64,000 bases of DNA, taken from NCBI GenBank assembly GCA_005884115.1, contig VAXW01000003.1, forward strand, positions 372,001 to 436,000, given 5' to 3'. Both the position numbers and the translations under genes were made by a program. The notes under the pieces are model-generated. The model was not told the origin of the DNA. It worked only from the letters and a program-made list of their open reading frames with translations, and did not search any database. The DNA is from Actinomycetota bacterium (GTDB taxonomy: Bacteria > Actinomycetota > Thermoleophilia > Solirubrobacterales > Solirubrobacteraceae). This document shows positions 1 to 64,000 of the stretch, piece by piece (the stretch's first letter is position 1; the number at the start of each line of letters is the position of its first letter).

Positions 1-1
1 G

Positions 2-139
2 CTTCTGTGCACCTTCCCGGCGGCGCTGTTCATCGTCGGGCGAGGCGGCCTCGCGGCGCGCAAGGCGACGATCCCGTTCGGACCGTTCCTAGTCGCGGGC
101 GCGCTGATTGTCATGTTCGGCCCGCACATCTTCACTTGA
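2..139 (+). CDS. Prepilin peptidase (A24 family), C-terminal fragment
   Basis: Only the last 45 residues lie in the window; the 5' part is cut off. The peptide has a hydrophobic stretch, a short basic loop, and then KATIPFGPFLVAGALIV before a final hydrophobic segment. The K-x-x-IPFGPFL-x-x-G block is characteristic of the last membrane segments of type IV prepilin leader peptidases (PilD/TadV-like), which cleave and methylate prepilins at the cytoplasmic membrane. The catalytic aspartates would lie upstream, outside the window. The next gene starts 4 bases after the stop, so the two are probably co-transcribed. The identification rests on the tail motif only. Confidence 0.7.
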   Translation, partial: LLCTFPAALFIVGRGGLAARKATIPFGPFLVAGALIVMFGPHIFT

Positions 140-143
140 TGTC

Positions 144-2063
144 ATGGCCGTCCTGCGCTTGCTAAAAGAGTCATCCTCCCCGCGCGCGGATCTGCTGTCG
201 ATGCGTTTTCGCGTCGAGCAGTTCGAGTACGTGCAGGCTGACCTGTTGCTGCGCCTGTCGATTCGACTGTCGATCGAGCTTCCGGCGCACACTTGGCCCG
301 TCCTGCTCATAGAACGCGAGGCCGTCGAGCTCATGTACGCGCCCATGCTCGGGTGCACGGGCCGCACGCCGATCAGGGACGCAGCCGGGCTGAGCGACAC
401 GGGTGACTGGCGCTGGCGGGGCGCGTTCGCGCTGCCGCCGGAGCTCGCGTGCGATGACTCGGCGCTGTTCTCCCTGCGCCTCAACGATGAGCTCACGTTG
501 GGGCTGCCGATGCCGGACATCGACACGCCCGGCCCGGGAACGCCCGCCGGCGGGCCGGGGCGAGGGTCGCGCTCAATCCAGCTCGTGCAGCGCGGCGCGC
601 TGCTCTTCATCCTCACCTGCCAGCTGTGCTTCGCTCCAGGGCTCGCGCCCGTGGGCGCGCTGGCGGAAGGGACGACGACCGGGACCGAAGCGGCGCTCGA
701 AGCCACCGAACCCGCACCTCCAGTCTCGACCGAAACCACGCCGCCGTCCCCCGAAGAATCCACGACGCCGGCGCCCCCACCGAGCGAACCTCCGGCGGAA
801 ACGCCCTCAGACCCTCCGGCGACCGGCGAACCTGGTCCGCAATCCCCTGAACCGCCATCAAGTACACAGGGCGAATCGGCCGAAGCCAGCGCACCCGGGC
901 AGGGCGCCGACGGGACAAGCGCGCCGGAGAATGCGTCCGAGGGTGCAGGGCAAGCCCAGGTCCATACGAGCACGACTCCCTTCACATCTGCTCGTCCCGC
1001 GACGCTCTCGCACGCAAGGCTCGTGTCCGTCGCTTCTCACCGGCAGGCGTCGTCGCGGATCAGCGCGCGGGACGCGAGAGCGGTTGCTCAACTGCGTGAT
1101 GCACAGGCCGCGGTGCCCTCACCGGCAGCATCGCCGGCACCCCTCGCGGACCCCACCGCAGTCGAAATCCCACCGGCCCTCCTCGGCCTCACCTCGAGCC
1201 TGCTTACGGGCGTCGAAGAAGCACCGCCGCCGTTCCTGATCCCGATCTACAAGGCAGCTGGGCACCGCTACCACGTCCCTTGGCAGGTGCTGGGGGCGAT
1301 CAACGCGGTCGAGACGGCCTACGGCCACAACCTCTCGGTGTCCTCCGCTGGAGCCGAGGGCTGGATGCAGTTCATGCCCGCCACCTGGAGTCGCTGGGGC
1401 GTCGACGCCGACCACGACGGGACCAAGAACCCCTACTCGCCTCAGGACGCGATCTTCGCGGCCGCGCGCTACCTGCACGCGAGCGGGGCCTCGCGCGACC
1501 TGGCGGGAGCGATCTTCGCCTACAACCACGCGGCCTGGTACGTAAGCGAGGTGCTGTTGCGGGCTCGCATGCTCGACAGCGCGGCCTCGTTCGCGAACAT
1601 CGAGAACGGATACGCATTGCCGCTTGATGCGCGCTACATGCGCGAGCTCGGGCGAACCGACGACGGCGTCGACATCGAGACGCCGCCCGACGGGGCGCTC
1701 GTCTACTCGATGACGCCGGGTGTAGTCAGCGCGGTGGCGATCGACCCGGGGGGCTTCGGACCGAACTACCCGGTCATCGAAGCCGGCGAAGGGTCGCTGA
1801 AGGGCCAGCACATCTACTACGGCCACGTCGCCGCGGCGCTCGTTCAGGCGGGCGAGAAGGTCGCGGCGGGCCAGCCGATCGCGATCGTCGGGCACACGGG
1901 CGATGCGGCGTCGCTGGGGCACGGGCACATCGAGATCGGCTTCTCCGACGCGGGCGGCGACCCGCTGAGCCATCACGGAGCCGAGGCGTGGACGCCGGCT
2001 GGGGATGTGATGCGCAGCTTCCTGGTCGCGCTGTCCTCCGACTTCTCGATCCACAACGAGTAG
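144..2063 (+). CDS. Secreted lytic transglycosylase with C-terminal M23-like domain
   Basis: A 639-residue protein. Residues about 1-146 are an unrecognised, apparently globular region. Residues 147-175 form a strongly hydrophobic, signal-like segment, followed by a long Pro/Glu/Thr/Ser-rich linker to about 260 and a second low-complexity stretch. Residues about 367-475 are an SLT-type muramidase domain with the catalytic Glu at 390 (in AVETAYG) and the GWMQFMPATW block typical of MltB/SLT. Residues about 515-620 resemble an M23/LytM fold: the late HGHIEIG motif (His 593, 595) is present but the early H-x3-D metal motif is not evident, so it may bind rather than cut. The likely role is peptidoglycan remodelling outside the membrane. 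An in-frame GTG at 585 would give a protein starting directly with a classical signal peptide, so the true start is open. Confidence 0.75.
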   Translation: MAVLRLLKESSSPRADLLSMRFRVEQFEYVQADLLLRLSIRLSIELPAHTWPVLLIEREAVELMYAPMLGCTGRTPIRDAAGLSDTGDWRWRGAFALPPELACDDSALFSLRLNDELTLGLPMPDIDTPGPGTPAGGPGRGSRSIQLVQRGALLFILTCQLCFAPGLAPVGALAEGTTTGTEAALEATEPAPPVSTETTPPSPEESTTPAPPPSEPPAETPSDPPATGEPGPQSPEPPSSTQGESAEASAPGQGADGTSAPENASEGAGQAQVHTSTTPFTSARPATLSHARLVSVASHRQASSRISARDARAVAQLRDAQAAVPSPAASPAPLADPTAVEIPPALLGLTSSLLTGVEEAPPPFLIPIYKAAGHRYHVPWQVLGAINAVETAYGHNLSVSSAGAEGWMQFMPATWSRWGVDADHDGTKNPYSPQDAIFAAARYLHASGASRDLAGAIFAYNHAAWYVSEVLLRARMLDSAASFANIENGYALPLDARYMRELGRTDDGVDIETPPDGALVYSMTPGVVSAVAIDPGGFGPNYPVIEAGEGSLKGQHIYYGHVAAALVQAGEKVAAGQPIAIVGHTGDAASLGHGHIEIGFSDAGGDPLSHHGAEAWTPAGDVMRSFLVALSSDFSIHNE

Positions 2064-2181
2064 GTCGCCTAGCCGCACACCGATGCCTTGCAGCGGGTGC
2101 CCAGGGCTTGAGTGTCGTGCCGGCCTTGTCGATACCCGCACTGTGCCGGCATCTTGCCGGAAGCTTCGACGCCTACCCACG

Positions 2182-3639
2182 ATGAGTCCCCACACGAACG
2201 GGAAGCAGGGCCAGACCGCCGAGTTCAGCGACGAGGAGCGGGCTCAGCGCTCTGCGCTCGCGGCGGTGCGGCGCGTCGAGCATGCCTTCGCCGATTACCC
2301 CTGGCGCGACCGCAGGGTCTACCTGCGCGCTCGCAAACGTGCGCGCGCCCGCGCCATGGAGGTTGTGGAGGGCAACGGGGGGATGGCCGGGAGCGACAGC
2401 TCTGCGGTCCTCATCGCAGCCGGCGAGCTGTTCGCGGCGACGAGAACCGAGCTCGTCTCCTCGCTACCGGCCGCCGCCCGTTTGGCGGCACGCGTGGCAG
2501 AAGAGAGCGGCTTGCCGGGGATCGCCCTTGCGCGCGAGATCCTGCGTTCACCGGAGCTGCTCACGATGGTGCCGGCCGTGGCCATCCACGCACAGCTTGC
2601 GATGCTCGCCGTCTTCGCGCCGCTGCGAAGCGCGTCGGTCTGGGTGCTCGACGACACCGAGCAGATCAGCTGTCTCTGCCACGTGGGCCAGGGCAGTCCC
2701 TCGCGCGGAGCGAAGGACCTCGCGCGGGAGATCATCTCGGGAGAGAACGTCGAGACCGATCGCACGCGGCGCCTCTTGCTGGGGATGTCGGTGGGGCGCT
2801 GGCAGCAACCGCTCGCCGCCCTGGTCGCGACCGCGCGCCCAGGCATGCGCGATGTGGCCGCTCCCTACCTCGTCGAGGCCGTTCCGATGCTGGGGGCGGT
2901 GCTCGAGCGCGACTCGCTGCTCGCGGCCAACGCGGCCTCGGAGAGGGCGCTGGTGGAGTCCAGCGAGCGCAAGCTCACGCGACTGGGCTTCGACCTGCAT
3001 GACGGGCCGATCCAGGAGGTGGCGATCCTCGCGGAGGACCTGCGCCTGTTTCGCGATCAGCTAGAAGGCGTGCTGGCGAGCACCCCGCAGCGGCAGGTCG
3101 TGCGCGGCCGGCTCGAGGACCTCGACGCGCAGCTCGTGGCCCTCGACTCGGAGCTGCGCCGCATCTCGAACGAAGTCCACTCCGCTTCCGTCCTCCTGAA
3201 CCGGCCCTTCAGCGGCGCGCTGCGCGACGTGGCACGGGCGTTTGCGACCCGCACGAACATAGAGCCGGGCGTGACGATCGAGGGCGACACGGGGCTGCTG
3301 TCCGTCTCGCAGCAGATAGCGCTGCTCAATGTGATCCACGAGGCGCTGGCGAACGTCCGCGAACATGCCGAAGCCACGGCCGTGCGGATCGTGGTGTCGG
3401 TGAACGAGCAGGGCGTCGAGGCGCAGGTGACCGACAACGGCCGCGGCTTCGACCTGGAGCCGACGCTCATGCAGTCGGCGCGCCGCGGGCACCTGGGACT
3501 CGTCGCCATGCACGAGCGCGTGCGCCTGCTGGGAGGACAGTGCCGGATCGACAGCCGGCCCGGCGGGCCGACCGTGATCTCCGTCGCGCTCGAGCGCTGG
3601 GTGCCGCTCGCCGAGCCGGCCCAGCCAACGTCAGCCTGA
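2182..3639 (+). CDS. Soluble NarL-type sensor histidine kinase
   Basis: A 485-residue kinase with no membrane segment. The first ~260 residues are mainly helical with a GAF-like middle part (AIHAQLAMLAVFAPLRSASV onward), so the signal is probably cytoplasmic. A HisKA_3 dimerisation domain follows, with the phospho-acceptor His at about 273 (FDLHDGPIQEV). The HATPase_c domain has an N-box (NVIHEALANVREH, from about 383) and a G1 box (DNGRGF, Asp 418). This layout matches the NarX/DesK class that phosphorylates LuxR-type response regulators. The neighbouring convergent gene at 3655-4314 encodes such a regulator, with only 15 bases between the stops, so they are the likely pair. The ATG at 2182 is preferred because the 33 codons upstream look non-conserved. 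Confidence 0.85.
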   Translation: MSPHTNGKQGQTAEFSDEERAQRSALAAVRRVEHAFADYPWRDRRVYLRARKRARARAMEVVEGNGGMAGSDSSAVLIAAGELFAATRTELVSSLPAAARLAARVAEESGLPGIALAREILRSPELLTMVPAVAIHAQLAMLAVFAPLRSASVWVLDDTEQISCLCHVGQGSPSRGAKDLAREIISGENVETDRTRRLLLGMSVGRWQQPLAALVATARPGMRDVAAPYLVEAVPMLGAVLERDSLLAANAASERALVESSERKLTRLGFDLHDGPIQEVAILAEDLRLFRDQLEGVLASTPQRQVVRGRLEDLDAQLVALDSELRRISNEVHSASVLLNRPFSGALRDVARAFATRTNIEPGVTIEGDTGLLSVSQQIALLNVIHEALANVREHAEATAVRIVVSVNEQGVEAQVTDNGRGFDLEPTLMQSARRGHLGLVAMHERVRLLGGQCRIDSRPGGPTVISVALERWVPLAEPAQPTSA

Positions 3640-3654
3640 CACGCCGCGGAGGAT

Positions 3655-4314
3655 CTAGGCCGTGACCGCGGACAGCGCGCCCGAGGTACCTGTGAGGTCG
3701 TTCTCGTAGGCGTAGCGTACGGCGGCGCTGCGGTTGGAGACGCCGAGCTTGCGGTAGATGTTGGTGAGGTGGAACTTGACCGTGTGCTCGCTCAGCCACA
3801 GGTCCTGGCTTATCGCCTTGGTCGTGCGGCCGTCGGCGACAGCACGCAGGATCGTCGTCTCCCGCGGTGTGAGCTCCGGGCCGCTGGGGACCGCGGGCCC
3901 GTCCTGGCGGGGCGCGGGCGCTGACGGGACGTGGTAGACGGCGCCGGTCGCGGCCTGGCGCAGCACGGAGGGAATGTCGACGGGGCTGACGCTCTTGAGG
4001 ATGTAGGCGCTCGCGCCGGCGAGCAGCGCTGAGTCGATGCTCGAGCGGTCGTCTGAGGCGGAGATCACCACCGCCTTGATCTCTGGCCAGCGCTGCTTCA
4101 GTTCGGCGACGCACTCGATCCCGTGGAGACCTGGCATGTGCAGGTCGAGCAGCACGAGGTCGGGCTTTCTGCGCTCGGCGAGCGCGAGCAATTCTTCGCC
4201 GCAGCGAGCCTCACCGACGACGTCGATGTCGTCGCTGGCCTCGAGGGCCCTGCGAATTCCCTGCAGCATGAGCGGATGGTCATCCGCGATGAGAACCTTC
4301 AGCGACGCTTCCAT
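3655..4314 (-). CDS. NarL/FixJ-family response regulator
   Basis: A 219-residue two-domain regulator. The receiver domain (about 5-120) has the acidic pocket D11-D12 and the phospho-acceptor Asp 57 (LVLLDLHMPG), and a lysine in AYILKSVSP. The C-terminal LuxR-type HTH starts near 148 (LTPRETTILRAVADGRTTKA) with the recognition-helix sequence SEHTVKFHLTNIYRKLGV. It presumably acts as a phosphorylation-dependent DNA-binding dimer controlled by the convergent soluble histidine kinase. The upstream intergenic region holds three alternating GTCTAG half-sites (4425-4452) that could be its own operator; this is inference. Confidence 0.9.
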   Translation of the reverse strand: MEASLKVLIADDHPLMLQGIRRALEASDDIDVVGEARCGEELLALAERRKPDLVLLDLHMPGLHGIECVAELKQRWPEIKAVVISASDDRSSIDSALLAGASAYILKSVSPVDIPSVLRQAATGAVYHVPSAPAPRQDGPAVPSGPELTPRETTILRAVADGRTTKAISQDLWLSEHTVKFHLTNIYRKLGVSNRSAAVRYAYENDLTGTSGALSAVTA

Positions 4315-4424
4315 GATCGTGCCAGCTCCTCCTTGAGCGCCCCCCCACGCATTCCGGACGCATCGAACTCGTGGAATTTACGATAAGAATCGGCTTTTAC
4401 ACCATACAAGTACACCGTACGTTC

Positions 4425-4454
4425 GTCTAGGTCGAGCTAGACCTCCGTCTAGGT
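4425..4454. promoter_or_regulatory. Candidate operator: three alternating GTCTAG half-sites
   Basis: GTCTAG (4425-4430) is followed after 6 bases by its inverse CTAGAC (4437-4442), and after 4 more by another GTCTAG (4447-4452). This gives two overlapping inverted repeats, and the direct GTCTAGGT copies are 22 bases apart, about two helical turns. The array lies in the 257-base gap between the divergent response-regulator gene (start 4314) and recO (start 4572). LuxR/NarL regulators bind short inverted half-sites, so autoregulation is plausible. No footprint data exist. Confidence 0.45.
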
Positions 4455-4571
4455 TTACGTTTACTTGGACGCTCGCGCGCGCGAACCCTCGCGCCACCTG
4501 GGCCTGCCCCTTCCCGTAGCCGCGCCGCAGGTGGCGCTGGTGCTGTCGGCGCGATCCACCAACATGCGGTC

Positions 4572-5438
4572 ATGGCCGTGCGTGCTGTCAAGACGGAGGC
4601 GGTCGTGCTGCGCTCGATCCGCTACGGCGAGGCCGATCGAATCCTGCACCTGTACACGCCCGCTCGCGGGCGCGTCAGCGCGATCGCGAAGGGCGTGCGG
4701 CGCACTCGCAGCCGCTTCGGCGGTCGGCTCGAGCCGTTCTTCCGCCTGCGAATCGAGCTGCACGAAGGGCGCGGCGAGCTGCTGACGGTCACGGGAGCGC
4801 AGACCATCGACGCTCACCCGCGCCTGCGCGGCGACGCGCATGCGCTCGACGCGGCGGCGCGCGCGTGCGATGCGGTGGGACGGCTGTTCGAAACCTCCGA
4901 GCCTCACCCGGGCGTGTTCAATCTGCTGTGCCGCAAGCTCGCGTTGCTCGACCAGCAGGTTGCCGCCTCCCAGCACGCTGAGGTGGACGGTGCGCTCTCG
5001 GCTCGTGCGGACGCGCTCGCATTCCGCTTGAAGCTGCTGCTGGCGGCGGGGCTTGCGCCCCACCTCGGCGCGTGCGCGTGCTGCGGCGAGCGTGAGCAGT
5101 TGGCGTACTTCTCGGGCGCCGCCGGCGGGGTGGTGTGCGGCGCGTGCGAGGGCGAGGCGTTCGCGCTGGACCCCGACGCTCACGGCTTCATGGCGCAGGC
5201 GCTCGCGCGCCCGCTGGCGGATGCGCCCGATGCGTCCGATCGCGCGCTTGGACAGGTGGAGCGCGCGATCTCGGAGACGCTCGCCCACCACGCGCAGGTG
5301 CGGCTCATGCCGGCGGCCGGCCCGGCACGACGGGGTGTGAGCGGCCGGCCGGCGGGCGCCGGTGCGCGCACGCCGCCCGCAGGCCACGAATCCCCGCCGG
5401 GAACACCGGCGGCCGGTATCGTGGGTCGGCGTGGATGA
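4572..5438 (+). CDS. recO: DNA repair protein RecO
   Basis: A 288-residue RecO homologue. The N-terminal OB-fold begins VKTEAVVLRSIRYGEADRIL, the family signature, and continues through the KGVRRTRSRFGGRLEPF segment. The helical C-terminal half carries a zinc-binding set Cys168, Cys171, Cys189 and Cys192 (ACCGE ... CGAC). RecO loads RecA onto SSB-coated ssDNA with RecR in gap repair. The last ~35 residues are Gly/Pro/Ala-rich low complexity, longer than usual, and overlap the next gene's start by 8 bases. No Shine-Dalgarno is clear before the ATG. Confidence 0.92.
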   Translation: MAVRAVKTEAVVLRSIRYGEADRILHLYTPARGRVSAIAKGVRRTRSRFGGRLEPFFRLRIELHEGRGELLTVTGAQTIDAHPRLRGDAHALDAAARACDAVGRLFETSEPHPGVFNLLCRKLALLDQQVAASQHAEVDGALSARADALAFRLKLLLAAGLAPHLGACACCGEREQLAYFSGAAGGVVCGACEGEAFALDPDAHGFMAQALARPLADAPDASDRALGQVERAISETLAHHAQVRLMPAAGPARRGVSGRPAGAGARTPPAGHESPPGTPAAGIVGRRG

Positions 5439-5787
5439 GGGATTGCCGATCGCGTATGGGGTGCTCGAGCGGGGGGTGCCCGTCGTCGGGAGTGACGGCG
5501 CGCAGGTAGGCACGGTGGATCACGTGGTGGCGGCGCCCGAGAAGGACATCTTCCACGGCATCGTTATCGCCACGGGACGCCATGGGCGGCGGTTCATCGA
5601 GGCTGCGGACATCGCCGCCCTGCACGAGCGCGGCGTCGATCTGAGGATCGACGCGGCGGCGGCGCAGAGCCTGTCTGAGCCGGGAGGAGCCGCGCCGGTG
5701 TTTGCGGAGGATCCGGGCGAGATGAAGGGCTGGCACCACTGGGTGAACGTAGTGCGCGGACGCGGCGACTGGAAGCGGGAGGGCTGA
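5431..5787 (+). CDS. Small PRC-barrel-like protein
   Basis: A 118-residue soluble protein starting at a GTG that overlaps the recO stop by 8 bases (GTGGATGA). The first ~70 residues (YGVLERGVPVVGSDGAQVG, then VDHVVAAPEKDIFHGIVIAT) look like a PRC-barrel, a beta-barrel also found in RimM and photosynthetic reaction-centre H subunits. The C-terminal part ends in GWHHWVNVVRGRGDWKREG. The function is unknown; related small PRC-barrel proteins occur widely in actinobacteria. The overlap implies translational coupling to recO, and dgt follows 33 bases downstream. Confidence 0.65.
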   Translation: MDEGLPIAYGVLERGVPVVGSDGAQVGTVDHVVAAPEKDIFHGIVIATGRHGRRFIEAADIAALHERGVDLRIDAAAAQSLSEPGGAAPVFAEDPGEMKGWHHWVNVVRGRGDWKREG

Positions 5788-5820
5788 GCTGCCTCTCTGG
5801 TGCGCCGAGAGGATGCCCAG

Positions 5821-6870
5821 GTGAGCGTCGCGCGCCCTCAAGACGCCGTCGCGGCGGAGTTTGCGGCACGTGTGAGCCGGGAGGAGGAGCGGCACCTGTC
5901 GCCGCTCGCGGCGCGCTCCTACCCGGCGCGCAGGGTGCGGGCGGAGGACGATTGCGCGCTGCGTACGCCCTTTCAGCGCGACCGAGACCGGATCGTGCAC
6001 AGCAAGGCGTTTCGGCGTCTGACGCACAAGACGCAGGTGTTCGTCGCTCCCCGTGGCGACCACTACCGCACGCGCCTCACGCACACGCTCGAGGTCACGA
6101 CGATCTCCCGCACGGTCGCGCGGGCGCTGCAGCTGAACGAGGACCTGGTGGAGGCGATCGGACTGGGCCACGATCTCGGGCATCCTCCATTCGGGCATAT
6201 CGGCGAGGAGGTGCTCGACCGCTGTCTGGAGGCTCGCTTCGGAGCGAGCTTCCGCCACTACGAGCACTCGTTGCGCGTCGTCGAGCATCTGGAGCGGGAC
6301 GGCGAAGGCCTCAATCTCACCGAGCAGGTGCGTGACGGAATCCTGCGCCACTCGAGCCGCGCTCCGCTGCCGGACACGCTCGAGGGGAGGATCGTGAGGG
6401 TGATCGACCGCGTCGCCTACATCAACCACGACATCGACGACGCCATGCGCGCGGGCCTGCTGCGAGGGCAGGAGCTCCCCGCTGAGCCAATCGCTGTGCT
6501 GGGGCGCACGGGCTCGGCGCGCATAGACGCGCTCGTGCACGACATGGTCGAGCACTCCTCACGCGCAGGGGACATCGTCCAGGGGCCCGGGGCCGGCGCC
6601 GCGATGAGCGCGCTTCGGGACTTCATGTTCCAGCGCATCTACCTCGGCCCCGCCGTGCGCGCCGAGCACGAGAAGATCGCGGCGGTGCTGACGCGGCTGT
6701 TCAATCACTACGCCGATCATCCCGAGCTGCTGTCTGGAGCCTCCGAGGAGGTGGGAGAGGGGGAGGGGGACTTGGCGCAGCGGGTGACCGACTACGTGGC
6801 GGGCATGACCGATCGCTACTGCATTCGCCTCTACACGGAGCTCGCCGTGCCGCAGGCCTTCGCCCGCTAG
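5821..6870 (+). CDS. dgt: Deoxyguanosinetriphosphate triphosphohydrolase-like protein
   Basis: A 349-residue HD-domain dNTPase. It contains FRRLTHKTQVF and RTRLTHTLEV, both typical of the Dgt family, and the metal-binding GHDLGHPPFGH motif (His117-Asp118). The family hydrolyses dNTPs to deoxynucleosides and triphosphate, controlling nucleotide pools. The GTG at 5821 is chosen because GAGAGGA (5807-5813) sits 7 bases before it; an in-frame GTG at 5800 would add seven residues. The stop is 5 bases before dnaG, an arrangement common in actinobacteria, so the genes are probably co-transcribed. Confidence 0.9.
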   Translation: MSVARPQDAVAAEFAARVSREEERHLSPLAARSYPARRVRAEDDCALRTPFQRDRDRIVHSKAFRRLTHKTQVFVAPRGDHYRTRLTHTLEVTTISRTVARALQLNEDLVEAIGLGHDLGHPPFGHIGEEVLDRCLEARFGASFRHYEHSLRVVEHLERDGEGLNLTEQVRDGILRHSSRAPLPDTLEGRIVRVIDRVAYINHDIDDAMRAGLLRGQELPAEPIAVLGRTGSARIDALVHDMVEHSSRAGDIVQGPGAGAAMSALRDFMFQRIYLGPAVRAEHEKIAAVLTRLFNHYADHPELLSGASEEVGEGEGDLAQRVTDYVAGMTDRYCIRLYTELAVPQAFAR

Positions 6871-6875
6871 CGTTC

Positions 6876-8780
6876 TTGGCGTTGGCTGTTTACACGAACG
6901 AGTCCCGCGATCGCGTGCGCGACGCCGTCGATTTCGTCGAGCTGGTGTCCGCCCGCACCGAGCTCCGGCGCGCGGGCCCGGCGCGGTATGAGGGTCTGTG
7001 CCCGTTCCACGAGGAGCGCACTCCGTCGTTTGGCATCGACCCTGCCCAGAAGGTCTACCACTGCTTCGGCTGCCAGGCCTCGGGCGACGTTTTCACCTTC
7101 GTTCAAGAGACAGAGGGCGTGGACTTCAGGGAAGCGCTCGAGCTGCTGGCCGAGCGCTACGGGGTGGAGCTGGAGCGCGAGCGTGAGGATCCGCGGGAAG
7201 CGGAGCGCCGCCGCCGCCGCGAGCGTCTGCTGGCGCTGCTGGCCCGCGCGAGCGCCTACTACGAGCGCTATCTGTGGGAGTCGAGCGAGGCGGCAAAGGC
7301 GCGGGAGTACCTGCAGGTGCGGGGACTCGGGGAGGAGGTACTCAGAGAGTTCGGCGTCGGCTATGCGCCGAGCGCGTGGGATCGCGTGCTGATGGCCTCG
7401 CGCCGCGGCGGCTTTGCAAACCGAGAGCTCTATGACGTGGGCCTGGTGCAGCGCTCGCGCGGGAACGGGATGCTCTACGACCGCTTTCGCTCGCGCATCA
7501 TGTTCCCGCTCTGTGACGCGCGCGGGCACGTGCTCGGCTTCGGCGCACGCGCGATGCGCGAGCAGCAGCGGCCGAAGTACCTCAACACCTCCGACAACGA
7601 GCTCTACCACAAGGGCCGCCATCTCTACGGCGCCCACCTCGCCCGCGTTCACGCCGCCCGTGCGGGGACGGTGCTGTTGTGCGAGGGCTACACGGACACG
7701 ATCGCCCTGCACCGGGCCGGCATGCGCAACGCCGTGGGGCTGATGGGCACTGCCCTGACAGCCGATCAGGTGGGCGAGCTTGCGCGCATGGCTCAGACGG
7801 TTCTGCTGGCGCTCGATGCCGACAGCGCGGGCCAGGAGGCGATGCTGCGCGCTTCGACCCTCGCCGCCAAGCGCAAGCTCGAGCTGCGCGTGGTGGCGAT
7901 GCCGGCGGGCACAGACCCGGCCGAGATCGTGCACAACGACGGCGCCGAGGCGATGGCGGCGCTGGTGGAGGCCTCGGTGCCGTTCGTGCGCTTTCGAGTC
8001 GAGCGCGCGCTCGACGCGGGCGCACTCGACAGTCCCGAGGGCCGCGACCGCGTCATCGACGAGCTGCGTCCCGTGTTCGCGACGCTTGCGCCGAGCGCCG
8101 TGCGCGATGAGCTCATGCAGCTCGTATCTAGCCGGCTAGCGCTCTCAGGCGGGCTCGCCGAGAGCCTGCTCTCCGCCGGAGGTCAGCGCGTCACCGCGGG
8201 TGCGCGGGTCTCCGCGGCGGGGCGAGTGGCCGGCGAGGGAGCGGATCAGCCGCAAAGCGGCGAGCGTGCCGGCACCGAGCCGGCAGCGGCTACCGCGCTT
8301 GGCAGGCGTGAGGACACCGAGCGCGCGTTCCTCGCATTGTGTATCGCCTCGCCTGAGGAGGGCGCGCGGGCGCTTGCGGAGCTGGACGTGGAGGAGAGCT
8401 TCTCCAGTGAGCGGCTACGCGGCGCCGCGAGGTTCCTGCTAGCGGGCGACCTGCGCGACCCGATGCATGGCGGATCCTCCAGCGGCCCTGCGGGCGAGGG
8501 CGTCGAGCCCGAGCTCGATCGAGAGCTCAAGGCTCTGCTCGCCGAGCTGGTGGTCGAGGCGGGGCGCGAGCAGCCCGATCCGGCAATGCTCGAGGTGCAG
8601 CGCCTGCAACTCGAGCTCGCGAGCGTCGACCGCCAGATCATGCGCGCGCGGGGGCAGGAGAGCGGCGACGTGAGCGCGCTCGCCGAGCGCCGAGCCGCTG
8701 TCAAGGGTGCGTTCGATAGCGCCTACGGGCGCGTGCTGGAACGCACGGGGGATAAGGAGGGTGCGGCCGCGGAGGCGTAG
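6876..8780 (+). CDS. dnaG: DNA primase DnaG
   Basis: A 634-residue primase. The N-terminal CHC2 zinc finger uses Cys42, His45, Cys63 and Cys66 (CPFHEERTPSF ... CFGCQASGD). The catalytic Toprim core has Glu270 (LLCEGYTDTIALHRAG) and the DxD pair Asp314/Asp316 (ALDADSAGQEA). The C-terminal third, from about 440, is a variable helical helicase-interaction region preceded by a low-complexity linker. It makes RNA primers for replication with DnaB. The start codon appears to be TTG (6876, or 6882), only 5 bases after dgt. Confidence 0.95.
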   Translation: MALAVYTNESRDRVRDAVDFVELVSARTELRRAGPARYEGLCPFHEERTPSFGIDPAQKVYHCFGCQASGDVFTFVQETEGVDFREALELLAERYGVELEREREDPREAERRRRRERLLALLARASAYYERYLWESSEAAKAREYLQVRGLGEEVLREFGVGYAPSAWDRVLMASRRGGFANRELYDVGLVQRSRGNGMLYDRFRSRIMFPLCDARGHVLGFGARAMREQQRPKYLNTSDNELYHKGRHLYGAHLARVHAARAGTVLLCEGYTDTIALHRAGMRNAVGLMGTALTADQVGELARMAQTVLLALDADSAGQEAMLRASTLAAKRKLELRVVAMPAGTDPAEIVHNDGAEAMAALVEASVPFVRFRVERALDAGALDSPEGRDRVIDELRPVFATLAPSAVRDELMQLVSSRLALSGGLAESLLSAGGQRVTAGARVSAAGRVAGEGADQPQSGERAGTEPAAATALGRREDTERAFLALCIASPEEGARALAELDVEESFSSERLRGAARFLLAGDLRDPMHGGSSSGPAGEGVEPELDRELKALLAELVVEAGREQPDPAMLEVQRLQLELASVDRQIMRARGQESGDVSALAERRAAVKGAFDSAYGRVLERTGDKEGAAAEA

Positions 8781-8850
8781 GGCGGCGATTTCGCCGCGCG
8801 TAGAGTGGGCGGCGCCGCGCCCCGGGGTCCGGGCCTGGGCCCTGGCAGGG

Positions 8851-8864
8851 CGAACATACGTTCG
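8851..8864. promoter_or_regulatory. LexA-binding site (SOS box)
   Basis: CGAACATACGTTCG is a perfect match to the Gram-positive/actinobacterial LexA consensus CGAAC-RNRY-GTTCG and an almost exact palindrome. It lies 35 bases upstream of the GTG of the HTH-HNH gene, in the 119-base gap after dnaG, where a repressor would cover the promoter. I saw no equally good box elsewhere in the window, including before recO and ruvC. Confidence 0.8.
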
Positions 8865-8899
8865 AGAGTTCCGTCCCAAGCGGTGAGGATCATCGGCGT

Positions 8900-9616
8900 G
8901 TGGACCGCACTTCGCTCGAGCAGCTACTCCGTCAGGGACTCTCCCTGGCTGAGATCGCCGAGCGGTTTGGGCTGCATGAATCGACGGTCGGGTACTGGGT
9001 TGGGAAGCACGGGCTTGAGGCGGTCCATCGTGAGAGGTCGGCCGCACGGGGCGGCCTCGGGCGGCGGCAGCTGGAGGCACTGGTCGAGGCGAACATGACG
9101 ATCGCGCAGATAGCCGAGGCGGTCGAGCGCAGCAAGGCGACCGTCAGGTACTGGCTCACGCGGTATGGATTGAGCACTCGAGGGGGCGTCGGCCGGAGGC
9201 CTGCCGAGCAGGTCCAGGCCGCCAAGCGGGCTGGTCTAGCCACAGCAGAGATGCTGTGCCCGCGCCATGGGACAACCGAGTTCGGTCTCAATGCTCGCGG
9301 CTACTACCGATGCAAGCGCTGCCGGTCAGAGGCGGTAGCGCGCAGACGCAGGAAGATGAAGTCCATTCTTGTTCAGGAGGCGGGCGGGCGCTGCTGCATC
9401 TGCGGGTATGACCGCAACATGCGCGCGCTCCACTTCCACCACCTCGAGCCGGAGCTCAAGCGGCATTCGATCAACGCCAAGGGCGTGGCGGTCGCGCTTG
9501 AGAAGTTGCGAGCGGAGGCTCGGAAGTGTGTGCTTCTGTGCTCTAATTGCCACGCCGAGGTAGAGGACCGTATGGTCTCGATTCCGGCAGGCGCGCAGGC
9601 GCGCTCTCCGGGGTAG
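8900..9616 (+). CDS. HTH / zinc-ribbon / HNH-nuclease-like protein under SOS control
   Basis: A 238-residue protein with four recognisable blocks. There are two consecutive helix-turn-helix repeats (about 5-33, SLAEIAERFGLHESTVGYWV; about 55-85, TIAQIAEAVERSKATVRYWL). Next is a zinc-ribbon-like block with Cys120, His123, Cys138 and Cys141 (CPRHG ... YYRCKRCR) and a basic stretch. Last is an HNH-like domain with Cys165/168, His180/181, Cys214, Cys217 and His218 (ICGYD ... LHFHHLEP ... CSNCHAE). HNH domains are metal-dependent nucleases or nicking folds; the HTH and ribbon parts suggest sequence recognition. The LexA box upstream points to induction by DNA damage. It ends 14 bases before tRNA-Asn. 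The target and activity are unknown. Confidence 0.75.
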   Translation: MDRTSLEQLLRQGLSLAEIAERFGLHESTVGYWVGKHGLEAVHRERSAARGGLGRRQLEALVEANMTIAQIAEAVERSKATVRYWLTRYGLSTRGGVGRRPAEQVQAAKRAGLATAEMLCPRHGTTEFGLNARGYYRCKRCRSEAVARRRRKMKSILVQEAGGRCCICGYDRNMRALHFHHLEPELKRHSINAKGVAVALEKLRAEARKCVLLCSNCHAEVEDRMVSIPAGAQARSPG

Positions 9617-9630
9617 CACAGGCCCGACGA

Positions 9631-9703
9631 TCCGGGGTAACTCAATTGGCAGAGTGCGGCGCTGTTAACGCCGAGGTTGTGGGTTCGAGTCCCACCCCCG
9701 GAG
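9631..9703 (+). tRNA. tRNA-Asn (GTT)
   Basis: A 73-nt cloverleaf. The acceptor stem TCCGGGG pairs with CCCCGGA (9696-9702). The anticodon stem-loop is CGGCG-CTGTTAA-CGCCG with anticodon GTT. The T arm is GTGGG-TTCGAGT-CCCAC. CCA is not encoded. It lies between the HNH gene and the BadH-like gene. Confidence 0.96.
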
Positions 9704-9723
9704 CTTGACGAGGCGAGGCTGAC

Positions 9724-10503
9724 GTGGCGCAGGCCCGAGCCGCCCGGCTCAAAGGCCGGGTCGCCGTCGTCTGCGGCGGCGCTCGCGGCATAGGCCGCGC
9801 GAGCGCGCTGGCGCTGGCGCGCGAGGGCAACGCGGTCGCGATCGCCGATCTGCGCGAGGATCAAGCAGCGGCGGTGGCGAGCGAGCTCCAGGACGCGGGC
9901 GCGAGGGCGGTGGCGGTGGCCATGGACGTGACGGACCCGGCGGCGGTTCGCGTGGGCATGGCGCACGCGAGCGATGCGCTGGGCGCGGTCGAGGTTCTGG
10001 TCAACTGCGCGGGCTGGGACGAGTTCAAGCCCTTCTTGGCGACGGAGGAGCCGTTCTGGCGGCGGGTGATCGCGATCAACTACGAAGGCTGCCTGCGCAC
10101 GACTCAGGCAGTGCTGGGCGGGATGGCGGAGCGGGGGTGGGGGCGGATCGTGAACCTGAGCTCGGATGCAGCGCGCGTGGGCTCGGCGCAGGAGGCGGTG
10201 TACGCGGGCGCGAAGGCGGCGGTGATCGCTTTTACGAAGACGATCGCGCGCGAATTCGCGCGCGATGGCATCACGGCGAACGTCGTCTGTCCTGGCTCCA
10301 CGGACACGGACATGCTCGAGGAGATGGTGCGGGGCGCACCGGACTCCGAACGGCTCGTGGGGGCGCTTGAGCGCGCGGTCCCGATGCGCCGCCTGGGACG
10401 CCCGCCGGAGGTGGCCGAGGCGGTCGCGTTCCTGGCCTCGGAGGAGGCGGGCTACATAACCGGGCAGACGCTGTCGGTGAGCGGCGGCCTGACGATGGCC
10501 TAG
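9724..10503 (+). CDS. badH: SDR dehydrogenase, BadH-like (2-hydroxycyclohexanecarboxyl-CoA dehydrogenase)
   Basis: A 259-residue classical short-chain dehydrogenase. It has a Rossmann glycine motif (GGARGIGRA), the NCAG block, and a Ser-Tyr-Lys active site with Tyr160 and Lys164 (AVYAGAK). Recalled BadH of Rhodopseudomonas shares the unusual stretches AGWDEFKPF, SSDAARVGSAQEAVYA, NVVCPGSTDTDML and the ending TGQTLSVSGGLTM. BadH oxidises 2-hydroxycyclohexanecarboxyl-CoA to the 2-keto form. The next gene is BadI-like, the following enzyme, which strongly supports the assignment. The start is a GTG 20 bases after the tRNA. The alternative is a general 3-hydroxyacyl-CoA dehydrogenase. Confidence 0.75.
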   Translation: MAQARAARLKGRVAVVCGGARGIGRASALALAREGNAVAIADLREDQAAAVASELQDAGARAVAVAMDVTDPAAVRVGMAHASDALGAVEVLVNCAGWDEFKPFLATEEPFWRRVIAINYEGCLRTTQAVLGGMAERGWGRIVNLSSDAARVGSAQEAVYAGAKAAVIAFTKTIAREFARDGITANVVCPGSTDTDMLEEMVRGAPDSERLVGALERAVPMRRLGRPPEVAEAVAFLASEEAGYITGQTLSVSGGLTMA

Positions 10504-10593
10504 TAGCGGCGACGGCGGCCGTGGGCGCAATCGCGGCGCACGGCGGAGCCGCCGGGCGTAGGGTCACGGCGCAACGCGAAGAGGAGGATCGAG

Positions 10594-11403
10594 ATGGAGG
10601 AGCTCACGGACGTCCGCTATGAGGTCGACGGCGGCCTGTGCTGGATCGTGATCGACCGCCAGGAGCGCCAGAACTCGTTCACGGCGCACACGGTCGATGA
10701 GCTGATCGAGTGCTTCAAGCGAGCGTGGGCGGATCCCGAGGTGGGCGTGGTGGCGCTGACGGGTGCGGGCGATCGCGCCTTCTGTGCGGGCGGGGACCAG
10801 AAGCAGCGCGCGCAGAGCGGCGACTACGGCCCTTCGCGAAGCGGGCTGTTTGAGATCGAGGGGCTGCACCGCATCATCCGCGAGATCCCCAAGCCGGTGA
10901 TCGCGGCGGTCAACGGTCTGGCGATCGGCGGTGGCCACGTGCTGCACGTCCTGTGCGACCTCTCGATCGCCGCGGAGCATGCCCGCTTCGGTCAGGCGGG
11001 CCCGCGCGTGGGCTCCTTCGACGCGGGCTTCGGCACTGGCTACCTGGCGCGCGTGGTGGGTGAGAAGCGCGCGCGAGAGATCTGGTTTCTCTGTCGCCAG
11101 TACGACGCGCGGGAGGCTGAGCGCTGGGGTCTTGTCAACCGCGTCGTGCCGGCGGAGGAGCTGCGCGCGGAGGTGCGCCGCTACGCGGACGAGATCCTCG
11201 CGCTGTCGCCGACGGCGCTTCGCTTCCTGAAGCAGTCGTTCAACCAGGACACCGAGCACCTGGCGGCGCAGGGGGCGCTCGCGTTCAGCGGCCTGCACGA
11301 GTTCGCTCGCTCGGAGGAGGCGCAGGAGGGTCTGCACGCATTCGAGCAGAAGCGCGAGCCGGACTTTGCGCGCTTTCGCGGCCGGGCGTCAAAGCCGCTG
11401 TAG
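10594..11403 (+). CDS. badI: Crotonase-family protein, BadI-like (2-ketocyclohexanecarboxyl-CoA hydrolase)
   Basis: A 269-residue enoyl-CoA hydratase superfamily member. It has the oxyanion-hole segments GAGDRAFCAGGDQ and IGGGHVL. From memory, the GDRAFC-x-GGDQ start, the FGQAGPRVGSFDAGFGTGYLARVVGEKRAREIWF stretch (here split for quoting: FGQAGPRVGS, FGTGYLARVVGEKRAREIW) and the RSPTA-like RFLKQSFN region are closer to BadI and MenB than to ordinary hydratases. BadI opens the ring of 2-ketocyclohexanecarboxyl-CoA to pimelyl-CoA. MenB is the main alternative, but there are no men genes here. A good ribosome site (AGGAGG) lies 7 bases before the ATG. The 3' end overlaps the convergent glycosyltransferase gene by 119 bases. 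Confidence 0.75.
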   Translation: MEELTDVRYEVDGGLCWIVIDRQERQNSFTAHTVDELIECFKRAWADPEVGVVALTGAGDRAFCAGGDQKQRAQSGDYGPSRSGLFEIEGLHRIIREIPKPVIAAVNGLAIGGGHVLHVLCDLSIAAEHARFGQAGPRVGSFDAGFGTGYLARVVGEKRAREIWFLCRQYDAREAERWGLVNRVVPAEELRAEVRRYADEILALSPTALRFLKQSFNQDTEHLAAQGALAFSGLHEFARSEEAQEGLHAFEQKREPDFARFRGRASKPL

Positions 11404-12610
11404 GGGCTGACGCGAGCGCCTCGATCAGCTCGGCGGCGGTGGCGCCGGCATCGTGTGCGGCGGCCCACGCTCCCAGCTCGCGCGCGCGCAAACGCATGGC
11501 GCCGTCGCCGAGCGCCTGCTCGACGGCTAGGCGGATCACGCGCGGCGTGAGGAAGCGCCGCGGGACGCGCACGCCGGCGCCCGCCCAGGCGACGCGCGCG
11601 GCGTTCTCGTTCATGTCGCCCGCTGCAGGCGCCGCGACGACGGCGCAGCCCGAGGAGAGCGCGCGTACAAGCGTGCCGTGGCCGCCGTGGCAGATGACGA
11701 GCTCGCAGAGCGGCATGGTGCGCGAGTAGGAGACCCAGTCGACGATGCGGGCATTGGCTGGAACGGGCAGCGGCTGCGGGGGGAGGCGGCGGTTCCAGGT
11801 CGCGAGCACGCGAACGGGGGCATCGGCCAGACCGCGCAGCGCGGCGCTCAGCAGGCGATGCTTGGGATCCTGCGCAGTGGAGGGCGCGACGAGCACCAGC
11901 GGCTCCTGGCCGGGCGGTGGCTCGACGTCGCGCGCGGGCGGCTCCCACATGAGCGGGCCGACGACGTGCGCGCCTTCAGTCCAGGCGCGCGGGTACTCGA
12001 GCTGCGGGAAGGTGCCCACGAGTGCCAGCTGGCGGCTGATGCCTCCGTGCACGTGCGCGTGAGGCGGCAGGCCAAGGCGGGCGCGCGTGCGGTTGAGGTC
12101 CGCACGCCCCTGCTGCAAGCCGCGCGCGACGGGCGCTTGCGCGACGCGCCAGAAGCTGCGCCCGAGCCTGGTGCGCGGCATGCGCGCGCCGAGCGAGTAG
12201 ACGGGGAAGTGCGGTTCGCCGTGCGGGTGCACGTGGGGGATGAGCGTCGCGCATGGCACGCCCCCGAGCTCGGCGGCGAGGGCGGGAGCGAGCGTGAGGA
12301 TGTCGGCGACGACGACGTGGGGCTTCAGCCGCTGTACGAGCGGCACGGTGTCGAGCGCCGCGTGCACGATCGCCTCGTAGAAGTCGAGCGGCTCGGGACC
12401 GGTGGGGAACACCTGGTACTCGGGCGCGGGCGCGAACGCCAGCTGTTCTGCGAGCACGTGCTCCTTCCAGCGCGTCCACGTCTGCAGCGTGACCTCGTGC
12501 CCCCGGTCGGCGAGCGCGCGCCCGAGGGCGATCATGGGGAAGGCGTGGCCGGGATCGCCGAAGGCGCCGAGCAGGATGCGCAGCGCGACGCCGCGATCGC
12601 CCGCTCGCAT
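11285..12610 (-). CDS. UGT/MGT-type glycosyltransferase (GT1)
   Basis: A 441-residue GT-B glycosyltransferase. The N-terminal domain begins RILLGAFGDPGHAFPMIALG, as in macrolide and zeaxanthin glucosyltransferases. The C-terminal nucleotide-sugar site is CHGGHGTLVRALSSGCAVVA, then GDMNENAARVAWAGAGV, the UGT signature. Acceptors in this family are lipids, polyketides or other small hydrophobic molecules; the substrate here cannot be told. The last ~45 residues (Ala/Pro/Arg-rich) lie antisense to the end of the BadI-like gene, so the natural C-terminus may just be unconstrained. The F420-type oxidoreductase gene is 58 bases upstream on the same strand, so the two may form an operon. Confidence 0.82.
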   Translation of the reverse strand: MRAGDRGVALRILLGAFGDPGHAFPMIALGRALADRGHEVTLQTWTRWKEHVLAEQLAFAPAPEYQVFPTGPEPLDFYEAIVHAALDTVPLVQRLKPHVVVADILTLAPALAAELGGVPCATLIPHVHPHGEPHFPVYSLGARMPRTRLGRSFWRVAQAPVARGLQQGRADLNRTRARLGLPPHAHVHGGISRQLALVGTFPQLEYPRAWTEGAHVVGPLMWEPPARDVEPPPGQEPLVLVAPSTAQDPKHRLLSAALRGLADAPVRVLATWNRRLPPQPLPVPANARIVDWVSYSRTMPLCELVICHGGHGTLVRALSSGCAVVAAPAAGDMNENAARVAWAGAGVRVPRRFLTPRVIRLAVEQALGDGAMRLRARELGAWAAAHDAGATAAELIEALASAPTAALTPGRESAQSPARASARMRADPPAPPPSERTRAGR

Positions 12611-12668
12611 CTAGGAGGCGGCGCGCCGCCGTGGAGGAGATCCGTGACGCTGTGGCACGTCGGAGCGC

Positions 12669-13703
12669 TCAGGCGGCGAGCTCTGCGACGAGGCGCAGCT
12701 GCTCGAGGCGATCGGGTGCGGTGAAGGCGATGGGCGTCACGCCGAGAGTGCCGACGCCGGCGTCGCGGTAGACGGAGATGCGCTCGCGGACGACGTCGCG
12801 GGGGCCGCACAGCGAGACGGTGTCGATGAGCTCCTCGGGAATCGCGGCCATGGCCTCCTCGCGCTTGCCTTCGAGGTAGAAATCCTGGATCGTCTTTGCC
12901 TCTGCCTCGAAGCCATAGCGCTGCACGACGCGGTTGTAGAAGTTCTGCTCGCGCGAGCCCATGCCGCCGACATAGAGCGCGATGAACGGACGCATGGCGT
13001 CGCGCGCGGCGGCGAGGTCGTCGGTCACGAAAACGTTGACCGTCGGCGCGATGTCGAAGCCGTCGAGCGATTTGCCGCTGCGCGCGGCTCCCTCCTCGAG
13101 CAGCGGCCGAAGCTCGGAGACGTGCTCGGGGGAGAACAGCGTCGGTATCCAGCCGTCGGCGATCTCGCCCGCTAGGGCGGTGTTCTTGGGTCCGATCGCG
13201 GCGATGTAGATCGGGACGCGCTCTTGCACGGGAGAGATCGTGAGCTTGAGCGCCTTGCCAGGCCCGTCGGGGAGCGGCAGCTGGAGCGTCTCGCCGTGGA
13301 ACTCCACGCGCTCGCGCGCTAGAGCCATGCGCAGCACGGCCACATACTCGCGCGTGCGCTGGAGCTGTTTGGCGAAGCGCTGCCCGTGCCATCCCTCGGC
13401 GACCTGCGGGCCGGATGACCCGATCCCGAGGATCATGCGCCCGCTGGAGAGCTGGTCGATGGTGGCCGCTGTCATCGCGGTCATCGCCGCGGAGCGGCCG
13501 GGCATCTGAAAGATCCCTGAGCCCAGGCGGATGGTCGAGGTCTGCCCGGCAAGCCAGCCGAGCACGGTCGCTGTGTCGGAGCCGTAGGCCTCGGCGGCCC
13601 ACACCGAGTCGTAGCCGAGCTGCTCGGCCTCGCGGACGATCTTCAGCTGGTCTTCTGAGCTGATTCCGAGGCCCCAGTAGCCGATGTGCACGCCGAGCTT
13701 CAT
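12669..13703 (-). CDS. Luciferase-like (LLM) oxidoreductase, probably F420-dependent
   Basis: A 344-residue TIM-barrel oxidoreductase of the bacterial luciferase superfamily. It starts MKLGVHIGYWGLG and contains YDSVWAAEAYGSDT, IRLGSGIFQMPGRSA and RMILGIGSSGPQVAEGWHG, features of actinobacterial F420-dependent LLM enzymes. These transfer hydride between F420 and a substrate; the substrate is unknown here. The start at 13703 is fixed by a GAAAGGAAA ribosome site 8 bases upstream; the longer open frame upstream runs antisense over another gene and is rejected. Probably co-transcribed with the downstream glycosyltransferase. Confidence 0.88.
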   Translation of the reverse strand: MKLGVHIGYWGLGISSEDQLKIVREAEQLGYDSVWAAEAYGSDTATVLGWLAGQTSTIRLGSGIFQMPGRSAAMTAMTAATIDQLSSGRMILGIGSSGPQVAEGWHGQRFAKQLQRTREYVAVLRMALARERVEFHGETLQLPLPDGPGKALKLTISPVQERVPIYIAAIGPKNTALAGEIADGWIPTLFSPEHVSELRPLLEEGAARSGKSLDGFDIAPTVNVFVTDDLAAARDAMRPFIALYVGGMGSREQNFYNRVVQRYGFEAEAKTIQDFYLEGKREEAMAAIPEELIDTVSLCGPRDVVRERISVYRDAGVGTLGVTPIAFTAPDRLEQLRLVAELAA

Positions 13704-13811
13704 GTGCAAATTTCCTTTCAGCGGGAGGGTTGAATTGCCGCGTGCGAACCGGTGGCCTACGCTGGGTCGCACCCGCCTCGCGCGTGCAGCGCTCGCGGTC
13801 GGCAGCAGCCT

Positions 13812-14345
13812 ATGCGAAATCGAGCCCGCCACCGCAGCACCACCATCGAGCGCTTGCGCCTCGCGATCGACTGCCTGCCGGTGGCGACCCGCGAGGCGAT
13901 GCTCGATGGCGTGCGCGCGAGCGAGCGGATCATCGCGGGCGCATATGTGGACACAGAGGGCGGCGTGTGCCCGATGCTTGCGGCGCATCGCCGCGGCACG
14001 CGCACGGACTTCCTCTCCTTTGCCAAGTCCTGGGACAGGTTCACACGCATCAAGAGCGGCGCGCGGGCGGCGACGCGGCGCGAGGTCGCGATCCTCGTCG
14101 CCCAGCTCGAAGACAGCATCGCCAGCGCGAGCGGCTTGGAGCTGGATGCGGCGATCTCCGAGCACCGCGAGCTGCGCCGCCGGCGCCTTCGCAAGCAGCG
14201 CCGCGCGAGCGTCGCTGACGCCGATCCGGCGGGCGAGATATCAGCTCGACGGCTGCGGCCGGCGCTACTGCGGCCGTTTTTGGGCGACAAGAGCGCCAGC
14301 CGGCCCGCACGACGGTCGGACTCGCCGGTCGCCTCGCGGGGCTGA
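13812..14345 (+). CDS. Hypothetical protein, basic C-terminus
   Basis: A 177-residue soluble protein that I do not recognise. The N-terminal ~120 residues look globular and helical (IERLRLAIDCLPVATREAML, ERIIAGAYVDTEGGVCPMLA, then TDFLSFAKSWDRFTR). The middle includes an EVAILVAQLEDSI helix, and from about 138 the chain is very basic (RRRRLRKQRR) with a disordered tail. Codon choice fits a real gene. It is divergent from the LLM oxidoreductase gene, with the 108-base gap between the two starts likely holding both promoters. The ATG at 13812 is preferred over the ATG at 13752. Confidence 0.55.
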   Translation: MRNRARHRSTTIERLRLAIDCLPVATREAMLDGVRASERIIAGAYVDTEGGVCPMLAAHRRGTRTDFLSFAKSWDRFTRIKSGARAATRREVAILVAQLEDSIASASGLELDAAISEHRELRRRRLRKQRRASVADADPAGEISARRLRPALLRPFLGDKSASRPARRSDSPVASRG

Positions 14346-14390
14346 GCCGAGACCTCGCGGCCCGGGCGCACAGTGCTGCGGCGGCGCGGC

Positions 14391-14816
14391 TCAAGAAGCA
14401 GGAAGCGCGTGCCCTCCGAAGCGCTTTCGCAGGCGGCGGTGCCGGTGCGCGAAGACGGCTCGATACAGCCCGCGCAGGAGTCCGTCGGGAACCGGCAGGC
14501 GCGGCTGGTAGCGGATGCGGTCGGTGATCGTGCACCCGCTGGTAGCGGGCTCGATCGTGCGTTCATGCTCCCAGTGGCGCTGGGAGAGCATGGTCGAGCG
14601 CTCGAGGAAGCGATGCGGCGGTTCGATCTGCTCGAGCGTGATGTCGTCGTAGTCCACGGGGAGGACGCCGAACAGCAGCACCCAGGAGCGGCAGACTCGC
14701 TCGCCGGGACGCACGAGCGCGAGCCCGTGCGAGCGCAGGCTGGGCGGGGCGGTCATTCGCAGCCACGGGCGCAGCTCGTGGTTGATCCCGCGCGCCGTTG
14801 TTACCTCCGCCCACAC
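14391..14816 (-). CDS. SRPBCC-fold protein
   Basis: A 141-residue protein with the START/Bet v1-like pattern: WAEVTTARGINHELRPWLRM at the front, then WVLLFGVLPVDYDDITLEQI, LERSTMLSQRHWEHERTIEP, and an amphipathic terminal helix (GLLRGLYRAVFAHRHRRLRK). Such folds bind hydrophobic ligands. The called GTG start cuts off the first beta strand: the frame stays open upstream for about 22 codons with a family-like sequence (TRSRLEVDPATVWAEV), but has no ATG, GTG or TTG there. A rare start codon or a shifted start may be used. It follows the SDR gene (stop 14872) on the same strand. Confidence 0.65.
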   Translation of the reverse strand: MWAEVTTARGINHELRPWLRMTAPPSLRSHGLALVRPGERVCRSWVLLFGVLPVDYDDITLEQIEPPHRFLERSTMLSQRHWEHERTIEPATSGCTITDRIRYQPRLPVPDGLLRGLYRAVFAHRHRRLRKRFGGHALPAS

Positions 14817-14871
14817 CGTCGCGGGATCGACCTCGAGCCGGGAGCGGGTGACGACGGGGCCGCGTATGGGC

Positions 14872-15594
14872 TTAGAGCTGGTCGCCGGGCCGGATGAACA
14901 GGACCTCGGGAACGACGCAGGCGGGCGACACTCTCAAGAGGAAACGAACGGACTCGGCGATGTCCTCGGGCCTGATCATCTCCTCGGGGGCCACGTGCTC
15001 CTTGACGAAGTCCGTCATCGGCGTATCTACGAACGCGGGGCAGAGCGCCGTCGACTTGATGCCGTGGGGTGAGAGTTCCTTGATCATCGACTGCGTCCAG
15101 CCGACGACGCCGTGCTTGGCGGCGGCGTAAACCGACAGCCACCCCTCGCCGCGCTTGCCGGCGATCGAAGCGGTGTTGACGACGAGCGCGTTTTTGTGCT
15201 CGGCGCCGGCGGCCTGCAGCATGGGCAGGCATTCGCGGCAGAAGATGATTATGGAGCGGAGGTTGATGTCGAGCTGCATGTCCATGCGCTTGGTCTGTAT
15301 CTCGCCAAGCGGTGCGCCGATGCCGACGCCGGCGTTGTTGACGAGCACGTCGAGACGCCCGTAGCGCTCGGAGTGAGCTGAGACGACGTTCTGGATCTCG
15401 CTCTCCTCGGCGACGTTGGCCGCGACGCCGTGGACCTCGAGCCCGTCGGCCGCGAGCCCTGCGACGGCGCCGTCGAGCTTTTCGGGCCGCCGCGCGGTCA
15501 TCGTGACGCCATAGCCTTCCTCGCCCAGCATTCTCGCGATCGCAAGTCCGATGCCGCTCGAGGCCCCAGTGACGATCGCTGCATGGTCTGGCAT
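14872..15594 (-). CDS. SDR family oxidoreductase
   Basis: A 240-residue classical short-chain dehydrogenase. It has the TGASSGIGLA cofactor motif, NNAGVG, and the Ser-Tyr-Lys active site in NTASIAGKRGEGWLSVYAAAKHG. The FabG/3-oxoacyl reductase-like layout does not show the substrate. The ATG at 15594 is chosen because AAGGGA lies 7 bases upstream; the longer frame upstream has no support. The gene precedes the SRPBCC gene by 55 bases and could be transcribed with it. Confidence 0.87.
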   Translation of the reverse strand: MPDHAAIVTGASSGIGLAIARMLGEEGYGVTMTARRPEKLDGAVAGLAADGLEVHGVAANVAEESEIQNVVSAHSERYGRLDVLVNNAGVGIGAPLGEIQTKRMDMQLDINLRSIIIFCRECLPMLQAAGAEHKNALVVNTASIAGKRGEGWLSVYAAAKHGVVGWTQSMIKELSPHGIKSTALCPAFVDTPMTDFVKEHVAPEEMIRPEDIAESVRFLLRVSPACVVPEVLFIRPGDQL

Positions 15595-15725
15595 CTGCAG
15601 TCCCTTCTGTCTGACGACACGGTCGAGCTGCGCGCATGGGGCGCAGGAAAGCGGTCGGGAGCATCCCACATCTCGCTGGTACCGTCTGGCTTGCCGCGTC
15701 GGAGTCCCCATTCTCGGGCGCGGGA

Positions 15726-15799
15726 GGGCCCGTAGCTCAGTTGGTCAGAGCTGCCGACTCATAATCGGTAGGTCGCTGGTTCGAGTCCAGCCGGGCCCA
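15726..15799 (+). tRNA. tRNA with CAT anticodon, probably tRNA-Ile2
   Basis: A 74-nt cloverleaf. The acceptor stem GGGCCCG pairs with CGGGCCC, the anticodon loop is CTCATAA (anticodon CAT), and the T arm is GCTGG-TTCGAGT-CCAGC. The T arm and the GACTCATAATCG anticodon arm resemble E. coli ileX more than elongator tRNA-Met, so C34 is probably modified to lysidine to read AUA. Elongator Met remains possible; it does not look like an initiator. Confidence 0.93.
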
Positions 15800-15914
15800 T
15801 GACGCGACATGGGCTGATTCTGATTGGCTACCCCCCGCGCAACACGGCGTCCTTGTCCTCGGTCGGCGCAGCCACAAGAGGGTTCGGCCGTCTTTCGCCG
15901 CCAAACGAACGGCG

Positions 15915-16712
15915 TCAGAGCTTGTGCGCCTTCGCGCGGCTGTAAAGCAGCCCGAGGAGGTGCGACTCGATCGCCGCGCTTGGAAACCGCCGATGCGTGT
16001 TCAGGGTGTAGAGCAAGATGTCCGCCGCGCCCACCCGAAAGATCGCCTCGATCGCGTAGATGACGTTCGCAGGCGGCGCGGGGGGCGGCAGACGGAAGCA
16101 CTTCTGTCTGCCGCGCCGGAAGTGCTTCGGGCGCGGGAGGCGGAAGCATTTCCGGCGCGGTTTGACTTCGGTCCGGCGCGCTTTCTGCAGCCGCGCGAAC
16201 AGGTGAGCGTCGATTGCTTCGCTTCCCAGGGTGCGCGCCACCGGGACGACGCCGATCTGGCTTGCATACACCGAACTTCGTTGTGGCGCTTCTGCTTCGG
16301 CGAGCCGGAGCGTGTGCGCCATACACGCGCGACCGCGTTGCGAGCGAAGCGTTGCAATTTCTGCCTTTGCCAGCGCCTCGGTGGGCATCACGATCACGAT
16401 GGACGCCACAACCTCTTCGCGGTGATCTACGAGCAGGGAACTCTGAGCAGCGACAGCCTGCCCGCGGGGGTGGCCGCGGTGGCCGCAACGCAGCACTTCG
16501 TGCTGGAGTTCAGCGCCTTCGATGCGACCTCCGGCCTCGCCGCTGAACGGCGCGAAATCAGCCACGTCACCCGCTTTCAGATTGACGGCGCGCACGTATG
16601 CAAGCGCGTGCGCTTTCGTGATCGCGCTCGATCCGCCGCAGCCGCCGAGCAGCGGTGTGCTGACCACGACCGCAACGGCCCACGCCCGCAACCCCCTCAC
16701 GCCCGGAATCAT
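15915..16712 (-). CDS. Secreted lipoprotein interrupted by a palindromic insert
   Basis: A 265-residue predicted lipoprotein. The signal peptide RAWAVAVVVSTPLLGGCGG has a lipobox with Cys about 23. The mature domain (HALAYVRAVNLKAGDVADFA, later RACMAHTLRLAEAEAP and SQIGVVPVARTLGS) looks like a secreted family common in this lineage, of unknown function. About residues 180-212 are an atypical basic block (KCFRLP, then RPKHFRRGRQ, then KCFRLPPP) encoded by a palindrome array at 16085-16162; sequence that looks native resumes at NVIYAIEAIFRVGAADILLY. The insert keeps the frame. Start ATG 16712, or 16730; neither has a strong ribosome site. Confidence 0.6.
   Translation of the reverse strand: MIPGVRGLRAWAVAVVVSTPLLGGCGGSSAITKAHALAYVRAVNLKAGDVADFAPFSGEAGGRIEGAELQHEVLRCGHRGHPRGQAVAAQSSLLVDHREEVVASIVIVMPTEALAKAEIATLRSQRGRACMAHTLRLAEAEAPQRSSVYASQIGVVPVARTLGSEAIDAHLFARLQKARRTEVKPRRKCFRLPRPKHFRRGRQKCFRLPPPAPPANVIYAIEAIFRVGAADILLYTLNTHRRFPSAAIESHLLGLLYSRAKAHKL
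16085..16162. repeat. Nested REP-like palindromes inside a lipoprotein gene
   Basis: Three adjacent imperfect palindromes share the core GGAAGYRCTTCC. The first is GCGGCAGAC ... GTCTGCCGC around GAAGCACTTC (16085-16115). The second is CGCCGGAAGTGCTTCGGGCG. The third is centred on GGAAGCATTTCC. They read in frame as a repeated KCFRLP/KHFRR motif. This resembles a REP/BIME-like mobile palindrome cluster read through by the host gene. Confidence 0.6.
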
Positions 16713-17025
16713 TTCACGGCGCGCGTGCATCGCAGGGATCGCGTCAAGCGCGTGGCCGGAGGCAGCGTTCTTGAGGTTGTCGAGCTCTCGGAGACAGCGC
16801 GGAGGCAGAGATCGTGACTGCGCTCCGCCGTGTCGGCCTGGGTCGCGAGCGCGTAACCCATCGGGCCCCATTGGGTTTCGGGCGGTCGAGAGCCAGGGTG
16901 GTAACCGGAGTGCTGACGCGCCCCGTCGGTTGCCGCCCCAGCGACGTTCGCAAAGGCGTAAGGATCTCGTGAGGGCCCTGTAAGGACTGCGGGCCAGGAT
17001 TGCTCGAAACGACCAAGGAGCCCTC

Positions 17026-17493
17026 ATGCCCCGCAGCAGATCCTTTCTCGCAGTGCTCACGATTGCCATCGCCGGGGTCGTCTCGATCAGCGCGATCTCG
17101 ATGGCCGCGAGCGGCAGGTCGGCGACGGCGGCGAGCAGCCGTCCGACGCTGAGCCTCCACCAGACCAAGTACGGCAAGGTGATCTTCGATGGGCACAATC
17201 GCGCGTTGTACGCGTTCGGACGCGACCACGGCCGCGCGAGCACGTGCTACGGATCGTGCGCCCAGACGTGGCCGCCGTTCCTGACAAAGAGCAAGCCGCA
17301 GGCCGCCTCTGGCGCGCGCGGCGGCCTGGTCGGCACGACGCGCCGCAAGGACGGACGCCTGCAGGTGACATACGGCGGGCACCCGCTCTACTACTACAAC
17401 GCCGACATCAAGGGCCAGGCGAAGTGCCAGGGCGTGAACAACGCCGGAGGCATCTGGCTCGTCGTTTCGCCGGGCGGCAGCCCCGTGCGCTAG
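17026..17493 (+). CDS. Secreted protein with YG-x-V ... DGxxLYxF repeats
   Basis: A 155-residue exported protein with an N-terminal signal peptide (about 1-28, AVLTIAIAGVVSISAISMAA). The mature part carries two copies of the motif of the secreted-repeat family PF03640: KYGKVIFDGHNRALYAFGRD with CYGSCAQTWPPF, and then VTYGGHPLYYYNADIKGQAK. These small beta proteins often sit near redox or heme genes, but their function is unknown. AAGGAG lies 6 bases before the ATG. A clear intrinsic terminator follows at 17517. The 313 bases upstream separate it from the divergent lipoprotein gene and should hold both promoters. Confidence 0.85.
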   Translation: MPRSRSFLAVLTIAIAGVVSISAISMAASGRSATAASSRPTLSLHQTKYGKVIFDGHNRALYAFGRDHGRASTCYGSCAQTWPPFLTKSKPQAASGARGGLVGTTRRKDGRLQVTYGGHPLYYYNADIKGQAKCQGVNNAGGIWLVVSPGGSPVR

Positions 17494-17516
17494 CCGCGCG
17501 ATTCCGCGACGACCCC

Positions 17517-17549
17517 GGAGGCCGCGATCAACGCGGCCTCCGTCGTTTT
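17517..17549 (+). terminator. Rho-independent terminator
   Basis: A perfect 10-bp stem (GGAGGCCGCG / CGCGGCCTCC) with loop ATCAA, followed by GTCGTTTT. It lies 24 bases after the stop of the secreted-repeat gene and is the best intrinsic terminator in the window. Confidence 0.85.
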
Positions 17550-17710
17550 ATCCCCGAGTGGAGGCTCTCGATGAGCCGTCCTCGTGGCAGCGTGCACCAG
17601 CCTCCACACCTAGCGCCCCCTACCGAGCGCCGAAGCGAGCGCCGCTCGGCAGCGACGGCGGGGCGCTCGCCGGGTGGTGCCGGCTCGATTGGGATAGCCT
17701 CGAACGCGAG

Positions 17711-18496
17711 ATGAGTCAGCTCGCGTTTGACGAGTCGACGGGCAAGCATCTGGAGGCGCTGTACCAGATCGGCGACGCGGTGTGCCGGCGCGAGATAGCA
17801 CGGACGGCGCTGGCGGCCAGGCGCGGCGAGCGGATTCTCGACGTCGGCTGCGGCCCGGGTTTCTTCTGCGCGGAGCTGCTCGAGGAAGTGGGCGAGGACG
17901 GCCGGATCACGGGTCTCGACGCCAGCCGGCAGATGCTCGCCCTGGCCACGCGACGCTGCGCCGGACAGGAGAACGTCGCATTTCAGAAAGCTGATGCCAC
18001 ATCGCTTCCGGTCGAGGACGCGAGCTTCGACGCAGCGCTCTGCGTGCAGGTGCTCGAGTACGTCTCGGACTACCCGAAGGCGCTCGTGGAGCTGCACCGA
18101 GCCGTGCGGCCGGGAGGGCGCGTGCTCGTCTGGGACTCCGACTGGGCCACGGTGTCGTGGCACTCGGCCGACCCGTACCGGATGCAACGGCTTCTCGCGG
18201 CCTGGGATGAGCACCTGGCGCACCCCTCGCTTCCTCGCACCCTGGCGCCGGCGATGCGCTCAGCGGGCTTGGACCGGATCCACGCGATCGCACACACCTT
18301 CGCCGCCACCGCGTGGGACCCGGACACGTTCGGCGTCTCGCTGATCCCGCTGATCGCGGACTTCGCGCCCGGGCACAACGGCCTCAGCAAGGCAGACGCG
18401 GAGGAGTGGGCGGCCGAGCAGCGCAAGCTCGGCGAGCGCGGCGAATTCTTCTTTACCTACACGCAGTTCTGCTTCACCGCAAGGCGCCCAGGCTAG
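17711..18496 (+). CDS. SAM-dependent methyltransferase
   Basis: A 261-residue class I methyltransferase. Motif I is ILDVGCGPGFFCAELLEEVG, the acidic residue after strand 2 is in ITGLDASRQML, and motif post-I is KADATSLPVEDASFDAALCV. The later strand RPGGRVLVWDSDWATVSWHS is like UbiE/sterol-type small-molecule methyltransferases. The substrate is unknown. The ATG at 17711 is chosen because MSQLAFDESTGKHLEALYQI looks like a conserved N-terminus and the 51 codons upstream are low complexity. It is separated from the preceding gene by a terminator, so it has its own promoter. Confidence 0.85.
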   Translation: MSQLAFDESTGKHLEALYQIGDAVCRREIARTALAARRGERILDVGCGPGFFCAELLEEVGEDGRITGLDASRQMLALATRRCAGQENVAFQKADATSLPVEDASFDAALCVQVLEYVSDYPKALVELHRAVRPGGRVLVWDSDWATVSWHSADPYRMQRLLAAWDEHLAHPSLPRTLAPAMRSAGLDRIHAIAHTFAATAWDPDTFGVSLIPLIADFAPGHNGLSKADAEEWAAEQRKLGERGEFFFTYTQFCFTARRPG

Positions 18497-18557
18497 AGCC
18501 CGCTACTGCGAGCTTGCGGCGCCTACGAGTGGCGCTGATGCGATACTCGCAGCGCAG

Positions 18558-19247
18558 ATGGACGCGAGCGACTCCACCGGCGAGGCTCCGGCTCAGCCTG
18601 CTGGCACGCGTTTGAAGCTTGTGCTCCCGCTCGCGGTGCTTGCCGCGATCATTGTTGGCGTGACGCTGCTCTTGACCGGCGGGTCGAGCAAACAGGCGCT
18701 GCCTGGCAACGCGGGCACGGCGAAGTCCGCGGCCTTTGCCGGCGCTACGCTCGATCCGCCGCAGCCCGCGCCGCCGCTGGACACGCTGCGTAACTACGAC
18801 GGCTCGAGCTTCAGCCTTGGCTCGCAGCGCGGCAAGGCTGTGTTCGTGACCTTCCTGTACTCGCACTGCCCCGACGTTTGCCCGCTGATCGCCTCAAAGC
18901 TCCACTACGCCTACGCGAGCCTGCCTTCGCCGTTGCGCACCCGCGTGAGCCTCGTGGCGGTCTCGGTCGACCCGCACGGCGACAGCGCCGGCGCGGTCGC
19001 GGCGTTCGTGCGCAAGCACCAGCTGAGCGGCGAGGCGCGCTACCTGGTCGGCTCCGCCCAGCGCCTGGTGCCCGTGTGGAAGGCATGGAACGTGGGCTCC
19101 GAAGCGGACGTCTCGCGACCCGACCTCGTCAACCACTCGGCCCTCGTGTACGGGATCGGCGCCAGCGGACGCATATACACGGTCTACGCAGCCAACTTCA
19201 CCCCGGGTCAGGTGATCCACGACATAAAGCCGCTGCTCGCGCGCTAG
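18558..19247 (+). CDS. SCO1/SenC family copper/redox protein
   Basis: A 229-residue membrane-anchored thioredoxin-fold protein. One N-terminal transmembrane helix (LKLVLPLAVLAAIIVGVTLL) is followed by a linker and the Sco domain with the copper-binding YSHCPDVCPLIA motif and a distal His (LVNHSALVYGI). Sco proteins deliver copper to the CuA site of cytochrome c oxidase or act as thiol reductases outside the membrane. No oxidase genes are in the window. It is convergent with the large subtilase-like gene, with 43 bases between. Confidence 0.9.
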   Translation: MDASDSTGEAPAQPAGTRLKLVLPLAVLAAIIVGVTLLLTGGSSKQALPGNAGTAKSAAFAGATLDPPQPAPPLDTLRNYDGSSFSLGSQRGKAVFVTFLYSHCPDVCPLIASKLHYAYASLPSPLRTRVSLVAVSVDPHGDSAGAVAAFVRKHQLSGEARYLVGSAQRLVPVWKAWNVGSEADVSRPDLVNHSALVYGIGASGRIYTVYAANFTPGQVIHDIKPLLAR

Positions 19248-19290
19248 CGGCGGCGAGCGTTCGAGCTTCTACGAGCTAAGGGCACGGCAG

Positions 19291-22200
19291 CTAGGGCACG
19301 CGAGCCTTCGCGGGGTAGGAGATGTTGCCCGCGTCATCGATCGCGCGAAGCCCGATGTTGCGCGCCCCCGACGTCGACACGGTGGCGCACTGTTCGGTGC
19401 CGGCCGGAGCAGGAGCCGGCGCGCCCGGTAGCGGAGTGCCTTTGGTGGTGAAGTTTTTGGCGCTCACTCCGCGCGGGAACGCCCGCAGTTCGTAGCTGGC
19501 GGCGGTTCCCACGTTCCAATCGTCTCCTGGCGCCTTCCAGCACACGGTGGTGGCGTTCGTGAAGTGCATCGCGGCCGGCTTCATCGGCGGGCGCGTGTCA
19601 TCGCCGTAGTGGCCTGTGTTGCGGTCGTTCTGGTGCCAGTGCCAGGCGTCGTTGTTCGCGCTCGCCAGACCCGGGGTCCTGTACGCGTGCAGCCAGCCCT
19701 CGCGCAGGCCGATGACGACCGTGTTGGTCCCGTCGCCGAGCAGATCGCCGACCGCCGGCGTGAACACGGTCCAGCCACCGGTCCACTTCGGCCATCCGGA
19801 CAGGGGCTGACCCGTCGTGCCGTCCCACGCCTGCAGCGCGCTCGAGTCAGCGCCGAGGATGATGTCCGGTTTGCCTTCGCCGGTCACGTCTGCGAGCGCG
19901 GGAGCGCTGAGGAACGCGAGTCCCTGCAATGGCTGCGTGTACTGCGCGAGGTTCGCGCCGCCTTCGGGATTCCAGGCCTCGACAGCGGAGCGCACGCGGA
20001 TGCCCTTGCCGGGCGTCTCGACGACGCCCGTGACGATGTCCGTGGCGGCCGAGCTTGCTTGGACCGCCGTGAGCGCACCAGCGCCGAGTTTGCCGAGCGA
20101 AGCCGTGGTCGTGAAGTGCACGAGCGAAGACGACGGGTTGAGGGGGCCTTCGGCCGGGATCGAGCCGGGGCTCTCTTTGGTCGCATTCCCGGTTCGCAGG
20201 TCGATCGTCTGCGAGGTGAACAGGCCGGGGTTGGCGACCAGCTGCGGGCCGGTCACTCCTTCGAAGGAGACGGGCGTCTGCACGCCCTCGGTGATGAAGT
20301 CCTGTGCGGTCCCGTACCCCTGCTCCGCCGCTTCAAGCGCGACCGGGAAGTGCGGCAGCCGCGCGCCGCCGGCATGGTTGTTGCCTTCCGAGGAATACCC
20401 CTCGACGAAGCCGTACACGGGCGCGCCGCCCACCGGTTCTTTGCCGAACTCGGTGTCCTGGACCGCGACGACGACGTCCGGGTGCCCGTCACCGTCGACA
20501 TCCACGAGCGTCGGCGTGGTTGCGATCTTGTAGTCGCGCGCGTAGATGCATGGCTGCGACGCGCACGCGCCCGGTTTGGGAAGCGGGTTTGGCGGGTCGG
20601 TCGACACCGGCCAGCCGGGTACCGGTTTGCCCTTCGGCGTCCACGCGTACATGTGGCCGTCCCATCCGCCGATGACGATGTCCAGCTGGCCGTTGCCCAC
20701 TAGGTCGCCGAGCGCGGCACCGCCGACGTTCCCGGTCGACGGATGGCGCACGTATTCCGCCTCTTCGGGCGGGACCGGCATGCGCTGGAACTGCGAGTCG
20801 GTGTGGACGGGAAAGCCGCGCAGCAGTCGTCCTTTGCGGTTCCACGCGTACACGTAGCCGTCCTCGCCGGTCGCTACGACCTCGAGTTCGCCGTCGTGGA
20901 AGAGGTCGCCCACGGCGAGCGGCGCGACGATCGGTTCGTGCGGCTGCGGGATTTCACCCGATGTCCACGCGGGGTCGGACAGGTAGTTGAACGGGTATTT
21001 CGGATCCACGCCCCGCGCCAGCCCAGTGTGCACGGGCCAGCCCTTCGGTTCGCTGCCGTTGGGACGGTATGCGTGCACCGTCCCGTCGGAGCCCGCCACG
21101 AGCACGTCGAGGCCCCCGCGTCCCTCGATGTCGGCGAGCGTGGGAGAGGACTCGATCGAGGTGCCCAGGTTCTTGTGCAGGCCCTGTACTTCGCTCGGGT
21201 CGTGACGCAGCTGGAATACGCGCCGGTCCTCACCGAGGCGCCCGGAGGCGTCGGTGACCTGGACGCGTACGCTGACGTCGTAGCGCTCGATCGATAGGCG
21301 GTCGGCCGTCGGCGCTTCGTAGGCGGCCGCCCAGAAGCTTTCGGGGATCTGGCTGAGGTCTATCGACCCGCTCACGCTCTGCGGCGCAGAGCCCGCGCCG
21401 AAGGCGACGGTTTTGAATTCATTGTCGGCTGGCTCGACGCCGGGGGCGTACTGCAGCTTCCATTGATAGGAGGGCGAGCGCTTGGCCGCGACATTGGCTT
21501 TGAGCGCGGCGGTCGATTGGAGCGTGGGGTCGACCTCGTCGTACCATTCCGGCGCCGTGATGTCAGCGGTCGGCGGGATCTTGCCTTCGTGCACGGCTTT
21601 CATGGCCTGGTAGACGTTGGGACGCCCGTAGCCGTACTGGATGTTCCACTCCGCCCCCGCGAGCCCGGGGAAGCAGGTGGCGCACGGGGTCGATTCGATG
21701 GGGCTCGCTGTTGCACGGGTGACTTGGAAGACCTCGTTGGCGTCGAGCGGTTCTGAGATCTCGTGCGCGGCGGCCGCGTCCTGGCCGGCCGAGGACACGA
21801 GCGCGGCCACGCCGGCGGTCGTGGGGATGGCGGTAGAGGTCGACCCGTCGCCGGTGGGGACGCTGAACAGCGCGTGGGCGCCGTAGGAGGTGAGGGTCGA
21901 GCGCGAGCGGAACGTCGTCGCCGTGAGGTCCTGGGGGAGCGATTCTCCGCTGCGGTTCGACTGATCGGACACGATCGAGTTCCCGGGCCATACGTGCGGA
22001 TAGCGCATGCCCTCGGTGTGGTCGGCAGACTCGAAGTCGTTCGAGGCCCACGCGAGCACGACGCCGTGGTTGTAGGCGTACTGCACCGCGCCCAGCATCG
22101 ACGGCGTCTGGCCGAGGGCGGCGGTCGTGACGTCGATCACCTTCGCGCCGGAGTCGACGGCGAACACGATCGCCTCAGCCACGCGGTCGGGCCGGTCGAT

Positions 22201-23019
22201 CGCCTCGTCGCCCATCTTCACGCTCAGCAGGCGGCAGCCGGGGCAGACGCCCACGTCGGCGAAGTGGTTGTTGGCGGTCCCGACCAACGCCCGCGACTCC
22301 CCACTGGCGTGCCCGTAGACGATGTTGTCGGTCTGCGGATCGTTGTTGTCGCGGTGGAAGTTCCAGCCCGAGATGTCGTTGGGGTAACCGTTTTTGTCGT
22401 TGTCGAAGCGCCCGCCCGACGGGCACTGCACGATCAGGTGATTCTGGATTTCGCAGTGGCCGAAGGCGATGATCAGGTCCTCCGGGGTGATCCCGCCCGC
22501 CTGCGGGTTGGCACGTCCGACGCGCGGGTCCTGCGCGTAGTCCTCGACGCTTACGACCCCGTCGCCGTTGAGGTCGTACGTTCCGTGAGTCTGCCCGCCC
22601 GAATCCTCGGGGTAGGGGAGCTCGCCCGTGTTCAGGTAGGCCTGGTCTCGCAGGTCGTTTGCGTCGCTGCGCTTCCAGTTGACGCCGCCCTCCATGTAGG
22701 CGACCGTGATGTCGCCCATGCCGTAGCTGGCCCACGCGCGGTTGACGCTCATGCCCGCAGCGCCCTCGGGGTCTTCCGCTTTGGGCGCGGTCTGCGGGAT
22801 GCAGTCGAACAGGGGCCAGTCCTCCGAGTTCCACGTTTCGGGCGCGGGGAAGTTGCGCTCGGCTCCCGCGAAACCGGGGTCGTTGGGCCCGCTGATCGAG
22901 CTGGTGCAGGTCGCGGCGCCGGCGCCCGAGGGTGCGCTCAACCCCCACAGCAGTGCCAGCAGCAGCGCGGGCAAAAGTACCCAGGCTGCACGAAAAGGTC
23001 GAACATCGATCTGCCTCAC
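19291..23019 (-). CDS. Large secreted S8 peptidase-like protein with FG-GAP/VCBS repeats
   Basis: A 1242-residue exported protein. The signal peptide covers about 1-38 (WVLLPALLLALLWGLSA). The subtilase-like domain runs to about 470: the block around DITVAYMEGGVNW has Glu where the catalytic Asp is expected, a His sits in VYGHASGESRALVG, and the Ser block is STSTAIPTTAGVAAL. An EF-hand-like DLNGDGVVSVEDY lies early. From about 600 there are at least five repeats such as DVDGDGHPDVVVAV and DLVGNGQLDIVIGGWDG, an integrin-like beta-propeller. The C-terminus is Ig/Fn3-like. Start GTG 23019 has GGAGGAG 7 bases upstream. Proteolysis is uncertain because of the altered triad. Confidence 0.8.
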   Translation of the reverse strand: MRQIDVRPFRAAWVLLPALLLALLWGLSAPSGAGAATCTSSISGPNDPGFAGAERNFPAPETWNSEDWPLFDCIPQTAPKAEDPEGAAGMSVNRAWASYGMGDITVAYMEGGVNWKRSDANDLRDQAYLNTGELPYPEDSGGQTHGTYDLNGDGVVSVEDYAQDPRVGRANPQAGGITPEDLIIAFGHCEIQNHLIVQCPSGGRFDNDKNGYPNDISGWNFHRDNNDPQTDNIVYGHASGESRALVGTANNHFADVGVCPGCRLLSVKMGDEAIDRPDRVAEAIVFAVDSGAKVIDVTTAALGQTPSMLGAVQYAYNHGVVLAWASNDFESADHTEGMRYPHVWPGNSIVSDQSNRSGESLPQDLTATTFRSRSTLTSYGAHALFSVPTGDGSTSTAIPTTAGVAALVSSAGQDAAAAHEISEPLDANEVFQVTRATASPIESTPCATCFPGLAGAEWNIQYGYGRPNVYQAMKAVHEGKIPPTADITAPEWYDEVDPTLQSTAALKANVAAKRSPSYQWKLQYAPGVEPADNEFKTVAFGAGSAPQSVSGSIDLSQIPESFWAAAYEAPTADRLSIERYDVSVRVQVTDASGRLGEDRRVFQLRHDPSEVQGLHKNLGTSIESSPTLADIEGRGGLDVLVAGSDGTVHAYRPNGSEPKGWPVHTGLARGVDPKYPFNYLSDPAWTSGEIPQPHEPIVAPLAVGDLFHDGELEVVATGEDGYVYAWNRKGRLLRGFPVHTDSQFQRMPVPPEEAEYVRHPSTGNVGGAALGDLVGNGQLDIVIGGWDGHMYAWTPKGKPVPGWPVSTDPPNPLPKPGACASQPCIYARDYKIATTPTLVDVDGDGHPDVVVAVQDTEFGKEPVGGAPVYGFVEGYSSEGNNHAGGARLPHFPVALEAAEQGYGTAQDFITEGVQTPVSFEGVTGPQLVANPGLFTSQTIDLRTGNATKESPGSIPAEGPLNPSSSLVHFTTTASLGKLGAGALTAVQASSAATDIVTGVVETPGKGIRVRSAVEAWNPEGGANLAQYTQPLQGLAFLSAPALADVTGEGKPDIILGADSSALQAWDGTTGQPLSGWPKWTGGWTVFTPAVGDLLGDGTNTVVIGLREGWLHAYRTPGLASANNDAWHWHQNDRNTGHYGDDTRPPMKPAAMHFTNATTVCWKAPGDDWNVGTAASYELRAFPRGVSAKNFTTKGTPLPGAPAPAPAGTEQCATVSTSGARNIGLRAIDDAGNISYPAKARVP

Positions 23020-23207
23020 GACCTCGCTCCTCCCCTGATGCTCACCCCAAGAACGGCGAAGGCTATCGCACCTTCGAGGATTAGCGAGCGAGCGTTCCCA
23101 CGGCCTCCGTGATCGCGGTGCGTGCGTCGCATACCCGCCGAAGTGCGTTGGATACGCCTCTTCCGCGCTGGTATCGTCGTCAAAGCTCGAACGTGACGAG
23201 GAGAGAT

Positions 23208-23993
23208 ATGGCGTCTGCCGCATCCGTGCTTAAGTTGCGCGCCGATTTCAGCCCCCTGGGCGATCGTCAGCTGTTCGCGCTCGGCCGTGCGGGTAACTCG
23301 GCGGCGCGGGACGCGCTCGTGCGCCAGTACATGCCACTGGCGCGCACGCTCGCGCGTCGCTACGACCGCTCCTCGGAGCCCTTCGACGACCTGCTCCAGG
23401 TTTCTCTGCTCGGATTGCTGAAGGCCATCGAGCGATTTGATCCAGACCTCGGATACCCGTTCACGTCCTTTGCGGTGCCAACGATCCTCGGCGAGATGCG
23501 CCGCTACTTCCGGGACTCGAGCTGGTCGGTGCACGTCCCGCGCGGGCATCAGGAGCGCGCGCTGAAGGTCCGCGACGCCCAAGAGCGACTAGCTGCCGGA
23601 TGGGGGCGGGCGCCGACGGCCAACGAGCTGGCGGAATATCTGGAGCTCAGCACGGAGGAGATCGTCGACGCCCTGCAGGTCATCCAGGCATACGAGGCCG
23701 TTTCGCTCGACGCACCCCGTGGCAGCCTGGCCGAGGAATTCACGGCCTACGGGGACGCCATGGGGCACGAGGACGAGCGCTACGAGCTCGTCGAGCTCGA
23801 CGCGACACTCGCGAGCGTGCTGGCGCACATCCCGCCGCGCGAGCGCCGGATTCTCAGGCTCCGCTTCCTCGAGGACCTGACCCAGACGGAGATCGCCGCG
23901 CGTGTCGGCGTCTCGCAGATGCAGGTATCGCGACTGCTGCGCCACTCGCTCGATCAGCTACGAGAGCTCGCCCAGGGTCGAACACCTGGATAG
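23208..23993 (+). CDS. sigF: SigB/SigF-family alternative sigma factor
   Basis: A 261-residue sigma-70 family factor lacking region 1. Region 2 is ARDALVRQYMPLARTLARRY then FDDLLQVSLLGLLKAIERFD and YPFTSFAVPTILGEMRRYFR. Region 3 covers RAPTANELAEYLEL. Region 4 ends DLTQTEIAARVGVSQMQVSRL. This is the general-stress/sporulation group regulated by anti-sigma partner switching. The ATG at 23208 has AGGAG 6 bases upstream. An RsbW-like gene follows after 65 bases, and STAS and MEDS-HATPase genes lie further down, completing the circuit. It is divergent from the subtilase-like gene. Confidence 0.9.
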   Translation: MASAASVLKLRADFSPLGDRQLFALGRAGNSAARDALVRQYMPLARTLARRYDRSSEPFDDLLQVSLLGLLKAIERFDPDLGYPFTSFAVPTILGEMRRYFRDSSWSVHVPRGHQERALKVRDAQERLAAGWGRAPTANELAEYLELSTEEIVDALQVIQAYEAVSLDAPRGSLAEEFTAYGDAMGHEDERYELVELDATLASVLAHIPPRERRILRLRFLEDLTQTEIAARVGVSQMQVSRLLRHSLDQLRELAQGRTPG

Positions 23994-24058
23994 AGCGGCG
24001 TACCTGCGGTAGCGTCCAGAGCGCGCTGTAGAGGCGCGCATCGCTACGCGGATCCTCG

Positions 24059-24955
24059 ATGACCGAGCCAGCGAAAGTCCTTCTGCACATGTGCAATGGG
24101 CCGGAGAACGTGACTCTGGTTCGTGAGGCGCTCACAGGGCTCTCCGAATACGGGCAGTTCGCCGGCGCCGAGCTCAACGACATCCGCACCGCTGTCACCG
24201 AGGCCTGCAACAACGTCGTCGTGCACGCCTACGAGGGTGGGGAGGGGCCGCTGGAAGTCGAGATCGGACTGATGCCGGGAACGACGGAAGTAGTCGTGCG
24301 CGATGAAGGCGGCGGGATCCAGCCACGAATTCGCGCTCTCGAGGAAGGACCCCTTGGCATCGGGCTGGCGGTCATCCAGGCGCTCGTGCGCAGCGTCGAG
24401 TTCAGGGACTCCGGTGGAGGCGGGACCGAGGTACGCATGCGCTTCGACACGCAGGCCGCGGACAGCGCCGGCGCAGACGGCGCTGGCGCAGATGCCGCTC
24501 GCGCCGATCGCGAAGGGGATCACAGCGCCCGGCGGCCTGCGGCGCCGCTCGAGCGGTGGGGGATCTCATCCCGCGAGCTTTCAAGGACGATCGGGATCAC
24601 GATCGCCCCCGCGAGCGCCGGCCGGGGGATCCTGCCGCGCGTGCTCAGCGTGCTCGCGGCGCGGGCGAACTTCTCGACGGACCGGATCTGCGACGTCCAG
24701 CTGCTGGCCGACGCGCTCACCGCCCGAGCGCCCCAGTCGCCCGCGGGGGACCTCATCAGCCTCACGGTGACCGTCGGACGCAGGACCCTCCAGCTGACGC
24801 TGGGTCCTCTGGCTGCGGGAAACGCCCGCGTCCTGGTCGAGCAATCGGAGGTCGAGGGCCTGGGGTCGGTGATCGAGAAGCTCAGCGACGAGCAGCGCGT
24901 CAGCTCCGACTCCGGAGCCGAGCACCTCGTGCTGCGCATGCTGGACAGGCACTGA
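24059..24955 (+). CDS. rsbW: Anti-sigma factor kinase, RsbW-like, with second degenerate half
   Basis: A 298-residue protein. Residues about 10-135 are a HATPase_c_2 (GHKL) domain: ELNDIRTAVTEACNNVVVHA is the N-box, VRDEGGGIQP the G1 box and GPLGIGLAVIQALV the G2 region, as in RsbW/SpoIIAB, which bind the sigma factor and phosphorylate the STAS antagonist. A low-complexity Ala/Asp/Gly linker (about 138-165) follows. The second half (about 175-290) has a fold-like pattern (RVLSVLAARANFSTDRICDV ... LLADAL) but no ATP motifs, which looks like a degenerate GHKL repeat. It directly follows sigF and is the best candidate anti-sigma factor. Confidence 0.85.
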   Translation: MTEPAKVLLHMCNGPENVTLVREALTGLSEYGQFAGAELNDIRTAVTEACNNVVVHAYEGGEGPLEVEIGLMPGTTEVVVRDEGGGIQPRIRALEEGPLGIGLAVIQALVRSVEFRDSGGGGTEVRMRFDTQAADSAGADGAGADAARADREGDHSARRPAAPLERWGISSRELSRTIGITIAPASAGRGILPRVLSVLAARANFSTDRICDVQLLADALTARAPQSPAGDLISLTVTVGRRTLQLTLGPLAAGNARVLVEQSEVEGLGSVIEKLSDEQRVSSDSGAEHLVLRMLDRH

Positions 24956-24969
24956 GGAGGGACCCTCGC

Positions 24970-25011
24970 ATGGCCGCCGCGGCGGCGGCGCACGCCGACG
25001 CCTTGCACTAG
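24970..25011 (+). CDS. Possible 13-residue leader peptide
   Basis: ATG followed by codons for MAAAAAAHADALH and a TAG. It starts 14 bases after the stop of the RsbW-like gene. GGAGGG lies about 8 bases upstream at a good distance, which is rare in this GC-rich sequence. It immediately precedes the structured region at 25083-25212, so a translated leader is conceivable. It may be chance: low-complexity GCC/GCG runs are common here. Confidence 0.2.
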   Translation: MAAAAAAHADALH

Positions 25012-25082
25012 CCGCCCTCGAGTTGAGAGAGAGCTGACACCGCGCACGGCTAAAGCAAGGGGCGACAATAGGCCCAAATGCG

Positions 25083-25212
25083 CCAGCGCCAGCCGACGTC
25101 GGATAACCCGACCGACTGGCGCTGGGCTGGGGATTGGGAGGAGGAGGCGGATGCACGATCCATCGCGCACGCCTACCCTAGGCGGTGGCCGCCGGGGGAT
25201 GCGGCCACCGCC
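25083..25212 (+). other. Structured intergenic region, candidate ncRNA or leader
   Basis: The 507 bases between the RsbW-like and MEDS-HATPase genes hold no convincing full-length gene but several strong stems. CCAGCGCCAG (25083-25092) pairs with CTGGCGCTGG (25116-25125) and encloses the palindrome CCGACGTCGG. GGCGGTGGCCG (25181-25191) pairs with CGGCCACCGCC (25202-25212) across a 10-base loop. A weaker hairpin, GCCGCCT-CGC-AGGCGGC, lies at 25281-25297. No known riboswitch class was recognised. Confidence 0.35.
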
Positions 25213-25462
25213 CGAGGGCGGACAACTCCAGTCCCGATATGCCCCCAGCAGACCTACTCTAAACATGATTCGCTGCTTTCGCCGCCTCGCAGGCGGCGTT
25301 TGGGCGCGAACGCGCGAGGCTTAGGCGCGTCCTGCGCAGCAGGCATACTCGCGGACACACCTTGCTAGAAAGCGACCATCGCCACCGGCGCCCGTCGCCT
25401 ATGGAGGGGCGCGGCGGCAGTCAAATGGCGGCAGGCCAAGGATGCAGAGAGGCACGAGTTTG

Positions 25463-26443
25463 ATGGACTCGCGGACGGAGCCGGCGAGCTCCCGCATCGT
25501 GCGCGGGGAGTGGACCGCTGATCGCTTCCGGCACGAGGCGCTGGTCTACGGCGATCAGAACGAGTTCCTGGCCGCCGCCCACCCTTTCATCGCCGACGCG
25601 CTCGCCGCCGCTGAACCTGTCCTCGTGGCGCTCGCCATCGAGCGCGCGCGGTCGCTGAAGGGCTCTCTTGGCGGAGGCTTCGGCGAGGCGCACTTCGCTG
25701 ACATGGAGGCGCTGGGGCGCAATCCCGCCCGACTCATCCCCGCATGGCGTCGCTTCCTCAGCGACCACGCGCCAGACGGGCGCAGCGTGCGGATCCTCAG
25801 CGAAGCCGCCTGGCCGGGGCGCAGCCCAGCCGAGCTCAGCGAGTGCGGGCGGTATGAGTCGCTCCTGAACCTCGCTTTCGGGGAAGGGCAGGCGTGGCGC
25901 CTGCTCTGTTGCTACGACGTGCGGGCGACGCCCGAGCGGGTGATCGAGACCGTGCGTCTGACGCACCGCTTCGTTCGTGACGGCGCCGACAGCACGCTCA
26001 ACGATGCACTCCTCGACGATCGGGCGCCGCGGCCGTTCGACGGCCTTCTACCCGAGCCGGCGCGCGCGCCCGAGGAGCTGCGGTTCACGCGCGAGAGCTT
26101 GCACGAGCTGCGCGAGTTCGTCGCCCGCTCGGCGAGCGCTGCGCGTATGGAAGCGGAGCGCCGCGAGAACCTGCAACTGGCGGTCAACGAGCTCGCGAGC
26201 AACAGCGTCACCCATGGCGGCGGCGAAGGCCGGCTGAGGGTCTGGACCGAGCCCGGCGCACTGGTGTGTGAGGTCAGCGACCGCGGGCACATCCAGGAGC
26301 CACTCGTCGGGCGTGTACACCCCGCGACCGATCAGACAAGCGGACGCGGCCTGTGGCTCGTGAATCATCTCTGTGACCTCGTCCAGATACGCTCGAGCCC
26401 GCGCGGAAGCGTGGTTCGCGTGCACATGCTCGCGGCCGGTTAG
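25463..26443 (+). CDS. MEDS sensor domain with anti-sigma-type HATPase
   Basis: A 326-residue cytoplasmic protein. Residues about 20-180 match the MEDS/DcmR-like sensory domain (RHEALVYGDQNEFLAAAHPF, then LVALAIERARSLKGSL, and LLCCYDVRATPERVIETVRL). Residues about 200-320 are a HATPase_c_2 domain (ERRENLQLAVNELASNSVTH, VSDRGHIQEPL, GRGLWLVNHLCDLVQIRSSP). Such MEDS-kinase fusions occur in actinobacterial partner-switching pathways and may phosphorylate STAS proteins in response to a ligand or redox signal. It lies between the RsbW-like gene and the STAS gene. The ATG at 25463 (GAGAGG 10 bases upstream) is preferred to 25442. Confidence 0.8.
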   Translation: MDSRTEPASSRIVRGEWTADRFRHEALVYGDQNEFLAAAHPFIADALAAAEPVLVALAIERARSLKGSLGGGFGEAHFADMEALGRNPARLIPAWRRFLSDHAPDGRSVRILSEAAWPGRSPAELSECGRYESLLNLAFGEGQAWRLLCCYDVRATPERVIETVRLTHRFVRDGADSTLNDALLDDRAPRPFDGLLPEPARAPEELRFTRESLHELREFVARSASAARMEAERRENLQLAVNELASNSVTHGGGEGRLRVWTEPGALVCEVSDRGHIQEPLVGRVHPATDQTSGRGLWLVNHLCDLVQIRSSPRGSVVRVHMLAAG

Positions 26444-26503
26444 CCTGCGCGAGGCGCTTGCGCGGCCGGCGGACGCCGTGCTCACGGGCGCACGGGCCTG
26501 CGG

Positions 26504-26509
26504 TAACAT
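26504..26509 (+). promoter_or_regulatory. Candidate leaderless -10 element (TAACAT)
   Basis: TAACAT sits 6 bases before the GTG of the STAS gene, placing the transcription start at or next to the start codon. No Shine-Dalgarno is present. Confidence 0.4.
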
Positions 26510-26515
26510 CCCGGT

Positions 26516-26863
26516 GTGTCAGCTCGCGAGCACCTGCGCGTGGATGTTCGGAGCGAACGAGACCGCGTGGTGCTGCGGCTCGCTGGGGAGCTCGATCTGG
26601 CCAGTGCGCCCATCCTTCAGCGCGAACTCGACCAGGACTCGATCGGCGACGCGCCCGCGATCGTCTTCGACCTCGATGAGCTCGAGTTCATCGACTCGAC
26701 AGGCCTGCGCGTGATCCTCGGCGCGCATCAGCGCGCCCGGGAACGGGGCCAGGCCTTTGCGATCACGCGCGGCTCAGCGCAGGTGCAGCGTCTGTTGAGC
26801 ATCACCCGCGTTGGCGAGCGCCTGCGCATTCTGCCCTCCTCCTCGAGCGAGGCGCCTACTTAG
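26516..26863 (+). CDS. rsbV: STAS-domain anti-sigma factor antagonist, RsbV-like
   Basis: A 115-residue single-domain STAS protein. The core is VVLRLAGELDLASAPILQRE then IVFDLDELEFIDSTGLRVIL, where Ser61 is the conserved residue phosphorylated by RsbW-type kinases. Unphosphorylated antagonists bind the kinase and free the sigma factor. It closes the stress cluster that begins with sigF, 72 bases after the MEDS-HATPase gene. The GTG start has a likely -10 element directly in front. Confidence 0.9.
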   Translation: MSAREHLRVDVRSERDRVVLRLAGELDLASAPILQRELDQDSIGDAPAIVFDLDELEFIDSTGLRVILGAHQRARERGQAFAITRGSAQVQRLLSITRVGERLRILPSSSSEAPT

Positions 26864-26962
26864 TCTCAGTCAGCTCGCGGCGCCGCGCTGACCGCTCGCG
26901 GGCCTCAACTCCGCTGACCTGCGCAGCGGACGCGACCGCGCTCACCGCGAGCGACGCCCGGC

Positions 26963-28864
26963 TCATTGATATGTGAACTGGTCGGCCGGCGGGTCTTTGG
27001 CGCTGCTCAAGGCGTTGACCGTCGCTTTGACTTCGAACGTGCCGGCTTTGTGCGGCGGCGCGACGGCCGTGCAGCTGGTGTGCGATGAGCATTCGACGCC
27101 GCTCGCAAGGACCCCGCCGAACTTGAACTTCGTGCTGCCGGCACCGAGCGCAAAGCCGCTGCCAGTCACCGCCACGCCGGTTCCGCCCGCTGCCGGACCG
27201 GAGGCAGGTGTCAGCCCCGCAATCGTCGGGTTGCTGAACTTGTAGTGATCCGCCAAGGAGATCGCGCTTGTGCCGGCGGGCGTCGTGACGGTGACGTCAA
27301 CGATGCCGGAGGCGGATTCAGACGTGACCGCCGTGACGGAGCTCGAGGATTTGACGGTGAAGCTCACGGCCGTCGAGCCGAACCTGACGCTGGTCGCGCC
27401 GATGAAGTTGCTGCCGCTTATCGTCACGAACGCCCCTCCGCTCGAAGGTCCTTTCGCGGGGGTGACTTTGGTGACGGTCGGCGGCGGCGGCGTGCCTGCG
27501 GCCACCGCTCGCGCGGTGCCGATGCTCGTGCCGTCGCTCGCGAAGACGGTCAGCGCGACGACGTAGAAACTGGCCGCCGGGAACGTGTGGTTGACGGTCG
27601 GGACAGTGGTCTCGACCGGGTTCGAGAGCCCTCCCGCTCCGTCGTTGAACTGCCAGTTGTACCTGGAGACGCCACCCGGCGCGGTCGACCCCGTGGCATC
27701 GAAGGCAACCTCGGTGCCGCTGCCTGGAGTGCTCCTGAAGCTGGCCGTCGGCTCTTCGCCGCTGAAGGTGAAGCGCTGCAGGCAGCGGTTCCCCTGGTTG
27801 CTCCACTCCTGCTGGTACCAGTAGAGATCGCCGTTGATGACCTGGTTGTACTTGGCGCCGTTGCTGGCCGTGCCGAGCGGCGTGCCGAATTCGGTCGCTT
27901 CGTTGAACGCGCGGCACTTGTCGCCGTTCTCACCGCCGCTGCCCCCGATGTCGGTCCAGGCGATGTTGGGCACCGGGTCCGTCATCGACTCGTTGTGCTC
28001 GTGGCTCAGCCCGCCCTCGAGCGCGCCGTCGGAGGGCTGACCGTTGGGGTGGTTGCCGTCGTCGCAGCGTTCATTGCCGGTGACGTAGGGATCGTTGGAA
28101 TAGACGAGCTCGCCCTCGGGGAGCGAGATGTTGCCGTGATATGCGCAGTAGGTCGGTTTGGTCGAGCCCGCCGAGCACTCGCGCCCGCCCCCCTGAAAGC
28201 AGTCTTCGACGCCTGGCGGAGTGAGCAGGAAGTACTGGTGCGAGAGGTCGATCGGGAGGCCGTGCGCTCGCACGTAGGCCGTCAGCTCCGTGCGCAGCTG
28301 CTTGTCGGTGAGGCAGATCGCCGCGGCGCTGCAGCCGTCGGCTGGATAGGGATCGGTATCGATGAGAGCGCCGGCAAAATGCGAGGTGTAAGCGGCAAAG
28401 TCGCCAGCCGCGTCGTTGTATTGGGTGGCTACGGAATCCACGTTTTCGTGCCCGCCGCTGTCGTGCGCGAGGTCTTCGAAGTACTGGTTGACGCCTGGCT
28501 GGTAGCCGACCGGATATGCGGACGCACCCGAAGGGCTCCAGTACACGGCGTAGTTCGTGTTGGAGGCCATCACGGGCCCGCCGTTGTAGTCGAGGTTCGA
28601 GAAGAATGCGTCCAGCGGGGCGATGCCGCCGGAGCCGCGCAGCGGCTGGTAGCTGAGCGTGCGGCCGTCGGGCAGCGCGGCGATCGCCGCCCACGCGCCC
28701 GGCGCCGTCAATGCGCAAAGGGCACATACCGCGGTCGCGGCCAGAAGCGCGGCTGCGGCGACAGTGGCGCTGCCGCCGCGCCTGCGTCGGCCTGCCGAAA
28801 GGAGCGCAGCGCCAGCCGCCAGCGACCCGCCGTCCTCCCCCGCGTACGCATGAACGCCACGCAC
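26963..28864 (-). CDS. Secreted protein with PKD-like and two IPT/TIG domains
   Basis: A 633-residue exported protein. The hydrophobic signal segment is ATVAAAALLAATAVCALCAL (about 32-51). Residues about 65-390 form a domain (GGPVMASNTNYAVYWSPSGA, later GLSHEHNESMTDPVPNIAWT and NGDKCRAFN) reminiscent of the Exordium/Phi-1-like secreted family, with a His/Glu-rich motif that could bind metal. A PKD-like domain follows (PTASFRSTPGSGTEVAFDAT ... YNWQFNDG), then two IPT/TIG beta domains (TVTKVTPAKGPSSGGAFVTI and IAGLTPASGPAAGGTGVAVT). It is probably a cell-surface or released carbohydrate- or matrix-binding protein; any activity is unknown. Start GTG 28864 has GGGAG 8 bases upstream. Confidence 0.72.
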   Translation of the reverse strand: MRGVHAYAGEDGGSLAAGAALLSAGRRRRGGSATVAAAALLAATAVCALCALTAPGAWAAIAALPDGRTLSYQPLRGSGGIAPLDAFFSNLDYNGGPVMASNTNYAVYWSPSGASAYPVGYQPGVNQYFEDLAHDSGGHENVDSVATQYNDAAGDFAAYTSHFAGALIDTDPYPADGCSAAAICLTDKQLRTELTAYVRAHGLPIDLSHQYFLLTPPGVEDCFQGGGRECSAGSTKPTYCAYHGNISLPEGELVYSNDPYVTGNERCDDGNHPNGQPSDGALEGGLSHEHNESMTDPVPNIAWTDIGGSGGENGDKCRAFNEATEFGTPLGTASNGAKYNQVINGDLYWYQQEWSNQGNRCLQRFTFSGEEPTASFRSTPGSGTEVAFDATGSTAPGGVSRYNWQFNDGAGGLSNPVETTVPTVNHTFPAASFYVVALTVFASDGTSIGTARAVAAGTPPPPTVTKVTPAKGPSSGGAFVTISGSNFIGATSVRFGSTAVSFTVKSSSSVTAVTSESASGIVDVTVTTPAGTSAISLADHYKFSNPTIAGLTPASGPAAGGTGVAVTGSGFALGAGSTKFKFGGVLASGVECSSHTSCTAVAPPHKAGTFEVKATVNALSSAKDPPADQFTYQ

Positions 28865-29017
28865 GTTCAGCTCCCTCAGCGCTCCCTGCCGTCTTGAATC
28901 GTCTCCTGCCGGCGAGCGCCGGCAAGGGCAAACGGTACACATGCCACGCGATCGCGTCCAGCCCACGTGCGAGCTGGCCGGCGCGGAGGTCTCCGCCGCG
29001 GCCAATACGCTGAGCTC

Positions 29018-30622
29018 ATGAAGCCAAACGAGCGCCTCGCCGTGATCGACCTTGGCTCGAACTCATTCCGGCTTGTCGTATTCATGGCCGGCGAGGGCTG
29101 GTGGAAGCGCACCGATGAGATCTACGAGCCCGTCCGCATCGGTCAGGGCCTGGCCGGTACCGGCAGGCTGGGCGATCGGCCGATGGAGCGCGCGCTCGCC
29201 ACGCTCGACGTGTTCGCCCATTTCCTCAGGGCGAACGGGCTTGCTGAGAAGGAGGTCGATGCGCTGGCCACGAGCGCGATTCGCGACGCGGACAACGGCG
29301 CGGCGTTTCTCGAGCGCGCCGGCAGCCGCTTTGGGATGCCGATCCGCGTCCTCAGCCGCAGCGCGGAGGCTCGTTACGGATATCTCGCGGCGGTCAACTC
29401 GACCACCCTCGGCGACGGCTTCGTCCTCGATCTGGGCGGCGGATCGATGCAGCTCGTGCAAGTCGGCGATCGGCTTGCGCTCGAATCCGGGTCCTGGCCG
29501 CTCGGAACCGTGCGCATGAGCGAGCGCTTCCTGCCCGTGAACGGACCCGCCAAGCGCAAGCAGATGGACGCGCTGCGCGACCACGTGACGGGCGAGCTGG
29601 CCCAGGCGCAGTGGCTCTGCTCGCCGGCTGAGGGCAGGGGCGGTCGTCGCCTGGTCGGCATCGGCGGCACCATCCGCAATCTTGCAGCGGCCGCGCAGCG
29701 AGCCGCCGGGCTCCCGTCCAACGGCGTGCAGGGGATGGTCATCGAGCGTGCCGCGCTCGACGAGCTGGTGGCGCGGCTTGCGTCGCTCCCGGCGAGCGAA
29801 CGGGCCACCGTGTCGGGCATCAAGCCCGCGCGCGCCGACATCATCCTCGCAGGCGCGCTCGTCGTGCAGACGGTCCTGGAGCTGGGCGAGTTCGACGGCC
29901 TGGAGGCGACCGAGGCGGGCCTGCGCGAGGGCGTGTTCTTCGAGCGCCTGCTCGGAGGGCGGCCAGAGGAAGCCGACCGCCCAGTGCTGTTCGAGGACGT
30001 GCGTCGAGCGAGCGTCCTGAACCTGGCCGCGCGTTACGAAGTGGACGTCGCCCACACGCGACACGTCAGCGCGCTCGCGCTGCACATGTTCGACGAGCTC
30101 GCCGCTCTCGGCCTGCACGAGGGCGATCCGCGCGAGCGCGAGCTCTTGTGGGCTGCATCCATGCTCCACGACATCGGCATGTCGGTGGACTACGACGACC
30201 ACCACAAGCATTCGCGCTATCTGATCCTGAACGCCGGTCTGCCCGGCTTTGCGCCGGTGGAGGTCGCGATCATCGCCCAGGCGGCGCGCTATCACCGCAA
30301 GGGAATGCCCCAGGGCGGTCCGCTCGCGGCCCTGTTCGGCGACGGCGACGCACAGCGCCTGGACCGCTGCGCGGTCCTGCTGCGCCTCGCCGAGGATCTC
30401 GAGCGCTCGCGCGATCAGCTCGTACGAAGCACCCATTTCACGCTCGCAGACGGCGTCGCGCCCGGCGACGAACGCGGCGGCGATGGCGCCGTCAACGGCC
30501 GCGGCGAGATCGAGCTCGAGCTGATCGCCGATGGCGAGCTGGCGGTCCCGCGCTGGGCCGCGGGCCGAGAGACTGAGCTGTTCGCGCGCGCATTTCAGCG
30601 GCGGCTGTCAGTCGCTCGCTGA
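29018..30622 (+). CDS. ppx: Exopolyphosphatase / ppGpp phosphatase (Ppx/GppA) with HD domain
   Basis: A 534-residue protein. The actin-like ASKHA domain has the signatures VIDLGSNSFRLVV (about 8-20), TSAIRDADNG and FVLDLGGGSMQLVQV, then VGIGGTIRNLA. The C-terminal HD domain has His384-Asp385 (SMLHDIGMSVDYDDHHKHS), as in the long Ppx/GppA form. The family hydrolyses polyphosphate or pppGpp in the cytoplasm, linking it to the relA gene at the window end. The ATG at 29018 has TACGCT 6 bases upstream, consistent with leaderless transcription, and is preferred over an upstream in-frame ATG. It is convergent with the GT39 gene, with 19 bases between. Confidence 0.9.
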   Translation: MKPNERLAVIDLGSNSFRLVVFMAGEGWWKRTDEIYEPVRIGQGLAGTGRLGDRPMERALATLDVFAHFLRANGLAEKEVDALATSAIRDADNGAAFLERAGSRFGMPIRVLSRSAEARYGYLAAVNSTTLGDGFVLDLGGGSMQLVQVGDRLALESGSWPLGTVRMSERFLPVNGPAKRKQMDALRDHVTGELAQAQWLCSPAEGRGGRRLVGIGGTIRNLAAAAQRAAGLPSNGVQGMVIERAALDELVARLASLPASERATVSGIKPARADIILAGALVVQTVLELGEFDGLEATEAGLREGVFFERLLGGRPEEADRPVLFEDVRRASVLNLAARYEVDVAHTRHVSALALHMFDELAALGLHEGDPRERELLWAASMLHDIGMSVDYDDHHKHSRYLILNAGLPGFAPVEVAIIAQAARYHRKGMPQGGPLAALFGDGDAQRLDRCAVLLRLAEDLERSRDQLVRSTHFTLADGVAPGDERGGDGAVNGRGEIELELIADGELAVPRWAAGRETELFARAFQRRLSVAR

Positions 30623-30641
30623 CGCAGACTGCGATCCCGTC

Positions 30642-32675
30642 CTAGGGGGACGAAAGCGCGCGTTCGCGGCCCGCGCAGTCGAACAGCACGAGGCCATGCC
30701 CCGTGCGCGCGCCCGCCCAGAGCGCCGGCGGCAGCTGCCGGCAGGCTCCGAGCGTGGCCGCGGTCGCACCGTTGCCGCCGCGGGTTGAGAACTCGCCGCC
30801 GAGGGCGACGTAGCGAGCCTGTCCCTTCGCCACAAGGCGCGCAAGCCCGGGCCCGTCGAGTGCCGGGTCCGTGCCGCTGTAGCCCGCCAGCGCGCCCGCG
30901 TCCAAGCCCATGAGGATGAACGGCGCGGCGGTCTCGGAGGCGTCAGTGAGCACCGCCCAGCGGGTGCCCGGCGCGTGGTCGCGAACATAAGCCAAGAGCG
31001 CGCGATCGCGGCGCAGGTCTGTGCCACCCACGCCGACGCCGCCCGCGCCGCTCGCCTGCGTCGGTCCCGCCGCGGGAAAGGTGCCCTGGACCGGAGCGAG
31101 CCAGGTGGTGGATGCGTACGCGGCCGGCACCACGAGCTGCAGGACCAGCATCGACGCCAGCGCCGCAGAGCGCAGCCGCGGAAGCGCGAGCATCACCAGC
31201 AGGCCCAGCGTTGTGCCCGCGAGCAGGAAGGGCTCGAACCAGCGCATGTAGTGGACCCTGTGAATCAGGACGAGTTGCGCTGCCACCGTCGCCGCGACGG
31301 CCGTCACGGCGAGCACCGTCCGCCAGCGCCATGCTTCGCGCGCGCGCGGTCCGAGCACCGCGACCGCCGCGCCCGCCATGGCAGCGCTACCCGGGCCTAG
31401 CGCCGCGGCGTAGTACGGGTGAACGATGCCCTTGGAGAAGCTCAGCACCGCGGCCTCAGTAATGAACCAGCCGCCGAGCACGAGCAGCGCCCAGAGCCGC
31501 GGGTCGCGGCGGGCGCTGCGGGCACCCGTGCTCGGGGGTGGCTGCAGCGGCCGCGCTGGCTCGCTCGGCGCAGCGCTTGCTGGCTCGCCGCCCGGCTCGG
31601 CGCCCGCGGGCGCGAGCTGCTCGCCCGGCCAGCCCTCCCGCCGGCGATAAGCAAGAAGGCTCGCGAGCGCGCAGGCGACGACGCCGATAGGCGCGAACGG
31701 GAGCGTCCAGCCGCCCTGGTCGCCGAGGCCTTTGCCAAACAGCCGCAGGGGTCCAGGGGCGTCGGGGAAGGCGATCGGGTTCTTCCTGCGCCCGTTGCGG
31801 AGGATCGGGTTGAAGGCGGGCGCATGAGCGTGGCGGATCGTGTGTGTCAGCACGCGCTTCGAGGCCCCGCCGCGGCCTAGGGCATGGGGAATTGCGCCTT
31901 CACCGAGGGGGATGTCCCCTGGTCCGCCCGCTTGCCCGTTCACGCGGCCGAGGCCGTTGTAGTTGAACGTCAGCCCCAGCTCGGTGTTGTCCGTGGATCC
32001 TCCTACGAACGGGCGCGCAGACGCGGGCTCCAGTTCGACGAGCGCTATCCACGAGAGAGAGACCGCCGCGAGCACCGCCGTTGCCACGAGCAGGTGGCCG
32101 GCTCGGCGCGCGAGTGAGACCGGAGCGCACAGCGCGTAGGCGAGCGCCAGCCCGGGAAGCACGAGGTACGCGGCCAGGGTCTTCGTGTTGAAGGCGAGAC
32201 CCACCAGCACGGCGCTCCACGCGAGCGCGCCCAAGCGTCCGCTCTGCACGGCGCGCAAGCCCGCGCCGCACGCGAGCAGCATGAGCACGATCAGGATCGT
32301 GTCGACGCCGTTCTCGCGCGAGACGGCGACGAAGGAGGGAAACGTCGCCAGCATCAGCGCCGCCGCGAGGCCCGCCACGACCCCGAACGGGCGCGAGACC
32401 ATGCGGTACAGCACCACCACCGCGAGCACCCCGGCGATCGCGCCCGGCAACAGGAGGCTGAGCGGCGAGAAGCCGAACACCTTTGCGCTCGCTGCCTGCA
32501 GCCACAGCGCGAGCGGGGGCTTGTCGATCGAGATCAGGCCGCCCGGGTCGAAGGACACGAAGAGGAAGTTGTGCAGCGAGCGCTCCATCGACTTCACGCC
32601 CGCCGAGTAGAAGATGTTCGCGTAGCCGTTCTGTGAGAGGCGGTTCAGGTTCAGCAGCGCCGAGAAGCCGACCAC
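30642..32675 (-). CDS. GT39/ArnT-like membrane glycosyltransferase
   Basis: A protein of at least 677 residues with about ten or more transmembrane helices. Near the N-terminus is LSQNGYANIFYSAGVKSMER then VSFDPGGLISIDKPPLALWL, the acidic first periplasmic loop of polyprenyl-phosphate-sugar-dependent glycosyltransferases (PMT/ArnT), followed by RENGVDTILIVLMLL. It transfers sugars or aminosugars from lipid carriers to extracytoplasmic acceptors. The first helix is partly cut by the called GTG; the frame stays open upstream without ATG/GTG, so the actual start may be a CTG nearer 32750. The aminotransferase gene lies just upstream on the same strand. Confidence 0.85.
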   Translation of the reverse strand: MVGFSALLNLNRLSQNGYANIFYSAGVKSMERSLHNFLFVSFDPGGLISIDKPPLALWLQAASAKVFGFSPLSLLLPGAIAGVLAVVVLYRMVSRPFGVVAGLAAALMLATFPSFVAVSRENGVDTILIVLMLLACGAGLRAVQSGRLGALAWSAVLVGLAFNTKTLAAYLVLPGLALAYALCAPVSLARRAGHLLVATAVLAAVSLSWIALVELEPASARPFVGGSTDNTELGLTFNYNGLGRVNGQAGGPGDIPLGEGAIPHALGRGGASKRVLTHTIRHAHAPAFNPILRNGRRKNPIAFPDAPGPLRLFGKGLGDQGGWTLPFAPIGVVACALASLLAYRRREGWPGEQLAPAGAEPGGEPASAAPSEPARPLQPPPSTGARSARRDPRLWALLVLGGWFITEAAVLSFSKGIVHPYYAAALGPGSAAMAGAAVAVLGPRAREAWRWRTVLAVTAVAATVAAQLVLIHRVHYMRWFEPFLLAGTTLGLLVMLALPRLRSAALASMLVLQLVVPAAYASTTWLAPVQGTFPAAGPTQASGAGGVGVGGTDLRRDRALLAYVRDHAPGTRWAVLTDASETAAPFILMGLDAGALAGYSGTDPALDGPGLARLVAKGQARYVALGGEFSTRGGNGATAATLGACRQLPPALWAGARTGHGLVLFDCAGRERALSSP

Positions 32676-32806
32676 TCCCGCGAGCGCGAGGTGGTGCGGG
32701 GCGGGACGGATCGCGAACAGGCCCGGGCTCGCACGCCCGAGTGCGAAGCGCTGCGCCCGGCCGCGGGCTCGGGGGTGCCCGGCGGGTCTCGCTGTCGGAG
32801 GCGAAG

Positions 32807-33886
32807 TCAGTTGTCGAGCGCTCGCAACAGTCGATCGAGGTCGTTCTCGTCGTTCCAGGCCCCGACCGACGCGCGCAGCCAGGGCCGCCCGGGGATGTTA
32901 CGAATCACGATCCCCTCCCGAGCCAGCCGCACGCGCTCCTCGACCGCGTCGGCGCTCGAGAACGAGACGAGCGTCGTCTCGCCGCGTGGCGCAAGCTCGC
33001 GCCCGCGCTCCTGTACGCGGCCGGCCAGCAGCGCGGCGAGGCCGCGTGCGCGAGCGTGCACGGCGCTCCAGCCCGCTTCCGCCAGCACCCCGACGGCGGC
33101 CAGCGCGCACGCGAGCGTCTCGGCGCTGAGCGAGAAGGCGTCCAAGCAGCGCGCATCGCCGTGCACTCGCGCATCCATGCCCGCGTCGGGGTCGGCGAGG
33201 TTCACGTAGCCGCGGCGCGAGACCGCCAGCCGCTCGCGCAGGCTCGCTGTCACGTAAAGCATGCCCGCCCCGTCGGGGCCGCACAGCCACTTCTGAGCCG
33301 CCCCCGCATACGCGTCGCAGCCGAGGGCGCCGACGTCGACCTCGACGGCTCCGACGCCCTGCGCGCCGTCGAGCAGGACGGGCACGTCGAGCTGTGCGAG
33401 CTCCTTTGGCGCCTCCAGGCCGCTCATCCACCCGACGTGCGAGCAGGCCACGAGGCGCGTGCGCGGGCCCACCGCGTTGGCGACGTCGAGAAGCGGGACC
33501 GCACGCACGGAGACGCCCCGCAGCTGCCGCTCCGCGGACAGGGCTCCGAGCAGGCCGGGGTGCTCCTCGTCGCTGGTCACGACCTCATCGCCGTGTCCTA
33601 GCTCGAGCCCGCTGATCGTCTGCGCGATGCCTTCGCTCGTGCAGGTCGTCAGCGCGACGTCGCTCGCCTTGCAGCCGAGCAGGCCCGCGTACGCGGAGCG
33701 CAACTCGTCGGCGAGCGCAAACCGGCGTTCGAAGTGGCTCAGCGCGCGGCCATCCTGGGCCTCGCGCTCGAGCTCTTCACTCGCCGCACGAGTGGCTCGC
33801 GCCGGCAGCGGCCCATCGGTGCCGGCATTGAGGTAGGCGACGCGCCCGAGCACCGGGAACTGGGCGCGCAACTCGTATGCGTCCAC
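32807..33886 (-). CDS. Class V PLP-dependent aminotransferase / desulfurase-like
   Basis: A 359-residue fold-type I PLP enzyme. It opens ELRAQFPVLGRVAYLNAGTD and contains ALTTCTSEGIAQTISGLELG, GDEVVTSDEEHPGL, VPVLLDGAQGVGAVEVDVGA (the PLP Asp) and the Schiff-base Lys in AGAAQKWLCGPDGAGMLYV. It is close to cysteine desulfurase and isopenicillin epimerase-like proteins; the substrate is unknown. The GTG at 33886 is preferred because a TATTCT element lies 8 bases upstream. That leaves only 19 bases to the divergent acetoacetyl-CoA synthetase. Confidence 0.82.
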   Translation of the reverse strand: MDAYELRAQFPVLGRVAYLNAGTDGPLPARATRAASEELEREAQDGRALSHFERRFALADELRSAYAGLLGCKASDVALTTCTSEGIAQTISGLELGHGDEVVTSDEEHPGLLGALSAERQLRGVSVRAVPLLDVANAVGPRTRLVACSHVGWMSGLEAPKELAQLDVPVLLDGAQGVGAVEVDVGALGCDAYAGAAQKWLCGPDGAGMLYVTASLRERLAVSRRGYVNLADPDAGMDARVHGDARCLDAFSLSAETLACALAAVGVLAEAGWSAVHARARGLAALLAGRVQERGRELAPRGETTLVSFSSADAVEERVRLAREGIVIRNIPGRPWLRASVGAWNDENDLDRLLRALDN

Positions 33887-33905
33887 AAACGGCGAGAATA
33901 CCCGC

Positions 33906-35966
33906 GTGTCCCGCGCCAGCGTTTCCGCTGCCGAGCAGGTGCCGCTGTGGTCTCCCGCCGCCGCGTGGTGCGAGCGGGCTGAGATGACGCGCTTCATGGA
34001 GTGGACCGGGCGGCGCCGCGGCGAGCGGTTCGCCGACTACGACGCGCTGTGGCGGTGGTCGGTGGCCGAGCTCGAGCAGTTCTGGGCGAGCATCTGGGAC
34101 TACTTCCAGATTCGGGCGTCGGCGCCGTATGAGCGCGTGCTCGCCGAGCGACGCATGCCCGGCGCGCGCTGGTTTGAAGGAGCGGAGCTCAACTACGCCG
34201 AGAACCTGCTGCTTGGCGGACGCGCTGCGCGTGACCCCTCGGCGCCCGCCGTCGTGCACGTCTCCGAGCTGCGCGGCCTCGATCAGCTGAGCTGGGGCGA
34301 GCTCGCCGCTCAGGTGGCCGCGGTCGCCGCCGGCCTGCGCTCCCTCGGAGTGGCACGCGGCGATCGCGTGGTCGCCTACATGCCGAACATCCCCGAGACG
34401 CTCATCGCGTTCCTCGCCACGACCTCCATCGGCGCGGTCTGGTCGAGCGCCGCACCGGAGTTCGGAGCGCGCAGCGTGATCGACCGCTTCGCGCAGATCG
34501 AGCCGAGGGTCCTGCTCGCGGTCGACGGATACCGCCACGGCGGCAAGGACTTCGACCGCCGCGGCGTGGTCGAAAGCATTCTCGCCGAGCTGCCCACGGT
34601 GCAGAGCACGGTCACGCTGCCATATCTGTTCACGGGCAGGTCTGATACCCGGTCCCCGGCGCGGCCCGGAGCGCTGAGCTGGGAGGAGCTTCTCGCGCGC
34701 GGCGAGGGCGCGGCGCTGCACTTCGAGCAGGTCCCCTTCGAGCACCCGCTGTGGGTGCTCTACTCATCGGGCACCACAGGTCTGCCGAAGGCGATCGTCC
34801 ACGGCCACGGGGGCATCCTCGTGGAGCAGCTCAAGAAGGGCATGCACCTCGATCTGCGGCGCGAGGATCGCATGTTCTGGTTCACGACGACCGGGTGGAT
34901 GATGTGGAACTTCCTCGTCGGCTGCCTGCTCGCCGATGCCGCGATCGTGCTCTACGACGGAAGCCCCGGGCACCCGGACCTCGGCATCCTGTTCCGGCTC
35001 GCCGAGCAGGCGGGCATGACGGGCATGGGGGTCAGCGCCGGCCTGCTGGCCAGCGCGCAGAAGGCTGGCGTCGAGCCGCGGCGCGAACACGATTTGAAGA
35101 TGTTGCGCGGGATCGGCTCCACCGGTTCGCCGCTCGCACCGGAGAGCTTTCGCTGGGTATACGAGCACGTAGACCCCGAGGTGTGGCTGTATTCGACGAG
35201 CGGCGGCACCGATGTCTGCACGGCGTTCGTGGGCGGCTGCCCGCTGCTGCCCGTATACGAGGGCGAACTGCAGTGCCGCGCGCTGGGGTGCGCCGTGGAG
35301 TCGTGGGACGAGCAGGGCCGCGCTCTGATCGACGAGGTGGGCGAGCTCGTCGTGACCGAGCCGATGCCCTCGATGCCGCTTTTCTTCTGGGGCGATCGCG
35401 CGGGTGAGGATGGCGTCGGCGAGCGCCTGCGTGAGAGCTACTTCTCCATGTACCCGGGAACATGGCGCCACGGCGACTGGATCCGCATCACTCCGCGCGG
35501 CGGCGCCGTCATCTACGGCCGCTCCGACTCGACCATCAACCGCCAGGGCGTGCGCATGGGCACCAGCGAGATCTACCGCGCGGCAGGTGCACTCGAGGAG
35601 GTCCTCGATGCGGTCGTGGTGGATGTGCCGAGGGCGGGGGGCGACGAGGGGGCGCTCGAGATGCTGCTGTTTGTCGTGCTCGCCCCGGGGGTCGAGCTCG
35701 ACGAGGACCTGCGCGAGCGAATCCGCGCGCGCATCCGTGAGGACTGCTCGCCGCGCCATGTGCCCAACGACGTCATGCAGATCGACGAGGTCCCGCGCAC
35801 GCTGTCAGGCAAGGCGCTCGAGGTTCCCGTGAAGCGCATCCTGATGGGAGCCGACCCGCACCAGGCCGCGAGCGCCGACTCGCTCGCCAACCCGCGCGCG
35901 CTCGACTACTTCGTCGAGCTTGCGGCAACGCGTCGGGCGAAGGCCAAGGAGAAGGCTCGCGGCTGA
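33906..35966 (+). CDS. Acetoacetate-CoA ligase
   Basis: A 686-residue ANL-superfamily acyl-CoA synthetase. The N-terminus [10 protein letters not shown], then [20 protein letters not shown], is the acetyl/acetoacetyl-CoA synthetase cap. The AMP-binding P-loop is [18 protein letters not shown] (about residues 285-302). The A5 region has [20 protein letters not shown], and the catalytic Lys is in [13 protein letters not shown]. It activates acetoacetate with ATP for use as a carbon source or in polyester/lipid metabolism; other short beta-keto acids are possible. The GTG at 33906 is chosen to retain the conserved PLWSP segment. It could be functionally linked to the acyl-CoA enzymes elsewhere in the window. 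Confidence 0.87.
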
Positions 35967-36089
35967 CGCGATGCTCGCCGCCGAGGCTCCTGCTCGCCGC
36001 CGAGGCGACGGCTCGCGGCCAGGAGGGGCCGGCCGAGGAGCGCCTCGAGAGGCGAGCGAAGTCGCGGCGCGGGCACCCGCACGCGCGCG

Positions 36090-36110
36090 TTCAGCTTTCT
36101 TTCACCTTCC
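36090..36110. promoter_or_regulatory. Candidate OmpR-family direct-repeat operator
   Basis: TTCAGCTTTC (36090-36099) and TTCACCTTCC (36101-36110) match at 8 of 10 bases with an 11-base period, the usual spacing for OmpR/PhoB-type tandem binding. It ends 17 bases before the ATG of the OmpR-family regulator, suggesting autoregulation. The 161-base gap also has a tandem 16-base repeat (GCTCGCCGCCGAGGC twice) near 35975. Confidence 0.35.
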
Positions 36111-36127
36111 CGCGTCAGCATGGCGGC

Positions 36128-36804
36128 ATGCATCTGCTGGTCGTCGACGACGACGCTGCCGTGCGCGAGGCGCTCGCGGTCGTGCTCGGGCTCGACGGGT
36201 TCGAGGTGACGACCGCGGCCGACGGGCGGGAGGGGATGCGCACGCTGCATGCCTCGCGACCTGACGCCGTCATCCTCGACGTGCTGATGCCAGGTCTCGA
36301 CGGTCTCGAGGTGTGCCGGCGCATACGCGCGACGGGTGACCACACGCCCGTTCTGATGCTGACCGCGCGGGCCGAGGTCAGCGAGCGCGTGGCCGGTCTG
36401 GAGGCGGGCGCCGATGACTATCTCGTCAAGCCGTTCGCGCGCGAGGAGCTCATCGCGCGCCTGCACGCGCTGCTGCGACGAACCGGCTGGGAAGGCGACG
36501 GGGGGCTGCTGCGCTTCGAGGATCTCGAGCTCGATCCACAGGCGCACGAAGCGCGGCGCGGATCGCGCGTGCTCGAGCTCACGCGCACGGAGTTCCTGCT
36601 GCTCGAACTGCTTATGAGCCACCCCCGGCAGGTGCTCACGCGGGGAACGATCTTCGACCACGTGTGGGGGTATGACTTCGGGCCTTCCTCCAACTCGCTG
36701 GAGGTCTACATCGGCTATCTGCGGCGCAAGACCGAGGAGGGCGGAGAGGCGCGCCTGCTGCACACAGTGCGGGGCGTCGGCTACGTGTTGAGGTCAGGCC
36801 GTCG

Positions 36805-36808
<4 letters not shown>
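36128..36808 (+). CDS. OmpR/PhoB-family response regulator (MprA-like)
   Basis: A 226-residue response regulator. The receiver has the DDD acidic pocket at 7-9, phospho-acceptor Asp about 51 ([13 protein letters not shown]) and Lys about 101 (DDYLVKPF). The winged-helix effector (about 130-226) contains [20 protein letters not shown] and the recognition helix region [16 protein letters not shown]. The paired kinase gene overlaps by 4 bases (ATGA), so the two form one unit. The downstream lipoprotein-adaptor-ABC genes are the probable regulon, judged by position. Confidence 0.93.
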
Positions 36809-38517
<1,709 letters not shown>

Positions 38518-38550
38518 GGGCCCCTCAGCAACCTCCTCGGCTTCTCTAAG

Positions 38551-38568
38551 GCTCCTTTCAGGGAGCCG
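38551..38568 (+). terminator. Weak hairpin after the kinase gene
   Basis: GGCTCC-TTTCAG-GGAGCC 33 bases after the kinase stop, without a T tract. A longer GC-rich inverted repeat (GGCCGCCG ... CGGCGGCC, 38587-38613) follows in the leader of the next gene. These could attenuate read-through into the lipoprotein operon rather than end transcription. Confidence 0.3.
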
Positions 38569-38643
38569 CGCGTTCATTACAGGCACGGCCGCCGGCCGGC
38601 GAAGTCGGCGGCCGGCCAAATGTCGCCGAGAAAGGGAGCGCCC

Positions 38644-39231
38644 ATGTCCACCCGCCACCTGTCCCCGCTGCTCTGCAGCCTAGGCCTGGCTGCGGCCAGC
38701 GTACTGCTCGCCTCGTGCAGCGGCTCGGGGTCAAAAGCGCCCGCGGCGCAAGCCGACGAACAGCAGCTCGTCAGGTTCGCGAGATGCCTGCGCGAACACG
38801 GCGTGAACGTCTCCACGCCGAAGGGGCCGGGCAGCGGGATCAGGGCCAGCGGAATCGATCCGCACACCATGGAAGCCGCTCAACGTGCCTGCAAGCGCTA
38901 CCAGCCGAGGGGGCGCTTCGCGAACCTCAGCCCACAGCAGAAGGTCGCGCGCGAAGAAGCCGTTCAGAGGTTCGCAAAGTGCATGCGCGAACACGGAATC
39001 AAGGTCGAAGCCTCGACGGCCGGGGGTGGCGGCCTGATCAAGCTCCAGGCCGGACGAGCATCGGGCGGGCCGAACCCGCAGAGCCCCGCCTTCGAGGCGG
39101 CGCAGAAGGCATGCCAGGCCCTGTTGCCCAAGCCGCCTGGAGGGGCAAGGGGCGCTGGCCCCAGCACCGAGCGCGCGGGGCCTGGAGGCGCAGATCGCGG
39201 ACCGGCGGTCGGCTTCCAGGTGGGTGGGTGA
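38644..39231 (+). CDS. Lipoprotein with duplicated CxxxHG motif
   Basis: A 195-residue predicted lipoprotein with lipobox LLASC (Cys about 22). The mature part is two copies of one motif: QQLVRFARCLREHGVNVSTP ... AAQRACKRYQP, and AVQRFAKCMREHGIKVEAST ... AAQKACQALLP, each with a pair of Cys about 40 residues apart that could form disulfides. The C-terminus is Gly/Pro-rich. This family commonly lies next to MacA-like adaptors and two-component systems in actinobacteria; its function is unknown. AAAGGGAG lies 7 bases before the ATG at 38644. It overlaps the adaptor gene by 8 bases, so the two are translationally coupled. Confidence 0.75.
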   Translation: MSTRHLSPLLCSLGLAAASVLLASCSGSGSKAPAAQADEQQLVRFARCLREHGVNVSTPKGPGSGIRASGIDPHTMEAAQRACKRYQPRGRFANLSPQQKVAREEAVQRFAKCMREHGIKVEASTAGGGGLIKLQAGRASGGPNPQSPAFEAAQKACQALLPKPPGGARGAGPSTERAGPGGADRGPAVGFQVGG

Positions 39232-40729
39232 GCAGATGCGGCGGCCGCCGCCGCTACGCTCGCCGCGACCGCGGAGCGTGACCCGGCCCGAGCAGATCGC
39301 CTCGGGGGACGGCCGCGCGCCGCGTGAGGATGGCGAGGCCCGGCGCGCACGCACACGGCTGCGCGTCGGCGCAGCCGTGGCTCTCGCGCTCGCCGCCGCG
39401 GCAGCGGCCGTCCTCCTTCTGCAACCGAGAACGCCGGCCCACAGCAACACCGGCACAGGCGTCCCGCCCGGTGAGACGACGACCGAAGTGCAGCGCCGCA
39501 CGCTCGTCGAACGCTCGCAAGTGGACGGCACCCTCGGATATGGCGCCGCGCGCGAAATCTATGACCGGCTGGCAGGAACGTTCACGTGGCTGCCCGCGGT
39601 TGGAGCCGTCATCCGGCGTGGAGGCGCGCTGTTCAGGGTTGACGACAAGCCCGTCGTGCTCATGTACGGGTCCGTGCCCTCCTACCGCACGCTCAAGGAG
39701 GGCGTGAGCGCCGGGCCCGACGTGGCGGAGCTCAACGCCAACCTCGTGGCGCTCGGATTCGACCCGTACGGGGCTATTGCCGCCGGCGAGCGCTTCACCG
39801 CAGCGACCGCGGCGGCTGTGCGCCGCTGGCAGAGGGCCGAGGGCCTCGCCCAGACGGGTGAGATCGAGTTGGGCCGGATCGTGTTCGCTCCAGGCGCCCG
39901 GCGCGTAACAACCGTGCACGTCGCCGTCGGCCAGGACCCGCCGGGCAGCAGCTCGCAGGAGCCAGCCGGCTCCAGTGAACCGGCCGCGAGCAGCGAAAGC
40001 TCGAAAGGGGGGAGCGCGTCCAAAGACGGCAGCGGCAGCGAAGAGAGCGCCCGCTCCCCTGAAGAAGAAAGGCGACGCTCCCGCGCCAAAGAAGGCGAAC
40101 GCGCGCGCGCGAGCGAAAAAGAACGCTCGCCCTCCGGCAAAGAAGGCTCGCCCTCCGGCAAAGAAGGCTCGCCCTCCGGCAAAGAAGGCTCGCCCTCCGG
40201 CAAAGAAGGCTCGCCCTCGGGCGAAGAAGGAAGTGGGGGGGCGCCGGAGCTTGTGCTTGGCACAAGCTCGATCAAGCAGGTCGTCCAGTTGCAGGTGAAA
40301 GCCGACCAGCAGGAGCTCGCGCATGTCGGTGAGGTGGCCCCCGTGACGCTCCCGGACGGACGCACGGTGCACGGGCGCATCACACACGTTGGCACCGTCG
40401 CGAGCGAATCGAGTGAAAACGAAAAAGCGGCCGGTAGCGGAAGCGGCGAAAACGCGACGGTCGCCGTCACGCTCGTGCTCGCCCATCCGGTCGCTCGCCT
40501 CGACAAGGCCCCCGTGAGCGTGCAGCTGGTCAAGAGCATCCGCCGCAACGTGCTCGCTGTCCCCGCAACCGCGCTGGTCGCGACCGCCGGCGGCAACTAC
40601 GCCGTGCAGGCGCTCGAAGGGGGCCGTCGAGTGGAGTTGCCGGTGACGCCGGGCATGTTCGCGGACGGGTACGTGCAGGTCGAAGGGTCAGGCATCCGCG
40701 CGGGGCTTACCGTGCTCGAGCCGCAGTAG
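39224..40729 (+). CDS. Membrane-fusion (MacA-like) adaptor with peptidoglycan-binding domain
   Basis: A 501-residue protein with one N-terminal transmembrane helix ([20 protein letters not shown]). After [20 protein letters not shown] and [20 protein letters not shown] (lipoyl/barrel-like) comes a PG_binding_1 domain ([20 protein letters not shown] ... [12 protein letters not shown]). A long charged, disordered linker with five 7-residue repeats ([14 protein letters not shown]) follows, then the adaptor beta-barrel ([20 protein letters not shown]) and membrane-proximal part ([19 protein letters not shown]). With the ATPase and permease downstream it should form a MacAB-type exporter in a monoderm envelope. 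The start is a GTG. Confidence 0.82.
40125..40229. repeat. Five tandem 21-bp units in the adaptor gene
   Basis: The unit GCTCGCCCTCCGGCAAAGAAG occurs at 40125, 40146, 40167 and 40188, with a diverged fifth copy at 40209. It encodes a heptad [14 protein letters not shown]. Near-identity at the DNA level points to recent slippage, so the linker length probably varies between strains. Confidence 0.9.
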
Positions 40730-40734
40730 CCGCA

Positions 40735-41427
40735 ATGCGTGACGCGCCGGTGCTCGAAATGCACGAGGTCGTCAAGGACTATCCGGGCGGCGTGCAGGCG
40801 CTGCGCGGGGTGAGCCTGAGCGTGAACGAGGGCGAGCTGTGCGCGATCATGGGGCCATCGGGCTCGGGCAAGTCGACGCTGCTCTACGTGATGGGCACGC
40901 TCGAGCGCGCGAGCAGCGGGATCGTGCGCATCGCCGGGATTGACGTAAGCGGCGCATCAGAGCGCAGGTTGGCGTCGCTTCGCGCGCGCAGGATCGGCTT
41001 CGTCTTTCAGCAGTTCCATCTGCTCGAGGCGCATACCGCGCTCGACAACGTCGCCGACGGGCTCCTGTACACGGGCATTGCAGCCCGAGAGCGACGCCAA
41101 GCGGCGCACGACGCACTCGTCCGCGTGGGCCTCGCGCACCGGGCCCACCATCTCGCCGCGTTGCTTTCCGGCGGCGAGCGCCAGCGCGTGGCGATCGCAC
41201 GAGCTCTCGTCAGCTCGCCGGCGATCGTGCTGGCGGATGAGCCCACGGGCAACCTCGACACCGCCACCGGCAAAGAGATCCTTGAGCTGCTGCGGGCGCT
41301 GAATGTGCGTGGAACGACCGTCCTCGTGATCACGCACGACAGGGAGATTGCATCGACGCTCCCGCGGCGCCTTGAGATGCGCGACGGCGCTCTGATAAGC
41401 GACCGCCTGCTCGCCGTCGGACGATGA
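40735..41427 (+). CDS. ABC transporter ATP-binding protein (MacB/LolD type)
   Basis: A 230-residue ATPase. Walker A is [20 protein letters not shown], the signature [20 protein letters not shown], Walker [17 protein letters not shown], and the H-loop [11 protein letters not shown]. It opens [20 protein letters not shown]. This is the LolD/MacB subfamily that pairs with FtsX-like permeases. It begins 5 bases after the adaptor gene, and its stop overlaps the permease start (ATGA), so all are one operon. The likely role is export of peptides, lipids or antibiotics, or mechanotransmission. Confidence 0.93.
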
Positions 41428-42668
41428 GCTCCGTCGCGGCAACGAGCGCCCGGACGGCGCCTGCAGAGCTCGCGCGCAGCCGCCTGCTGCCGCTGGACGT
41501 CCTCCGCGTCGCGAGCGTCGGCCTGCGCTCGCGCCCGCTTCGCGCAGCGCTCTCAGCGCTCGGCGTCGCGATCGGCATAGGCGCGATGGTCGCCGTGCTC
41601 GGGATCTCCGAATCGAGCAAAGCCGGGCTCGTCGCAGAGCTCGACAAGCTGGGGACGAACCTGCTCACGGTCACGCCCGGGCAGACCGTCTTCGGCCAGG
41701 ACGCGCAGCTGCCAGAAGCGGCCGCGCGGGCCGTTCGCAACCTGAGCAGCGTCCGCACCGCCGCCGCGGTCACGACCGTGCAGTCCGCATCGGCCAGACG
41801 CAGTCCCTACATCGAAGCCGCCGAAACGAGCGGGATAACCGTCGACGCCGCTGACCTCGGGCTGCTGGCGACGCTCGGCGGCAGCGTCGAGGAGGGCCAC
41901 TACCTCGATGCAGCCAGCGAGCGCTACCCGATCGTGGTACTGGGCGCCGTCGCGGCCCAGCGTCTGGGTGTGAACGCGCTCAGCGTTCGCCGGCAGCCCG
42001 TGCAGGTGTACCTCGGCGAAAGGTGGTTCACCGTTGCAGGCGTGCTCTCTGCGCTGCCGCTCGCGCCCGAGATCGATCGCGCTGCGCTGATCGGCTACCC
42101 GATCGCCCACCGGCTGTTCGGCACGACGCGCAGCGCGACGACGCTGTACGTGCGCGCCGACCCCGACCACGTCACCCAAGCCTCAGAACTGCTGGCGGCG
42201 GCCGCCGACCCCGAGAACCCCGAACAAGCGCAGATCAGCCGCCCGTCGAGCGCACTGCAGGCTCGCGCGGAGGCCCAGGGAGCGCTCACGGCGCTGTTCC
42301 TCGGACTGGGGGCCGTGGCGCTGCTTGTAGGGGGAGTGGGGATCGCGAACGTGATGGTCATCTCCGTGCTCGAGCGGCGCCCCGAGATCGGACTGCGCTG
42401 CTCGCTCGGGGCCACGCGCGCGCATATAGCGGCGCAGTTCCTGGGGGAGTCCGTGCTCCTGTCGCTGCTCGGCGGGGCCGCGGGTATCGCCCTGGGCGCC
42501 GCCGCGACGGCCGCATACGCCGCGCTCCAGAGCTGGATGCTCGTGGTCCCCGTCTCCTCCGTCGCAGGCGCCATCGCCATCGCGCTCGCACTCGGCGCGC
42601 TCGCAGGCTGCTATCCGGCCGCGCGCGCCGCGCGGCTGGCTCCCGCCGCGGCGCTGCGCAGCGTCTAG
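41424..42668 (+). CDS. MacB-like ABC transporter permease
   Basis: A 414-residue permease with the FtsX/MacB layout: a first helix at about 40-60 ([20 protein letters not shown]), a large extracytoplasmic MacB_PCD domain ([15 protein letters not shown] ... [16 protein letters not shown]), then three C-terminal helices ([40 protein letters not shown] and [20 protein letters not shown]). It ends with the [15 protein letters not shown] tail typical of MacB. It is coupled to the ATPase by a 4-base overlap. The convergent acyl-CoA dehydrogenase gene ends 102 bases downstream. Confidence 0.92.
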
Positions 42669-42770
42669 CGGCCCGCCGCCCTCAGAGCCTGCGTGCGCGC
42701 GGTCGCGGCAGCGCTCGCGTTGCGGCCGGTGCCTGAGGCGCGGCGCGGGCTTGCGCGGGATTGCCTCCCA

Positions 42771-43928
<1,158 letters not shown>

Positions 43929-44026
43929 CGCCACGGACCCTATCTGGCGGGCTGATTTCGCGGCCGCGCAGGGGCGCGTGGCGCATTTGGCAGGAGTGCG
44001 AGGCGGCGGCGTCGAAAACTGCGCCC

Positions 44027-44935
44027 ATGAAACGAGCGGCCGCACCCACCACCGACCGGCCCGAAGGCGGGACGGCGGCACGCGGCGCGACAGGTGCGCA
44101 TCAGAGCCTCTCCAAGTACATCCGCGCACGCTTCGACGAGTGCTCTCGCTCGCAAAAGGACGTCGCGCAATACATCGTCGATCACCTCGACGAGGCCGCC
44201 TTCCAGACCGCCGAGGAGCTCGCGCGCCGCGCCAACACCTCGAGCTCGACCGTCGTGCGCTTCTCTCAGGCGCTCGGCTTCGAGGGCTTTCCCGAGCTGC
44301 AGGCAGCCGCGCGCGAGGAATACCGCCGCGTGCACGCCTCCCCCGCGTCATCCGACGCCGCCGCCAGCGGCTCGGGACCGCTGTTCTCGCTCGATCAGAA
44401 CGAGTTCGAGACCGCGCTCGCCGCCGATCACCTCAACGTCGAGGAGACCGCTCGCAAGATCTCGCGCAGCTCCGTCGAAGCTCTCGTGCAGGCCATCATC
44501 GCCGCCGAGAAGGTGCTCGTCGCCGGCACCGACCAGATGGCCTTCTTCGCGAGCTACCTGCGGCACCTGCTGATGCTGCTCGACCTGCGCGTCGACGTCG
44601 TCGCAAGCCCCTCGCAGGAGGCTCTGAGCCGCCTCGGGCGCATCGACGAGAACACGCTCGTCATAGGCCTCTCCGCCGGGCGCCCGCATCCGCTGGTCGT
44701 GCGCGCGATGAAGCTCGCCCGTCATCGCAAAGCACAGACCGCTGCGATCACCGACGCGACTCTCTCAGAGGTCGCAAAGCTCGCCCACATCAAGCTCTAC
44801 TACTCGTCCAACAGCCCAGCCTTCGTGCGCTCGCACGCAGCGCTGCTGAGCCTCGTACAGGCGCTCGCCTACGGCGTCTACGCGCAGGACTCAGCGCAGT
44901 ACGACGACCGCATCAAGGCGTTTCGGCTGAAGTGA
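44027..44935 (+). CDS. MurR/RpiR-family transcriptional regulator
   Basis: A 302-residue regulator. The N-terminal HTH_6 domain includes VAQYIVDHLDEAAFQTAEEL then TSSSTVVRFSQALGFEGFPE. The C-terminal SIS domain (about 165-290) includes VLVAGTDQMAFFASYLRHLL and TLVIGLSAGRPHPLVVRAMK and normally binds a phosphosugar or similar effector. The target is unknown. It is divergent from the acyl-CoA dehydrogenase gene, the most likely regulated neighbour by position. A strong hairpin follows its stop. Confidence 0.9.
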   Translation: MKRAAAPTTDRPEGGTAARGATGAHQSLSKYIRARFDECSRSQKDVAQYIVDHLDEAAFQTAEELARRANTSSSTVVRFSQALGFEGFPELQAAAREEYRRVHASPASSDAAASGSGPLFSLDQNEFETALAADHLNVEETARKISRSSVEALVQAIIAAEKVLVAGTDQMAFFASYLRHLLMLLDLRVDVVASPSQEALSRLGRIDENTLVIGLSAGRPHPLVVRAMKLARHRKAQTAAITDATLSEVAKLAHIKLYYSSNSPAFVRSHAALLSLVQALAYGVYAQDSAQYDDRIKAFRLK

Positions 44936-44944
44936 CGCTCCGCG

Positions 44945-44981
44945 GGTTCTCCGCCGACGGCTGGCGCCGCCGCGGAGAACC
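44945..44981 (+). terminator. Strong hairpin after the RpiR-type gene
   Basis: GGTTCTCCGC (44945-44954) pairs perfectly with GCGGAGAACC (44972-44981); the 17-base loop itself contains GGCTGGCGCC. It lies 9 bases after the stop. No T tract follows, so it is a likely but not classical terminator. Confidence 0.5.
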
Positions 44982-45021
44982 GCGTCGCGCCACCTGAGAG
45001 GCGAAACTCGCGGCCGAGCTG

Positions 45022-45462
45022 ATGGGTGAGTGGGAGATCAGGCGCGGAGCGGTAGGCGACCTCGAGGCCGTGCTCGACCTGTGGCGCCGCTCGTGTGCCC
45101 TGCCCACCGTGACCGATGATGTGGAGTCGCTTCGCGCGCTGCTGCTCGCCGATGCAGGAGCGCTGCTCGTGGCCGAGGTGCCCGCGGAGGGGGCGTCCGC
45201 ACGCGCCGCGGTGGTCGGCTCGCTGATCGCTGCCTGGAACGGCTGGCGCGGCAGCTTCTACCGGCTGGCCGTGGACCCCGATCATCGCCGGCGAGGGATC
45301 GGCAGGCGCCTCGTGCGCGAGGGCGAGAAGAGGCTGCGCGAGAGGGGGGCAGGGCGGCTCGACGCGATCGTCGCTGCTGACGAAGCAGACGCCGCCGGCT
45401 TCTGGGAGGCCCTCGGCTACGAGCGCCAGCGCGATCGCGTGCGCTTCGTGCGGAACTTCTGA
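45022..45462 (+). CDS. GNAT-family N-acetyltransferase
   Basis: A 146-residue acetyltransferase. The acetyl-CoA pyrophosphate motif is FYRLAVDPDHRRRGIGRRLV followed by a helix (REGEKRLRERG), and the last strand is FWEALGYERQRDRVRF. The acceptor (small molecule, peptide or tRNA/protein amine) cannot be told. It lies between the RpiR hairpin and the pdxS promoter, so it is probably monocistronic. Confidence 0.87.
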   Translation: MGEWEIRRGAVGDLEAVLDLWRRSCALPTVTDDVESLRALLLADAGALLVAEVPAEGASARAAVVGSLIAAWNGWRGSFYRLAVDPDHRRRGIGRRLVREGEKRLRERGAGRLDAIVAADEADAAGFWEALGYERQRDRVRFVRNF

Positions 45463-45528
45463 TCCACGGCCCCTAGCCGGGGTCAGCCAGCGGGGTGCAC
45501 GCCCGTCTGGGGGCCGCTTGGGGGCGGC

Positions 45529-45534
45529 TAGACT
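45529..45534 (+). promoter_or_regulatory. Candidate leaderless -10 element (TAGACT) before pdxS
   Basis: TAGACT ends 6 bases before the pdxS ATG and no Shine-Dalgarno is present, so transcription probably starts at the ATG. No clear -35 is visible. Confidence 0.45.
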
Positions 45535-45540
45535 GGCCCC

Positions 45541-46425
45541 ATGCGCGACGAGGCGACGTTTCGCGTCAAGAGCGGCCTTGCGGAGATGCTCAAGGGCGGC
45601 GTGATCATGGACGTGGTGACGCCTGCTCAGGCCACGATCGCCGAGGAAGCAGGCGCAGCCGCCGTGATGGCGCTCGAGCGGGTGCCCGCCGACATCCGCC
45701 GGGACGGCGGCGTGGCGCGCATGTCCGATCCCGAGATGGTCGCCGGGATCCAGCAGGCGGTCAGCATCCCGGTGATGGCCAAGGCCCGCATCGGGCACTT
45801 CCTCGAGGCGCAGGTGCTGCAGGCGCTGGAGGTCGACTACATCGACGAGTCCGAGGTGCTGACGCCGGCAGATGAGAGCAACCACATCGACAAGTGGGCA
45901 TTCAAGGTGCCGTTCGTGTGCGGCGCCACCAGCCTCGGCGAGGCGCTGAGGCGCATCGGCGAGGGCGCCGCCATGATCCGCTCCAAGGGCGAGGCCGGCA
46001 CCGGAGACATCGTCGAGGCGGTCAGGCACATGCGCAGGATCACGGGTGAGATCCGCAAGCTGAGCGTGCTCGGCGAGGCGGAGCTTCCGGCGGCGGCCAA
46101 GGAGCTCGGCGCGCCGCTCGAGCTCGCGCGCGAAGTCGCGCGCTCTTCGCGCCTGCCCGTGGTGCTGTTCTGCGCGGGCGGCATCGCCACGCCTGCCGAC
46201 GCCGCGTTGATGATGGCGCTGGGAGCCGAAGGCGTGTTCGTGGGTTCGGGCATCTTCAAGTCCGACGACCCGCCCGCGCGGGCACGTGCGATCGTGGAAG
46301 CGACGACGCATTGGCAGGACCCCGAGCGGGTTGCGCAGGCTTCGCGCGGGCTCGGCCGGGCGATGACGAGCCTCGAGAGCTCGAAGCTGGAGGGCGAGGA
46401 GCTGCTCGCGCAGCGCGGCTGGTAG
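45541..46425 (+). CDS. pdxS: Pyridoxal 5'-phosphate synthase subunit PdxS
   Basis: A 294-residue TIM-barrel PLP synthase. It has the near-invariant stretches [60 protein letters not shown] and [20 protein letters not shown]. PdxS makes PLP from ribose 5-phosphate, glyceraldehyde 3-phosphate and ammonia delivered by PdxT, which is encoded 3 bases downstream. The first Lys in VKSGLAEM and Lys in MAKARIG are the covalent-intermediate residues of the family. An RpiB-like pentose isomerase gene lies 1.6 kb downstream. Confidence 0.97.
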
Positions 46426-46428
46426 GTA

Positions 46429-47073
46429 GTGGTCGCGACCATCGGCGTCCTCGCGCTTCAGGGTGGCTACGAGGCGCACGCGCGGGTCCTGCACCGACTG
46501 GGAGCAGTCGTGCTCGAGGTCCGAGTCCCGGCTCACCTGCAGGGCCTCGACGGCCTGATCATCCCCGGCGGCGAGTCCACGACGATGACGATCGGCGTCG
46601 AGCGCGAGCGTCTCGCGCAGCCCGTGCGAGCGCTCGCGCGGGCCGGGCTGCCGATGTTCGGCTCATGCGCGGGCATGATCATGCTCGACCGCGAGCACCT
46701 CGGCGTGATGGACATCGCCGTGGAGCGCAACGCGTTCGGGCGCCAGATCAACAGCTTCGAGGCCGACCTCGAGCTCGGCCCCGACAGGGAGCTCGACGGC
46801 CTTGCCGAGGGGCCTGTGCGCGCGGTGTTCATCCGGGCGCCGTGGATCGTCGAGCACGGCCCCGAGGTCGAGGTCCTGGCGCGCGTCGACGGACATCCGG
46901 TTGCCGCTCGGCAGGGCCACGTGCTGGCCGTCGCGTTCCACTCCGAGCTCGCGGACGACGATCGCCTGCACAGGCTGTTTCTCGGGTGGGCGCGCGCCTA
47001 CGCGCGCGCAGGCGGAGCCTCTGAGGCAGGCGGGAGCGGCGGGCTCGCGCGCTCCAGGGCCTCCCAGCCCTGA
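46429..47073 (+). CDS. pdxT: Pyridoxal 5'-phosphate synthase glutaminase subunit PdxT
   Basis: A 214-residue class I glutaminase. It opens VATIGVLALQGGYEAHARVL and contains the PGGESTTM block, the nucleophile Cys in FGSCAGMIML (about 79), and the His-x-Glu end in AFHSELADDDRLHRLFL. It supplies ammonia to PdxS in a 12+12 complex. The start is a GTG 3 bases after pdxS. The C-terminal tail (Gly/Ala/Ser-rich) overlaps the convergent DUF2127-like gene by 76 bases. Confidence 0.95.
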   Translation: MVATIGVLALQGGYEAHARVLHRLGAVVLEVRVPAHLQGLDGLIIPGGESTTMTIGVERERLAQPVRALARAGLPMFGSCAGMIMLDREHLGVMDIAVERNAFGRQINSFEADLELGPDRELDGLAEGPVRAVFIRAPWIVEHGPEVEVLARVDGHPVAARQGHVLAVAFHSELADDDRLHRLFLGWARAYARAGGASEAGGSGGLARSRASQP

Positions 47074-47867
47074 TCGCGCTTTGACTCGACCGCCTCGGCG
47101 GCCGCCCCGCCGCGCAGGCCGAACAGCCGCTTGGCCAGCAGCAGGTAGATCACGATCACGACGTTCACTACGAACGCGAGGATCTTCAGCCCGCTCGCGC
47201 GGTTGGTGATCTCGTAGACCTCGAGAGGAAGCAGCGAGCTCGTAACCAGGAACGTCAGGTACTCGGCCCAGCGTTGCTGATGCCAGAGGCCGGCCGCCTC
47301 CACGCCCTCGACCGCTGCGTATGCCAGCAGCACACCGCCCAGCAGGTGCAGGTGTGCCGAGGAGGTCGTGAAGAGGTTGTCGAGCTCATGCAGCAGGCCG
47401 TGGCGCGCGTGCGCGTGGCCGGCGACCGTGCCGCCTTGCAGGTCGGCCACCACTTTGAAGAACGTTTCGCGCAGCGTCGCGCGGTTGGCCGCGAAGACAA
47501 GCACCAGTGCGCCGAGCGCGCCCAGCACGACGAAGTGGAATCCGCGGTTGATCGCAATCAGCCGCAGCACCACCTTGTCGCGCAGCGGCTTGCCGCGCAG
47601 GGGCAGCTCGATCTCGCCGCGTGCAGGCGGGGCCGGGCGCGTGGGCGCCACCTGCGCCGCAAGCACCAGCCAGCTGTCGCAGCGCAGGCAGCGATACCAG
47701 CGCGTGCCCGCCGCGTCCTCGCGCGCGAAGATCGCGTCGACGTCGCTCAGCTCCGCGGCGTCCGTACCGACGAGCTCGTGGCCGCGAAACGCGCACAGCA
47801 CCAGCTCCCAGTGAAGGCGCGGGCGAAAGCGCTTCGGCGGCTGTGTGCCGGGCGGCGCGTCGACCAC
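46998..47867 (-). CDS. Membrane protein, DUF2127-like
   Basis: A 289-residue protein. The N-terminal ~90 residues are cytoplasmic with a possible zinc pair (WYRCLRCDSW) within a sequence reading HWELVLCAFRGHELVGTDAA. After LRDKVVLRLIAINRGFHFVV come four predicted transmembrane helices (VLGALGALVLVFAANRATLR, LHLLGGVLLAYAAVEGVEAA, YLTFLVTSSLLPLEVYEITN and LKILAFVVNVVIVIYLLLAK). The core fits DUF2127; the soluble N-terminal part is an addition. Function is unknown. The 3' end overlaps pdxT. Confidence 0.72.
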   Translation of the reverse strand: MVDAPPGTQPPKRFRPRLHWELVLCAFRGHELVGTDAAELSDVDAIFAREDAAGTRWYRCLRCDSWLVLAAQVAPTRPAPPARGEIELPLRGKPLRDKVVLRLIAINRGFHFVVLGALGALVLVFAANRATLRETFFKVVADLQGGTVAGHAHARHGLLHELDNLFTTSSAHLHLLGGVLLAYAAVEGVEAAGLWHQQRWAEYLTFLVTSSLLPLEVYEITNRASGLKILAFVVNVVIVIYLLLAKRLFGLRGGAAAEAVESKRDQGWEALERASPPLPPASEAPPARA

Positions 47868-47994
47868 CCGTCAACCGTAGTCGGCCGCGCGGCCGGACGG
47901 TCGCAGGGATGCGCGCGGGCGCGGCCTTCGGGCGGGCCCGCGGTGCGGTCGCGCCGCATCGCATCGTGAGCACGGCTGGGTCGCTGCGATCGTG

Positions 47995-48000
47995 GATACT
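47995..48000 (+). promoter_or_regulatory. Candidate leaderless -10 element (GATACT)
   Basis: GATACT ends 7 bases before the ATG of the RpiB-like gene, with no Shine-Dalgarno. The same hexamer precedes the SnoaL-like gene (48537-48542, 8 bases before its ATG). Confidence 0.4.
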
Positions 48001-48007
48001 GGCTTCG

Positions 48008-48466
48008 ATGCGCATCTCGGTCGCCGCCGATGAGCTCACGGGAATCGCTCCCGCGCTCGTGGCTGAGCTCGAGCGGCGCGGCCACACGACCTTGGCCCAC
48101 GGCGCGCTGAGCGGCAGCGAGCGGGACGACTGGGCGTGGGCCTCCGAGGCTGCCGCGCGCGATGTTGCAGACGGCCGCGCCGAGCAGGCGATCGTGTGCT
48201 GCTGGACCGGCACGGGGGCGGCAATCGCCGCCAACAAGGTGCCTTCGGTGCGGGCTGCACTGTGCCTCGACGCGCCCAGCGCCGAAGGCGCGCGACGCTG
48301 GAACGACGCCAACGCCCTCGCGCTGAGCCTGCGCGCTACCTCGCAGGCGGAGCTCGTCGAGATCCTAGACGGGTGGTTTGCAGCTGCCCCAAGCAATGAC
48401 GCTGCCGACCGCGCGAACGTCGAGCACTTGCGGGAGATCGAGAGCGGCGGGGCTGAGCGGCCGTAG
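48008..48466 (+). CDS. RpiB/LacAB-family sugar-phosphate isomerase
   Basis: A 152-residue protein of the RpiB/LacA/LacB family. It opens MRISVAADELTGIAPALVAE, then CCWTGTGAAIAANKVPSVRA, the signature of type B ribose 5-phosphate isomerases with the catalytic Cys region, and later NDANALALSLRATSQAELVE. It interconverts ribose 5-phosphate and ribulose 5-phosphate or a related sugar phosphate. The ATG at 48008 has the GATACT element 7 bases upstream. It is followed by a 35-base repeat starting at its stop codon and then the SnoaL-like gene. Confidence 0.82.
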   Translation: MRISVAADELTGIAPALVAELERRGHTTLAHGALSGSERDDWAWASEAAARDVADGRAEQAIVCCWTGTGAAIAANKVPSVRAALCLDAPSAEGARRWNDANALALSLRATSQAELVEILDGWFAAAPSNDAADRANVEHLREIESGGAERP

Positions 48467-48500
48467 TGATCGTTCGTTCTGCGATGGGATCGCAGACCGA
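48466..48500 (+). repeat. 35-base hairpin repeat, copy 1
   Basis: Starts at the last base of the RpiB-like stop codon and matches 29 of 35 bases of the copy at 48964. It contains the perfect stem CTGCGAT-GGG-ATCGCAG. It may be a REP-like 3' element or a terminator. Confidence 0.6.
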
Positions 48501-48550
48501 ATCGCCACGACGGCGCGAGTCCACACTGCCGCTCGCGATACTTCGCCGCA

Positions 48551-48967
48551 ATGTCGCATGAGAATCTGAAGGTCGTGATCGGGTCCTGGCAGGCCTACGC
48601 CGACGCCGGCCTCGACGCGATGGCGGAGTTCTGGGATGCGGATATCAACTGGCGGGCAATCGAGGGCGCCCCCGACGATGTCGGAGAGATGCGCGGAGTC
48701 GACGCAGTGCGCCGCTACGCGCAGGACTGGCTCGATACCTTCGATGAGCTAACGACCGTTCCCGAGGAGGTCCTGGACCTGGGGGATGACCGCGTGCTCG
48801 CCGTGCTGCGCGTCACCGGCCGCGCGCGGCTGAGCGGGGTGCCGACGGAGCTTAGGTATGCCGTCCTGTGCACCGTCCGGGGGGGAAGGATCGTGCGCGT
48901 GCGCGAGTACGCCGATCGAGAGCAGGCGCTGGCCGCGGCCCGAGCGGCGGGCGAGAACCCGTCGTGA
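48551..48967 (+). CDS. SnoaL-like / NTF2-fold protein
   Basis: A 138-residue protein of the SnoaL/NTF2 fold. It opens ENLKVVIGSWQAYADAGLDA, then EFWDADINWRAIEGAPDDVG, EMRGVDAVRRYAQDWLDTFD and the beta-strand end YAVLCTVRGGRIVRVREYAD. These small cone-shaped folds bind or isomerise hydrophobic ligands or act as binding modules; no catalytic claim can be made. A leaderless-type element (GATACT) precedes the ATG. Repeat copies flank the gene. Confidence 0.87.
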   Translation: MSHENLKVVIGSWQAYADAGLDAMAEFWDADINWRAIEGAPDDVGEMRGVDAVRRYAQDWLDTFDELTTVPEEVLDLGDDRVLAVLRVTGRARLSGVPTELRYAVLCTVRGGRIVRVREYADREQALAAARAAGENPS

Positions 48968-49006
48968 TCGTTCGTCGCGCGACCGGATCGCACACCGAGC
49001 GATCAC
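48964..49006 (+). repeat. 35-base hairpin repeat, copy 2, with outer stem
   Basis: Begins just before the SnoaL-like stop and matches copy 1 through 48998. GTGATCG (48964-48970) pairs with CGATCAC (49000-49006), enclosing an inner GCGA ... TCGC stem. Confidence 0.6.
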
Positions 49007-49231
49007 GCCGGGCCGCATCGCGCTGGCGGGGCTTGCAGCGTCGCTGAGCGCGCCGCGTGAGCACGGGACGTGAGACTGCAGCCGAGCGCTGGCGAACCGG
49101 ATACCCAGTGCTTACCGCCCCGGCGCGCGCGCCAAGCCGAGCGCGACCGCAGCTGAGCTTGGCGTGAGCGAGCGAGCCCCCCGACCAGTCGGGTGCGGGG
49201 AGGCGGCCGAGCATGGATATGCGTCCGTGCT

Positions 49232-49270
49232 GATCAATCGGTTTGCGCTCCCAGCGCAAAACGATTGATC
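49232..49270. terminator. Long hairpin between convergent genes
   Basis: GATCAATCGGTTTGCGC (49232-49248) and GCGCAAAACGATTGATC (49254-49270) form a 17-base stem with one mismatch and a TCCCA loop. It lies 15 bases from the metallo-hydrolase stop in the 318-base gap between convergent genes and probably ends transcription from at least the minus strand. Apart from this hairpin and repeat copy 2, nothing else is seen in the gap. Confidence 0.6.
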
Positions 49271-49285
49271 TGGGCGGGCGTACCG

Positions 49286-50287
49286 CTACGCGCTCGCGAA
49301 CCGCACCACGCCGTCGTGCTCGGTTTCGCTGACGCGCCCCTCGACGAGCAGCAGATCGACGTGCCCGAGGATCTCTGACAGCGTGAGGTAGGCCTGCGTG
49401 ACGGCCACGTTGCCCCATAGCTCCTGCGCGAGCTCGTGCGCCGTGCGGGGGCCGGACGCGATCAGGCGCGCGATCTTCTCGGCGCGGCGGCGGTGCATGC
49501 GGAAGCGCTCCTCGATCAGCGCGACATGGTCGGTGATCGGCTCGCCGTGTCCGGGCAGCACGAGCGAGAGATCCATCTCGCGTGTTCGCTCGAGGGATTC
49601 GAGATAGGTGAGGAGTGCGCGCGGGCGAGCTTGAGCGTGCCGCCCTGTTGCCTCGGGATCGGCGTCCAGCGGCCGTGCGAGCAGCGGGTTGGAGGAGATG
49701 TGGCCGATGAGGTGGTCGGCGGCCAGCAGGATGCCGCGCGCCTCATCGAAGAAGACCGTGTCGGAGGGGCTGTGACCGGGCCGATGCAGAACCCTGAGCG
49801 TGCGCTTTGTGAACGAGAGCTGGGCGCCGTCGGCGAGCGGCCGTGTGACCTGCACCGACGACCCCCAGGCGCGGAAGCCGGCTGAGACGGCGCGCAGCGC
49901 GGTCACGATTTCTGGAGGGATGCCGTGGCGCAGCATGATCTCCTGCGCGAACTGGTCGTCGAGGTCTGTCTGGCGGCTGTAGCCCGCGAGGTATGGGGCC
50001 AACACGTCCAGCGCCGCCACCTCGGCGCCAGAGCGCCGCGCGAGGATCGAGGCCAGCCCGAAGTGGTCCATGTGCTGGTGGCTGATGACGAGCAGCTCGA
50101 GGTCCTCAACCGCGTGCCCGTGCGCAGCGAGCGCCTGCTCGAGTTCATCGAGCGCCTTGGCGGAGTTGGGGCCCGAGTCGACGAGCGTGAGCGGCTCGTC
50201 CTCGATCAGGTAGGCGTTGACGCGACCCACCTGAAAAGGAGTCGGGATCGCGAGCCGGTGGATACCGGCCTCGGCAGTCGGCTTCAT
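49286..50287 (-). CDS. MBL-fold metallo-hydrolase
   Basis: A 333-residue metallo-beta-lactamase-fold protein. The dinuclear zinc motif is ISHQHMDHFGLA, followed by RVLHRPGHSPSDTVFF, AADHLIGHISSNPL and SLVLPGHGEPITDHVA. A C-terminal winged-helix-like segment (AHELAQELWGNVAVTQAYLT) is present as in LACTB2/hydroxyacylglutathione-hydrolase-like members. It probably cleaves a thioester or phosphoester; the substrate is unknown. It lies 7 bases after the phosphohexomutase gene on the same strand, so the two are likely co-transcribed. Confidence 0.9.
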   Translation of the reverse strand: MKPTAEAGIHRLAIPTPFQVGRVNAYLIEDEPLTLVDSGPNSAKALDELEQALAAHGHAVEDLELLVISHQHMDHFGLASILARRSGAEVAALDVLAPYLAGYSRQTDLDDQFAQEIMLRHGIPPEIVTALRAVSAGFRAWGSSVQVTRPLADGAQLSFTKRTLRVLHRPGHSPSDTVFFDEARGILLAADHLIGHISSNPLLARPLDADPEATGRHAQARPRALLTYLESLERTREMDLSLVLPGHGEPITDHVALIEERFRMHRRRAEKIARLIASGPRTAHELAQELWGNVAVTQAYLTLSEILGHVDLLLVEGRVSETEHDGVVRFASA

Positions 50288-50294
50288 GAGCGGG

Positions 50295-51710
50295 TCATGA
50301 GCGGATCAAGCTGAGGACCTCGTCGCGCCGGCGGACCATGTCCTCGTGGGAGATCAGCGACTCCAGGCACAGCCGCAGCAGCGGCTCGGTGTTGGAGGGG
50401 CGCACGTTGAAGTGCCAGTCCTCGTAGTCGACCGAGATCCCGTCGAGGCGGTCGAGGCGCGCGTCGGCGTAGCGGGCGGCGATCTCATCGATCTTGGCAT
50501 CCTGGTCAGAGACCTCCGAGTTGATCTCGCCGGAGATGAAGTAGCGCCCGCGGTACGGCGCAAGCAGCTGCGACATCGGCCGCCCGGCGCGCGCGAGCAG
50601 CTCGAGCACGAGCAAGGCCGGGATCGTCCCCGAGTCCGCGCAGTAGAAGTCGCGGAAGTAGTAGTGGCCCGAGACCTCGCCCCCGAACAGCGAGCCCTCG
50701 GCGCGCATGCGCGTCTTGAAGAAGGCGTGCCCGACGCGGTTGCGGAACGCCACGCCCCCGGCCCGCGCGACTGTGTCCGGCACCGCGCGCGAGGCACGAA
50801 CGTCGTACAGGATCGCCTCGCCGGGGTGCCGGTGCAGCAGCGACTCGGCAAGCAGAGCCGTGAGGAAGTCTCCGTCGACGAACGCGCCTCCGTCGTCGAT
50901 GAAGAAGCAGCGGTCCGCATCGCCGTCCCAGGCGATGCCGAGGTCGGCGCCGCTCTCGCGGACGCGCTCGATGATCATGCGCCGGTTCTCGGGCCGGAGA
51001 GGATTGGGCTCATGCTCGGGGAAGTTCCCGTCGGGTGTCCAGAAGGTCTCGACCAGATCGAGGTTCAGGCGCTCGAGCAGCGGTCCCGCCATCGGGCCCG
51101 CCATGCCGTTGCCGCCGTCGAGCACGACCTTCAGGTGGCGCGGCGCGGCGCGCACTGCGTCGGCGTCGATGAACTTCAGAACGCTCGACTGGAACTCCTC
51201 GTAGATGTCGACTCGCTCCAGCGTTCCGCGCCGCTGTTCACGGTCGCCCGCGGCGGACTCCGAGTCATCGGTTTCGACCGCGCGACGGATGTCCTGTATT
51301 CCTTCATCGCCCGACAGCGCGATCGCGCCCTCGCGCACGAGCTTGGCGCCGGTATAGGCCTTTGGGTTGTGCGAGGCGGTGCACATCAACCCGCCGTCGA
51401 GCTCGCGCGAGCCGACCAGGTAGTAGAGCATCTCCGAGCCGACCTCCCCGATGTCGATCACGTGGGCGCCGGCGTCGAGGAGCCCCTCCGCGTAGTGCGC
51501 CGAGAGCGCCGGGGCCGAAATGCGCATATCGCGACCGAGGCCCACGCGAAGCTCGCCGGGTGGCTTGTCAGAAAGCGAAGCGAGCACGTTTGCGAACGCC
51601 CGCCCGATGCGCTGGGCGAGGGGGCCGTCCAGCTGCTCCGGGTACAGACCGCGGATGTCGTAGGCCTTGAAGATCTCAGGGGCTGCGGTGGCACTCACGC
51701 GGTAGCTCAT
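50295..51710 (-). CDS. manB: Phosphomannomutase/phosphoglucomutase
   Basis: A 471-residue alpha-D-phosphohexomutase. It opens EIFKAYDIRGLYPEQLDGPL. The phospho-Ser loop is MCTASHNPKAYTGAKLV, the Mg loop IAWDGDADRCFFIDDGGAFV, the sugar loop FGGEVSGHYYFRDF, and the C-terminal phosphate-binding loop RPSNTEPLLRLCLE. It interconverts mannose or glucose 6- and 1-phosphates, feeding GDP-mannose or CDP/UDP-sugar synthesis; a sugar nucleotidyltransferase gene lies 0.9 kb away. It is divergent from yebC. Confidence 0.92.
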   Translation of the reverse strand: MSYRVSATAAPEIFKAYDIRGLYPEQLDGPLAQRIGRAFANVLASLSDKPPGELRVGLGRDMRISAPALSAHYAEGLLDAGAHVIDIGEVGSEMLYYLVGSRELDGGLMCTASHNPKAYTGAKLVREGAIALSGDEGIQDIRRAVETDDSESAAGDREQRRGTLERVDIYEEFQSSVLKFIDADAVRAAPRHLKVVLDGGNGMAGPMAGPLLERLNLDLVETFWTPDGNFPEHEPNPLRPENRRMIIERVRESGADLGIAWDGDADRCFFIDDGGAFVDGDFLTALLAESLLHRHPGEAILYDVRASRAVPDTVARAGGVAFRNRVGHAFFKTRMRAEGSLFGGEVSGHYYFRDFYCADSGTIPALLVLELLARAGRPMSQLLAPYRGRYFISGEINSEVSDQDAKIDEIAARYADARLDRLDGISVDYEDWHFNVRPSNTEPLLRLCLESLISHEDMVRRRDEVLSLIRS

Positions 51711-51770
51711 CCTACGCGTCGGTGCGCCTCAGACGGCGCCGGGCGGCGGGCGAGAGGCGCCTTGCGTTCG

Positions 51771-51776
51771 TAGAAT
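51771..51776 (+). promoter_or_regulatory. Candidate leaderless -10 element (TAGAAT) before yebC
   Basis: TAGAAT ends 7 bases before the yebC ATG, and no ribosome site is present. A similar CAGAAT lies 8 bases before ruvC (55237-55242). Confidence 0.5.
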
Positions 51777-51783
51777 CCCGGCC

Positions 51784-52533
51784 ATGTCGGGGCACTCCAA
51801 GTGGGCGAGCATCAAGCACAAGAAGGCCGTCGTCGACTCGCGACGCGGAGCCCAGTTCTCGAAGCTCGCGCGCGCCATCATGGTGGCCGCGCGCGACGGG
51901 GGCGGAGACCCGAGCGCTAACGCGGCGCTCGAGAACGCCGTGCGCAAGGCCAAAGAAGCGTCGATGCCCAAGGACAACATCGAGCGTGCGATCGCCAAGG
52001 GGACCGGCGCGGGCGGCGAAGCCGACGCGATCGAAGCTGTGCTGTATGAGGGCTATGGGCCGGGAGGCGTCGCGCTGCTCGTCGAGGCGCTGACCGACAA
52101 CCGCAACCGCGCGAGCGCCGAGATCAGGCACGCGTTCTCCAAGAACGGTGGAAGCCTCGGCGAGCCAGGCTCGGTCGCGTACCTCTTCGACAAGAAGGGC
52201 ACCATCGTCGTCGACGCCACGCGTTACTCGGAGGACGATCTGATGGTCGCGATCGAGGCGGGTGCCGAGGACATAAGCTCCGACGAGGACGCGTTCGAAG
52301 TCGTCAGCGAGCCGAGCGACTTCGCCGCTGTTCGCGGAGCGCTCGAGCGCGACGGCGTGGAGATGGACAGCGCCGAGCTGGCTTACCGACCCACGAGCCT
52401 CGTCCCCGTAGAGGAGAAGCAAGCGGCGGCCCTGGTGCGGTTGATCGAGACTCTCGAGGACCTCGACGACGTCGACGCGGTGCACGCGAACTTCGACGCT
52501 CCCGCGGAGGTGCTCGAGCGGGTGGCTGGCTAG
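51784..52533 (+). CDS. yebC: YebC/PmpR-family protein (TACO1-like)
   Basis: A 249-residue YebC-family protein with the family N-terminus MSGHSKWASIKHKKAVVDSR, then GAQFSKLARAIMVAARDGGG and ALENAVRKAKEASMPKDNIE, and EGYGPGGVALLVEALTDNRN. The family was named as a transcriptional regulator; some members act on translating ribosomes at proline-rich stretches. The usual neighbour ruvC lies 2.7 kb downstream after three or four unrelated genes. The element TAGAAT is 7 bases upstream of the ATG. Confidence 0.96.
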   Translation: MSGHSKWASIKHKKAVVDSRRGAQFSKLARAIMVAARDGGGDPSANAALENAVRKAKEASMPKDNIERAIAKGTGAGGEADAIEAVLYEGYGPGGVALLVEALTDNRNRASAEIRHAFSKNGGSLGEPGSVAYLFDKKGTIVVDATRYSEDDLMVAIEAGAEDISSDEDAFEVVSEPSDFAAVRGALERDGVEMDSAELAYRPTSLVPVEEKQAAALVRLIETLEDLDDVDAVHANFDAPAEVLERVAG

Positions 52534-52585
52534 TGGTCGAGCCCGCGAGCACAGCGGTCTCGCCGAGCGCGGAATCGATCGGCGG

Positions 52586-53320
52586 GTGACCGCGCAGGCG
52601 CGGGCGGCGGAGCGCCCGCCGGTGGCGATCCTGTGCGGCGGGCGGGGCACGCGCCTGCAGGAGCGCACGCAGGAGATTCCCAAGCCTCTCGTGGAGATCG
52701 GCGGGATGCCGATTCTCTGGCACGTAATACAGCTGCACGCCGTGCAGGGCTTCGCGCGCTTCATCCTCGCAACCGGCTACCGCGGGGAGCTGATCGAGCG
52801 CTTCGTCGCACAGCACTCGTGGCCCGCAGGGGTCAGCGTGGAGTGCGTCGAGACCGGCGCAGACACCCCCACGGGCGGCCGGCTCAAGCTGCTCGAGCCG
52901 CTCCTGCCCGCGGGGACGTTCTGCGCCACCTACGCCGACGGGGTCGCCGACATCGATCTCGCGCGGCTGCTCCGCTACCACTCTGCTCACGGCGCCCTGG
53001 CGACGATGACGGTGGTGCGCCCCGATCTCCAGTACGGCGTCGCAGAGCTGCACGACGACGGGTCGGTCGTCTCCTTCCAGGAGAAGCCCCGCTCGGAGCA
53101 CTGGATCAATGGCGGCTTCTTCTGCTTTCAGCCAGGCGTGCTCGCCTACCTGGAGCCCGACAGCGTGCTCGAGCGCGCGCCGCTTCAGCGACTCGCATCC
53201 GAGGGCCAGCTGCGCGGCCACCGGCACGAAGGCTTCTGGGACTGCATGGACACCTACAAGGACGCCGTCGTGCTCAACGACCTGTGGGCCTCGGGGCGCG
53301 CGCCGTGGCGGACGTGGTAG
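52586..53320 (+). CDS. Sugar-1-phosphate nucleotidyltransferase, RfbF-like
   Basis: A 244-residue nucleotidyltransferase. The N-terminal motif is VAILCGGRGTRLQERTQEIP then KPLVEIGGMPILWHVIQLHA. Further on come TYADGVADIDLARLLRYHSA and INGGFFCFQPGVLAYL, and the end is RHEGFWDCMDTYKDAVVLND. This pattern is close to glucose-1-phosphate cytidylyltransferase (RfbF), which makes CDP-glucose for dideoxysugars. Other nucleoside specificity cannot be excluded. Start GTG 52586. It follows yebC by 52 bases. Confidence 0.85.
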   Translation: MTAQARAAERPPVAILCGGRGTRLQERTQEIPKPLVEIGGMPILWHVIQLHAVQGFARFILATGYRGELIERFVAQHSWPAGVSVECVETGADTPTGGRLKLLEPLLPAGTFCATYADGVADIDLARLLRYHSAHGALATMTVVRPDLQYGVAELHDDGSVVSFQEKPRSEHWINGGFFCFQPGVLAYLEPDSVLERAPLQRLASEGQLRGHRHEGFWDCMDTYKDAVVLNDLWASGRAPWRTW

Positions 53321-53330
53321 CTGAAGCGCG

Positions 53331-54032
53331 GTGATCCCCGAGCAGATCGAGCCGGGCCTGCTGCGCTGGCGCGCGCCCCATCCAGACTGGAAGCCCGATG
53401 CCCTACCCGGCAGCGCCGAGGACTGGGAGCAGGAGGTCGGCTGCGTGCTCTTCGAAGCCCCCGACACCGTCGTGCTGATCGACCCGCTGCTCCCCGTCGA
53501 GGGACGAGAGCAGTTCCTCGCCCGGCTCGATCAGCGCGTCGCCGGCCGGCCCGTCAGCATCCTCACGACGATCCGCTGGCACCGCCGCGATCGCGCGATC
53601 CTGGCCGAGCGCTACGGGCCCGACAGCTCCCGCGCTTGGAACACGATTCCCCCGGGAGTGGAGCAGCGCCCGCTGCGCGGCGCCGGGGAGACCCTGTTCT
53701 GGCTGCCTTCGGCGCAGGCGCTCGTGGCGGGAGACCGGCTGATCGGCGCTCCGGGCGGGGCGCTGGCGCTGTGCCCCGAGAGCTGGCTCCGCGGGGTGCG
53801 CGTCGATCGCGCGGGGCTCGCCGCGCTGCTTCTCCCGCTCGTGACGTTGCCGATCCGTCACGTGCTGCCCTCGCATGGCGAGCCCGCGCTCGGCAACGGC
53901 CGTGCGGCCCTGCAAGCGGCGGTCGAAGAGGCCGCCGGGCCGCAGCCGGCCGGGCGGAACAATGGCTCCACAGGTCGCCCCGCGCGCCGCGCCCTACTGC
54001 GGCGGCGCAGACAGCCGCCGCGCCCTGAATAG
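53331..54032 (+). CDS. Degenerate MBL-like protein
   Basis: A 233-residue protein. The pattern EQEVGCVLFEAPDTVVLIDP then LLPVEGREQFLARLDQRVAG, SILTTIRWHRRDRAILAERY, and a later HVLPSHGEPALGNGR resembles the metallo-beta-lactamase fold. The HxHxDH zinc motif is reduced to one His-Arg-Arg-Asp, so it may be inactive or use a different site. The C-terminus (ARRALLRRRRQPPR) is basic and lies antisense to the end of the cyclase gene (39-base overlap). Start GTG 53331, 10 bases after the nucleotidyltransferase gene. Confidence 0.6.
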   Translation: MIPEQIEPGLLRWRAPHPDWKPDALPGSAEDWEQEVGCVLFEAPDTVVLIDPLLPVEGREQFLARLDQRVAGRPVSILTTIRWHRRDRAILAERYGPDSSRAWNTIPPGVEQRPLRGAGETLFWLPSAQALVAGDRLIGAPGGALALCPESWLRGVRVDRAGLAALLLPLVTLPIRHVLPSHGEPALGNGRAALQAAVEEAAGPQPAGRNNGSTGRPARRALLRRRRQPPRPE

Positions 54033-55121
54033 CGGCACGGAGCCCCGAATGCCGCGCAGGCGACGCTCGCCCGCATACGACCAGCGGTAGTCCTCGCGGG
54101 CCGCTTCGTGCAGCTCGCGCTCGGCCAGCAGGCTCCCGGGCCGCGCGACCGCGGTCACGCGACTGGCGAGGTTTACCGGACGCCCGAACCAGTCGCCGGC
54201 CCGCGGCACGGCGCGGCCGAGCGCCGCGCCCGCGCGCAGCTGTGGAAAGTGTTCGCCCTCGGAGTCAGCCCCGTCGATCAGCTCGAGCGCGGCGTCCAGC
54301 AGCGGCGCGGCCTCAGAGGCGGCGAGCATGGCGGCGTCGCCGATCGTCTTCACGAGGCGCACGGGTGGGCGCGCGACCTCGGTCGCGAGCGCCTCCAGGC
54401 GCACGGCGAGCTGTCCCAGCTCCTCGGGCGGAACCTCCTCGCCGAGCCTGGTGAAGCCGACGAGGTCAGCGAAGCAGACGGCGACTTCGCGCGAGCCCGG
54501 CAGGCGGCCGCCGCTACGCTCCATCGCGCTGATGACCTCGCTCTGCGCAGCGTGGCGAAGGTGCAGGGTGAGCGAGTTGGCAAGCAGGGGCGCGACCAGC
54601 GGATGCAGCTGCGCGACGGACTGCGCGTAGCGCAGCGCGAGGTCGTACTCGCTGATGCCCGGCTCGAGCGCCCGCTTCAGCGGGAACTGGCGCAGGCTCT
54701 CGGCGACCTGTGAGAGTGCGCGTCCGAGGACGCGCACGAGCTCGAGCGTCTCCTCATCGGAGACGCCGGCCTCGCGCCCGACCTGGATCAATCCCGCGGC
54801 CTGCAGCTCGATGTCGCTGTAGACAGGTTCCTCTTTGTCGGCGATGGGCAGGCCCATGGCGCGTCGCACTGCGACCAGGAAGTCGAGCTCCACGCCGCTG
54901 AGCTCGGCGATCTGCGCCAGCGTGTAGCGCTCCTCGCCGGCGATCACCCGGTCTGCCGGCACGAACATCAGCGTCCCGTTGGCGGTCGCACGCCGCAGCT
55001 CCTCGAGCGGCACGCCGTCGGCGCTGAAACGCTCGAGCAGCGAAAGGCGCTCTTCGCGCTCCTTGCCCTCCAGGCCGTCGAGAAGCCCCTCTGCCGCGAA
55101 ATCGATCCGCTCGGCGCTCAT
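53994..55121 (-). CDS. Class III adenylate/guanylate cyclase with Rv1264-like N-terminus
   Basis: A 375-residue soluble protein. Residues about 1-185 are helical (LLDGLEGKEREERLSLLERF, then LAQIAELSGVELDFLVAVRR) and resemble the regulatory domain of mycobacterial Rv1264, an autoinhibitory pH-sensing module. The C-terminal class III catalytic domain has a metal Asp in VCFADLVGFTRLGEEVPPEE, LVKTIGDAAMLA (Lys and Asp of the substrate/metal site) and VNLASRVTAVARPGSLLAE (Asn, Arg transition-state residues). It would make cAMP as a homodimer. It is convergent with the degenerate MBL gene and divergent from ruvC, with 129 bases between. Confidence 0.88.
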   Translation of the reverse strand: MSAERIDFAAEGLLDGLEGKEREERLSLLERFSADGVPLEELRRATANGTLMFVPADRVIAGEERYTLAQIAELSGVELDFLVAVRRAMGLPIADKEEPVYSDIELQAAGLIQVGREAGVSDEETLELVRVLGRALSQVAESLRQFPLKRALEPGISEYDLALRYAQSVAQLHPLVAPLLANSLTLHLRHAAQSEVISAMERSGGRLPGSREVAVCFADLVGFTRLGEEVPPEELGQLAVRLEALATEVARPPVRLVKTIGDAAMLAASEAAPLLDAALELIDGADSEGEHFPQLRAGAALGRAVPRAGDWFGRPVNLASRVTAVARPGSLLAERELHEAAREDYRWSYAGERRLRGIRGSVPLFRARRLSAPPQ

Positions 55122-55250
55122 GCCCGAAGCAGCCTAGGCCACCGCGTCGGCCCTCGGTCCCGTCGGCGCCGGCGCCGACGGCTCGCGCCGAGGGCACCCT
55201 GAAGGGCACAGGCAGGCAGGCGTCCGGCGGCAGGCGCAGAATCCCAGCAC

Positions 55251-55751
55251 ATGGTCGTCTTGGGTGTGGATCCCGGTGTCGCCAACACGGGCTACGGCGT
55301 CGTCGCACGCCGGGCTGCGCGGCTCGTGGCTCTGGACGGCGGCGTCATCCGCACCCCGGCCGGCGCGGCGCCCGAGCGCCGGCTCGCCGACATTCATGCG
55401 CAGCTGGATGAGCTGATCGGCTGCTACGAGCCGGAAGCGATGGCGCTCGAGGAGCTCTACTTCGGCCAGAACGCGCGCACGGCGTTCGCGGTCGGGCACG
55501 CTCGTGGCGCGGCCATGCTCGCGGCGGGGCAGCGAGGCCTGCCGTGCAGCGGCTACACGCCGCAGCAGGTCAAGGGAGCGGTATGCGGCAGCGGGCGAGC
55601 ACCCAAGGACCAGGTCGCGCGAATGGTCACGGCGCTGCTTGGCCTGGAGCGCACGCCGGATTCCGATCACGCCGCCGACGCCCTGGCCGTGGCCATCTGC
55701 CACGTCAACTGCGCCCCGCTGTCGGCGGCGCTTGCGCGAGTGGCACGATGA
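55251..55751 (+). CDS. ruvC: Crossover junction endodeoxyribonuclease RuvC
   Basis: A 166-residue Holliday-junction resolvase. Catalytic acidic residues: Asp7 (VLGVDPGVANTGYG), Glu in ALEELYFGQN, and the Asp pair in SDHAADALAVAICH. It cuts four-way junctions as a dimer with RuvAB. The start has CAGAAT 8 bases upstream and no LexA box. It overlaps ruvA by 4 bases (ATGA). Confidence 0.96.
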   Translation: MVVLGVDPGVANTGYGVVARRAARLVALDGGVIRTPAGAAPERRLADIHAQLDELIGCYEPEAMALEELYFGQNARTAFAVGHARGAAMLAAGQRGLPCSGYTPQQVKGAVCGSGRAPKDQVARMVTALLGLERTPDSDHAADALAVAICHVNCAPLSAALARVAR

Positions 55752-56356
55752 TCGCGCTGCTGCGCGGCGAGGTGGCTGTGCGCCGGAGCGACCACGTGGT
55801 GGTGCTGTGCGGCGACGTCGGCTACCGCGCGTCGGTCTCGGCCGAGACCCTACGCCACGTGCCGCCGGTGGGCGAGCAGGTGACACTGCACGCGCACCTG
55901 ATCGCGCGCGAGGACGCGCTGACGCTGTATGGGTTTCACTCCGAGCACGAGCGCGAGCTGTTCCTGATGCTGATCTCGGTGCAGGCGGTCGGCCCCAAGG
56001 TCGCGCTCGCCGTGCTCTCGGGCGGCTCGCCGCGAGACCTGACCGCGGCCATCGCCGCCGGCGACGCGGTGCGCTTTCAGGCGGTGCCCGGGATCGGCAA
56101 GCGCACGGCCGAGCGCATCATCGTCGAGCTGCGCGAGAAGGTCGTCGTGGACGGTGTCGAGAACGTCCGCGCGCCGATCGCGGCGCGCCGCGGCAAGCGT
56201 GAGGAGGGCTCTGAGGTGCGAGAACTCGCACGCGCCGGACTGCTCGAGCTCGGATATGCGCCGGCGGAGGCCGATGCGCTGCTCGGCGAGGCCCAAGGTG
56301 AGAGTGCCGATCAGCTGATCTCCGACGCGCTGCGCGGTGCGCACGCGGAAGCATGA
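55748..56356 (+). CDS. ruvA: Holliday junction DNA helicase subunit RuvA
   Basis: A 202-residue RuvA: an N-terminal OB domain (MIALLRGEVAVRRSDHVVVL), the HhH region (AVGPKVALAVLSGG, then VPGIGKRTAERIIVELREK), and a C-terminal UBA-like domain III (ARAGLLELGYAPAEADALLG) that controls RuvB. Overlaps of 4 bases (ATGA) join it to both ruvC and ruvB, so the three are translated as a coupled set. Confidence 0.96.
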   Translation: MIALLRGEVAVRRSDHVVVLCGDVGYRASVSAETLRHVPPVGEQVTLHAHLIAREDALTLYGFHSEHERELFLMLISVQAVGPKVALAVLSGGSPRDLTAAIAAGDAVRFQAVPGIGKRTAERIIVELREKVVVDGVENVRAPIAARRGKREEGSEVRELARAGLLELGYAPAEADALLGEAQGESADQLISDALRGAHAEA

Positions 56357-57378
56357 GCAACGAGACCGCGCGTGTGCAGACGCCCTACCTCGTCCCCGAG
56401 GACGAGCTCGATCGCTCGCTGCGCCCGCGACGGATGGGAGACTTCGTGGGCCAACAGACCCTGCGCGAGCAGCTCTCGGTGGCGCTCGAGGCCTCGCGTG
56501 CACGCGGCGAGGCGCTCGATCACGTGTTGCTCGCCGGCCCGCCGGGGCTCGGCAAGACCTCGCTCGCCCAGATCCTCGCCGCCGAGCTCGAGGTGCCTTT
56601 CGTGCAGACCGCCGGGCCTGCGCTGGAGCGCAAGGGCGACATCGCAGCCTTCCTGACAGCGCTCGAGCCGCGAAGCGTGTTCTTCGTGGACGAGATCCAC
56701 CGCCTCGCACGAGCGCTCGAGGAGACCTTCTACCCCGCCATGGAGGACCACCGGCTGCCGATCACCGTCGGAGCCGGCGCCGGCGCCCGCGTGGTCACGC
56801 TCGAGCTTCCGCCGTTCACGCTTGTGGGCGCGACGACGCGCACGGGCCTCTTGACGACGCCGCTGCGGGACCGCTTCGGTATCCAGGCGCGGCTCGAGCC
56901 CTACTCCACCTCCGAGCTCGCGGCGATCGTCAGGCGCTCGGCGAGCATTCTCCAGATCGGCCTCGACGAGGCTGGCGCGCTCGCGATCGCGGCGCGCAGC
57001 AGGGGCACGCCGCGGGTTGCAAACCGCCTCCTCAAGCGCGTGCGCGACTTCGCCGAGGTGCGCATGGAGGGGATCGTCACGGCCGAGGCGGCGAGCGCGG
57101 CGCTCGAGCTTCTCGAGGTGGACGAGCGCGGCCTGGACCGGCTCGACCGCGAGATCCTGCACGCCATCTGCGCCAAGTTCGAAGGGGGTCCCGTTGGGCT
57201 ATCGACGCTCGCCGTGGCGGTCGGGGAGGAGCGGGACACGATCGAGGACGTGTACGAGCCGTACCTGCTCAAGGAGGGGCTGATCAAGCGCACGCCGCGA
57301 GGACGCGCGGCGACCGCCGCCGCCTTCGAGCATCTCGGGCTCGAGCCCCCCAAGCGGGCGGAGGCGGCGCTGTTCTGA
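56353..57378 (+). CDS. ruvB: Holliday junction DNA helicase motor RuvB
   Basis: A 341-residue AAA+ ATPase. It starts with the family LRPRRMGDFVGQQTLREQLS. Walker A is LLAGPPGLGKTSLAQILAAE, Walker B SVFFVDEIHRLARALEE, sensor I LVGATTRTGLLTTPLRDRFG, and the winged helix ends DTIEDVYEPYLLKEGLIKRT. It drives branch migration with RuvA. Confidence 0.97.
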   Translation: MSNETARVQTPYLVPEDELDRSLRPRRMGDFVGQQTLREQLSVALEASRARGEALDHVLLAGPPGLGKTSLAQILAAELEVPFVQTAGPALERKGDIAAFLTALEPRSVFFVDEIHRLARALEETFYPAMEDHRLPITVGAGAGARVVTLELPPFTLVGATTRTGLLTTPLRDRFGIQARLEPYSTSELAAIVRRSASILQIGLDEAGALAIAARSRGTPRVANRLLKRVRDFAEVRMEGIVTAEAASAALELLEVDERGLDRLDREILHAICAKFEGGPVGLSTLAVAVGEERDTIEDVYEPYLLKEGLIKRTPRGRAATAAAFEHLGLEPPKRAEAALF

Positions 57379-57469
57379 GCCCACCCGCGCTGGCGTGCAT
57401 GGGGTGGCGAGGACGGGACCGCGCGGATCGAAGCGTGCTCGCGCTCGGCCTCGTAGTCTGTAAGCGATC

Positions 57470-57919
57470 ATGGCCCACCCCTTCATCTGCCCCAACTGTG
57501 GCCACCGCACGAGCGAGCTGGACCGCAACGTCGCCTTCACGGGACAGCGCAAGGGCTGCGAAAGGTGCGGGTTCGCGTTTCTGTTTGAACTGCTCGACGA
57601 CTACTATCCGGCGCCCGACGCCGCCTTCTTCGTGTGCGACGGCGAGGGTCGCGTGACCGGCTGCGGGAAGAACGCGTTCGCGTTCACGGGCCTCGAGGAG
57701 GAAGACGTGATCGGCCGGCCGGTGGCGGAGGTGCTCGGGCTCGAGTTTGCCAACGGCGATGATCCCGTCGGCAAGGTGCTCGAGTGGGGTGTGCGCGCGC
57801 TGGAGGTGCCGGTGCGGGTGAGTGGAGCACGTGACGTCGCCGCGGGCGCCCTGGCCGACATGTTCCCCGATTACGACGACGACGGCGGGCTGCTGCTCGT
57901 GCTGACGCCGGAGAAGTAG
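57470..57919 (+). CDS. Zinc-ribbon plus PAS-like protein
   Basis: A 149-residue protein. Residues about 6-36 form a zinc ribbon (FICPNCGHRTSELD, then KGCERCGFAFLFE). From about 40 it reads as a PAS domain (DDYYPAPDAAFFVCDGEGRV, then FTGLEEEDVIGRPVAEVLGL) ending in a short strand (GGLLLVLTPEK). No output domain is attached, so it may be a signalling or scaffold protein. It sits between ruvB and secDF, 13 bases before the latter. TAGTCT lies 10 bases before the ATG. The function is unknown. Confidence 0.7.
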   Translation: MAHPFICPNCGHRTSELDRNVAFTGQRKGCERCGFAFLFELLDDYYPAPDAAFFVCDGEGRVTGCGKNAFAFTGLEEEDVIGRPVAEVLGLEFANGDDPVGKVLEWGVRALEVPVRVSGARDVAAGALADMFPDYDDDGGLLLVLTPEK

Positions 57920-57932
57920 GCGCGCGAGAGCG

Positions 57933-60900
57933 ATGGCAGACCGGCGGCGCAACTTCCTCATCCTGTTGCTCGTCGCGGGCCTGATCGCGGGCTCGGCAGC
58001 CGCGATCGCGTTCAAGAAAACTCGCCTCGGCCTCGACCTGAAGGGCGGCGTGCAGCTCGTGTACGAGGGCAAGCCGACCGCGCAGTCAAAGGTGAACGCC
58101 GCCTCGCTGAACCGGGCGATCGACATCATGCGCAAACGGGTCGACAAGCTCGGCGTCGCCCAGCCCGAAATCCAGCTCAGCGGCATCAACGAAATCACCG
58201 TCGCGCTGCCAGGCGTCGGCAACGTCCACAGGGCCCAGGAACAGGTGGGCAAGACGGCGCAGCTGTACTTCTACGACTGGGAGCCGAACGTGATCGGCCC
58301 CGCGGGCAAGCCCGCGCCCGGCGAAGGCACCGTCACCGGCGACTCGACGATCACCGGCGCGGGCGGCGTGACGGCCGGCCTGCCCGAGTACCAGGCGGTG
58401 CTGCGCGCGGCAAAGCGCCCGGCGATCATCAGAAAGAACGACACGACGCTGTCGATCGGCTGCACGCCCAAGCAGGAACACGCTTGCATCTACGGCACCT
58501 GGTACCTGCTCGACAGCAAGGGCGAACGCGTGCTGCGTGGCCCGGAGGAAACCGAAGGAAACCTCTACGCCGACAACTACAAGCCCCCGCCCGGCGCGGT
58601 CGTCAAGGCGGTGCGCGTCAACCCGGGCACGGTGCTCGTCCAGGCCCTGGCGGCGACCAACGGCCAGGGCAAGGTCACGAATCCATCGCCCAACAGCTGG
58701 TACGTGTTCAACGACAACCCGGTGCTGACCGGCGCGGACATCACCCACCCGCAGCAGGGCTTCGACGAAGGGGCAGGCGGGAACGGCCAGCCGAATGTCA
58801 ACTTCGGCTTCACCTCGCACGGCCGGGGAGTGTTCGAAAGGGTGACCAAGGACATCGCTCACCGCGGCCAGGAAGCCCAGCTGCCCGGCGTGGGCAAGGA
58901 AGCCGCGCTGCAGCACTTCGCCGTCGCGCTTGACGGCCAGCTGATCACGGCGCCGTCGATCGACTACACGCGCTACCCGGAAGGCATCGACAGCGCGAAC
59001 GGATCGGAGATCTCGGGCGGCTTCACGATCACCTCGGCCCAGAACCTGGCCGACGAGCTGCAGTCGGGCGCGCTTCCAATCAAGCTGGTGCTGATATCCC
59101 GCTCGCAGGTCTCGGCCACGCTCGGCAAACAGGCGCTCAACCAGGGACTCGTCGCGGGCCTTGCCGGCTTTGCGGTCGTGTGCATGTTCCTGCTGGTCTT
59201 CTATCGAGTCCTCGGCCTGATCGCGGTCGGCGGCCTGGTCATCTACGCGGCCTACTTCTTCGCGATGATCAAGCTCATCCCGATCACGCTCACGCTGCCC
59301 GGGATCGCCGGCCTGATCCTCACGATCGGCGTCGCCGCGGACGCGAACATCGTGATCTTCGAGCGCGTGAAGGAGGAGATCCGCGGCGGACGCTCGATCA
59401 TCTCGGGCATCGCCACCGGCTACCGGCGCGGCTTCGCCGCGATCGTGGACGCCAACGTCGTCACGTTCATGACGGCCTTCATCCTGTTCGCGCTCGCCAC
59501 CGCCGAAGTCAAGGGGTTCGCGTTCACGCTCGGGATCGGCACGCTCGTCTCGCTGTTCACCGCCGTGCTGGCCACGCAGGCGGCGTTGGGAGCGATGAGC
59601 CGCTCGAGGATCGTCTCGCGGCCCTCCGCGCTGGGCGCCGGGGCGCGCCGGGTGGGCTGGAGGTTCGACTTCATGGGCGCCTCCAAGTGGTTCTTCTCGC
59701 TGTCGGGCACGATCCTCTTGGTGGGCGCGCTCGCGATCGGCGGCAAAGGGCTCAACTTCGGCATCGACTTCCGCTCGGGCACGCGCATCCAGACGGCGTT
59801 CGTGAAGCCGGCCACCGAGAGCCAGCTGGCCGCGGTGATGCGCTCGGTGGGCGAGCACGACGCCCACATACAGAAGATCAAAAGCAAAAACGTCGGCGGC
59901 GCTGGGTACCAGATCTCGACCAAAACGCTCGGGCCGAAAGCGGTCCAGAAGGTGGAACAGGTTCTGGGCGAACGCTTCGGCACCAGGAACTTCAGCTCGA
60001 AATCGATCGGTCCGACGTTCGGCAAAACGGTGGCGCGCAGCGCGGTGATCGCGATCATCGCCTCGCTGCTGGTGATCTCGGCATACATCGCTCTGCGCTT
60101 CGAGTGGAAGTACGCGGTGCCGGTGCTGATCGCCCTGATGCACGACCTCCTGATCACATCCGGCGTGTACTCGCTCACCGGCCGCGAAGTGACAGCCGCC
60201 ACGGTGGCCGCCCTGCTGACAATCCTCGGGTACTCGCTGTACGACACGATCATCGTGTTCGACCGCGTGCGCGAGAGCGTGCCGCGCATGCCGCGCGCGG
60301 CCTTCTCGCAGATCGTCAACCGCTCGATGTCGGAGGTCCTCACGCGTTCGCTCGCCACGAGCTTCTGCACGCTGCTGCCCGTCGCCGCGCTGTTCCTGTT
60401 CGGCGGGGAAACGCTCAAGGACTTCGCATTCGCGCTGATCATCGGGATCGCCTCGGGCGCCTACTCCTCGATCTTCATCGCCTCGCCGGTGCTCACGCAC
60501 TGGAAGGAGCGCGAGGGCGGCTACCGCAGCCGGCGCTCGCGTATCACGCGCGAACTCGGCTACGTACCGGCCTATGCGACGACGGCGACGGGTGAGCCGA
60601 TGGACGTCGAGCCCGAACGCAAGCGCAGCCGCACTCGGCGCGGGAGCTTGCTCGCGCCCCAGCAACCGGGCCAGCAGATCTCGCACGAAGAGTTCCAAGA
60701 GCTGGTCCGCGATCTCGACGTCGAGAAGCCATCCGTGGGCGTCGACGGCGAGGCCGCCGCGCGCAGCGGGCGGAGCGCTCGCGCCTCGCAGGGCGGCGGC
60801 GTCGCCGCTCGCGCGGCGGAGGAGGCTGCCCGCGAGCAGCAGCGGAGTCCTGATCCCGCGGCCGACCTCACCCCCGAGGACCTGGTGCTCAAGGACGAGC

Positions 60901-60959
60901 CCAAACGGCGCGAGAAGCGCCGGCGTCCGCGCAACCGCAGACATGGCAGGTCGCGCTGA
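57933..60959 (+). CDS. secDF: SecD-SecF fusion protein translocase
   Basis: A 1008-residue fused SecDF. The SecD half (to about 560) has the first helix FLILLLVAGLIAGSAAAIAF, LGLDLKGGVQLVYEG, the periplasmic P1 domain, and DANIVIFERVKEEIRGGRSI in the membrane domain. The SecF half (from about 575) has LNFGIDFRSGTRIQTAF and ILGYSLYDTIIVFDRVRESV. It uses proton motive force to help Sec-dependent export at the membrane. From about 875 there is a ~130-residue disordered, basic cytoplasmic tail ending in RRPRNRRHGRSR, longer than usual. It overlaps the next gene by one base (TGATG). Confidence 0.94.
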   Translation: MADRRRNFLILLLVAGLIAGSAAAIAFKKTRLGLDLKGGVQLVYEGKPTAQSKVNAASLNRAIDIMRKRVDKLGVAQPEIQLSGINEITVALPGVGNVHRAQEQVGKTAQLYFYDWEPNVIGPAGKPAPGEGTVTGDSTITGAGGVTAGLPEYQAVLRAAKRPAIIRKNDTTLSIGCTPKQEHACIYGTWYLLDSKGERVLRGPEETEGNLYADNYKPPPGAVVKAVRVNPGTVLVQALAATNGQGKVTNPSPNSWYVFNDNPVLTGADITHPQQGFDEGAGGNGQPNVNFGFTSHGRGVFERVTKDIAHRGQEAQLPGVGKEAALQHFAVALDGQLITAPSIDYTRYPEGIDSANGSEISGGFTITSAQNLADELQSGALPIKLVLISRSQVSATLGKQALNQGLVAGLAGFAVVCMFLLVFYRVLGLIAVGGLVIYAAYFFAMIKLIPITLTLPGIAGLILTIGVAADANIVIFERVKEEIRGGRSIISGIATGYRRGFAAIVDANVVTFMTAFILFALATAEVKGFAFTLGIGTLVSLFTAVLATQAALGAMSRSRIVSRPSALGAGARRVGWRFDFMGASKWFFSLSGTILLVGALAIGGKGLNFGIDFRSGTRIQTAFVKPATESQLAAVMRSVGEHDAHIQKIKSKNVGGAGYQISTKTLGPKAVQKVEQVLGERFGTRNFSSKSIGPTFGKTVARSAVIAIIASLLVISAYIALRFEWKYAVPVLIALMHDLLITSGVYSLTGREVTAATVAALLTILGYSLYDTIIVFDRVRESVPRMPRAAFSQIVNRSMSEVLTRSLATSFCTLLPVAALFLFGGETLKDFAFALIIGIASGAYSSIFIASPVLTHWKEREGGYRSRRSRITRELGYVPAYATTATGEPMDVEPERKRSRTRRGSLLAPQQPGQQISHEEFQELVRDLDVEKPSVGVDGEAAARSGRSARASQGGGVAARAAEEAAREQQRSPDPAADLTPEDLVLKDEPKRREKRRRPRNRRHGRSR

Positions 60960-61258
60960 TGGGGATGCTCGCGTGGGTAATCATGGGGCTCGCGATCTGG
61001 CACTTCACGATCTTCTTGCCCGATCGCTTCTGGGGAGGCATCGTGGGCGCCTTCGTGGGCTCGCTCGTGGGCGCGATCGTGGTGGGCCTGATCATCTACG
61101 CGGTGAAGGTGTCCGAGCTTCGCGTCCCGGGCGAGAAGGCGACCGACATCGGCGTGGTGCTGTACGCGATCCCAGGGGCCCTGCTCGGGATCGCCCTCGT
61201 CTATTTCGAGGGCGTCCGGCGCGAACGCGCGGAGCGCGCGCACGCCGAGCGCCTTTGA
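60959..61258 (+). CDS. Small membrane protein, GlsB/YeaQ-like
   Basis: A 99-residue protein with three predicted transmembrane helices (AWVIMGLAIWHFTIFLPDRF, GGIVGAFVGSLVGAIVVGLI and VVLYAIPGALLGIALVYFEG) and a charged C-terminal tail (RRERAERAHAERL). It resembles small GlsB/transglycosylase-associated-type membrane proteins in its glycine-rich helices, but this is a loose similarity. The start shares a base with the secDF stop (TGATG), so it is translationally coupled to secDF and could be an accessory protein. Confidence 0.65.
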   Translation: MGMLAWVIMGLAIWHFTIFLPDRFWGGIVGAFVGSLVGAIVVGLIIYAVKVSELRVPGEKATDIGVVLYAIPGALLGIALVYFEGVRRERAERAHAERL

Positions 61259-61421
61259 GCGGCTGCTGAAGGCGCAAGCACGCTGGCCGCGCCCGCCTCG
61301 CGGGTGGGCGCCGCGACACCGCGCGCGCGGACGCCAGGTCTGGAGCGGCGCCCGCCGCGGGGCTGAGCGCGCCTGGAGGGCCGCGAAGTTCCGTCACACG
61401 GCGCCCGTAGTGTGGCGGCGC

Positions 61422-63182
61422 ATGGAGGCCTACCGGCTCGAGATCCCGGACTGTCCCGCCGATGCCGTTCGGCGTCTCGAGCGAGAGCTCGCTGTGAGCG
61501 AGCCGCTGGCGCAGGTGCTGGTGCGGCGCGGTCTCGGCGAGGCTGCGCTCGCGCGCAGCTTCCTCGCCGCCTCCGAGCTTCACCCAGCGAGCGCGTTCGC
61601 GGGCATCGACGCTGCGGTAGATCGGATCCTCGAGCATGTTCGCCGCGGGCGGCGGATCACTGTTCATGGCGACTACGACGTCGACGGTGTGTGTGCGACT
61701 GCCGTGCTCGTTCGCACGCTGCGAGCACTTGGGGCCGATGTCGACTCGTTCCTGCCCGACCGCGCGGGTGACGGCTACGGCCTCAGCGAGAGCACGGTGC
61801 GCGCGCTGGCCGCTCGCGGCACGCGACTGTTGCTGACGGCCGATTGCGCGATCACCGCGGTGCGCGAGACGGCGCTCGCGCGCCAGCTCGGCATGGAGGT
61901 CGTGGTCTCAGACCACCACGCCCCGCGCGCGGATGGCGCCCTCCCGGATGTGCCGATCGTCCATCCCGCGGTTTGCGGCTATCCGTGCCCCGAGCTGTGT
62001 GCGACGGCCGTCGCCTACAAGCTGGCCTCGGCCGTCCTTCAGGCGAGCGGCGGGCCACAGCAGGAGCCGGAGGAGGATCTCGACCTCGTCGCCCTTGCGA
62101 CGATCGCCGATGTCGTCCCGTTGCGCGGAGAGAACCGCAGCCTCGCGCGACGCGGGCTGAGAGCGCTCGCGCGGACGCGCAAGCCCGGCCTGCGCGCCCT
62201 GATGGCGGTCTCGCGCGTCGATCCGGGCATGCTCAACGAGCGATCGGTCGCCTTCGCGCTGGGCCCGCGCCTGAACGCGGCCGGCCGCATGCACCGCGCC
62301 GACGCGGGCCTGGAGCTGATCCTCACTGGGGAGCGGGCCCGCGCCGCGCAGATCGCCGAGGAGCTCGACAGGGCCAACAGCGAGCGCCGGCTCGTCGAGC
62401 GCCAGATTCGCTTCGCCGCCGAGGAGCAGATCGCGGCCCTCGGCGATCGCGGAGCGTATGTGCTCGCCGCCGAGGGATGGCACGCCGGCGTGATCGGCAT
62501 CGTCGCCGCGCGCCTGGCCGAGCGCCATCACCGTCCCGTGGTGATGATCTCGCTGCAGAACGGGCGCGGCAAGGGCTCCGGTCGCAGCATCGAGGGATTC
62601 GACCTGCTTGCCGGTCTGAGCGCCTGCGCGCAGCAGCTGCTGCGGTATGGAGGGCACCGCGCGGCGGCGGGGCTCGAGATCGAGGACGCCCGCGTGCAGG
62701 AGTTCGCGGCCGCGCTCAACGACCATGCCGCAAGCGTCATGCGTCCCGAGGACGCGGTCGCGGTCGAGCGGGTCGATGCGATCGTCCGCGGCGGCGAGCT
62801 GGGCATGGAGCTCGCCGAGGAACTGCAGATGCTCGCGCCCTTCGGGCGCGGTAACCCAGGGGTCTCGCTGCTGGTCGAGGATGCGAGGTTCCGTGACGGC
62901 AGGCCGATGGGGGATGGAAAGCATGTGCGCTTCACGGTCGAGTCCTGCGGCGCGCGTGCCCGCGCCGTCGCCTTCGGGACCGGCGGGCGGCTTCCGGTCG
63001 GCGACGGCGCCCCGGCTGAGGCGACGTTCACTCTCGAGGTGAACGAGTGGAACGGCGTCAGCGAGCCGCGCTTGGTGCTGCGCCGCGCCCGGCCCGCTGC
63101 GAGCCACGGCGGCATCGAGGATGCCGCTCCTGCCGCGGAGCGCGGCGACGCGGAGGAGCTGGTGCTCTTCGCGCTCGACTGA
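61422..63182 (+). CDS. recJ: Single-stranded-DNA-specific exonuclease RecJ
   Basis: A 586-residue DHH-family nuclease. Motifs: ITVHGDYDVDGVCATAVL (motif I), LLTADCAITAVRE, MEVVVSDHHAPRADGALPDV (DHH), and the DHHA1 domain with GWHAGVIGIVAARLAERHHR and GKGSGRSIEGFDLLAGLSAC. An OB-like C-terminal domain follows (NPGVSLLVEDARFRDGRPMG). RecJ degrades ssDNA 5'-3' in recombination and repair with RecO/RecR. ATG 61422 is chosen because TAGTGT lies 8 bases upstream (leaderless); GTG 61410 is the alternative. Confidence 0.93.
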   Translation: MEAYRLEIPDCPADAVRRLERELAVSEPLAQVLVRRGLGEAALARSFLAASELHPASAFAGIDAAVDRILEHVRRGRRITVHGDYDVDGVCATAVLVRTLRALGADVDSFLPDRAGDGYGLSESTVRALAARGTRLLLTADCAITAVRETALARQLGMEVVVSDHHAPRADGALPDVPIVHPAVCGYPCPELCATAVAYKLASAVLQASGGPQQEPEEDLDLVALATIADVVPLRGENRSLARRGLRALARTRKPGLRALMAVSRVDPGMLNERSVAFALGPRLNAAGRMHRADAGLELILTGERARAAQIAEELDRANSERRLVERQIRFAAEEQIAALGDRGAYVLAAEGWHAGVIGIVAARLAERHHRPVVMISLQNGRGKGSGRSIEGFDLLAGLSACAQQLLRYGGHRAAAGLEIEDARVQEFAAALNDHAASVMRPEDAVAVERVDAIVRGGELGMELAEELQMLAPFGRGNPGVSLLVEDARFRDGRPMGDGKHVRFTVESCGARARAVAFGTGGRLPVGDGAPAEATFTLEVNEWNGVSEPRLVLRRARPAASHGGIEDAAPAAERGDAEELVLFALD

Positions 63183-63212
63183 TCTCGGCTTGGATCCGCC
63201 TTGGCGTTTCCC

Positions 63213-63218
63213 TACCCT
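63213..63218 (+). promoter_or_regulatory. Candidate leaderless -10 element (TACCCT) before relA
   Basis: TACCCT ends 6 bases before the relA ATG, with no ribosome site in the 42-base gap after recJ. Confidence 0.35.
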
Positions 63219-63224
63219 TTTGAC

Positions 63225-64000
63225 ATGGCCGCCGACGAGTCCTCGAGCACGCAGAGCGCACACCCGCGGCAAGCTGCCGCTCTCGGCCAGCTCGAAGGCG
63301 AGGGGCACGACGCAGGCGTGCTGGAAGCCCCCGCCGCGGAGGCGGAGCGCCGACGTGCGGCGCAGGCGCGCCTCGATCTGAGCGAGCCCGAGCGGCGCCT
63401 GCTCGCCGATCTGTTCGCGATCGTCTCCGAGCACGCCTCAGACGGCGCGGTGGAGATCGATCGCGGGCGCGTTCAGGAGGCGTTCACGTTTGCCTGCAAG
63501 CACCACGCCGCTCAGCTGCGCAAGTCGGGCGAGGACTTCATCGTGCACCCGGTCGGCGTCGCACGCATCTGCGCGAGCATGCAGCTCGACACCGAGACGC
63601 TGTGTGCGGCCCTGCTACACGACACGGTCGAGGACACCGGCGCGTCGATCGAGCAGGTGCAAGAGCACTTCGGCAAGGAGATCGCGGGGATCGTAGACGG
63701 CGTCACCAAGCTGACGGGCATCACCTTCCAGTCGCACGACGAGGCTCAGGTCGAGAACTACCGCAAGATGGTGATGGCGATGGCCGACGATCCGCGCGTC
63801 ATCCTGATCAAGCTCGCGGACCGTCTTCACAACATGCGCACGATCGATGCGCTGCCCAAGCAGAAGCAGATCGACAAGGCGCGCGAGACGCTCGACATAT
63901 ACGCGCCGCTCGCCCACCGCCTTGGCATCCACGCGATCAAGTGGGAGCTGGAGGACCTCGCCTTCGCGACGCTGCACCCGCGCAAGTACCAGGAGATCAA
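63225..64000 (+). CDS. relA: RelA/SpoT (p)ppGpp synthetase/hydrolase, 5' part
   Basis: The first 258 residues of a Rel protein; the gene runs off the window and no stop is reached. After a ~75-residue disordered, Ala/Glu/Ser-rich N-terminus comes the HD hydrolase domain: VQEAFTFACKHHAAQLRKSG, then FIVHPVGVARICA, ALLHDTVEDTGASIEQVQEH (HD pair) and ILIKLADRLHNMRTIDALPK. The region continues toward the synthetase domain (LAHRLGIHAIKWELEDLAFA). The bifunctional enzyme controls the stringent response; it follows recJ, as in many actinobacteria and relatives. ATG 63225 is the only good start. Confidence 0.94.
   Translation, partial: MAADESSSTQSAHPRQAAALGQLEGEGHDAGVLEAPAAEAERRRAAQARLDLSEPERRLLADLFAIVSEHASDGAVEIDRGRVQEAFTFACKHHAAQLRKSGEDFIVHPVGVARICASMQLDTETLCAALLHDTVEDTGASIEQVQEHFGKEIAGIVDGVTKLTGITFQSHDEAQVENYRKMVMAMADDPRVILIKLADRLHNMRTIDALPKQKQIDKARETLDIYAPLAHRLGIHAIKWELEDLAFATLHPRKYQEI

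What the first reader, a model, noticed from the sequence alone, without database searches (positions are those of the whole stretch)
8851..9616. DNA-damage-regulated HTH/zinc-ribbon/HNH protein
A perfect actinobacterial LexA box sits 35 bases before a gene with two HTH repeats, a four-ligand zinc ribbon and an HNH-like nuclease domain (Cys165/168, His180/181, Cys214/217). The gene ends 14 bases before tRNA-Asn. The known SOS genes here (recO, ruvC, recJ) have no comparable box, so this uncharacterised protein may be a dedicated SOS effector: a nuclease for repair, self-elimination or defence. It is the strongest candidate for an undescribed function in the window.
Basis: partly seen in the sequence, partly recalled or inferred. 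Interest (0 to 1): 0.75.

Follow-up and report, generated by a model that had tools for sequence, protein, structure and literature searches.

The report
SOS-controlled nuclease beside asparagine tRNA
A DNA-damage-controlled HNH nuclease gene sits directly against this soil bacterium's only detected asparagine tRNA gene, and in relatives that carry the nuclease that tRNA gene has changed in one particular region, as if it had to escape being cut, which suggests a homing-type nuclease aimed at an essential tRNA gene.

Summary
A palindromic LexA box (8851-8864) lies 35 nt before a 238-aa gene (8900-9616) with two HTHs, a zinc ribbon and an HNH domain, ending 14 nt before tRNA-Asn. The box is conserved: 22 of 50 orthologous loci have a perfect copy and 30 of 50 have at most one mismatch (background 0.006 per window). 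All 11 relatives' lexA genes examined carry the same box.

The interpretation needs changing. The conserved partner is the tRNA gene. Nearly all full-length relatives abut tRNA-Asn(GTT). A sister branch abuts tRNA-Lys(TTT), usually also with a LexA box. Phage relatives sit in tRNA arrays beside tRNA-Asn (25/44 versus 7.9 expected). Where the nuclease is linked, the tRNA's D-stem and anticodon stem are hypervariable (tRNA-Asn: 0.354 versus 0.070 non-consensus) but its acceptor and T arms are not. The Lys branch shows the same for tRNA-Lys, while tRNA-Lys stems stay conserved in Asn-branch genomes.

Best reading: a LexA-gated, free-standing, homing-type HNH endonuclease targeting the tRNA-Asn gene, with the host tRNA carrying escape changes. 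Cleavage, homing and induction are inferred. tRNA-linked homing endonucleases such as phage SegB are known; LexA control and tRNA escape appear new.

The parts
8851..8864 (.). LexA box CGAACATACGTTCG
   Evidence: Perfect CGAAC-N4-GTTCG palindrome; same box before lexA in this genome and in 11 relatives; conserved at 30 of 50 orthologous loci with <=1 mismatch.
8869..8876 (+). conserved TTCCGTCC motif next to the LexA box; role unknown
   Evidence: CCGTCC is within 70 nt upstream of the gene in 22 of 47 loci checked.
8900..9616 (+). HNH endonuclease gene, 238 aa: HTH-HTH-zinc ribbon-HNH
   Evidence: ORF; Pfam HTH and PHROG HNH hits (phrog_2255, E 4e-25); AlphaFold2 model pLDDT 90.5.
8906..9010 (+). 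HTH unit 1, residues 3-37
9062..9163 (+). HTH unit 2, residues 55-88
9242..9322 (+). zinc ribbon, ligands C120, H123, C138, C141
   Evidence: Invariant in the A2 alignment of 44 relatives; strands 115-138 in the model.
9368..9568 (+). HNH (beta-beta-alpha metal) domain, residues 157-223
   Evidence: C165, H180, H181, C210, C214, C217 invariant, C168 and H218 nearly so; E177-181, E210-214, H215-222 in the model.
9547..9576 (+). promoter-like TTGCCA-18-TATGGT inside the 3' end of the gene, a possible LexA-independent promoter for tRNA-Asn
   Evidence: Only consensus hit in 8700-9800; not shown to work.
9607..9617 (+). short duplicate of the tRNA-Asn 5' end (TCCGGGGTAGC) that supplies the stop codon TAG
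   Evidence: Significant (p<=0.01) at 17 of 48 nuclease-positive loci and 0 of 19 empty sites.
9631..9704 (+). tRNA-Asn(GTT), the only copy found in the genome
9640..9673 (+). D-arm to anticodon stem of tRNA-Asn, the inferred target region; carries an A10-T25 pair in place of the usual G10-C25
   Evidence: Hypervariable region in nuclease-positive genomes.

Best explanation
This is a free-standing, homing-type HNH endonuclease whose DNA target is the tRNA-Asn gene it sits beside. In Solirubrobacterales it has come under LexA control. Shown by sequence: a conserved LexA operator just upstream; conserved HNH and DNA-binding domains; near-invariant tRNA-Asn linkage (tRNA-Lys in a sister branch); the reading frame ending on or against the tRNA 5' end; empty and decayed sites in relatives; stem-specific divergence of the linked tRNA with base pairing retained. 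Inferred: LexA keeps the nuclease off; DNA damage switches it on when RecA-mediated recombination is available; the enzyme recognises and cuts tRNA-Asn genes in the D-arm to anticodon-stem region; repair from a nuclease-bearing copy spreads the nuclease together with the linked, cut-resistant tRNA allele. The resident tRNA-Asn carries compensated stem changes that protect it. tRNA-Asn is probably transcribed from its own promoter inside the end of the nuclease gene, not through LexA; this is weakly supported.
For: LexA control: box conservation, box before 11 lexA genes of relatives, own lexA box. Nuclease: invariant HNH and zinc ligands, model, phage HNH fold matches, purifying selection in the closest within-genus pair, omega about 0.11 for Solirubrobacter taibaiensis/deserti. 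tRNA linkage: essentially every full-length locus abuts tRNA-Asn; Patescibacterial L098, Gaiellaceae L117 and phages do too; permutation 25/44 versus 7.9, 0 of 5000; a Lys(TTT)-linked branch, usually with a LexA box. Insertion anatomy: tRNA 5'-end duplicates 17/48 versus 0/19, stops on tRNA nt 8-10, empty sites and remnants. Target escape: D-stem plus anticodon-stem non-consensus 0.354 versus 0.070 (p 5e-5), acceptor plus T arm 0.071 versus 0.085 (p 0.48), interaction 0 of 2000 permutations; anticodon-stem pairs kept 268/280; tRNA-Lys D and anticodon stems diverged in Lys-linked genomes (0.232 versus 0.047; 0.657 versus 0.208), while the Lys stems stay conserved in Asn-branch genomes.
Against: No cleavage, induction or homing was observed. 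At most loci the nuclease stays at one locus (dnaG / tRNA-Asn / glycosyltransferase), which fits largely vertical inheritance with losses; recent homing is not demonstrated and no within-species polymorphism was examined. 20 of 50 loci lack a box with <=1 mismatch, though several of these are fragments or decayed. Four of 16 unique nuclease-negative tRNAs are also diverged; one has a nuclease remnant and one belongs to the same genus as carriers, but the other two are unexplained. The statistical tests treat unique tRNA sequences as independent, not corrected with a tree. In the small Lys set the T arm also differed (p 0.015). The Asn/Lys specificity could reflect RNA rather than DNA recognition.
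Confidence: 0.62

Rival explanations
1. The protein is a DNA-damage-induced, tRNA-specific ribonuclease (anticodon-nuclease-like) acting on tRNA-Asn or tRNA-Lys themselves; the adjacent divergent tRNA gene is the immune copy and the pair works as toxin plus immune tRNA, or as defence.
For: Asn (GUU) and Lys (UUU) tRNAs are neighbours in the codon table; divergence is concentrated in the anticodon stem and D-stem with pairing kept; LexA control suits a stress toxin; tRNA-cutting defences are known, e.g. Septu (PMC13096335).
Against: Two HTH units plus an HNH fold indicate DNA binding and cutting. The tRNA is the only tRNA-Asn copy found and sits at the same locus in nuclease-free relatives, so the nuclease came to the tRNA. 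Reading frames end inside the tRNA gene and relatives lie in phage tRNA arrays, as for homing endonucleases.
Confidence: 0.15
2. A domesticated defence nuclease: induced on DNA damage or phage attack, it cuts incoming DNA that carries canonical tRNA-Asn genes (common in large phages), while the variant resident tRNA gene marks self.
For: LexA control; many phages carry tRNA-Asn genes; resident tRNA diverged at the inferred target; weak PADLOC matches to MAD1 (HTH only) and PtuB.
Against: No defence-island context was seen around dnaG/tRNA-Asn; the MAD1 match covers only the generic HTH; frequent decay and empty sites fit a selfish element as well or better.
Confidence: 0.13
3. An ordinary SOS repair or cell-death nuclease (like the LexA-controlled 13E12/DUF222 HNH proteins of Mycobacterium tuberculosis) that merely happens to lie next to tRNA-Asn and is inherited vertically.
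For: LexA-controlled HNH proteins exist in M. tuberculosis (PMC4181829); the dnaG locus is conserved and gene and DnaG distances correlate (rho 0.39).
Against: Cannot explain Asn linkage in phages and Patescibacteria, the parallel Lys branch, tRNA 5'-end duplicates, or the stem-specific, isotype-matched tRNA divergence. No DUF222 match seen.
Confidence: 0.06

Closest known systems
SegB of phages T4/T6 (free-standing GIY-YIG homing endonuclease)
   Same: Free-standing endonuclease beside tRNA genes that cuts within tRNA genes; microhomology between tRNA 5' end and nuclease 3' end reported (PMC13096335).
   Different: GIY-YIG, not HNH; lytic phage, not chromosome; no preference for one tRNA isotype; no LexA control; no reported escape evolution of a host tRNA.
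Phage HNH endonucleases of PHROG 2255/3106 in tRNA arrays, e.g. Cronobacter phage CR3 gp262
   Same: Homologous zinc-ribbon plus HNH region; CR3 gp262 lies 17 nt after tRNA-Asn; frames often end on the next tRNA's nt 8-10.
   Different: Usually shorter, often without the double HTH; no LexA box; function untested as far as found.
M. tuberculosis 13E12 repeat HNH proteins (DUF222-HNH)
   Same: HNH proteins under LexA control with box TCGAAC-N4-GTTCGA (PMC4181829).
   Different: Different N-terminal domain (no DUF222 match seen here); multicopy repeats; no tRNA linkage known to me.
Cap5 HNH effector (CBASS) and other HNH defence nucleases
   Same: Distant fold resemblance of the HNH domain (best PDB hits, E about 0.05).
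   Different: Low scores; no SAVED sensor domain, no CBASS genes seen nearby.

Membership tests
HNH (beta-beta-alpha metal) endonucleases | conserved HNH catalytic and zinc residues in a beta-beta-alpha fold | tested here: met
   Invariant C165/H180/H181/C210/C214/C217, near-invariant C168/H218; model; PHROG HNH E 4e-25. Pfam HNH_2 is below its cut-off.
HNH (beta-beta-alpha metal) endonucleases | nuclease activity | not testable with these tools
   Needs purified protein.
LexA regulon | operator matching the organism's own LexA box at promoter distance, conserved in orthologues | tested here: met
LexA regulon | LexA binding and induction by DNA damage | not testable with these tools
   Experiment needed.
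Free-standing homing endonucleases | stand-alone nuclease gene inserted next to its presumed target, with empty sites in relatives | tested here: met
   tRNA-Asn linkage and empty or decayed sites.
Free-standing homing endonucleases | resident allele resistant, i.e. altered at the target | tested here: inconclusive
   Linked tRNA diverged specifically in D-stem and anticodon stem; resistance to cutting not shown.
Free-standing homing endonucleases | horizontal spread into nuclease-free alleles | tested here: inconclusive
   Independent tRNA loci (Asn, Lys) and phage relatives, but distances correlate with DnaG (rho 0.39).
13E12/DUF222-HNH proteins | DUF222 domain | tested here: not met
   Not among the 25 best of 38 Pfam families for the whole protein, which are nearly all HTH families, nor in the scan of the C-terminal half.
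SegB-type GIY-YIG homing endonucleases | GIY-YIG domain | tested here: not met
   HNH fold.
Known anti-phage defence systems (PADLOC) | strong match to a defence nuclease model plus partner genes | tested here: not met
   Only an HTH match to MAD1 and a weak PtuB match (17 bits); no partner genes seen at the locus.

The most novel reading that the evidence does not exclude
A DNA-damage-gated system that uses the sequence of an essential single-copy tRNA gene as the mark of self: the nuclease attacks any non-matching tRNA-Asn (or tRNA-Lys) gene or transcript, and the resident tRNA is forced into rapid, base-pair-preserving change, so nuclease and tRNA run an arms race inside bacterial chromosomes.
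Probability: 0.25. Interest if true: 0.92.

Novelty: new variant of a known kind. Interest (0 to 1): 0.77.

Why it matters
tRNA-associated homing endonucleases are known from lytic phages. Here is a bacterial chromosomal family placed under the SOS switch and aimed, by inference, at an essential single-copy tRNA gene. The tRNA's stems, normally among the most conserved parts of a genome, are hypervariable mainly in carriers and only for the matching isotype. That would give a testable explanation for odd tRNA sequences in bacteria, and it would tie a selfish nuclease to the host's recombination state. Cultured carriers exist (Solirubrobacter taibaiensis, S. deserti, Paraconexibacter antarcticus), so cleavage and induction can be tested directly.

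Tried and rejected
Single-sequence folding gave a poor model (pLDDT 60) and was replaced by the alignment-based one. PDB sequence and fold searches gave only generic HTH hits and weak HNH resemblance. I suspected TTCCGTCC was the tRNA-Asn promoter left behind by the insertion; its spacing to -10-like hexamers and its scarcity in empty sites did not support this, so its role stays open. I considered that the sole tRNA-Asn might be LexA-repressed along with the nuclease; several loci have a TANNAT hexamer inside the 3' end of the nuclease gene and the window has one promoter-like site there, so a separate promoter is more likely. In the five-versus-five control the tRNA-Asn identities of carriers and non-carriers did not differ (0.815 versus 0.822); that non-carrier set includes a genome with a nuclease remnant and one from a carrier genus, so it is useful only for showing that tRNA-Lys(CTT) is conserved (0.951) in the same genomes. 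The M. tuberculosis LexA ChIP-seq paper was not held.

Full report
OBSERVATION. The window lies in a 3.14-Mb, ten-contig genome whose close relatives are Solirubrobacterales. The box CGAACATACGTTCG occupies 8851-8864, the ORF 8900-9616, and tRNA-Asn(GTT) 9631-9704. In this window alone the box is only modestly unusual: one GAAC-N4-GTTC against 0.45 expected. Genome-wide there are 18 CGAAC-N4-GTTCG sites against 10 for the reversed control pattern. Those upstream of lexA, an ImuB-like polymerase, a UvrD-like helicase and a DnaB-like gene look like a genuine SOS regulon (gene names from my reading of the translations). The genomic lexA carries CGAACACATGTTCG about 40 nt before its start, and all 11 lexA genes retrieved from relatives carry a perfect box about 50 nt upstream of the matched domain, so the motif is this group's LexA operator.

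CONSERVATION OF THE BOX. Of 50 orthologous loci, 22 have a perfect box and 30 have at most one mismatch within -80..+10 of the matched start, against a background of 0.0056 per window from the same loci. Several boxless loci are fragments or decayed copies. One decayed copy (L261, internal deletion) still has a perfect box.

THE PROTEIN. Two homeodomain-like HTH units, a C-x2-H/C-x2-C zinc ribbon and a C-terminal HNH domain are supported by Pfam and PHROG hits and by an alignment-based AlphaFold2 model at pLDDT 90.5. HNH and zinc ligands are invariant or nearly so in 44 relatives, phage ones included. The best structural neighbours are phage HNH proteins (Yersinia phage fHe-Yen9-04 G371, E 1.5e-11); solved structures give only weak HNH matches. 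The closest within-genus pair (Solirubrobacter taibaiensis/deserti) shows purifying selection, dN/dS about 0.11, although the protein diverges fast overall.

THE tRNA LINK. Essentially every full-length relative in Solirubrobacterales ends within tens of bases of tRNA-Asn. The ancestral neighbourhood is dgt-dnaG / tRNA-Asn / convergent glycosyltransferase-LLM, and relatives without the nuclease keep the tRNA there. The tRNA, with or without the nuclease, occurs in both orientations; in either case the nuclease's 3' end faces the tRNA. Two nuclease-free loci carry remnants next to tRNA-Asn (L218, L219). Outside the order, a Brennerbacteria member (L098) and a Gaiellaceae member (L117) also sit against tRNA-Asn. 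Among phage relatives inside tRNA arrays, after removing near-duplicates, 25 of 44 are flanked by tRNA-Asn against 7.9 expected from shuffled arrays, 0 of 5000 shuffles reaching 25; five other isotypes tested show no enrichment. Cronobacter phage CR3 gp262, annotated as HNH endonuclease, lies 17 nt after tRNA-Asn. A sister branch sits beside tRNA-Lys(TTT), near tRNA-Glu in several, and usually has its own LexA box (L257, L258, L259, L290, L294 perfect; L291, L292 one mismatch; L298 none).

INSERTION ANATOMY. Several reading frames stop on the tRNA's own nt 8-10 (TAG) in both bacteria and phages. In the window the stop lies in TCCGGGGTAGC, a duplicate of the tRNA-Asn 5' end. Such duplicates are significant at 17 of 48 nuclease-positive loci and 0 of 19 empty sites. 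SegB of T6 likewise shows microhomology between tRNA 5' end and nuclease 3' end (PMC13096335).

THE tRNA HAS CHANGED WHERE THE NUCLEASE IS PRESENT. tRNA-Asn was single-copy by anticodon-loop pattern in 15 of the 16 genomes checked; the pattern missed the sixteenth, G137, whose anticodon loop differs. Comparing unique tRNA-Asn genes, D-stem plus anticodon-stem positions depart from consensus at 0.354 in 48 nuclease-linked tRNAs and 0.070 in 16 unlinked (12 of which are exactly 0), p 5e-5. Acceptor plus T arm do not differ (0.071 versus 0.085, p 0.48). The region-by-presence interaction exceeds all 2000 label permutations, and the linked tRNAs differ strongly from each other (mean pairwise difference 0.476), so this is not one inherited shift. 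At matched DnaG/glycosyltransferase identity of 0.6-0.7, tRNA-Asn identity is 0.756 between carriers and 0.929 between non-carriers. Pairing is kept at 268 of 280 anticodon-stem pairs. The other isotype behaves reciprocally: where the nuclease is linked to tRNA-Lys(TTT), that tRNA's D-stem (0.232 versus 0.047) and anticodon stem (0.657 versus 0.208) are diverged, whereas in Asn-branch genomes the tRNA-Lys stems are as conserved as elsewhere (0.017 and 0.147). tRNA-Lys(CTT) is equally conserved in carriers and non-carriers (0.951 each). These comparisons are not corrected with a species tree.

MECHANISM. The simplest account is an endonuclease that recognises tRNA-Asn (or, in the sister branch, tRNA-Lys) genes over the D-arm to anticodon stem, with residents protected by compensated stem changes. 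LexA would hold it off until DNA damage, when RecA-dependent repair could both heal the resident chromosome and copy the nuclease into uncut alleles. Operator, domains, linkage, duplicates and divergence pattern are shown; cutting, homing and induction are inferred. The main uncertainties are DNA versus RNA as substrate and selfish versus defensive use. tRNA-Asn may have its own promoter inside the gene (TTGCCA-18-TATGGT, 9547-9576; TANNAT hexamers there in several relatives), which would spare it from LexA repression.

RELATION TO WHAT IS KNOWN. It works like SegB-type tRNA-linked homing endonucleases but is not one (HNH, not GIY-YIG). It resembles the LexA-controlled 13E12 HNH proteins of M. 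tuberculosis in regulation (PMC4181829), without a detected DUF222 domain. It belongs by sequence to the phage HNH families PHROG 2255/3106. The literature searches for LexA-controlled homing endonucleases or tRNA escape returned nothing on this family; the library held is partial, so absence is not proof.

Noticed in passing
L281 1-3690, tRNA-Asn at 2235-2319 (G183): The only tRNA-Asn found in this genome is 85 nt long with a long variable arm and a GTT anticodon, as if derived from a class II tRNA.
   Followed up: partly
L067, L073, L075, L079, L089, L283: Loci with a convergent tRNA carry a different tRNA-Asn type (TCCCCGGTGATGTAATGG...), suggesting the tRNA gene was replaced, possibly together with the nuclease.
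   Followed up: partly
window 8869-8876 and orthologous loci: A TTCCGTCC motif is conserved beside the LexA box; it does not fit normal -35/-10 spacing.
   Followed up: partly
L010 1501-1514 and L017 1501-1514 (own genome C2:497839, C7:749060): Perfect LexA boxes, one identical to the window's, with no clearly assigned downstream gene.
   Followed up: no
L011 1501-1514 (own genome C4:57705): Perfect LexA box 76 nt before a DnaB-like replicative helicase gene, an unusual SOS target.
   Followed up: no
dnaG / tRNA-Asn / glycosyltransferase locus, L213-L228: tRNA-Asn is found in both orientations between dnaG and the glycosyltransferase gene among relatives, even without the nuclease.
   Followed up: partly
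L142, L143, L147, L148, L149 (phage contigs): A group of HTH-bearing phage HNH relatives lies beside tRNA-Arg(TCT) rather than tRNA-Asn; not significant as a whole-set enrichment.
   Followed up: partly
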